From positions 1 to 31,225 of the IMG/VR virus record IMGVR_UViG_3300010299_000036: a DNA stretch of 31,225 bases; one strand, 5' to 3'. A program made the position numbers and the translations under genes. Under the pieces are notes generated by a model. The model searched no databases. It saw only the letters and a program-made list of their open reading frames with translations, and was not told the origin of the DNA. Shown one piece after another: positions 1-31,225 of the stretch (the first letter of the stretch is position 1; every line of letters begins with the position of its first letter). The DNA is from a virus.

Positions 1-1
1 A

Positions 2-301
2 ATCAATTTTGTTAAGTTGTTTACTCCAAAATCTTTGCTAACGGGAGGAAATGTTCAGGCATTAAGAATATCTTCTCCAAAATTGTTTGAAAGAATATTT
101 AATCTAGCTGTGGACCCAGATGATTTTGAAATTGATTTAGAAAAAACATTTGCAACGCAGTCTGGATCAAAGATGTATGCTGTTCTTGAAAAAATGGATT
201 TATTGAAAACCCCTACAAAACTTAAGTTGAGAAATAAAAACAGAACCATTTCATTGGATCAATTCTTTGTTAATATATCAACAGTAGGAGATGTAGAATG
301 A
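2..301 (+). CDS. C-terminal part of a virion structural protein (5' end outside window)
   Basis: The reading frame is open from base 2, so the gene starts before the window and only its last 99 codons are visible. I do not recognise the family. The visible part is a soluble, mixed-charge sequence with no membrane segment. Its stop overlaps the start of the next gene in an ATGA junction, which indicates translational coupling. Because it directly precedes a run of long structural genes in the same direction, I infer a tail or baseplate role. A TTG at 17 could act as a start, but the open frame upstream makes a truncated gene much more likely. Confidence 0.7.
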   Translation: MNFVKLFTPKSLLTGGNVQALRISSPKLFERIFNLAVDPDDFEIDLEKTFATQSGSKMYAVLEKMDLLKTPTKLKLRNKNRTISLDQFFVNISTVGDVE

Positions 302-2256
302 CAATATCTTTTCCTTCAAGACCAGTAATGGTTGTAGATACGCCTGAAGTTAGAAAATTAAAAAGTAACTTTATATATAATTTTTTTGTTCCTGATGAGC
401 GTCTTAATGATGAAGGTGATGATGTTCCTAATTCTATATTGAAAAAAGGATCTGATTCCTTTGATACGGCAACAACAGATCTTCTAAATAGAATTCCAAG
501 ATTTATTAGACTTACATGGCCACAAGTTAGATTGGATGAACCTAATTTCAAATTAGATCCTTTATATCAAATTAATTCATCAGGACTTTCCAAACAAAAC
601 CAGAATATCATTAGAAGAAATTATTCAAAAATATATCGTGAAGAAGAATTTTCTAATTTTGGGTTTACTGGTCTTGAAATGCAAGATACTGCTGTTGATG
701 GAAAACTTCATCTTTTAGTTAGCGGAACTGTTTCAAAATTTGTTAATTCAAATAATATTGAACTTGCTAAGGCCGTAAATGATCAAGTTGAATATATAGC
801 TGGGAAAATTGACACAAATAGAGTGTCTTTATTAGATGTAAGTAAATTTCTTGCAGGAGATTTGAATTCTGAAGTTCTTCCAAACCAAACGATTATTGAT
901 GCTTTGACCGATTTAAGGTCAGCTGGTACCAGATTTTTTAGTGAAGATGAGCAAAAAGAATTAATTGATGACAAATTTGAGTCTCTCAAAAATGTTAAAA
1001 CTCGTTTTAGAATTAATAACAAATTTATTCGCACATATTTGAATACTGTAGCAACTGATCCATTAGGTTTTTTTGCTGATGAAGTAGGACCACTTCTAGC
1101 TCGTGCTGACCAGATTCAAGTTGAACTTGTTCAAAACTCTAATCCTGACAGTATTGATGAAGCTGAATTTGAAATTATTGTTGATCCTATTTCTATCAGA
1201 TCTGCTCCAAAAGATTCTTCATTTGTTCCAACAAAAAAGCATGTTGGATACATTATTGACAAATTTCAAAGAAATTCTGATGGAACATTGACGGAACTTG
1301 ATCCTATTATTTTAGAAAATGCGAATACAACATCTACGATTGATTATAAAATTGCATATGGAATTACTTATGTTTATCAAATTAGGTCTGTATATCTTTT
1401 AGAATTTCAAACATTTTCGGATGATGATGATGAAATGGCTATTTCGACAATATTAGTCTCTTCTGCCGCATCAAACAGAACAGTTATAACCGCAGAAGAG
1501 ACTATCCCTCCACCTCCTCCGTCAGACGTAAATGTTGTTTGGGATTACGTAGAAGACAGACCATGTATAACTTGGAGCTTCCCGATAAATCCACAAAGAG
1601 ACATTAAAAAATGGCAAGTTTTTCGTAGAAAAACTATTGATGATCCATTTGAACTTATAATTGAATTAGATTTTGATGATAGTACTGTTCCAACGAAAAA
1701 TTTTGAAAAAGTAAATGTAAATCTAAGTAAAAAAATATCATCTCCTCAAAACTTTTGGACTGACAAAGATTCAACAAAAGACAGTAAATATATCTATACT
1801 GTTGTTAGTATAGACGTTCATGGATTGAGTTCTAATTATGGAATGCAATTTGAAGTAAAATTCAACAGATCTAAAAACAGAATTGAAAAAAGACTAATAT
1901 CAGGATCTGGGGCTCCCAAGCCTTATCCAAATATGTTTTTGAATGCAGATACATTTGTTGACACAATAAAAGATAGTAATCATACAAAAATGAAAATTTA
2001 TTTTGATCCTGAATACTTAGAAGTTGTTAAGCGCGGAAAGAAATCGGATCCTGTGATTGCTACAGTCCAAAATCGTTCAAGTTATAAAATGCAACTAATT
2101 AATGTAGATTTTCAACAATCACAATTAATTGATATAAATATCAACGATTTACGAACGGTAAAAAACATTGGTAACTTTAGTCTTGGAAATGTATCTAAAA
2201 TTTTACCACACAAAGCATATATTGAAAAGGTTTCTGGTGATATAACAAAAGGGTAA
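298..2256 (+). CDS. Virion structural protein with fibronectin-III-like region
   Basis: This 652-residue protein begins at an ATG that overlaps the previous stop by four bases. Residues about 404-525 look like a fibronectin type III domain: a proline run (PPPPPSDVNV) leads into strands containing WDYVEDRPCITWSF and KWQVFRR, then KYIYTVVSIDVHGLSS. The stretch at about 295-395 (YGITYVYQIRSVY) may be a second, weaker copy. Such beta-sandwich domains are common in phage tail and baseplate proteins, where they mediate surface contacts. The N-terminal 280 residues are of unknown fold. There is no signal peptide or membrane segment. The neighbouring structural genes support a tail or baseplate role, but the exact position in the virion cannot be told. 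Confidence 0.75.
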   Translation: MTISFPSRPVMVVDTPEVRKLKSNFIYNFFVPDERLNDEGDDVPNSILKKGSDSFDTATTDLLNRIPRFIRLTWPQVRLDEPNFKLDPLYQINSSGLSKQNQNIIRRNYSKIYREEEFSNFGFTGLEMQDTAVDGKLHLLVSGTVSKFVNSNNIELAKAVNDQVEYIAGKIDTNRVSLLDVSKFLAGDLNSEVLPNQTIIDALTDLRSAGTRFFSEDEQKELIDDKFESLKNVKTRFRINNKFIRTYLNTVATDPLGFFADEVGPLLARADQIQVELVQNSNPDSIDEAEFEIIVDPISIRSAPKDSSFVPTKKHVGYIIDKFQRNSDGTLTELDPIILENANTTSTIDYKIAYGITYVYQIRSVYLLEFQTFSDDDDEMAISTILVSSAASNRTVITAEETIPPPPPSDVNVVWDYVEDRPCITWSFPINPQRDIKKWQVFRRKTIDDPFELIIELDFDDSTVPTKNFEKVNVNLSKKISSPQNFWTDKDSTKDSKYIYTVVSIDVHGLSSNYGMQFEVKFNRSKNRIEKRLISGSGAPKPYPNMFLNADTFVDTIKDSNHTKMKIYFDPEYLEVVKRGKKSDPVIATVQNRSSYKMQLINVDFQQSQLIDININDLRTVKNIGNFSLGNVSKILPHKAYIEKVSGDITKG

Positions 2257-2262
2257 ATAAAA

Positions 2263-2970
2263 ATGGGATTTCTTGATCATACAACTAACAATATTATATT
2301 AGACGCCGTGTTAACGGATAGCGGCCGACAGGCTTTGGCCAGAAATGATGGTTCATTTTCTTTTATTAAGTTCGCATTTGGCGATGATGAAGTGGATTAT
2401 AGCATTATTCAAAAATTTGGACGCGTAGTAGGAAAAGAAAAGATTGAGAAAAACACTCCTGTTTTTGAAGGTCTCACAAATCAAAACTTTAGTCAAAAGT
2501 CTAGAATGGTTAGTGTTTCTAATCCAAATCTTGTTCGTTTGCCAAGTTTAGATCTTACTGGTGAAAATCTTGCATCAGATATTGTTTCTCTTGGAGCCAC
2601 GACTACAAAAACATCATCTTTGACAGTTTCTCAGTCAATTCAAAATGAAGACATTATTGATGCAGAACTCAGAGATCAAGGTTTTGAAATTACGATGAAT
2701 AATGATTTCCTTCAAATTCAGGGATTTGTTCCTGATATTGTGGATGGAACAAGAGTTGCAACATATATTTTGAGAAGAGATCCAACAGAAACATCTGTTG
2801 GTGGTTCTCGATTGACACTCACGCTGGAAGTTAAAGCTATTTCTAGTGCACAATTTACTGTTTTTGGAACAGCAAATAACAAAAATCTTATTCGAACCTT
2901 TGTCAAGATTAAGGGTGTTCAATCTGGTGCAGTCAAAGAATTTGAAGTTCAGATAAACAAGAACACATGA
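2263..2970 (+). CDS. Conserved phage structural protein (235 aa)
   Basis: The protein opens with MGFLDHTTNNIILDAVLTD followed by SGRQALARNDGSFSFIKF and FGDDEVDYSIIQKFG. I associate this N-terminal block with structural proteins of large T4-like environmental phages, although I cannot name a T4 counterpart. The C-terminal half is predicted beta-rich. The start lies six bases after the preceding stop, and the short leader GGTAAATAAA also occurs before the next gene at 2982. Its position inside the tail gene run supports a virion component. The biochemical role is unknown. Confidence 0.7.
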   Translation: MGFLDHTTNNIILDAVLTDSGRQALARNDGSFSFIKFAFGDDEVDYSIIQKFGRVVGKEKIEKNTPVFEGLTNQNFSQKSRMVSVSNPNLVRLPSLDLTGENLASDIVSLGATTTKTSSLTVSQSIQNEDIIDAELRDQGFEITMNNDFLQIQGFVPDIVDGTRVATYILRRDPTETSVGGSRLTLTLEVKAISSAQFTVFGTANNKNLIRTFVKIKGVQSGAVKEFEVQINKNT

Positions 2971-2981
2971 TAGGTAAATAA

Positions 2982-4223
2982 ATGGCAGTTTTTAAAGAAT
3001 TAACACCTAACGACATCAAGACAGCTCGTTCTTTTTTAAATCAGCTTATTGATGTTACGCAAGAAGACATTAGTGGTTCGGCTACAAGGCAAAAGTATCA
3101 AGCCTGGGTCACTGGAGGAATAGGGCCAGGCGTCACCTCGTCGTTATTTCAAACAGTTCATGACCAAGACCTAACGCTACAAACAGCAAACGAAGTTTTG
3201 GATATGACTGTTGGACTATATTTCTCTGGGTCTACTGTTCAAGACATTAAAACAGGTGAAGATAGTGCAGGAAAATTATTGTTTCCGTCTACCTCTCTTC
3301 AAATGAGAGAAAAAATTAATATTTATAAACAGCACTCTTTGATGCTTCTTGGTGATGTAGATGGAAGATTTGCATCACCTTTTGGATCAGCCACGTCATC
3401 TGATCTTATCAATGAGGCATTGTTTATTGATTTTAAGCGTCTTTTCTTTAGAGATGGAATAAAAAGAGAAACATTTGCTATGCAATTTTATCAGACATCA
3501 TCTAATAATGGTTCTGGTCCTTCTGCAACAACAACAAACAATGTAATTATAACTTCCGAAAATGGAGCTAAAATCTTTACAGATGCTGGGGCTGCTGCAA
3601 ATCAAGAAGTATCTTTTGGAGGAAAAGTTTCTAATGTTGTTGATTCAGGTGATACTAATAGAAATGTAGGACTTTTATTCAATGATCAGGGAATTTTGGT
3701 CTTAGATTTGGCAAAGGTTATTTCTGGTTCGGAATTTGTTACAGGAGTTATTCATGCAATGAGTCCTGCCGCTGTTTCTGCACATGCTGATACCGCAGCT
3801 GGTTATACGCTAATTGGAGATCAAGACGCAGGTGGAAACCCAAATGCAAAATTCATCCCAGACTTCTTGACATCAGCTTCTTTGGATAATATTATCGATC
3901 ACTTCGCGTCAACAAGATTTAGTTCTGGAACTCTTACATCAATGACTTTCCAGAATCAAACTATTATTAATTCTACATTGGTTTTTGCAAGAGCAACAGC
4001 TGACGAATTCAACTATAGTTCTAATCAGACTTTTGTTGATTCTTCAAATAAGATTGTTGTTATTGATGAAGGGCAAGAAGATGTTCAGCAGACATTTACA
4101 TTTATTACGTCTGTAGGACTATACGATGCAAACAATAATCTTTTGGCAGTTGCTAAATTATCAAGGCCTGTCGAGAAGAACCCAGAGAAAGATGTTACTT
4201 TCCGTATTCGATTGGACTTCTAA
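2982..4223 (+). CDS. Virion structural protein with shared C-terminal module
   Basis: This 413-residue protein has a helical N-terminal region and a Ser/Thr/Gly-rich, beta-prone middle. The C-terminal 43 residues (TFITSVGLYD, then LLAVAKLSRPVEK, ending FRIRLDF) align with the end of the 794-residue protein encoded at 4665-7049 (VYITNVNWLDD, NLSQPIKK, IKGKMDF). The shared tail suggests a common docking or oligomerisation module. The gene begins 11 bases after the previous stop. It is part of the structural operon, with a likely tail or baseplate role. I do not recognise a specific T4 homologue. Confidence 0.7.
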   Translation: MAVFKELTPNDIKTARSFLNQLIDVTQEDISGSATRQKYQAWVTGGIGPGVTSSLFQTVHDQDLTLQTANEVLDMTVGLYFSGSTVQDIKTGEDSAGKLLFPSTSLQMREKINIYKQHSLMLLGDVDGRFASPFGSATSSDLINEALFIDFKRLFFRDGIKRETFAMQFYQTSSNNGSGPSATTTNNVIITSENGAKIFTDAGAAANQEVSFGGKVSNVVDSGDTNRNVGLLFNDQGILVLDLAKVISGSEFVTGVIHAMSPAAVSAHADTAAGYTLIGDQDAGGNPNAKFIPDFLTSASLDNIIDHFASTRFSSGTLTSMTFQNQTIINSTLVFARATADEFNYSSNQTFVDSSNKIVVIDEGQEDVQQTFTFITSVGLYDANNNLLAVAKLSRPVEKNPEKDVTFRIRLDF

Positions 4224-4230
4224 GGAAAAT

Positions 4231-4644
4231 ATGAAATTAAGTCAAATTGTAAATAATATTAAATTAAGATTTCAGTCAATAAAACAAAATCCAAAAAATT
4301 ACTTTTTGGATTTTGGAGATTTTCAAGTTTATATTGATAGTTTCTCCTACGACTTAGATCAGGTGGATTGCAATTTCTGTGGATATCCTGTTTGTGATTA
4401 TGTCAAAAGTAGTGCAACAATTTGTGTAAAAGGAATTACTACAACTGAAGTATTAGAGCATATGAAAAGTTTTGCCTATGGAGAAACTGGTGATTATTTG
4501 AGAACAATTGTTGTTGAACCAACGGGAACAATTCTTGAAGGTGCTTTTATTAGAGATTTTAGTGTAAGATATCTAAATGACTTGGACAAAACAATGAAAT
4601 TTGATATGACAATTATTGCAAATAATATAATTGAAAGAATTTAA
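4231..4644 (+). CDS. Small virion-associated protein (137 aa)
   Basis: I chose the ATG at 4231 because AAGGA sits just upstream and it follows the preceding stop by seven bases. A longer start at 4126 would overlap the previous gene by about 100 bases. The protein contains a Cys cluster, CNFCGYPVC, at about residues 48-56, and a beta-rich second half with TIVVEPTGTILEGAFIRDF. The cluster could bind a metal or be structural, but only three cysteines are close together. The family is not recognised. Its place between two structural genes suggests a small tail or baseplate component. Confidence 0.65.
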   Translation: MKLSQIVNNIKLRFQSIKQNPKNYFLDFGDFQVYIDSFSYDLDQVDCNFCGYPVCDYVKSSATICVKGITTTEVLEHMKSFAYGETGDYLRTIVVEPTGTILEGAFIRDFSVRYLNDLDKTMKFDMTIIANNIIERI

Positions 4645-4664
4645 TTAAATCACCATACTAAAAG

Positions 4665-7049
4665 ATGTCACTTGTTAGAATTACAGAAGACGATGTTGAA
4701 ACATTCACCATTGTTACAAATCCTAAAAAAACATACGCAAGCGGAGTTTTTACTGGGATCACGGGAACACTTAATCTGTTTGCAAGACGCTCAGATATTG
4801 AAAAGGAAACTCGTCCTCTTTCTTCGTTTGTTAAATCGTTTTTTAATGACGAAAGTGTTGAAGACTTAAGAAGAAGAATACTAGAAAAAGCAATAACTTC
4901 AACCAATGTCAATTCTGAAGTCAATGCATATCTTTCTGGAGTTAATAATGAACTTACTTCTTCTAGAAAGCATAAAAAGCTCAATATTTTTAGATTTGAG
5001 CCTTCTTTTCAGTTTACTAAAAACACTCTAAAAAAAAGGTCTATTCAAGAATTATATCCATATTATCGCCATGAATACCCAGATGCTCATTGGGCATACA
5101 CCAATTATCATAGCTTGAATTTTTTCACAGCATCTGGTATTCCTTCTGATTCTGTTTTATTATATCCAAACTCATCTTCTGTTCCATCTCTATCTTCTGT
5201 TTCTGGGACTTATTCTCTTCCTGGTGAATTTACATTTGAATTTTATATTAATCCAAGATATTCAACAGATGAGCCAACAAGTGACTTTAAGGCAGGGACA
5301 ATATTTCACTTGTCTTCTTCTTATGCTGTATCTTTGGTTACAGGCTCTTCAAAGGATAGCAAAGGCTATGCCGATGGATACAGAATTCAACTTCAATTAA
5401 GTCATAGCGCAGATGTTTCTCCATCATTAGCCACTGTTGGGGCAAGTTATCCTGGTGATCTTGTTTTTCAATCACGTGATAATTCTCTTAAGAAAAATCA
5501 TTGGCATCATGTAGCAATTCGCTGGGGTACAAATCAAATAAATGATGGAAGTGGATCTTTTTTCATTGATGGTGTTGAGCAAGGATCTTTTGTGGTTCCT
5601 TCTTCAACAATAGCACCAGCCCCATACGGCGCTCCATATAGCAACCCAGATGTTTTATGTATTGGAAATTACTATGAAGGATTCAATACGGGTTCTTCGG
5701 CCCAATCAGTTTTCTTCAATACAAATCCATCAACACGTGATGGTTTGGTGAATCTTTCTCCAAGCCTAACTCAGCACGCACCAGATGAATATTCTTTTAC
5801 TCATCCATTAAATGCAGAAGTCCATGATTTAAGAATATATAATCAATTTAGATTAGCAAGTAATATTATTTCTGATACAAAAAATGGGCCAAGTACTCTT
5901 GATGATTTGGTATTTTATCTTGGTCCTTTTTTCACAAAAGAAAGTCCAGTAAGAACTGTTTTGAATCAACAAGGCGGTGTTCTACAAACACCATTTTTTG
6001 GAATTGATGGATATACAGATGATCCGTTCAATGTGGCAATGTCATTTGGTGTTGGTGGTCATTATTTGAATTTAGAAAATTTTCTTAGAGATTTAGTAAC
6101 AGGAAATTATCCAAGACAGTTTCAACTAACAGCATCTCAGATTACAGATACAGTTGTTCCCAAAGAAGCAAATGAATTTTTATACCAAACAGGATCAGTT
6201 AGAAAAAGAAATGTTACAGTTCTTCCTTGTGATAATGGTTTGTTTATTCCAAACTTTGATCTTTTGAAAAGTGGAACATTCAGTAATACTCCTTCTACTG
6301 GATCTTCAATGGGCAAGTTTGTAAATGATTTTGGTCACCTTGATTTGACTTTAATTTCGTTGAACAATCTTGTTACGACATCTAGTTTGAGACCAGGGTT
6401 GGTTTATCAGTCAGGTTCTATTTTTGATGGCATTGCTGGCGCTACACCTGAAGATCCTGGCGTAGATCCAGGAGAAGTTCTAACCATTTACCAAAGAACA
6501 AGAGACTCTTCTTCAAATGAAGTAGCATTTTTTGAATTGAGTAATATTTTCTTTGGAAACAGAATAAATCCTGGTAGTTTCAAAATTGTTGATTCTAAAA
6601 TTACTGGTACATCAGAAAAGGTGTCAATTACACTAAGGGACAACGGTTATGGAAATGTGTATCGTGCAGATTGCTTAACAGAGCATGCAACATGGAATAG
6701 TGTTGGTAATATTTTTTATAATGAAGGAATTGTAGTTGTAAAAAGTCCAAATATTCCGTTCTTTGGAAAAGAACAGTGGGAGATGGAGTTTGAGGGAGAG
6801 CAGACAGTTCATGTAATGATGATATCTGCTGAAGCAGCAGCTGGACTTGTTAACTCGTCTAGTCATCCAAACTTTTTACCAGTATCAGCATCCTTAAATG
6901 CAAACGATCCAGACAAGAATTTTGTATATATTACAAACGTTAATTGGTTAGACGATAATCTGAATGTTATTATGAAAACCAATCTTAGCCAACCGATTAA
7001 GAAAAGAACGAATGACAAATTCTTAATCAAAGGTAAAATGGATTTTTAA
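4665..7049 (+). CDS. Large structural protein with LamG/concanavalin-like domain
   Basis: In this 794-residue protein, residues about 175-390 read as a laminin-G/concanavalin-A jellyroll: GEFTFEFYINPRYS, then NHWHHVAIRWGTNQ, then SGSFFIDGVEQGSF, closing with AEVHDLRIYNQF. These domains bind carbohydrate or form trimeric beta-sandwiches in phage tail-associated proteins. The last 44 residues carry the same module as the end of the protein encoded at 2982-4223. The N-terminal 170 residues include YRHEYPDAHWAYTNYHSLNF, which I do not recognise. There is no membrane segment. It is probably a surface-exposed tail or baseplate protein, perhaps with host-glycan contact. That role is inferred from the domain, not shown. 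Confidence 0.75.
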   Translation: MSLVRITEDDVETFTIVTNPKKTYASGVFTGITGTLNLFARRSDIEKETRPLSSFVKSFFNDESVEDLRRRILEKAITSTNVNSEVNAYLSGVNNELTSSRKHKKLNIFRFEPSFQFTKNTLKKRSIQELYPYYRHEYPDAHWAYTNYHSLNFFTASGIPSDSVLLYPNSSSVPSLSSVSGTYSLPGEFTFEFYINPRYSTDEPTSDFKAGTIFHLSSSYAVSLVTGSSKDSKGYADGYRIQLQLSHSADVSPSLATVGASYPGDLVFQSRDNSLKKNHWHHVAIRWGTNQINDGSGSFFIDGVEQGSFVVPSSTIAPAPYGAPYSNPDVLCIGNYYEGFNTGSSAQSVFFNTNPSTRDGLVNLSPSLTQHAPDEYSFTHPLNAEVHDLRIYNQFRLASNIISDTKNGPSTLDDLVFYLGPFFTKESPVRTVLNQQGGVLQTPFFGIDGYTDDPFNVAMSFGVGGHYLNLENFLRDLVTGNYPRQFQLTASQITDTVVPKEANEFLYQTGSVRKRNVTVLPCDNGLFIPNFDLLKSGTFSNTPSTGSSMGKFVNDFGHLDLTLISLNNLVTTSSLRPGLVYQSGSIFDGIAGATPEDPGVDPGEVLTIYQRTRDSSSNEVAFFELSNIFFGNRINPGSFKIVDSKITGTSEKVSITLRDNGYGNVYRADCLTEHATWNSVGNIFYNEGIVVVKSPNIPFFGKEQWEMEFEGEQTVHVMMISAEAAAGLVNSSSHPNFLPVSASLNANDPDKNFVYITNVNWLDDNLNVIMKTNLSQPIKKRTNDKFLIKGKMDF

Positions 7050-7069
7050 TTGTTATTTAAAGTTTAAGA

Positions 7070-7522
7070 ATGTCATATTTGCGCGAATATATTAGGTATT
7101 GTTTGTTTGAAGAAGGAAACCATGCATATGGTCAATATCCAGTTTCATACAATCCAGAAGAAGTATTATATGAATCTAATAATATGAAAATTGGTTTTGA
7201 TGATCTTGTTCATGAAAACATGGATTTGGCTTATTTTCATAAAAATTTTGATAATGAATTAGATGGTGCTGCGTGGATAGGTGATAATGGCATTAAGTTT
7301 GAATTTGTTGTTATAACGAATGAATATAGTCTAAATCATGTATTTGAAAATCTTGTTAGAGACTGTATGGAAGAATATGCAACATTGAGATCATGTAATC
7401 ATAAATTGCAATTAGAGATCAAAGTTGAAGACGAAGAGACCGAAAAACATTTGTCTGATGTTTATGGTCTTTCTGTTTTAAGTCAAAATGAAAATATAGC
7501 CATTATGGGCTTTGCTGAATAA
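7070..7522 (+). CDS. Small protein with capsid-targeting-like N-terminus
   Basis: This 150-residue protein starts MSYLREYIRYCLFEEGN, an amphipathic stretch ending in L-F-E. It matches the type of N-terminus found on several other proteins here and resembles a T4 capsid-targeting sequence with its (L/I)-x-E cleavage site. The C-terminal half (FEFVVITNEYSLNHVFENLV, then HLSDVYGLSVLSQNENIAIM) has the feel of the second half of a GNAT acetyltransferase fold, but no clear acetyl-CoA loop is visible, so that is only a suggestion. It is the first gene after the structural block and lies ten bases before the next gene. Confidence 0.6.
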   Translation: MSYLREYIRYCLFEEGNHAYGQYPVSYNPEEVLYESNNMKIGFDDLVHENMDLAYFHKNFDNELDGAAWIGDNGIKFEFVVITNEYSLNHVFENLVRDCMEEYATLRSCNHKLQLEIKVEDEETEKHLSDVYGLSVLSQNENIAIMGFAE

Positions 7523-7531
7523 TTAAATCAT

Positions 7532-8314
7532 ATGAACGACAATTGGCTATCACTTCTAACAGAACAGGAAGAAGATGATCCTTTGAAGGATTATGCACTT
7601 TACATTGATGCAGGGCGTCACAGTTCTGATTTCATTCTGTACAAACCAAAATATTACGCCCAGAGAATGAAAAAAGAAATTCTCAAAGCAAAACAACAAT
7701 TTGACAGAATTCGTTTCAAGGGAAACGAATATGGTGAATTTGATGACTTTTATGCATTTTCTAATGTAAAAGACATATTCAAAGATCCTGGTGGCATTGT
7801 TGGCTTTATGAGCATTAATAATGGTAGAATTATTGGAATGAGAGGATCTTGCAATAGAGCTAATGAAATTCGTGCAATTTCTGCTAGACCAGGATTTGGT
7901 AGATTGATGTTTATGATTGCATTGGCTAAAGAAAGTCCAATTATGTCAAATAGAGATGAGGTATCCTCAAAGGCTTATGATTATTGGGATATGTTTAATG
8001 CAGATTCCAATATCAAAAAAGATAGCTTTGACAATGAGCTTAGATTGTCTCAAAAGGAGCCATCAGATTGCAATGTTTATGGAGATCATGTTCTTGATCA
8101 AAGTTATAAAACACCAACAGATATTGGCGTCGAAGCCCAGCCCTTAATTAATCGTCATAAAATATTTCTTGAACAAATGAGGCATTACTTTGAAAAGGGT
8201 GGTGTAGATTACATTTTGTCTCGTGTTAAGGACTATATTGCAGATGCTGGGACTTATTTTCATGATGAACAAAAAGGTGATCGTAGCTGGTATCAAAGCT
8301 ATGATGAAGAATAG
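7532..8314 (+). CDS. GNAT-like phage protein, possible packaged protein
   Basis: The N-terminus MNDNWLSLLTEQEEDD contains an L-T-E site of the type cut by T4-like prohead proteases. Residues about 114-150 (AISARPGFGRLMFMIALAKE, then IMSNRDEVSSKAYDYWDMF) resemble a family of phage GNAT-like proteins in which a GxGxLLY acetyl-CoA loop is followed by a DR-xx-VS-xxA-xxxW segment. The loop here, RPGFGRLMF, keeps the spaced glycines. The C-terminal 100 residues are charged and helical. Any acetyltransferase activity and its substrate are unproven, and the fold call is moderate at best. Confidence 0.55.
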   Translation: MNDNWLSLLTEQEEDDPLKDYALYIDAGRHSSDFILYKPKYYAQRMKKEILKAKQQFDRIRFKGNEYGEFDDFYAFSNVKDIFKDPGGIVGFMSINNGRIIGMRGSCNRANEIRAISARPGFGRLMFMIALAKESPIMSNRDEVSSKAYDYWDMFNADSNIKKDSFDNELRLSQKEPSDCNVYGDHVLDQSYKTPTDIGVEAQPLINRHKIFLEQMRHYFEKGGVDYILSRVKDYIADAGTYFHDEQKGDRSWYQSYDEE

Positions 8315-8361
8315 TGTTCTTATAATATAGAAATTTATTTTTCTAAATTTTTGTTTAAAAT

Positions 8362-8370
8362 CATAAATAG
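8362..8370 (+). promoter_or_regulatory. Possible T4-type late promoter core (CATAAATAG)
   Basis: The gap between 8314 and 8385 is the largest in the early part of the window and is nearly all A/T. CATAAATAG lies 14 bases before the ATG of the RuvC-like gene and is close to the T4 late promoter core TATAAATA. A weak AT hairpin (AAATTTA, six-base loop, TAAATTT) lies just upstream and could end the preceding transcript. In so AT-rich a sequence both could arise by chance. Confidence 0.25.
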
Positions 8371-8384
8371 ATTATAGGTTATTT

Positions 8385-8945
8385 ATGATTCTTGGATTTG
8401 ATATTAGCACAAGCATGACTGGGTTTACTATTATGGATTTGGACGGAAATCTAATAGAACTTGGTCATTATGAACTTAAAAAAGTAAAAGGAACAATTTG
8501 GGACAAAGTAGATGCAATGAAGAAAAACATTTGTGAGCTTCGTGACAAGTATGATATTACACATGTTTTTATTGAAGAGCCATTGTCAAAATTTTCTAGA
8601 GGAAAATCTTCTTCTGCTACGATATCATTATTGATGAGATTCAATGGAATTGTTTCTTATATAATTCATGATTATTTGGGTATAGATCCAGTTTATTATC
8701 CACCAAGCTCTGCTCGTAAAATTTGTGGATTAAAGATGCTTTCTAAAAATGCATGTAAAAAACAGAAGATTCAATGGAAACCACAAAAAGAACAAGCATT
8801 TGATCAAATGAATGCCCAATCTCCGTTCAATGGAACTTATGAGTGGCCGTTAAAAAGAACTGGTAAATTAAAAGATTTTTGTTATGATGAGATGGATAGC
8901 TTTGTCATTGCTAGAGCAGGATTTCTGGAAATGACATCTAATTAA
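8385..8945 (+). CDS. RuvC-like RNase H-fold nuclease (Holliday junction resolvase type)
   Basis: This 186-residue protein fits the RuvC-type resolvase pattern. The first acidic residue is D6 in MILGFDISTSMTGF, the second is in HVFIEEP (E64/E65), and the last pair is in DEMDSFVIARAG (D168/D171) on a C-terminal helix. This set is typical of metal-dependent RNase H-fold nucleases that cut four-way or branched DNA. The T4 resolvase gp49 belongs to another family, so this would be a non-homologous replacement or an additional enzyme. It lies upstream of the primase and recombination genes, consistent with DNA processing before packaging. The 70-base AT-rich gap upstream contains CATAAATAG. Confidence 0.75.
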   Translation: MILGFDISTSMTGFTIMDLDGNLIELGHYELKKVKGTIWDKVDAMKKNICELRDKYDITHVFIEEPLSKFSRGKSSSATISLLMRFNGIVSYIIHDYLGIDPVYYPPSSARKICGLKMLSKNACKKQKIQWKPQKEQAFDQMNAQSPFNGTYEWPLKRTGKLKDFCYDEMDSFVIARAGFLEMTSN

Positions 8946-8960
8946 CATAAGGACATTAAA

Positions 8961-9548
8961 ATGGAATCAAATTGGGATAAAACAGTTGTTTATTTAAAAT
9001 CTAAAATAAAAGGATTTAAAATTAAAGAAAAAGATGGAGTTTGGCATCAATTATTGATTGATAAAATTTTGTTCTTTATGCCATTTATGAAGTTTTGGTC
9101 AGCATTGTATCCAATGGTTTGGAAGCCAGCTGATAGATTTAATGATTATCGAGTATTACAACATGAAGGTGTTCATCTTTTAGATGCTCAGTCTTTTTAT
9201 GGACTTTTGCCAGCATGGCCTATTTTGAAATGGTTTAATACAACCATGTTTGCATTTTGCTATGGAGCACCTCAGATATTTTTCCTTTTGGTTTTGCATG
9301 TTTTTGTAAGTACTCCATTGTGGCTTTTGTGTCTTTTATTTCTTCTTCCTCTTCCATCTCCTGGTCGAATGTTAGCTGAAATGCGTGCTTACAGAAGGTC
9401 AAGAGAATTGGGAAGAGACGTAGAAACTATAATCCCAGCTTTTACAACTGGAAAATATTTCTTTATGTGGCCTTTTGAAAGTCATGTTAGAAAGATGCTA
9501 TTGAAAGATTCTCCATACAAAGAAGAGATGGATAAAGTTTTAGAATAA
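8961..9548 (+). CDS. Membrane protein with HExxH metallopeptidase motif
   Basis: Residues 68-72 read HEGVH, inside RVLQHEGVHLLDAQSF, a match to the zinc-binding HExxH helix of metallopeptidases. A downstream glutamate in LAEMRAYRRS (E140) is a candidate third ligand of the gluzincin type. Between them a long hydrophobic stretch (about residues 92-133) should form one or two membrane segments, and a shorter hydrophobic stretch lies at residues 32-50. The chain ends in a charged cytoplasmic-looking tail. AAGGA precedes the start. The domain is much smaller than most metallopeptidases, so activity is uncertain. If real, it would act at the host inner membrane. The substrate is unknown. Confidence 0.6.
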   Translation: MESNWDKTVVYLKSKIKGFKIKEKDGVWHQLLIDKILFFMPFMKFWSALYPMVWKPADRFNDYRVLQHEGVHLLDAQSFYGLLPAWPILKWFNTTMFAFCYGAPQIFFLLVLHVFVSTPLWLLCLLFLLPLPSPGRMLAEMRAYRRSRELGRDVETIIPAFTTGKYFFMWPFESHVRKMLLKDSPYKEEMDKVLE

Positions 9549-9549
9549 A

Positions 9550-9957
9550 ATGAAGATTTGGTTGCAAGAGATGTTTGGGGCTTCAGAGCCTCAATATATG
9601 ATGGGGGTTGCTTTTGAGACTTACACATACGACGAAAATAAAGATATGAAAGTAAAACGTCGTGGGTGGGAAGTTCCTTATATGCATGCCGATCCGCATG
9701 ATATTGATGCATATGCAACAAAATATCAAATACCAGGAAGACGACAAAATGATGCTCGCAAAGTCTGGGAGAGCGAAGAGCCTTTCAAAGATGGAATGAC
9801 AGGAGAAGAAACGTATTATATTCTTTATGTTAAACATCCTGATGGTTCTGATATTTCATTAAATGAATTTGAAGAAATTAATGAAATACTAAATGATGTT
9901 AGTGATGAAGGCATGGGGATTAAAACTATTCCTAGACCTCTTGTCTTGCGGTGGTAA
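9550..9957 (+). CDS. Hypothetical protein (135 aa) with possible N-terminal cleavage site
   Basis: The gene starts two bases after the previous stop. The N-terminus MKIWLQEMFGASEPQ holds an L-Q-E site of the (L/I)-x-E type used by T4-like prohead proteases, although the helix before it is very short. The rest is a soluble, charged protein with a beta-like core, TYYILYVKHPDGSDISLNE. I do not recognise a family. A longer reading of the downstream primase would overlap its last 65 bases. Confidence 0.6.
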   Translation: MKIWLQEMFGASEPQYMMGVAFETYTYDENKDMKVKRRGWEVPYMHADPHDIDAYATKYQIPGRRQNDARKVWESEEPFKDGMTGEETYYILYVKHPDGSDISLNEFEEINEILNDVSDEGMGIKTIPRPLVLRW

Positions 9958-9991
9958 TCAAAACACGATTGAATTTTGTAAATTTGTCGAC

Positions 9992-10990
9992 ATGGGAGAA
10001 GTTCATGCATCGGCCGAAAAGCTTGATTTTATTGAAAGAGCATTTGGTAAAGCTGAAATTTATTCAAAAGGAAATATTCAAGTCAAGTGTCCAAAATGCT
10101 TGAAACAACATCAAAGAATGGGCCTTCCTCTTAGGAAACGAAAACTTGCAATCAATATTCTCATGGGAGATATTTTTCATTGTTGGGTTTGCGGATATCG
10201 GGGAAGGTTGACAATGGCGTTACGAGATTATTGTTCCTCTGGCTTGCTCATAGAATATTTGAAACGATTTGCAGACCAAAAAACGCTGACCGCTGTTGCT
10301 GATTCCAAATCTAAGAAAAAAGAAATCAGGCTTCCTCCTGACTTTAAATTTTTGGCATTTCATCAAAATAGCAAAAATTTCAATATTAAAAGAGCGTTAA
10401 ATTATGCAAAAAAACGTGGATTGACTGAAAGAGATTTGTGGTATTTTAAGGTTGGAATATCTGATGATTGGCCATGGGTAAATCGTTTACTTTTTCCATC
10501 GTTTGACAAAGAAGGAAATTTCAACTATATGGTTGGAAGATCTTATGTAAAAAATGCAAAATACGCTTATTGGGATACTCCTATTGATGCTACATCTATT
10601 GTTTTCAATGAATCAAACATTGATTGGAAAAGTGAAGTTACAATAACAGAAGGAATCTTAGACTTGGTAAAGTGTAATGACAATGCAGTTCCTCTGTTGG
10701 GATCTGATTTAAAAGCTTATAGTGCATTGTTTGGTATGATTATCAAACACAATACTCCTGTTTTATTAGCAATGGATCAGGATATGGCATATAAAAAAAT
10801 GCCAGGAATTGTTGACCTATTTTTAAAAACAGGCATTAAGTTGCGAGTTCTACCAATGGGTGAATATGGTGATGTAGGAGATATGACAAAAGAAGAGTTT
10901 TCTTCAAGAAGAGATCAAGCCCCTCTTTGGAATAGAATGTCATTGCTTGCACACAAAATTAATGAAATTACAGCAGGACCAGTATTATGA
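9992..10990 (+). CDS. DNA primase, DnaG/T4 gp61-like
   Basis: The protein has an N-terminal zinc ribbon (CPKC at about residues 31-34 and CWVCG at about 66-70) followed by a catalytic part with Toprim signatures: the glutamate in VTITEGILDLVK and the aspartates in VLLAMDQDM. This is the arrangement of DnaG-type primases that lay down RNA primers for lagging-strand synthesis. The length of about 332 residues is close to T4 gp61. I chose the ATG at 9992 because an upstream in-frame ATG at 9893 would overlap the previous gene by 65 bases and add a sequence unlike a primase N-terminus. Neither start has a clear ribosome site. The stop overlaps the next start (ATGA). Confidence 0.8.
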   Translation: MGEVHASAEKLDFIERAFGKAEIYSKGNIQVKCPKCLKQHQRMGLPLRKRKLAINILMGDIFHCWVCGYRGRLTMALRDYCSSGLLIEYLKRFADQKTLTAVADSKSKKKEIRLPPDFKFLAFHQNSKNFNIKRALNYAKKRGLTERDLWYFKVGISDDWPWVNRLLFPSFDKEGNFNYMVGRSYVKNAKYAYWDTPIDATSIVFNESNIDWKSEVTITEGILDLVKCNDNAVPLLGSDLKAYSALFGMIIKHNTPVLLAMDQDMAYKKMPGIVDLFLKTGIKLRVLPMGEYGDVGDMTKEEFSSRRDQAPLWNRMSLLAHKINEITAGPVL

Positions 10991-13900
10991 AAATAGCTCA
11001 TTTTGCAGATATCCATTTTAGACCATTTGATAGACATGATGAATATCGTCAAGCATTTCAAGAATTCTTTGACAATTCATCAAGTTACAATTTGGATGCA
11101 ATAGTAATTGCAGGAGATATTCTGCACGAAAAAACACAAAGAATAACACCAGAAGTTATAGAAATGCTTACTTGGTTATTTACAGAGTTTGCCAAGGTTG
11201 CAGATACATACATTATTCTTGGAAATCATGATGGAAATTTAAAAAATCTTCATCGTCGTGATGCTATTTCTCCTATTGTAAAAGCATTAGATAATCCAAA
11301 AATCCACTTATATATTAAATCTGGACGTTATCCCCTTAATGATGATATCAATTTTTGTGTGTTTTCACCATTTGATGAAAAAGGATGGGAGCATGTAAAA
11401 CCAGAAGATAAAAAAATAAACATTTGTTTATTTCATGGATCTGTTCAAGGGTGTACTACAGATAATGATTTTGAATTAGATGGTGAAGTTGAGCCATCAT
11501 TTTTTGATGGATATGATTTCACATTCTTGGGAGATATTCACAAACACCAATATATGGATTCAGAAAAAAGAATAGCGTATCCAGGATCTACGCTTCAACA
11601 AAATTTTGGTGAAAGCATTAATAATCATGGATTTCTTCTTTGGAACATTAAAGATAAAGATAATTTTGATGTTGAGCATGTTGAGTTGGAAAACAAAAAA
11701 CCATTTGTAACACTAAGGTGGAGAACAGACGTTGATAAACAAAAGCTTCAAAGACTAATGTTTGAAGCAAGCAGATACCCAGATAATTCAAGGTTTAGAA
11801 TTTATAGTGAAAACAAAATTCCACAACAAGATAAAAAGAAGATTGAAAATGAATTAAAGTCTCGAAAGAAAGCTTCTCTTATTGTTTACAAGAATGAGAA
11901 AACAGGAACTGGGATTATTGATGATGAAATGAATCGCCAGTTACGAAGAGATTTAAGGGATCCTTCAACAATATTCACATTACTTCAAAATTTTTTAGGA
12001 AAAAATTGTTTCAATCAAAATCAATGGAACATTATCAATGATACAATTGTTCACTATTCTGAAGAATTAGTTGCTTCTGAGGCCAATATTGTAAGGGGAA
12101 GAACATGGATTCCCAGAAGAATAGAGTTTGATAATATCATGCAATTTGGAGAAGGAAATGTTATTGATTTTGATGATTGCAATGGTGTTGTTGGAATATT
12201 CGCTCCAAATTTTAGTGGAAAGTCAACATCTGTTGCTGCTATGGTGTATGCATTATTTGGTCGAGTAGATAGAGAAATTAATCAAAATCATTATCACGGA
12301 ATGGTTAATGATAGACGAAATAAATGTTCTGCAAAATTTGATTTTACTGTTTCTGGACAAAATTATCGAGTTCATAGAACAACTGAAAAAGTAGAGAAAA
12401 AAGATGGTCGTTATGGTACTACAAATAAAATTTGGTTTTATCAAATGACAGAAGATTGGGAGGAAGAAAAGCCGCTCAATGGAGAAAAACCTTCAGATAC
12501 AGAAAAAGAAATACGAAAGATTGTTGGAACATTAGAGGATTTCAAACTTACAGCTTTATCTAATCAGAGAAATGTTGAAGCTTTTATGCGTGAGCGTGTG
12601 ACAGTTAGAAAACAGCATCTTGCGAGATTTAGAGATCTTCAGCCTCTTGAGTATCTTCACTCTTACGCAAACAAGGATTGGGCTGAGCAAAAAACAATTC
12701 TCAAGTCTCTTGTTCCTCTTGACTGGGATAGAGAGATTAATAATCTTGAATCAGAAAAAGAAGTTCTTGCAAATGAAATTGAACATCATGAATCAATGCT
12801 TGAAATTTTGAGAGATGGCCTCTCAAGTCTAAAGAATGAGCTAGTAAACAAAGGTGGTGATTCAATCATTACTCAAGAAGAACTTGATACACAAGCTGAT
12901 TTAGTAGAAAAACTTGAATCCGACAAAGAAAAGACGGAGATTCAAATTAAGGCAATATTAGAAAGAAAAGATGATCTTCAAGAACAGCTTAATGTCGTTA
13001 TTGACAAAAAGAAGAATATCGATGTAGAAAAAATAAAAAGAAAGCTTGAAAAGAAAAATGAGCTTGAAAAGCAAATTTCTGGACTTAAAGAAAAGTTAAA
13101 AGCGGCTATAAAGACCCTTGAACAAAAAGAAAAAACAGTAAAGAAGCTTGATCTTGTTCCTTGTGGTGATCAGTTTCCAACATGTCGATACATTAAGGAT
13201 GCACATGAAGAAAAAGGAAACATTAAACCTCAAAAAGAATTAATTGAATCAATTGAAACAGATATTCAAAAATGTGAAATTTTGATTGTTGATGAAGAAG
13301 ATTATTCAAAACTTTTAAAAGAACATTCGGATCTAGAAAAAAAAGAAATATCATTAATTAAAAAAATATCATCTGTTTCTGTTGAAGCTTACAATGAAAG
13401 ACTTGACAATATTGAAACGAAGTTGTCAAATGCAATACAGAAGCTTAAAGAAATGGAAATGAATGTTTCCGATGATGATTCTGTCAATGATCTTAGAGAA
13501 AAAATTGAAAAAATCAAAATTGAAATTAAAGATATTGATAAAAAAAGAATCAATGATGCAACGCGCATTGGTAAAATAGATGGAGAAATAGAATCATTAC
13601 GTTCTGATGAAATCAAGTATGAGGCTGTAAGTGATAAATGTGCAATATTTGAACAACTTACATTTGCGTTTGGTAAAAAAGGAATACCAAATCAAATTCT
13701 CAGAACAGATCTTCCTGCAATTAATGCAGAAATTAAAGAAGTTCTTGCAGATATTGATGATGTTGATTCCGTAGAATTCGAACTAGAAGAAGAGAGCGAT
13801 AAATTAGACATCTATGTTGAAAGCAATGATACAAGGATTCCTATAGAACTTTGTTCTGGAGCCCAGCTTGTTATTGCATCTGTTGCTTTGCGTGTTGGTT

Positions 13901-14127
13901 TGATGCGTGCTTCTAACCTTCCAAAGCCTGACATGTTTATTTTAGATGAGCCATTTGAGGGAACGGATGCTAGTAGAATTGATAGTGTCGTCAAAATGAT
14001 TGAATCATTGAAGAAATGGTTTAAGAAAGTATTCTTGATTTCTCATATTGAATCAATTAAGGAAACAGCTGACATTTTGATTGATGTATCAAAAAAGGGA
14101 AAGGACTCTTATGTTTATCACGTATAG
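10987..14127 (+). CDS. gp47-gp46: Single-chain Mre11-Rad50 (gp47-gp46 / SbcD-SbcC) recombination nuclease
   Basis: The first ~350 residues are a metallophosphoesterase with all the usual motifs: ADIHFRPFD, GDILHEK, LGNHDG, LFHGS and LGDIHKHQY. From about residue 376 follows a Rad50/SbcC ATPase: Walker A at 403-414 (GIFAPNFSGKST), two long coiled-coil arms, a Cys pair at 726 and 733 where the zinc hook belongs, a signature motif LCSGAQLVIAS at 955-965, Walker B FILDEPFEGTD at 984-994 and the H-loop LISHIES near 1018. In T4 these are separate genes, and the complex resects ends for recombination-dependent replication. The hook spacing (C-x6-C, not C-x2-C) and signature (SGAQ, not SGGE) are unusual. 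The gene overlaps the primase stop by four bases. Confidence 0.92.
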   Translation: MKIAHFADIHFRPFDRHDEYRQAFQEFFDNSSSYNLDAIVIAGDILHEKTQRITPEVIEMLTWLFTEFAKVADTYIILGNHDGNLKNLHRRDAISPIVKALDNPKIHLYIKSGRYPLNDDINFCVFSPFDEKGWEHVKPEDKKINICLFHGSVQGCTTDNDFELDGEVEPSFFDGYDFTFLGDIHKHQYMDSEKRIAYPGSTLQQNFGESINNHGFLLWNIKDKDNFDVEHVELENKKPFVTLRWRTDVDKQKLQRLMFEASRYPDNSRFRIYSENKIPQQDKKKIENELKSRKKASLIVYKNEKTGTGIIDDEMNRQLRRDLRDPSTIFTLLQNFLGKNCFNQNQWNIINDTIVHYSEELVASEANIVRGRTWIPRRIEFDNIMQFGEGNVIDFDDCNGVVGIFAPNFSGKSTSVAAMVYALFGRVDREINQNHYHGMVNDRRNKCSAKFDFTVSGQNYRVHRTTEKVEKKDGRYGTTNKIWFYQMTEDWEEEKPLNGEKPSDTEKEIRKIVGTLEDFKLTALSNQRNVEAFMRERVTVRKQHLARFRDLQPLEYLHSYANKDWAEQKTILKSLVPLDWDREINNLESEKEVLANEIEHHESMLEILRDGLSSLKNELVNKGGDSIITQEELDTQADLVEKLESDKEKTEIQIKAILERKDDLQEQLNVVIDKKKNIDVEKIKRKLEKKNELEKQISGLKEKLKAAIKTLEQKEKTVKKLDLVPCGDQFPTCRYIKDAHEEKGNIKPQKELIESIETDIQKCEILIVDEEDYSKLLKEHSDLEKKEISLIKKISSVSVEAYNERLDNIETKLSNAIQKLKEMEMNVSDDDSVNDLREKIEKIKIEIKDIDKKRINDATRIGKIDGEIESLRSDEIKYEAVSDKCAIFEQLTFAFGKKGIPNQILRTDLPAINAEIKEVLADIDDVDSVEFELEEESDKLDIYVESNDTRIPIELCSGAQLVIASVALRVGLMRASNLPKPDMFILDEPFEGTDASRIDSVVKMIESLKKWFKKVFLISHIESIKETADILIDVSKKGKDSYVYHV

Positions 14128-14136
14128 TTAAGTTAT

Positions 14137-14466
14137 ATGGATAATGAAGAACAGCTTAGAGAGCTAATTCGTGAATCTCTTATTGATGAAGGGGTCATGG
14201 ATTGGCTCTTTTCGCGTTGGAGAAAAGGTGGCTCTTGGAAGGGAAACAAACTTGCTGGTAAAGAAGTTGGAATAATTGGTCAATTTATTGAAGAATTGGA
14301 AAGAATTTATAAAGCCGTTGGTCAATTACAAAATGCTTATCCTAGAAAGTCTAAACTTATTAGAGGAAACCTTCTTAGAGCAGTTCGTGATTTAGAAGAT
14401 CTTTTGATTTCTATTGAAAGAGGAAGATCTGAAAAAGATATAGATGAAAGGTATCCTGTTGAATAA
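14137..14466 (+). CDS. Small basic protein with capsid-targeting-like N-terminus
   Basis: This 109-residue protein begins MDNEEQLRELIRESLIDEGV, the clearest copy in the window of the LRE-x-IRE-x-L pattern, ending in I-D-E. The remainder is helical and rich in Arg and Lys (WRKGGSWKGNKLAG, then AYPRKSKLIRGNLLRAVRDL). If the N-terminus is a targeting and cleavage signal, the mature product would be a small basic protein able to sit with DNA inside the head. This is inference. The bases around its start (14129-14143) are repeated exactly at 17295-17309. Confidence 0.65.
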   Translation: MDNEEQLRELIRESLIDEGVMDWLFSRWRKGGSWKGNKLAGKEVGIIGQFIEELERIYKAVGQLQNAYPRKSKLIRGNLLRAVRDLEDLLISIERGRSEKDIDERYPVE

Positions 14467-14468
14467 CT

Positions 14469-14741
14469 GTGAGATATAATCTCATTGTGAATTGGAAAAA
14501 AATATCTAAAGGAAGAATCCAGCTTGAAAGGGCTGGATTTTCTATTATCAAGCCAGAAAGTGGAAATGAGCCTGTTCCTTTGTTTTGTCCTGTTTGTAAT
14601 GAAGTTATGAAAGATGCACAAGATGCTCAGTACTATCGCAAATGGAATGCTTGTTATAATTGTGGAACAATGTATGCTGAGCCTAATCCCATTAAATGGG
14701 ACACAGGATGGCGCCCAGACCTTTTAAACACTAGAGAATAG
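14469..14741 (+). CDS. Zinc-ribbon protein conserved in environmental phages
   Basis: This 90-residue protein starts at a GTG two bases after the previous stop, and another GTG 18 bases on is possible. It carries two Cys pairs, FCPVC and CYNCG, separated by about 27 residues, then AEPNPIKWDTGWRP. The pattern CPxC, then YYRKWxxCxxCG, then AEPN, then W-xx-GWRP is one I associate with small phage proteins of unknown function. The fold should be a single structural zinc site. It may bind nucleic acid or be a small regulator. Neither is shown. Confidence 0.6.
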   Translation: MRYNLIVNWKKISKGRIQLERAGFSIIKPESGNEPVPLFCPVCNEVMKDAQDAQYYRKWNACYNCGTMYAEPNPIKWDTGWRPDLLNTRE

Positions 14742-14760
14742 TTATTTTACAGAGCACGCC

Positions 14761-15147
14761 ATGAATTCAGAAGAATACAACATTTTAGGTAACATTATTA
14801 ATACAACATGGGGAGTTGGTTCAACAAATCACTCTAAAGGTTCAACAATGTCTATTAAAGGACATTTACTTGGAGAAGACAAGCTTGTACTGTCATTTAC
14901 TTCAATTATTACTTTTGGAGAACCTCATGAAAGAAGAAGAGAATTTGAAAGAATGAACAAAGATTCTGCTTCAATTCTTGAAGGTTGTATTCAGAGAATT
15001 AAAACAAAATTCAGAGAAGAAGCTGGTAGAACATTAAAAACAGAAAATCTGAATGACGAAGAAGATTGGCAATTAATCTCTACGGGACAATATAGTGGTC
15101 GTAGAGATGCGTATTATTATCGCAAAGTCGTGCTCCAGTTAGGATAA
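14761..15147 (+). CDS. Hypothetical protein preceding the large terminase (128 aa)
   Basis: I do not recognise this protein. It has a beta-like N-terminal half (STMSIKGHLLGEDKLVLSFT) and a helical centre (ASILEGCIQRIKTKFREEAG), then ends with SGRRDAYYYRKVVLQLG. It lies ten bases before the large terminase gene, a place where T4-like phages keep the small terminase gp16. No helix-turn-helix is evident, and I would not call it a small terminase without a profile search. Confidence 0.55.
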   Translation: MNSEEYNILGNIINTTWGVGSTNHSKGSTMSIKGHLLGEDKLVLSFTSIITFGEPHERRREFERMNKDSASILEGCIQRIKTKFREEAGRTLKTENLNDEEDWQLISTGQYSGRRDAYYYRKVVLQLG

Positions 15148-15156
15148 CGACATCTT

Positions 15157-16788
15157 ATGGCAAACATCAAACAATATCACACAAAAGAGATTTTGAAGTG
15201 TGGTAAAGAACCAGTTTATTTTTTCAATAAGTACGTAAAAATTCAGCATCCAATTAAAGGTGCTATTCCTTTTAAAACATTTGATTTTCAAGATGATTGT
15301 GTAAAAGATTTCTTGAAGCACAGGTTTTCTATTGTTTTAAAGGCTAGACAGCTTGGATTGTCTACTGTAACAGCAGCTTATGCTTTGTGGATGGTTCTCT
15401 TTAGAGAGAACGTAAACGTTCTTGTTATTGCAACCAAACTTTCTACTGCAAAAAACTTTATTAATAAATGCAAATACATGTTGAAGAATCTTCCTCCGTG
15501 GCTTGTTCTTTGCAATATTGACAAACAAACAGCTCAAGAAATTGGAACATCTCGTGGATCTACACTAAAAGCCATTCCAACATCTGAAGATGCTGGTCGT
15601 TCTGAAGCTTTGTCATTGCTGATTGTTGATGAGGCTGCTTTCGTTCGTGACTTTGATGAATTGTGGAAAGGACTTTATCCAACATTGTCTACTGGAGGTC
15701 GAGCAGTTTTGCTTTCAACTCCAAATGGTACAGGTAATCAATTCTTCAAAATTTATGAAAAAGCTGATAAAGGTGAAAATGAATTTCATCCAATTAAGCT
15801 TCCGTGGCAAGTTCACCCTGAGCGTGATGAGGAATGGTTTAAAAGTGTAACTGCAAACATGAGCGTTAAAGATATCGCTCAAGAGCACGAATGTGACTTT
15901 CAGGCTTCTGGTGACACTTATCTTGATCCAAGTATCATTGAAAGAATTAGGCAAGAAGTTGTTCCACCCTTAAAGCGTGTTGGGGAAGATAGAAATGTTT
16001 GGATTTGGCATGATCCGAAAAAAGATCACAAATACTTGATGTCAGCTGATACAGCAAGAGGTGATGGAAAAGATTATTCTACATTTCATATTATTGATGC
16101 TACTGATGGAAATATTGCAGCAGAATATCAAGGAAAGCTTCCTCCTGATAGATTTGCAGATTTAATTAATGAATTTGGATTATTATACAATAAAGCATTG
16201 GTTTGTCCTGAAAATAACAGTGTTGGATATGCAACAGTACAAAGACTTTGTTTTCTTCATTATCCCAGAATTTACAATAATAAAGAAAAAACTTTAGATA
16301 TTTGGGGAGCTGGGAATGATGGCAATTTGCAAAAACCGTCAGGAGATCTTGGAATATTTACTAGTGGTGGAAAGAGAAATGTTCTTCTAACAAAAATGGA
16401 AGAATATCTTCGAAATGAAAGTATAGATTTATATTCTTCAAGACTTCATAATGAATTGAAAACATTTGTTTGGGTAACCAATAACAAAGTTGAAGCTGAA
16501 AAAGATAGTAATGATGATCTTGTTATGGCATTGGCAATTGGTTTATGGTTGCTCGATACTGCTGATTTTACAAAGTACTCTGAAGAACATAGTAAGGCTC
16601 TTATTGATGCAATGACTCAGTCTTCATCTAGATTGGATGACATTATTGATTCAAAGATACGTCGTAAACAAAATGATTACAGTGTTTTGATGCCTGTTGC
16701 AGGGAATGCAGAAGGATTTGCACGTATGAGTGGAAAAACAACTCGTGCACAAGTTATTAATGATAAATGGAATTGGTTGATAAGCTAA
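15157..16788 (+). CDS. terL: Terminase large subunit (T4 gp17-like packaging ATPase/nuclease)
   Basis: The 543-residue protein has the ATPase motifs of a large terminase: the Walker A region KARQLGLST (62-70), Walker B LLIVDEAAF (154-162, with D158 and E159) and the coupling motif LLSTPNGTGN (185-194). The C-terminal RNase H-like nuclease shows SADTARGDGKDYS (D298), ENNSVG (E352) and DDLVMALA (D453/D454), the acidic triad that cuts concatemeric DNA. The Walker A lacks the usual lysine before S-T; K62 upstream may take its place, as in other phage terminases with the RQxGxS form. It would dock on the portal encoded about 1 kb downstream. Confidence 0.92.
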   Translation: MANIKQYHTKEILKCGKEPVYFFNKYVKIQHPIKGAIPFKTFDFQDDCVKDFLKHRFSIVLKARQLGLSTVTAAYALWMVLFRENVNVLVIATKLSTAKNFINKCKYMLKNLPPWLVLCNIDKQTAQEIGTSRGSTLKAIPTSEDAGRSEALSLLIVDEAAFVRDFDELWKGLYPTLSTGGRAVLLSTPNGTGNQFFKIYEKADKGENEFHPIKLPWQVHPERDEEWFKSVTANMSVKDIAQEHECDFQASGDTYLDPSIIERIRQEVVPPLKRVGEDRNVWIWHDPKKDHKYLMSADTARGDGKDYSTFHIIDATDGNIAAEYQGKLPPDRFADLINEFGLLYNKALVCPENNSVGYATVQRLCFLHYPRIYNNKEKTLDIWGAGNDGNLQKPSGDLGIFTSGGKRNVLLTKMEEYLRNESIDLYSSRLHNELKTFVWVTNNKVEAEKDSNDDLVMALAIGLWLLDTADFTKYSEEHSKALIDAMTQSSSRLDDIIDSKIRRKQNDYSVLMPVAGNAEGFARMSGKTTRAQVINDKWNWLIS

Positions 16789-16826
16789 TCTGTTTTAGTT
16801 CTCATAATAAATCAAATACAGGTCTG

Positions 16827-17294
16827 ATGATTGAAAAGAAACAACAAAAAAAGTCAAAAAGACTATCCCAGATTGTTCAAGAAAATAAACATTTTGATCG
16901 AGCAATTGAGGCTTATATTGATCAATTAAGAAAAAAAAGAGATTGGAGTAATCTTGAAAAAAAGCTTAAACAATGCAAGGATGAAGGATGGTCAAAAGAA
17001 AAGCTTAGAAAAATCTTTCAATGGGAAAGACAAGCTTGTGAGCTTCATAATAAATCCTTAGATCGAGCAATGGAGACAATTCGCCATATGGCTGATGAAA
17101 TTACGGATGGACAATTTGAAGAATTGGGAATTTGGATAAAAAAAAGCTCACATTCAAAAGAAGTTTGGGCTAAAAATATAGTTTCAATTAATGATTCTCT
17201 AGCATTGATTAAAGCAAAAGTTATGCATTTAGCATACATGGCTAGGTCTCCAATGCCAGTTAATATTGGAGATATGATAAAAAACAAAGAATAG
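16827..17294 (+). CDS. Hypothetical helical protein between terminase and portal (155 aa)
   Basis: I took the ATG at 16827 because the alternative at 16767 overlaps the terminase and gives an atypical N-terminus. The product is almost wholly alpha-helical and highly charged (FDRAIEAYIDQLRKKRDW, KLKQCKDEGWSKEKLRKIF), with no metal or nucleotide motif. The family is not recognised. The position between gp17-like and gp20-like genes is held by sheath and tube genes in T4, but this protein is neither of those. Confidence 0.6.
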   Translation: MIEKKQQKKSKRLSQIVQENKHFDRAIEAYIDQLRKKRDWSNLEKKLKQCKDEGWSKEKLRKIFQWERQACELHNKSLDRAMETIRHMADEITDGQFEELGIWIKKSSHSKEVWAKNIVSINDSLALIKAKVMHLAYMARSPMPVNIGDMIKNKE

Positions 17295-17318
17295 TAAGTT
17301 ATATGGATATTTATTCAT

Positions 17319-17732
17319 ATGATTTCTATTCAGAAGAGTAAGCTTCGTAAGGTAATTCGTGAGTCTTACATCAAAAGTCTTGTCGAAAGCAAGAATTATG
17401 ATCGTGAGATTGTATCACGAATTCTTGCGCTTAAAGACACGCTTATGAAGCGAAATTTTATATGTAATACACAATATACATCACCAGATCCAAGTAAGCG
17501 TCACAGGGATTTTGGTTATTGTAATATAAGAGTTGATACGACCTTGGGGAGAGGAAAGTCTATGAGTCCTAGAGCTATAAGTCGTATGGTTTCAAGAATA
17601 TGTGAAAAGATGGGACTTAACAAATACTTTTCAATGGTGGAGCATGGATATGATGGAAAGTATTGTGATTGTGGTCTTAGGTTAAAGCCAAAATATGTTG
17701 GAAAATATATGGGACCGCAACAATTGCAATAA
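17319..17732 (+). CDS. Small protein with capsid-targeting-like N-terminus (137 aa)
   Basis: The N-terminus MISIQKSKLRKVIRESYIKS is followed by LVESKN and so ends in L-V-E, another copy of the LR-xx-IRE-x pattern. The rest contains three cysteines late in the chain (C99 and the pair in KYCDCGLRLKPK) and a basic centre (RHRDFGYCNIRVD). The family is not recognised. A 12-codon reading frame starts at 17303 and overlaps the beginning of this gene; its start region repeats 14129-14143. The gene lies 42 bases before the portal. Packaging into the head is an inference from the N-terminus only. Confidence 0.6.
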   Translation: MISIQKSKLRKVIRESYIKSLVESKNYDREIVSRILALKDTLMKRNFICNTQYTSPDPSKRHRDFGYCNIRVDTTLGRGKSMSPRAISRMVSRICEKMGLNKYFSMVEHGYDGKYCDCGLRLKPKYVGKYMGPQQLQ

Positions 17733-17774
17733 AAAACTTATAATTGAGCAACCTTTGATTCAATAAGGAAGCAT

Positions 17775-19829
17775 ATGGCGAGTAAGAGACAGAATTTATT
17801 TTCAAGATTAACAAGGCTTTTTAAAGCCGGTCCCATTGTAAAAAGAAAAGTTCGTGGATTTGATAGTGCATCCGTTCAGTCTTCAGCATTGGATGTTTTT
17901 AGAAAGAGCACTGCAACAGTTTATGGAAACAGCTTGAATGCATATGGACAATATGACAGATTGTCAAGGTATGCAGATTTCAGTGAAATGGAGTATACAC
18001 CAGAGATTGCAAGTGCTTTGGACATTTATGCTGATGAAACTGTAGCTAAAGATGAAAAAGGCCATAGTCTTCACATTTATTCAGAAAACCCAAAAATCAA
18101 AAGGCTCTTAGAAGAGCTTTTTTATGATACATTGAATTTTGAATTTGCGGCACGAGCTTGGGTTAGAAACCTTTGCAAGTACGGAGACTTCTTTATTCTC
18201 AATGATGTTTCACCAAAGTATGGTGTAATCAATGCTCATCCTATTCCTGTTAATGAAATTGAAAGAGAAGAAGGATTTGATCCTGAAAACCCATTTGCTG
18301 TTAGGTTCCGTTGGGTAACCGAAGGAAATCAAGTTCTTGAAAATTGGCAAGTTACTCATTTTAGATTATTGGGAAATGATACTTTCTTACCCTATGGATC
18401 GTCAGTGCTTGAAAGTGCACGTCGTATTTGGAGGCAACTTGTCATGGCCGAAGATGCAATGCTTGTTTATCGTGTTATTCGATCACCAGAACGTCGTGTT
18501 TTTTATATTGATGTAGCAAATGCCCCTCCAAATGATGTTCCAAATATTATTGAAAATGCAAGAGCAACATTGAAGAGTCAAGAGGTTGTTGATAAAGATG
18601 CTGGTCGTGTTGATTTACGTTATAACCCTTGGGCGGTTGACATTGATTATTTCATTCCTGTTCGTGGAACTGAGGCTGGAACACGTGTTGATACATTGCC
18701 TGGTGGTGCTAATACAACAGCCATTGATGATGTTGAATATATTCAAAGAAAACTATTTGCAGCCCTTAAAGTTCCAAAAGCATATCTTGGGTTTGAAGAA
18801 GCATTAAGTTCAAAAGCTAACTTGGCTCAAGAAGACATTAGGTTTGCTCGTTCAATTCAACAAATTCAACAAGTTGTTATTTCTGAATTGAATAAAATTG
18901 CAGCTATTCACCTTGCAGCACATGGTTATGATGGTGAAGATTTAATTAATTTTAGGCTTCAACTTTCAAATCCATCAACAATGGCTCAGCAACAAAAGCT
19001 TGAGATATTGAGAAGTAAGTTTGAAATTGCTGGTACACGCCCGGAAGGAATGCTTTCTGATAACTTTGTTTACAAAGAGATCTTTGGATTGACTGATGAG
19101 TACATTCAGAACATGGAAGAAGATCAAATCAAGGAACTTATTAGAAGGGCTCAAATGGAGCAAATGGGTGCAGCGGCGGCTGAAGGCGGAGAAGGTGGCT
19201 TCGGAGGCGGCGGTGGAGGCCTTGGAGGAGGCCTCGGAGGCCTCGAATTGCCTGATGAAGGTGGGGATGAAGGTGGTGGAGAAGGAGAGCCTGGCGGCGG
19301 CGAAGAAGAACCACCAGCAGGTGAAGAAGATCTATTTGCCAGTGAAAAACCTTCTTATCGTCCACTTATTACTGATGACGAAGATGAAATTATTGAATTT
19401 GATCTTGATGAAAATGAAGATGAATACAAGCCTGTTCATCAGCAAAATCAAGCAACAAGATATCGTCATAATAACTTAAGGCCAAGTAGGCGAAAAATGA
19501 GAGGATCGAAAGGATTAAATGTTCCAAACCCAGGAGATGCATTAAAGCATGATGATCCACATTATCATGATGTTGGAATGAAAAGAGCGTTTAGTGCTGT
19601 TAAATCTGTTCACAAGGGAGGAAATTTGAAATTAGCAGATTCGTTCCAAAGACACTTGGATATGATTGAGGATTCTGAAATTAAAAGAACAAGATTATCA
19701 TCTGAGACACGTAGAACAATAGATTCTCTTTCAAAACAAATACCTATAAACAGGAACACATTAATAGATTCTGTTCCTGTTAAATCTCAAGGCTTAATTA
19801 TTGAAGCTGACGAAGGGGATGATGAATGA
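17775..19829 (+). CDS. gp20: Portal protein (T4 gp20-like)
   Basis: This 684-residue protein carries the gp20-type core: SALDIYADETVAKDEKG, WVRNLCKYGDFFI, YGSSVLESARRIWRQLVMAE, DYFIPVRGTEAGTRVDTLPG and DVEYIQRKLFAALKVPK. The portal forms the twelve-subunit ring at one capsid vertex through which DNA enters and to which the neck attaches. After the conserved part (about residue 455 on) there is a Gly-rich, GC-rich, acidic stretch (residues 470-520), then an acidic and basic tail that T4 gp20 lacks. AAGGAAG lies just before the ATG. The stop overlaps the next gene's start (ATGA). Confidence 0.92.
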   Translation: MASKRQNLFSRLTRLFKAGPIVKRKVRGFDSASVQSSALDVFRKSTATVYGNSLNAYGQYDRLSRYADFSEMEYTPEIASALDIYADETVAKDEKGHSLHIYSENPKIKRLLEELFYDTLNFEFAARAWVRNLCKYGDFFILNDVSPKYGVINAHPIPVNEIEREEGFDPENPFAVRFRWVTEGNQVLENWQVTHFRLLGNDTFLPYGSSVLESARRIWRQLVMAEDAMLVYRVIRSPERRVFYIDVANAPPNDVPNIIENARATLKSQEVVDKDAGRVDLRYNPWAVDIDYFIPVRGTEAGTRVDTLPGGANTTAIDDVEYIQRKLFAALKVPKAYLGFEEALSSKANLAQEDIRFARSIQQIQQVVISELNKIAAIHLAAHGYDGEDLINFRLQLSNPSTMAQQQKLEILRSKFEIAGTRPEGMLSDNFVYKEIFGLTDEYIQNMEEDQIKELIRRAQMEQMGAAAAEGGEGGFGGGGGGLGGGLGGLELPDEGGDEGGGEGEPGGGEEEPPAGEEDLFASEKPSYRPLITDDEDEIIEFDLDENEDEYKPVHQQNQATRYRHNNLRPSRRKMRGSKGLNVPNPGDALKHDDPHYHDVGMKRAFSAVKSVHKGGNLKLADSFQRHLDMIEDSEIKRTRLSSETRRTIDSLSKQIPINRNTLIDSVPVKSQGLIIEADEGDDE

Positions 19830-20671
19830 CAAGACACAATAAAAAGAGAAATACAGGATTGCTCTACGAATTTCTTGTCCGAACCATAAGTGATGCAATC
19901 ATTGAGGGCGACGATAACAGAAGGAATATAGCTCTTTCTGTAGTTAGAAAACACTTTAAGCCAGGAACAGAATTACATAAGGAATTTCGTTTATTCCATT
20001 CTTTAGCTGCAACAACAATTAAAAGCCCTTCTGTGGCAGATTCAATTCTTGAAGCAGCTAAAAAAGCTTCATCGCTTTGTAATATGAATAAGTTGGATCA
20101 TGAAAAATCTCTTCTTATTAGAAACATTAATCACAAGCTTAACGATGAAGGTTTTTATAATAGAAGAATTCCTGAATACAAAATATATGCAACCATTCAA
20201 ACATTGCTCAATGAGTGGAGATATGGTGATTTCAACGATATTGTCAAAATTGCACAATTTGAAGAGCAATTGAAAGAATGGCTTTTGCAAGATAAAGCTG
20301 TTGTAACGTTAGATGAAGAAATGAAGATATCTTCAGATCCTTTGGTTGAAAAGTTGATGCTTAAAAAGATCAATGAAAGATACAAAGATAATCTTACAGA
20401 ACAACAGGCTGACATAATTCGTGCTTATATCTTTGCTAAAGATGAAGAAACTTTGTCTGTACTAAGTGAAAATTTTGACAAAATTAAATCTACAGCTTTG
20501 CAGAGTATCGATTATTACCTCAATGAAAATGTTGGGAAGGACAAATATCTTGATGACAAATTGAAAAAAGCAAAAGACCTTATATTGAATGAAAACGTTG
20601 AAGACATTGACGATAAAAAGGTTGAAAGATTTTTGGATATTTCAAAGCTAACAGAAGAGCTGAAGGATTAA
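19826..20671 (+). CDS. Conserved head-region protein at the gp67/gp68 position (281 aa)
   Basis: The protein starts MTRHNKKRNTGLLYEFLVRT and is helical throughout, with a charged C-terminus. I associate this N-terminal block with a conserved gene next to the portal in large T4-like phages. In T4 the same site holds the prohead core proteins gp67 and gp68, so a role in prohead core assembly is a reasonable inference, but sequence similarity to them is not evident. It is coupled to the portal gene by a four-base overlap and followed four bases later by the protease gene. Confidence 0.65.
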   Translation: MTRHNKKRNTGLLYEFLVRTISDAIIEGDDNRRNIALSVVRKHFKPGTELHKEFRLFHSLAATTIKSPSVADSILEAAKKASSLCNMNKLDHEKSLLIRNINHKLNDEGFYNRRIPEYKIYATIQTLLNEWRYGDFNDIVKIAQFEEQLKEWLLQDKAVVTLDEEMKISSDPLVEKLMLKKINERYKDNLTEQQADIIRAYIFAKDEETLSVLSENFDKIKSTALQSIDYYLNENVGKDKYLDDKLKKAKDLILNENVEDIDDKKVERFLDISKLTEELKD

Positions 20672-20675
20672 AATT

Positions 20676-21326
20676 ATGACACAGGTATTAACTGAATGGA
20701 CAGAGTTTAAAGGTGAAATTCTAAAAGAAGAAGGCTCTTATGAAAATGGAAAGCCTAAATTGGTTATGAAAGGTATCCTTCAAAGATCTGATACCATTAA
20801 TCAAAATGGAAGAATTTATCCTAAAAAGATTTTAGAAAAAGAGCTTCGAAATTATCAGAAGCTTATTAGAGACAGAAGAGCACTTGGAGCGCTCGATCAT
20901 ACAGATAGTTCTATTATTGAACTAAAAACCGTTTCTCATCTTGTTACTGAGGCTTGGATGGACGGTGATGTTGTTTACGGTAAGGTAGAGATTCTGCCAA
21001 CAGATTATGGAGACACACTAAGAAACCTTGTTGAGGCAGGTGTTACTGTTGGAATATCTTCAAGAGGTGTTGGATCTACCAGACCAGACTCACGTGGAAA
21101 TCAGGTTGTTCAAGAAGACTTTCAGCTTATTTGCTGGGATTTTGTTTCTGAACCAAGTACTCCTGGTGCTTTCATGATGAAGGAAGCTCGTGATCTCACA
21201 AATAAAGATGTTAGAGATCTGAGAGAGTTTTTCAATAAAAGTGACAGAATTGATCGAGTTGTTAATGATATTCTTGATTGGAGTATCGATGAGATCAGTG
21301 TTTCTGTGAATGGAGATAATAAATAA
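20676..21326 (+). CDS. gp21: Prohead maturation protease (T4 gp21-like)
   Basis: This 216-residue protein matches the gp21 pattern: LQRSDTINQNGRIYPKKILE (T4 has NRNKRLYPKRILEK), then GALDHTD with the catalytic-type histidine H75, then VVYGKVEILPTDYGDTLRNL, then GVTVGISSRGVGS with the serine nucleophile S128 or S129. These proteases are built into the prohead and cut scaffold, capsid and internal proteins after (L/I)-x-E sites before DNA packaging. Its clients probably include the scaffold and capsid proteins encoded downstream. The stop shares one base with the next start (TAATG). Confidence 0.9.
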   Translation: MTQVLTEWTEFKGEILKEEGSYENGKPKLVMKGILQRSDTINQNGRIYPKKILEKELRNYQKLIRDRRALGALDHTDSSIIELKTVSHLVTEAWMDGDVVYGKVEILPTDYGDTLRNLVEAGVTVGISSRGVGSTRPDSRGNQVVQEDFQLICWDFVSEPSTPGAFMMKEARDLTNKDVRDLREFFNKSDRIDRVVNDILDWSIDEISVSVNGDNK

Positions 21327-21721
21327 TGGCTGGATCAGGTTGGCCTTTACCGGGCGTAAATAGCGTACCAGAATATATGGTCTCAGGTGCACCTTGGGTG
21401 ACTAGTTCTCTTGATGTTACAGGCATTAGAAAACTTGAATTTCCAAACGTTACGAGATTTTTTAAAGTCAGCAATACAGGAGGATCAACTGTATCTGTTG
21501 GATTTACTTCTGCTGGAGCTGATGGAACACATGGGTTTACTGTTCAAACAGGAACGATAGAACATTTTGAATTACGAGTTAGAGAAATTTTTCTTTCTGG
21601 CTCTGGTGGAACCGTAGATGTTCTTGGTGGATTGACTGCAATTCCAAGAAGATTTTATCAACCATTAACAGGGGCAAATCCACCACCAAGCGGAACTTGG
21701 TACTTACCAGGGATTGAATAA
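21326..21721 (+). CDS. Small beta-rich head protein, possible decoration protein
   Basis: The 131-residue protein is beta-rich: SGAPWVTSSLDVTGIRKLEF, VTRFFKVSNTGGSTVSVGFT, GFTVQTGTIEHFELRVREIF, then a Pro-rich end. I associate this arrangement with small structural proteins encoded near the capsid gene in environmental phages. A decoration or minor capsid role fits both fold and position, but it is not established. No targeting-type N-terminus is present, so it may be added to the outside of the capsid. The start codon overlaps the protease stop. Confidence 0.6.
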   Translation: MAGSGWPLPGVNSVPEYMVSGAPWVTSSLDVTGIRKLEFPNVTRFFKVSNTGGSTVSVGFTSAGADGTHGFTVQTGTIEHFELRVREIFLSGSGGTVDVLGGLTAIPRRFYQPLTGANPPPSGTWYLPGIE

Positions 21722-21726
21722 TTGAT

Positions 21727-22479
21727 ATGAAAAAATCTGAATTTAGAGAATTTGTAAAAGAAATGTTTATTGACCTCATCCAATCAGATGGTGAGGTTAG
21801 AGACATAGTTCTTGAATTCGTTCAAGAAAATTCGGGATTGATTGTCGAATCCCAACAACAGATTAGTGTACCAAAAGAACCTGCCGACCCAGATTTATAT
21901 GATAAATTAGTTCTTCTTGCTTCAGGTCAAGAAAAAAGACTTATTCATGAAGGAAGAAAGCTTGAAGCTCCGAATTATGGAGTTGGCTTTAAGTCTGGTA
22001 ATAAAATTAAAGAATGGGCAAGTAAAGCATATTCTAAAGCTGGTGGAGAATGGATATCTGGAATGCGTCAATCAAGTCCAGAAAACATTGCAGCATTGAC
22101 GTCTATGTTTAGTGATGGCGGTAGTTCTGGAATGCAAGGAACTCGTTTAGCAGGAATGGCTCAGGCTGGTAATAGTATTCAATTAAAAAATGCTATAAGA
22201 TCTAGTGTTGATACAAGACTTCTTGATGAAAACTTTAATCCAACAAATGTTGATATGACAGACATTCTGGCTGATACAGCAAGAACAACGCTTCAAGGTT
22301 TCCCATCCTCCCACCCAGAAGAAGGTAGTGGGGGAGGATTGAGTGCTGCCGCAAGCATGAATGCAAAAGAAGGGTTTGCAGGAACACCTGAACAAGCATT
22401 TGGAGTTGTTGCTAATGAAGCAATGGCTGGAAGCTGGGCACACTTGGCATTTAGTGGAATGGATCCTAGTGGAGAATAA
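21727..22479 (+). CDS. Head-region protein with capsid-targeting-like N-terminus (250 aa)
   Basis: The N-terminus MKKSEFREFVKEMFIDLIQS is a variant of the amphipathic targeting-like segment, and a further helical stretch follows (VRDIVLEFVQENSGLIVES, with I-V-E). The remainder is small-residue-rich, with GVGFKSGNKIKEWASKAYSK, FSDGGSSGMQGTRLAGM and LSAAASMNAKEGFAGT. There is no catalytic motif that I recognise. The gene starts five bases after the previous stop, inside the head operon. An internal or core head protein is a plausible role, inferred from position and N-terminus only. Confidence 0.6.
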   Translation: MKKSEFREFVKEMFIDLIQSDGEVRDIVLEFVQENSGLIVESQQQISVPKEPADPDLYDKLVLLASGQEKRLIHEGRKLEAPNYGVGFKSGNKIKEWASKAYSKAGGEWISGMRQSSPENIAALTSMFSDGGSSGMQGTRLAGMAQAGNSIQLKNAIRSSVDTRLLDENFNPTNVDMTDILADTARTTLQGFPSSHPEEGSGGGLSAAASMNAKEGFAGTPEQAFGVVANEAMAGSWAHLAFSGMDPSGE

Positions 22480-22491
22480 CAATCAGCAGTA

Positions 22492-22499
22492 TATTTATT
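22492..22499 (+). promoter_or_regulatory. Recurrent TATTTATT element upstream of a head gene
   Basis: TATTTATT lies in the 51-base gap before the gene at 22531, 31 bases ahead of its ATG. The same octamer lies 31 bases ahead of the capsid gene and 26 ahead of the scaffold gene. The repeated placement suggests a phage late promoter core. The opposite strand reads AATAAATA, close to the T4 late element in reverse, so orientation is not certain. Confidence 0.35.
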
Positions 22500-22530
22500 G
22501 ATACAGCATTTTTGCTAAGGAGTTTTAAAG

Positions 22531-22881
22531 ATGGCTAAAGAAATTGATATGAAAGAACTTCGAAACCTTGTTATGGAAGAAGTAGCACAGGTTGAAAAGG
22601 ATCTTAAGAAAGTTAAAGCGAAAGAAGTTACACCTGATGAGTATGCGGATACGCTTGAAAAACCAGTTGATTGGGAATCCAAATTAGGCATTAGTCCATC
22701 AACCAAAGGTGGAAAAGCAATGCTTGAAGCGATTAAGCAAGAAGAAAAAAAAGCTCTTCGTCTTGTGAAGGCTCTTCGTAAAAAGAGAGCTTCTCTTATG
22801 GAAGAAATGGAAAAAGACGCAATTGCGGCTGAAAACCAAAGACTTCGTGAAGCAATTAAGAGAGTTAAGTCTGAAAAGTAA
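22531..22881 (+). CDS. Small coiled-coil head-region protein (116 aa)
   Basis: A good ribosome site (AAGGAG, eight bases before the ATG) supports this start. The protein is nearly all helix and highly charged: MKELRNLVMEEVAQVEKDLK at the N-terminus and KALRLVKALRKKRASLMEEM near the end, so a coiled coil is likely. The N-terminal segment has a V-M-E site and loosely resembles the targeting-like segments elsewhere. A core or scaffold-accessory role is inferred from its place between the protease and the scaffold-like gene. The family is not recognised. Confidence 0.65.
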   Translation: MAKEIDMKELRNLVMEEVAQVEKDLKKVKAKEVTPDEYADTLEKPVDWESKLGISPSTKGGKAMLEAIKQEEKKALRLVKALRKKRASLMEEMEKDAIAAENQRLREAIKRVKSEK

Positions 22882-22930
22882 TTCAAATTTCTTGGGTTAG
22901 ATTCTATTTACTTTTAGGAGGAATTATATA

Positions 22931-23356
22931 ATGGCTACAAATAGCGTAGAAAATCCGACACAAAGAGACTTGGGAAGCAGTGATACAGCAGCTTTGGCGC
23001 AGCAATTCCCTGCAACGCCACAAGATTTTGAACCGGATACATTTACAAAGGACCTTCTAGATGGAGTTGTAACTGAAAACCCAATGGTTGGAACATTTAG
23101 TATGGATTATTCGGATGCACCAAGTATTCTCGATCCAGCAATTCAGGGAGATCCTGGAATTGTTGAATATGTTCCAAACCCAACACCACCGGGCCCAGGT
23201 GACGTAAATCCAGCTAATAAAGGTCCAGCACCAACAACAAACTTCCCACCACCAAGTTCTGGTTTTGGAAGCACAGCTTCACCAATTGATACAGCAGCAA
23301 AAATTGCTGATCAGAAATTTGATGAACTAATACCTGGAAGATCATTCCAGAATTAA
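22931..23356 (+). CDS. Pro/Thr-rich, probably disordered head-region protein (141 aa)
   Basis: The start is fixed by a full AGGAGG nine bases upstream, one of the strongest ribosome sites in the window, which suggests high expression. The protein is low in hydrophobic residues and rich in Pro, Thr and Gly (YVPNPTPPGPGDVNPANKG, TTNFPPPSSGFGSTASP), so it is probably mostly unstructured. The C-terminus AAKIADQKFDELIPGRSFQN could form a short helix. The family is not recognised. It is the last gene before a clear terminator, and a high-copy internal or decoration head component is a reasonable guess. Confidence 0.65.
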   Translation: MATNSVENPTQRDLGSSDTAALAQQFPATPQDFEPDTFTKDLLDGVVTENPMVGTFSMDYSDAPSILDPAIQGDPGIVEYVPNPTPPGPGDVNPANKGPAPTTNFPPPSSGFGSTASPIDTAAKIADQKFDELIPGRSFQN

Positions 23357-23375
23357 TAATATATTTATATTATAT

Positions 23376-23401
23376 AAAGCCCGAGACTTCGGGCTTTTTT
23401 A
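23376..23401 (+). terminator. Rho-independent terminator
   Basis: An eight-base-pair stem, AAGCCCGA (23377-23384) with TCGGGCTT (23389-23396), has a GACT loop and runs into a T tract. It stands 20 bases after the stop at 23356 and ends the operon of small head genes. The rest of the gap to 23447 is AT-rich with nothing else clear. Confidence 0.9.
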
Positions 23402-23446
23402 TTATCTTTTCGTTTTCTAGATTTACATAGAAGTAGTTATTGTTAT

Positions 23447-24547
23447 ATGAAGTTCTATCATGGCACCACAAATATATCTAATGCATTAGATATATTGAAA
23501 AATGGTTTTTCATTAAAAAATTCAGGATATAGGCAAATAGCACTATATGGTAAAACTGATGAAATTCCCGGTGTTTATTTGACAGATAATTCATTGAAGG
23601 CAGAATGGTATGCATCATCAGATTTAGCAGTCCCTGGTATGGGAGATGGTGTTGTTATAGAAGTTTTGATAAATGGTGAAATTTTACCAGAAAAAGAATG
23701 GTGGAAACTTTTACGAACTCATAAAAAAGAAAAGGCTTTATATATTTTAAAAGAAAAAGGTTTTATTGGATTTCAAGAAAATTATGAAGAGTTTGTAATA
23801 TTAGATCCAAAAAATGTAAAACCAACAGGTGGGTATGTAAAAAAACCATGGGGAAAAGAATCAATAAATAATTTATTGGAAGAACATGGGGCAACAGCTC
23901 CATTGAACAACTATCCTGGCAATTATTTGAGTACGCCAAAACCAGATGGCAATAAAGGTCGTGGTTATGGAAAGTTGGATGGTGATGCCAAATACACACC
24001 TATATCAGCAGATGGTTTTCCATATGATTTACATGTTCCACCTGAGGGAGAAAATCCTGAAGATGAATTTGAAGATCCTTTGATGCAAAAAAAGTTTGCT
24101 GGGAATATTGGATCATATGCTGGATCAAAACCAGATTATGTTTCTCGTTCAAAAGATCCTTTTAGTTTTTTTGACGACAATACTGTTGGATTGACAGGAT
24201 TATCTGAAGAGATATTGAGAGAATATATAAAATTAATTATTGAACCCATTATTGGAGAAAGCAGCATGATAAGGCTGCGACCGAGATCAAGTGAACCAGA
24301 TGGGGCTACAACCCAGTGGGGCACCAAAATTCCTGGTGGAACTCAATTTGGATGGAGTTCTGCTTATCCTTTTCCACAAAAAAAAGATCAATATGAACCT
24401 GTTTTTTCATTAAGTGATTTAATGACGAAACATGAAGACAAGTGGGATAGAACGCATGGAGAGCTTGAACCGGAACCAGAAGAAGATTGGAAAAAAGAGT
24501 ATGGAGAAGAACAACATGCTAAAAAATATCCTCTTTTCTGGGAATAA
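23447..24547 (+). CDS. Predicted ADP-ribosyltransferase with an internal targeting-like segment
   Basis: Residues 1-126 fit the H-Y-E class of ADP-ribosyltransferase folds: YHGT at 4-7, then ALDILKNGFS, GVYLTDN at 42-48 with the mid-domain tyrosine, and YEEFVILDPKNVKP at 113-126 with the candidate catalytic glutamate E114/E115. Such enzymes move ADP-ribose from NAD+ to a protein or nucleic acid. Residues 127-250 are a Pro/Gly-rich linker. At 257-271 comes LREYIKLIIEPIIGE, like the N-terminal segments of other proteins here and ending in I-G-E, followed by a 95-residue charged tail. T4 Alt is an unrelated-length ADP-ribosyltransferase packaged in the head, so delivery with DNA is a plausible inference. 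The gene sits alone behind a terminator. Confidence 0.65.
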   Translation: MKFYHGTTNISNALDILKNGFSLKNSGYRQIALYGKTDEIPGVYLTDNSLKAEWYASSDLAVPGMGDGVVIEVLINGEILPEKEWWKLLRTHKKEKALYILKEKGFIGFQENYEEFVILDPKNVKPTGGYVKKPWGKESINNLLEEHGATAPLNNYPGNYLSTPKPDGNKGRGYGKLDGDAKYTPISADGFPYDLHVPPEGENPEDEFEDPLMQKKFAGNIGSYAGSKPDYVSRSKDPFSFFDDNTVGLTGLSEEILREYIKLIIEPIIGESSMIRLRPRSSEPDGATTQWGTKIPGGTQFGWSSAYPFPQKKDQYEPVFSLSDLMTKHEDKWDRTHGELEPEPEEDWKKEYGEEQHAKKYPLFWE

Positions 24548-24593
24548 ACAAATATGTAAATAAAGCACCTTAGTTTTTTCAGTATAGGCGTTA

Positions 24594-24601
24594 TATTTAT
24601 T
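24594..24601 (+). promoter_or_regulatory. Recurrent TATTTATT element before the scaffold-like gene
   Basis: The octamer sits in the 80-base gap 24548-24627, 26 bases ahead of the ATG. The bases after it (TAGGAATAAAGAC, then CTATTA) resemble those after the copy upstream of the capsid gene (TAGCGAAAGAC, then TATTA), so the similarity extends beyond the octamer. It is a candidate late promoter. Nothing else is seen in this gap. Confidence 0.35.
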
Positions 24602-24627
24602 TAGGAATAAAGACAGGCTATTATTAT

Positions 24628-26787
24628 ATGTCAGGTTCGATTCATAAAGAGGCATTAGCAGATGCCAAGAGGCTCCGAGAGGTTGCTGAAAACAATGCAA
24701 AGAAGGCAATTCTTGAACAATTAGCACCAACAGTCAAAGAAATGATTGAAAGAGAGCTATTGGGAGAATCTACGTCTGGAATGGAAGAAGATATTCTTAT
24801 CTCACCAGATGAAGACGATAGAAAAAAAGAAGACGAGGAATGTGTATCAGAATCTAAAAATTCTGAAGATGTACAACTTACAACCGAGTCTGTTCAAGCA
24901 TTGGCAAAAATGGCAGGAGCAAAGGCTGAACATTATGGAGTTAAGTCTTTAAGGATTTCAAATAAACTTGAAAAACTTCATGAAGCCAAAGTTAACGAAG
25001 CAACTTATGCAGAAAAGCTTCGTCAAATTAAAACAGAAATTGAGAAGACCTATACAGATCTTCAAGAAGATATTAAAAAGAATATCGTACCAAATGAAAC
25101 TTCCGATCTCATTTCTAAGAGCTTGGGAGAATCATGGGAAATAACAAATAAGTTGTTATTTCCTGTAAGGGTTCGACTAATTAATGAAAGTAATAAGAAA
25201 CTTTCTAAAAAAGTTAGACAGTTTAAACTTATTGCTGAAGAATATGGTCTCACAAAAGAGGCCAAAAAGAATTTTGGTAAAGAGTGTGTTAAATTAACAA
25301 AAGAAGTTAAGGCACTCTTTAATTCTGTGACCGAGCTAAACGAAATTGTTGAGGGAAGTAAGGTCGAACAAGTCCAAGAAAAGATACAAGGACTCTTTAA
25401 GGAGATTTACACAATGGCTAAAAAGTTTAGTTCACTAAATGAAGAAGAGCTTAAGATTGTCATCAGCGGATTAGACACTTCTGACCCAGAGGGATCCCCT
25501 CTTACAGCAATGGTTGAGCCAGCTGATATGGATGATGACCTTGGAGGCGATGAGCTTGAAGGAGACGACGAGCTTGGCGGCGACGAGATGGGAATGGAAG
25601 ACGACATGGATATGGATGAAATGGGCATGTATGAATTAGATCTTGATGAAGCAGATGAGGCTATGGATGAGCTTTTGGGTCGTTCTTATAAGCCAGGCGG
25701 TGGCCGTGGTCGTACTGGACGTTCTGGAGCACGTACTCATCTCTCACCAGAAGAAAGAGCAGCACAAGAAAAGCGCGGAGCATCTTTGGCGGCAAAAGAA
25801 AAGGAATCACAATCAGACGAAGCTATGGACGAACTTTTAGGACGTCAATACAAGCCAGGTGGTGGTCGCGGCCGAACTGGACGTTCTGGAGCACGTACAC
25901 ACCTTTCTCCAGAAGAAAGAGCAGCTCAAGAAAAAAGAGGAGCAGCACTAGCTGCAAAAGAAAAGGAATCACAAATGGATGAAGATGAAATGCTTGAAAT
26001 TAGTGAAGCAATGCTTAAGCAGGAGCTATTGCGACTCAAAAAGCGCAGAGCTGCAATGAATGAAGCAATGAAAGCTATGCAGCACAGCCCAGGTGGTGGA
26101 CCAGGAGCACTTGATAACTTCGGTGGAGCTGGACGTGAACTTGGTGGCGGTGTTGAAGGAGATTGTTTTGAAGATTACGATAGTAATGATCTAAACGATC
26201 TTGACCCAGTGGGAACAGGATACCCAGTAAACGAAAGCGAAGAGTCTGAAGCAGCTATGGACGAATACGTCAGAGATGCATCTAAGACATATCGCAGAGA
26301 ATTAACTCGTCAAAAGCAAAAGAAAGAAAAAGACGAGAAAAAAGATAAGAAGGTTGATGAATCTGTAATCAACACTGAACTTGTTGAAACACTTAAGGCT
26401 TACGAAGGTGCGTTCAATAAAATGCGCACCGATTCCAAGAAATTGGAAGAAGAACTTCGCAAGAGCAATCTTTCAAATGCGAAGTTAGTATACGCAACAA
26501 AACTCATGCAAAACGAGAATTTGTCCGAAAAGAGGAGACGTGTAGTGCTCGAACAATTGGATAAAGCACAAAGTGTGAGAGAAGTCAAAAAATTATTTAC
26601 CGCTCTAACAGAAGCACTTTCTGGAAAGAAAGGCGACGAGCAGGAACAACTCACTGAAAGCAAGAGAAGCCGCAATATTCTTGGTGGATCAAGTAAAGCT
26701 ACTAAGGCTGGATCTTCAATGCTTACCGAATCAGAACAAAAAGAATTTACTCGTTGGGGTGAGTTGGCAGGATTTTCAAACGAGTAA
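24628..26787 (+). CDS. Probable prohead scaffold/core protein with tandem Arg/Gly-rich repeat
   Basis: This 719-residue protein occupies the gp22 position, immediately before the capsid gene. Residues 1-300 are charged helix with coiled-coil character. An early VKEMIERELLGESTSG (E47) offers an L-G-E protease site. Residues about 305-345 are very acidic (DDLGGDELEGDDELGGDE). Residues 343-396 and 397-450 are two copies of a 54-residue unit, 51 of 54 identical, each with KPGGGRGRTGRSGARTHLSP. The last 180 residues are helical. Acidic helical scaffolds that are cut and expelled fit the family, but the protein is far longer than T4 gp22 (about 270 residues), and the basic RG-rich units are more like a DNA-binding element. 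Confidence 0.7.
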   Translation: MSGSIHKEALADAKRLREVAENNAKKAILEQLAPTVKEMIERELLGESTSGMEEDILISPDEDDRKKEDEECVSESKNSEDVQLTTESVQALAKMAGAKAEHYGVKSLRISNKLEKLHEAKVNEATYAEKLRQIKTEIEKTYTDLQEDIKKNIVPNETSDLISKSLGESWEITNKLLFPVRVRLINESNKKLSKKVRQFKLIAEEYGLTKEAKKNFGKECVKLTKEVKALFNSVTELNEIVEGSKVEQVQEKIQGLFKEIYTMAKKFSSLNEEELKIVISGLDTSDPEGSPLTAMVEPADMDDDLGGDELEGDDELGGDEMGMEDDMDMDEMGMYELDLDEADEAMDELLGRSYKPGGGRGRTGRSGARTHLSPEERAAQEKRGASLAAKEKESQSDEAMDELLGRQYKPGGGRGRTGRSGARTHLSPEERAAQEKRGAALAAKEKESQMDEDEMLEISEAMLKQELLRLKKRRAAMNEAMKAMQHSPGGGPGALDNFGGAGRELGGGVEGDCFEDYDSNDLNDLDPVGTGYPVNESEESEAAMDEYVRDASKTYRRELTRQKQKKEKDEKKDKKVDESVINTELVETLKAYEGAFNKMRTDSKKLEEELRKSNLSNAKLVYATKLMQNENLSEKRRRVVLEQLDKAQSVREVKKLFTALTEALSGKKGDEQEQLTESKRSRNILGGSSKATKAGSSMLTESEQKEFTRWGELAGFSNE
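25654..25977 (+). repeat. In-gene tandem repeat, two units of 162 bp
   Basis: Unit one is 25654-25815 and unit two is 25816-25977, each exactly 54 codons. The encoded peptides differ at three positions (11, 44 and 54), while I count 31 base differences in 162, most of them silent third-position changes. The protein sequence has therefore been held constant while the DNA drifted, which argues that both copies are functional and not a recent duplication or assembly artefact. Confidence 0.9.
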
Positions 26788-26791
26788 TCAC

Positions 26792-26799
26792 TATTTATT
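26792..26799 (+). promoter_or_regulatory. Recurrent TATTTATT element before the major capsid gene
   Basis: The octamer is 31 bases ahead of the capsid ATG, within a 43-base intergenic gap that also holds the ribosome site AGGAG at 26818-26822. It is the same spacing as at 22492 and close to that at 24594. It is a candidate late promoter core, inferred from recurrence only. Confidence 0.4.
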
Positions 26800-26830
26800 T
26801 TAGCGAAAGACTATTACAGGAGATTATAAC

Positions 26831-28705
26831 ATGAGCTTTTCTCTAGACACATTAACAGAAGACGTAAGAGCAAGACACCTTGGTGTTGAGTCACGCCGTC
26901 TTACCGAGAAGTGGTCACGTACCGGACTTCTTCGTGGAATGACAGGATACGACCGCGAGAACATGGCTCGTTTGCTTGAAAACCAAGCAGCCGAGATTCT
27001 TAGAGAGTCATCCAGCCTTTCCACTGGTGCAGCAGCACTTACATCAAGTGGACAGGTTAGAGGTTTCTCTAACGTAGCATTCCCAATCGTTAGAAGAGTT
27101 TTCGGCGGACTTGTGGCAAACGAACTTGTTTCCATTCAGCCAATGAGCCTTCCAGCTGGATTGCTTTTCTACCTTGATTACACTTATGGTAACAACGTTG
27201 GTGGCGAAGCCTCCGCAACTGATACCGTATATGCATCAGGAGATTCAATCTACAACAACCCAGTAGGTGCAGGAGTTCGTTCCGGATCACTTGCCACTGG
27301 TGGTCAGTACGACCTTGTTGGAACAGGATTCACAAAGGTTCACACAGGTTCCTTGACTGTTTCCGGATCCAACGTAAGCGTCGGTGCTTTCACAGGAGCA
27401 GCAAACGCATGGGCAACTGGCGGAATCGTTGATACAGTTAGCGATTTCACTGGAACCAACGCTAAGCTTGTCTCTTTCGACCCTCAAATCGAAGAAGCAC
27501 TTGACCTTGGAACAAGAGATTACGTCTACTTCTTCCTACCAGTTACTTCCTTAACAACAGCTATCCCAACAGGTGATGTAAGCCGCGTCAAGCAGATTGC
27601 TATTACCGACATGGGTACCAACAACGGAGCTATTGCTTGGGGAGAAACCTTCCAAGGTGGACGAGGTGTTCTTAACCTTCGTCGCTGGAACGAGCGTGGT
27701 GATTGGGACGGTTCTGTATGGACACCAGATGCACTTGGTGGAACACACGTTAAGTTTGTTCTTGCTTTGAGCAACGGTGGAGCAGTACCAACAATCGGTA
27801 CTTCTGACATTCATGTCTCAATGGCAATGAGTGACTCTCTCGACGTTGGTGGAACAGATGGTGATACTCTTACCATCCCAGCATTCGAATCTGACTTCAA
27901 CGTAACGGCTAGCCCAGCTATCCCAGAAATTGATATCAAGATCGAGCAAATCAGCGTTGTAGCTTGCACCCGTAAGTTGAGAGCACGTTGGTCCCCAGAG
28001 CTTGCTCAGGATCTTAACGCGTTCCACAGCTTGGATGCAGAAGTTGAACTTACCAAGATTCTTTCTGAGCAGGTTGCTTTGGATATCGACCGTGAAATCC
28101 TTAACGATCTTCTTACTGAAGGAAACGGCGCAAACTTCTTCTGGAGCCGCGCACCAGGTAAGTTCGTAAACAAGAGAACAGGAAGCGAAGTTCAGTTGAC
28201 CTCAACTCTCGCAACCGGTCCTCAGTTTACAGGAACTGTCCGTGAATGGTACGAGACCTTGGTTGAAACCATCATCGACGTTGCTAACGAAATCCACAAG
28301 AAAACACTTCGTGGATCCGCTAACTTCATCGTTTGTGGACCAGATGTTGCTACAATCCTTGAGCAGAGCGCTCTTTACAAAGCCTCTTACAAGATTGACG
28401 GTAACGGACAAGTCAGCAACCCAATGACCGTTGGTGCAGAAACCGTAGGAACTGTTGCAAACAGATTCACTGTTTACAAAGACCCATACTTCCCACGTCC
28501 AAAGATTCTTGTTGGATTCAAGGGTGGAAACTACTTGGAGACCGGATACGTCTACGCTCCATACGTACCACTTATCGTAACTCCAACAATCTTCGCTCAG
28601 GAAGACTTCACACCACGTAAGGGTGTAATGACCCGTTACGGTAAGAAAATGGTTAGAAGTGACTTTTATGGAACGGTGACCGTTTTAGATCTCAATATCA
28701 TATAA
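26831..28705 (+). CDS. gp23: Major capsid protein (T4 gp23-like)
   Basis: The 624-residue protein has gp23-type features: RGFSNVAFPIVRRVFGG, then NELVSIQPMSLPAGLLFYLD, later ARWSPELAQDLNAFHSLDAE, and FIVCGPDVATILEQS. It should form the HK97-fold hexamers of the head. A likely protease site is ILRE at 56-59, before SSSLSTG, close to where T4 gp23 is cut after E65. The ribosome site AGGAG is well placed. Codons are noticeably more C-ending (AAC, TAC, GAC, ATC) than in neighbouring genes, as expected of the most highly expressed phage protein. A strong terminator follows. Residues 435-510 and the last ten residues recur in the small ORF at 30761. Confidence 0.93.
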   Translation: MSFSLDTLTEDVRARHLGVESRRLTEKWSRTGLLRGMTGYDRENMARLLENQAAEILRESSSLSTGAAALTSSGQVRGFSNVAFPIVRRVFGGLVANELVSIQPMSLPAGLLFYLDYTYGNNVGGEASATDTVYASGDSIYNNPVGAGVRSGSLATGGQYDLVGTGFTKVHTGSLTVSGSNVSVGAFTGAANAWATGGIVDTVSDFTGTNAKLVSFDPQIEEALDLGTRDYVYFFLPVTSLTTAIPTGDVSRVKQIAITDMGTNNGAIAWGETFQGGRGVLNLRRWNERGDWDGSVWTPDALGGTHVKFVLALSNGGAVPTIGTSDIHVSMAMSDSLDVGGTDGDTLTIPAFESDFNVTASPAIPEIDIKIEQISVVACTRKLRARWSPELAQDLNAFHSLDAEVELTKILSEQVALDIDREILNDLLTEGNGANFFWSRAPGKFVNKRTGSEVQLTSTLATGPQFTGTVREWYETLVETIIDVANEIHKKTLRGSANFIVCGPDVATILEQSALYKASYKIDGNGQVSNPMTVGAETVGTVANRFTVYKDPYFPRPKILVGFKGGNYLETGYVYAPYVPLIVTPTIFAQEDFTPRKGVMTRYGKKMVRSDFYGTVTVLDLNII

Positions 28706-28730
28706 TAATCAGTTGAGACCATAAGAGAGA

Positions 28731-28756
28731 AGGGAAGCCTAAGCTTCCCTTTTTTC
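28731..28756 (+). terminator. Rho-independent terminator after the capsid gene
   Basis: AGGGAAGC (28731-28738) pairs with GCTTCCCT (28743-28750) around a CTAA loop, and six T's follow. It lies 25 bases after the capsid stop and should end the head transcript. Confidence 0.92.
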
Positions 28757-28775
28757 GTTTAATATATATTAAAAT

Positions 28776-28813
28776 ATGGTCATGAATAAAATCAGTTCTG
28801 ACCATGGTATAAT
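28776..28813 (+). promoter_or_regulatory. Possible host-type promoter (extended -10) with inverted repeat
   Basis: TGGTATAAT (28805-28813) is an extended -10 box of the sigma-70 type. No TTGACA-like -35 is seen at the usual distance, as is common for extended -10 promoters. Just upstream ATGGTCA (28776-28782) and TGACCAT (28799-28805) form a seven-base inverted repeat that touches the -10 and could be an operator. Located straight after the capsid terminator, it would drive the downstream small genes. Transcription would start near 28820, leaving almost no leader before the ATG at 28831. Confidence 0.45.
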
Positions 28814-28830
28814 AAAGCGTGACAGATTTT

Positions 28831-29271
28831 ATGAATTTAGAAGAAGCAACAAACAAAGTAAAAAGTCATCATCTATTTTCGCCAGGAGATATTGTACAAG
28901 CATGGCATTATCATTATGGAACATTGGTTGATCCAATTTCCTATCCTTTAGACAGGAATAGTGAAAATACTGGACCTGATTTTAGTAAATGGAATGATAT
29001 TGAATATAAGGTCAATGAGGCCTATAAGGGTCGAAGAATAAAGATATTTGGTAATCAAGCATTTCGCGTCATTCGTCAGGTTGGAGATCCTTATATAACT
29101 CAGGATCATATGGCGGATGTTCTTGTGGCATCTTATATTTTAGAAGATTTTAGAACCGGATTATTTTATAGCGTTTTTAGTTCTGCTCGTTTAGTTTTGG
29201 CAAAAAATCATAAAGATTTTGTTGAGAATCATTCTTTTGACATGAGCCATATGGTAAAGAATAAAAAGTAA
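28831..29271 (+). CDS. Hypothetical protein after the capsid terminator (146 aa)
   Basis: I do not recognise this protein. It has an acidic helical start (MNLEEATNKVKSHHLF), a His/Tyr/Trp-rich segment (IVQAWHYHYGTLVDPISY) and a C-terminal hydrophobic pattern (ADVLVASYILEDFRTGLFYS). A GTG at 28819 in the same frame would add four residues. I prefer the ATG because the GTG lies almost on the predicted transcription start. Neither has a ribosome site. It is the first gene of the post-capsid block. Confidence 0.55.
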   Translation: MNLEEATNKVKSHHLFSPGDIVQAWHYHYGTLVDPISYPLDRNSENTGPDFSKWNDIEYKVNEAYKGRRIKIFGNQAFRVIRQVGDPYITQDHMADVLVASYILEDFRTGLFYSVFSSARLVLAKNHKDFVENHSFDMSHMVKNKK

Positions 29272-29288
29272 ATGCTAAAGAATGAAAT

Positions 29289-29507
29289 ATGTGTATGAAA
29301 CTTTTAGAACGAACAAACAGAATAATAGGAATGAATGATCAATTAGGAACTAGTATTCAAGTTCCATTTGTTGCTGAGTTTCATGATTATCAGGAGATAT
29401 GTGATCTTACTGATGCGTTAAATAAGTTGTCTTATAGAAAAAGAATTAAAGCAGAAGAGTTAGAAATAAAAAATTCTGATTATTATTATTCTGCCATTTT
29501 TTTATAG
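29289..29507 (+). CDS. Small hypothetical protein, possibly frameshifted near its end
   Basis: The 72-codon frame (another ATG lies two codons in) ends at a TAG directly after a run of seven T's at 29497-29503. If one T is skipped or removed, the frame continues as YRTKEDPEYKRLKEKYGHF to a TAA at 29560-29562, a charged, protein-like ending that slightly overlaps the next gene, as many genes here do. The break may be a real mutation, a programmed or slippage frameshift, or a homopolymer error. The family is not recognised. Confidence 0.5.
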   Translation: MCMKLLERTNRIIGMNDQLGTSIQVPFVAEFHDYQEICDLTDALNKLSYRKRIKAEELEIKNSDYYYSAIFL

Positions 29508-29548
29508 AACCAAGGAAGACCCAGAATATAAAAGGTTAAAAGAAAAAT

Positions 29549-29932
29549 ATGGACATTTTTAAGAAATCAAAAATTATTTTATCAATTAATTTGAAATTGA
29601 GAGAAAAATATGGAACAAGTGGCAAGAAAGTATATGTGACATTATCTCCTGATCAAAATAAAGTTCAGTATCATTATCGATACAATGGAGAAATTAAGTC
29701 AAATATTCTGAATATTTTTAGTTTTGATAAAATTGTTGACATGAAACCATATTGTGGATTAGATCCAATTGATGAGATTGTTATCATTATGACAGATCAA
29801 ATTGCTCTTAATTTACCAAAAAATTTGTTTTCTAATTTGAAATGGATTACAAATCGTAATATTAAGTGGTATCCAGTTTCTGATTATTCATCTAAAGAAG
29901 ACAAGAAAGAATTGAAACAATATGGCATATGA
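29549..29932 (+). CDS. Hypothetical protein (127 aa)
   Basis: I do not recognise this protein. It is lysine-rich with alternating strands and helices (VYVTLSPDQNKVQYHYRYNG, then DEIVIIMTDQIALNLPKNLF). There is no catalytic motif or membrane segment. Its end overlaps the next gene by 11 bases and its start overlaps the frameshifted continuation of the previous gene, so it is part of a tightly packed transcription unit. Confidence 0.55.
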   Translation: MDIFKKSKIILSINLKLREKYGTSGKKVYVTLSPDQNKVQYHYRYNGEIKSNILNIFSFDKIVDMKPYCGLDPIDEIVIIMTDQIALNLPKNLFSNLKWITNRNIKWYPVSDYSSKEDKKELKQYGI

Positions 29933-30566
29933 TGAAAATTTTTATAATGAATATAATGAATACCTAAAAGAATATGGTGTTCGAAAAATTCATGATAAAA
30001 TGTTTGCATTTTTTGATTTTTTTGCAATTCCACACAGCCATTACTCGACATATAATGTCATTGATCTTGGATGTGGACAAAGTTGTGAATATGGAAGATC
30101 CAAATTAAATGGATATTATGGATTTGATTTGAATGCAAAAGAAACTAAAACTGAATCTTGTTATTATGGAATTCTAAATCAAACTTATAAGCTTGATTAT
30201 AGAGAAAATTTACAAGAAATAATTGATATTTCTAATGAAAAGAAAATTAGAAAATTTGTTTCATTGTTTTCATCTGAAATAACATCTTCGTCTGAAAATA
30301 ATAGATTACTATATGAAAGATTGTTTTCTAGTATTCCAACACTAGAATATGGTATGGTTTCTGGGTTTTACTATAGTGACCAAAAGAAGAAATTGGTTAT
30401 CGAAGAAGCTGGTGATGTTATTTCTTGGCAAACAATAGACTCTGTTGAAGATTCTGTTTCTGAACTTTATGACGAAACAAGAATTTATACTAGGTGTCCT
30501 AGTAAAATGTTTGGAGATAGCGTTGTAGAAGTTTGGAAATTCTTTGAAAGAAAAAGCAATGGCTAA
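29922..30566 (+). CDS. SAM-dependent methyltransferase-like protein (214 aa)
   Basis: Residues about 47-53 read VIDLGCG, a class I methyltransferase motif I, followed after a short loop by YYGFDLNAKE, where the acidic residue after the second strand would hold the ribose of S-adenosylmethionine. The later part has the length and alternation of a Rossmann domain (KIRKFVSLFSSEI, then YGMVSGFYYSD), but I see no DPPY or PC catalytic motif, so the substrate is unknown and it may be inactive. It lies in the post-capsid block, overlapping genes on both sides. Confidence 0.55.
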   Translation: MAYDENFYNEYNEYLKEYGVRKIHDKMFAFFDFFAIPHSHYSTYNVIDLGCGQSCEYGRSKLNGYYGFDLNAKETKTESCYYGILNQTYKLDYRENLQEIIDISNEKKIRKFVSLFSSEITSSSENNRLLYERLFSSIPTLEYGMVSGFYYSDQKKKLVIEEAGDVISWQTIDSVEDSVSELYDETRIYTRCPSKMFGDSVVEVWKFFERKSNG

Positions 30567-30774
30567 TATATCAAATAAAAATAAATTAATTAAAAAATTA
30601 AAAACATCAAAAAATGTTCCTTCATGGAAATTGATGCCAAGTGTTGAAGATTTTGATAATCCTGCAAGAAAAATGAGAGATCTTGAAGACGAGATAAGAG
30701 AGCAGTCTTTTTTGGGACTAACACCATACCCAGAAGATTATGGTTTTGAGGAGGATTATTATGAGGAATATTAG
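30559..30774 (+). CDS. Small acidic hypothetical protein (71 aa)
   Basis: I chose the ATG at 30559, which overlaps the end of the methyltransferase-like gene by eight bases. An in-frame TTG at 30544 is less likely. The start is basic (NKNKLIKKLKTSKNVPSWKL) and the end very acidic and aromatic (YGFEEDYYEEY). The family is unknown. Its last codons contain the strong ribosome site of the following gene, so the two are probably translated together. Confidence 0.5.
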   Translation: MANISNKNKLIKKLKTSKNVPSWKLMPSVEDFDNPARKMRDLEDEIREQSFLGLTPYPEDYGFEEDYYEEY

Positions 30775-31111
30775 AAAAACATATTATTGGAGTCGTGTTC
30801 CTGGTAAGTTCGTAAATAAAGAAACAGGACAAGAAGAAAAGAAAGAATTCAATGGAACAGTTGCTCAGTGGTATGAGGGGTTAGTTCATATTGTTAATGA
30901 TATTATTGGACAAAATGATAATGTAATTCTAAAAGCAAGTGAAAATATAGCAACAATATTGCTATTAGGAAATCTAAATCAAAATTTATACAACAAACTA
31001 ATTCAATCAAAAAAGCAAGACATTCTTCCATCAAAAGAAGATTGTAAAATTTTTATTGAAATTAACAATAATGTTTATATTGTAGAGATTTTAGATCTTC
31101 ATTTTATTTAG
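30761..31111 (+). CDS. Stand-alone partial copy of the major capsid protein (116 aa)
   Basis: AGGAGG at 30749-30754, six bases before the ATG at 30761, fixes this start over an in-frame ATG at 30740. Residues 8-67 align with capsid residues 435-510: YYWSRVPGKFVNKETGQE against NFFWSRAPGKFVNKRTGSE, NGTVAQWYEGLV against TGTVREWYETLV, and ENIATIL against PDVATIL. The end (VEILDLHFI, stop) matches the capsid's end (VTVLDLNII, stop). It therefore looks like a capsid gene with its first two thirds, a short internal piece and most of its last 110 codons removed. DNA is also alike in places, e.g. GGTAAGTTCGTAAA in both. A decoy, an assembly modifier or a decaying remnant are all possible. The intact frame and strong ribosome site favour a working gene. 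Confidence 0.75.
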   Translation: MRNIRKTYYWSRVPGKFVNKETGQEEKKEFNGTVAQWYEGLVHIVNDIIGQNDNVILKASENIATILLLGNLNQNLYNKLIQSKKQDILPSKEDCKIFIEINNNVYIVEILDLHFI

Positions 31112-31225
31112 ATCTTATTTCGACCAACAGGAATAACGGCTTCCCCATCTTCGTAAAGAAGTCTTTCCATTTCGTCCCAGCTTATTTTTGTATCGCCATT
31201 GTTTGCCCAAGACGTTCCCCATGAG
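31108..31225 (-). CDS. C-terminal end of a papain-like cysteine peptidase (partial)
   Basis: On the minus strand the frame open to the window edge encodes SWGTSWANNGDTKISWDEME, then RLLYEDGEAVIPVGRNKI and a stop at 31110-31108. SWG-xx-W-xxx-G-xx-xI is the motif around the active-site asparagine of papain-family (C1) peptidases (NSWGxxWGxxGY). The base just before the first codon is C, compatible with AAC for that asparagine. Only 38 codons are visible, so the catalytic Cys and His lie outside. It is the only minus-strand gene seen, and its stop overlaps the stop of the capsid-fragment gene on the other strand. Confidence 0.6.
   Translation of the reverse strand, partial: SWGTSWANNGDTKISWDEMERLLYEDGEAVIPVGRNKI

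Follow-up and report, generated by a model that had tools for sequence, protein, structure and literature searches.

An axial domain of the T4-like major capsid protein occurs as a free-standing gene in uncultured phages and may serve as a capsid mimic

The window analyzed here is a 31,225-base IMG/VR record of a T4-like phage, taken at its full length, in which a portal ORF lies at 17775–19829. Positions 26831–28705 of the plus strand encode a full-length T4-like major capsid protein (MCP) of the Gp23 family (624 residues; Pfam Gp23, E = 5e-74), and directly 3′ of it a terminator-like hairpin of 14 pairs (28725–28756, plus strand) splits the MCP from a downstream block of small genes. Near the right end of the contig, the plus strand carries an ORF of 116 residues at 30761–31111, hereafter the mini-MCP, with the ribosome-binding site GAGGAGG (30748–30754, plus strand; read from the sequence) placed 6 nt 5′ of its ATG. 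A second in-frame ATG at 30740 lies 5′ of this site and was judged the less likely start. Beyond the mini-MCP, the contig ends within a papain-like peptidase gene, of which it holds the C-terminus alone (31225–31108, minus strand); this gene is convergent with the mini-MCP and overlaps it by 4 nt. The GC3 of the mini-MCP is 0.16, versus 0.40 for the window MCP. The T4 late-promoter motif TATAAATA occurs in the window at chance level, so the timing of mini-MCP expression is not readable from it. Two features lie apart from this locus: the ORF at 10987–14127 of the window (1046 residues) fuses an Mre11/SbcD-like phosphoesterase to a Rad50/SbcC-like ATPase, its product corresponding to T4 gp47–gp46 as a single protein, and portal matches in L005, L006, L015 and L018 are interrupted by inserts of ~1.1–1.6 kb, which suggests introns or endonuclease insertions.

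When compared with the window MCP by BLASTP, residues 8–67 of the mini-MCP matched MCP residues 436–510 with 40% identity (E = 3e-13), and no meaningful match was found among the remaining window proteins. Alignments that include other members of the family extend this homology, pairing mini-MCP residues ~74–101 with MCP ~540–562 and the mini-MCP segment VEILDLHFI with the MCP end, VTVLDLNII. The copied parts, as delimited by alignment and by the MCP model, correspond to MCP codons 434–562 (28130–28516, plus strand), a part of the A-domain, and to codons 613–624 (28667–28702, plus strand), the last strand; absent are mainly MCP ~565–612 and everything N-terminal of ~432. The initial annotation had described a 116-residue ORF behind a strong ribosome site, with codon usage unlike that of the full capsid gene, that reproduces capsid residues 435–510 and the capsid's last ten residues, and each of these statements agrees with what we find. 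It had also stated that the rest of the capsid protein is omitted, which is right for the internal deletion and too narrow in that MCP ~540–562 is covered as well. Sequence homology thus places the mini-MCP with HK97-fold A-domains. At 116 residues and with no Pfam family it is not a functional MCP (Gp23, PF07068), and, holding only ~432–562 and 613–624, it is not a full-length vertex paralogue of the gp24 type.

The AlphaFold2 (AF2) model of the mini-MCP, calculated from a 40-sequence alignment, is a compact fold with a pLDDT of 84.5 and a pTM of 0.77. Foldseek returned no match to this model in the PDB at E < 0.001. The first match by VIA-align was the MCP of phage S6, with 95 residues superimposing at 3.0 Å and a Z of 8.2, close to what the tool gives as background when a model has no clear match; it was followed by the phi-kp24 MCP, HRP29, the EBV MCP, encapsulin and the P1 head, so that the best six are all HK97-type shell proteins. 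These matches fall on the axial (A) domain of the capsid fold, an assignment of topology that comes from VIA-align on a predicted model, Foldseek alone being not significant. The absence of a shared fold had been named at the outset as an outcome that would speak against the relationship; instead, the mini-MCP model best matches HK97-fold capsid proteins. The full window MCP was predicted poorly overall (pLDDT 58.7), with well-predicted islands at residues 171–338 and at 434–562 plus 613–619, the second of which is the mini-MCP and the first a piece that stands alone in a related phage (L004, below). The C-terminal part of the window MCP (414–621) best matched T4 gp23 (7vrt; Z 11.0). From these islands and this match, the mini-MCP is most simply modelled as the MCP A-domain minus a P-domain excursion at 563–612.

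A seeded peptide scan with the mini-MCP alone recovered no relatives of it, and a tblastn search of INPHARED with the mini-MCPs of the window, L168 and L181 gave no match in cultured phages. Scans of IMG/VR found the same free-standing module in six further uncultured phages, making seven phage types with the window. Among 80 loci fetched by MCP similarity, only G085 besides the window has a mini-MCP. The WSRxPGK motif, followed by a short loop, was sought in two DNA-pattern scans, which led to L138, whose MCP is 63% identical to that of the window and is directly followed by a free-standing ORF of 155 residues; this ORF starts at the same point as the window mini-MCP, has the same loop and helix and likewise closes with an MCP-like end. 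A search with the L138 protein then yielded L152/L153, a scan for WSR[VILMF]PGK yielded L159, L168 and L181, and whole-contig profile searches of 150 contigs yielded G085/L213, in which an unrelated N-terminus of 98 residues is fused ahead of the module. The pattern scans favored V, I, L, M or F after WSR and missed other residues unless a contig was searched whole. L152 and L153 are 100% identical across their 2758-bp overlap and were therefore scored as one phage; theirs is the one copy of the seven split by a frameshift, into two ORFs with a 1-nt overlap (L153:4691–5250 and L152:571–1130), which may be a decay step, a pair of cooperating chains or a case of frameshifting.

Three further candidates were set aside. 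A pattern based on the start position mostly retrieved full MCPs with a methionine at that spot; several full MCPs in L145–L150 have it exactly at W−9, the start point of the window and L138 mini-MCPs, and an internal start within these MCP genes is conceivable. Two matches from a scan of genome contigs were unrelated and due to chance. The short 'major head protein' family phrog_12830 also matches within full MCPs, so we took it to be a cluster of split MCPs rather than a known family of short pieces.

All mini-MCPs apart from the fused L213 begin just before [YF]WSRxPGK, 5–21 residues from the W, and all end on the MCP-like ...LD... strand after a jump over roughly MCP 565–612. The loci that carry them are unrelated. 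In the window and L138, the mini-MCP is in the head-gene region, 3′ of the MCP and divided from it by a terminator-like hairpin. Others lie in a RecA/dUTPase replication operon, in the order RecA, mini-MCP, dUTPase in L153 and dUTPase, mini-MCP, 5′-3′ exonuclease, helicase, ribonucleotide reductase in L159. Yet others adjoin a UDP-sugar dehydrogenase and NAD-salvage genes: L168 reads UDP-sugar dehydrogenase, mini-MCP, NadM/Nudix, NAMPT, L181 reads mini-MCP, UDP-sugar dehydrogenase, NadM/Nudix, NAMPT, and a UDP-sugar-type dehydrogenase is also near the mini-MCP of G085. Of 34 contigs, only the two with the L168 and L181 loci had NAMPT, and its link to the mini-MCP is biased because both contigs were found through the mini-MCP. 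A full MCP is present alongside the mini-MCP in G035, G037 and G085, with 58 kb between the two in G037. As a separate observation, a LAGLIDADG intein occupies the ribonucleotide reductase at L152:5467–8769.

When the corresponding stretch of the MCP was decayed neutrally in simulation, the frame was still open in 0.25% of runs at 35% identity and in 1.25% at 40% identity, figures that indels would lower. Across the six intact mini-MCPs 19 columns are identical. When conserved MCP columns were defined by an identity of at least 98%, eleven fully conserved ones were found to be kept in all six: the loop contributes W, S, R, P, G and K, the helix contributes W, Y, L and D, and the eleventh is the final D. 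The equally conserved MCP stretches IH.KTLRG, NF.V.P and DPYFP are not kept, and this unevenness argues for selection on the WSR loop, the start of the helix and the last strand; the pattern points to selective retention instead of decay. The dN/dS ratio by NG86 was left unused because dS is saturated. A decaying remnant had been offered as the null explanation, and the sevenfold recurrence, the improbability of the open frame and the uneven retention of sites, set against a single split copy, do not bear it out. Recurrence as a short ORF in several phages had likewise been proposed as a mark of function, and a full paralogue or only disrupted remnants in relatives as a mark against it; the seven phages are of the first kind, and neither of the contrary outcomes was found. 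Because at least six other phages have a separate gene for the same cut-out domain, we regard it as a maintained gene and not as debris, and we consider both this status and the identity of the ORF as a relative of the MCP A-domain to be highly probable.

Other MCP pieces also occur as separate ORFs. The two closest relatives of the window, L003 (MCP 89% identical) and L004 (82%), have such pieces downstream of the MCP, and the mini-MCP fragment was not found in either. In L004, an ORF of 221 residues (L004:6729–7394) is the MCP insertion domain alone, about residues 151–337 (match to MCP 153–337, E = 1e-26), and 41 contigs contained no second stand-alone ORF of this kind. L003 has an ORF of 69 residues with a weak match to MCP 82–122. 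The papain-like peptidase gene at the right edge of the window also adjoins the MCP piece A of L003, so the two places correspond; the suggestion that related genomes be searched for an ORF in the same place therefore led to different MCP pieces and not to the mini-MCP. Between the MCP and the peptidase gene of L003, a single ORF at positions 2808–4232 holds both a NUMOD3 motif and a Mom-like domain. In G037 (also L216, a 309-kb contig), three neighboring small ORFs at 4528–5685 have MCP-like tails, the first reaching MCP 403 (best part 378–403; score 122 versus a shuffle maximum of 46), the third matching MCP 79–124 (score 127 versus 55) and the middle one, with a score of 42 versus 44, suggestive only of MCP 406–428 or, more widely, 404–431. 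In our reading they appear to share an SH3-like N-terminal pattern, and piece A of G002 has a similar layout. For MCP 79–124, we take the aligned counterpart in T4 gp23 to be the Gol region.

In phylogenetic trees, the mini-MCPs cluster away from the MCPs on very long branches; none of 500 shuffles gave a mini-versus-MCP clustering value as low, and a single origin received 68% of bootstraps and an SH-aLRT of 75. The window mini-MCP does not group with the window MCP and is therefore not a recent copy, as the initial annotation had maintained. One origin is favored but not proven by these trees. Several independent partial duplications of the MCP, each separately recruited, would fit any role of the product, and the poorly supported single origin, the long branches that may attract one another and the occurrence of further MCP segments as separate ORFs lend them weight; the common left edge, the common internal jump and the clustering against MCPs make such independent origins unlikely on balance.

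The capsid protein is not easily changed by phages and is read by several bacterial immune systems. We suggest, with confidence slightly short of an even balance, that the mini-MCPs are a maintained accessory family, an isolated HK97 A-domain in an uncultured T4-like clade, that acts as a capsid mimic and likely decoy. The protein would be made as a soluble monomer resembling the capsomer-centre face of the MCP; with no N-arm, E-loop, P-domain or spine helix, and hence presumably unable to build shells, it would still bind the normal partners of the MCP A-domain. The likeliest partner would be a capsid sensor of the host, similar to CapRel or to a Thoeris TIR protein, that is occupied but not activated. 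Published defenses provide such sensors: CapRelSJ46 contacts P-domain and A-domain loops of the MCP, and Lit/Gol is noted in the same paper (PMC9712102), while Sau-Thoeris ThsB1 has been placed by modeling in the middle of the capsid hexamer and triggers a loss of NAD (PMC11312562). That the mini-MCP blocks a capsid-sensing defense is the more tentative step, plausible from gene context and this literature, the A-domain being found in non-structural operons and twice beside NAD salvage. Against it, Sau-Thoeris reportedly senses the hexamer, an assembly not expected of an isolated domain, and the NAMPT association carries the bias described above; the family is also sparse among MCP-similar contigs, one copy is frame-split, and the structural matches are near background or below significance. 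If the proposal is true, a gene presenting only the recognized domain would be a direct way past capsid sensing, which would become testable from the phage side. A broader version, which we consider doubtful, is that small dispersed genes each present one MCP region and so jam different capsid-sensing defenses. The parts would be the A-domain of the mini-MCP, the insertion domain of L004, the Gol-region N-terminal segment (G002, G037 and weakly G001) and the spine helix (two adjacent ORFs of G037, of which one is weak). Several of these parts would be borne by a small SH3-like barrel, and the parts would display the epitopes that sensors read.

The main rival to a decoy is interference with assembly, by which the mini-MCP would bind MCP subunits or capsomer centers and poison or delay shell assembly, either in co-infecting relatives, as exclusion, or in the phage itself, as timing. 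The mini-MCP retains those A-domain elements that are most conserved and contact-like, coexists with a full MCP in three phages and has the patchy occurrence that suits an exclusion factor, and MCP-domain fragments are plausible dominant negatives; were assembly the target, it would be a natural dominant-negative capsid domain. We nonetheless judge interference unlikely, as neither the strong divergence from the phage's own MCP nor the non-structural neighborhoods in five phages are specially predicted by it. A minor structural or chaperone role, as a capsomer plug, a vertex-associated protein or an assembly helper, would suit the position in the head-gene region of the window and L138; it is improbable given the five copies among replication or NAD/sugar genes, the distance from the MCP in G037, the absence of mini-MCPs from most related phages and the missing N-arm, E-loop and P-domain. 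A functionless remnant of a duplicated MCP, which the downstream MCP pieces of L003 and L004 (that of 69 residues looks eroded) and the frame-split L152/L153 copy could recall, is very improbable in view of edges that seven phages share across unrelated loci, frames that neutral decay would rarely leave open, unevenly kept sites and a confidently predicted fold. Returning to the decoy, we found in the open-access literature no phage protein that is a lone MCP domain acting against capsid sensors and, as weak evidence given that scope, no stand-alone A-domain protein; nor did we find a description there of the capsid fold being used in this way, as a stand-alone HK97 A-domain gene set into various operons.

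Among known proteins, T4 gp24, the vertex protein and gp23 paralogue, is like the mini-MCP an MCP paralogue with the HK97 fold. Unlike the mini-MCP, which is one domain and often far from head genes, gp24 is full length and builds shell vertices. T4 gp23 (PF07068) has the homologous A-domain segment, as seen in the match of the window MCP model to 7vrt, whereas the mini-MCP misses the Pfam model and lacks the N-arm, E-loop, spine helix and P-domain. CapRelSJ46, Lit/Gol and Sau-Thoeris recognize regions of the MCP, and the free-standing pieces described here correspond to the A-domain, the spine helix and an N-terminal segment resembling Gol.
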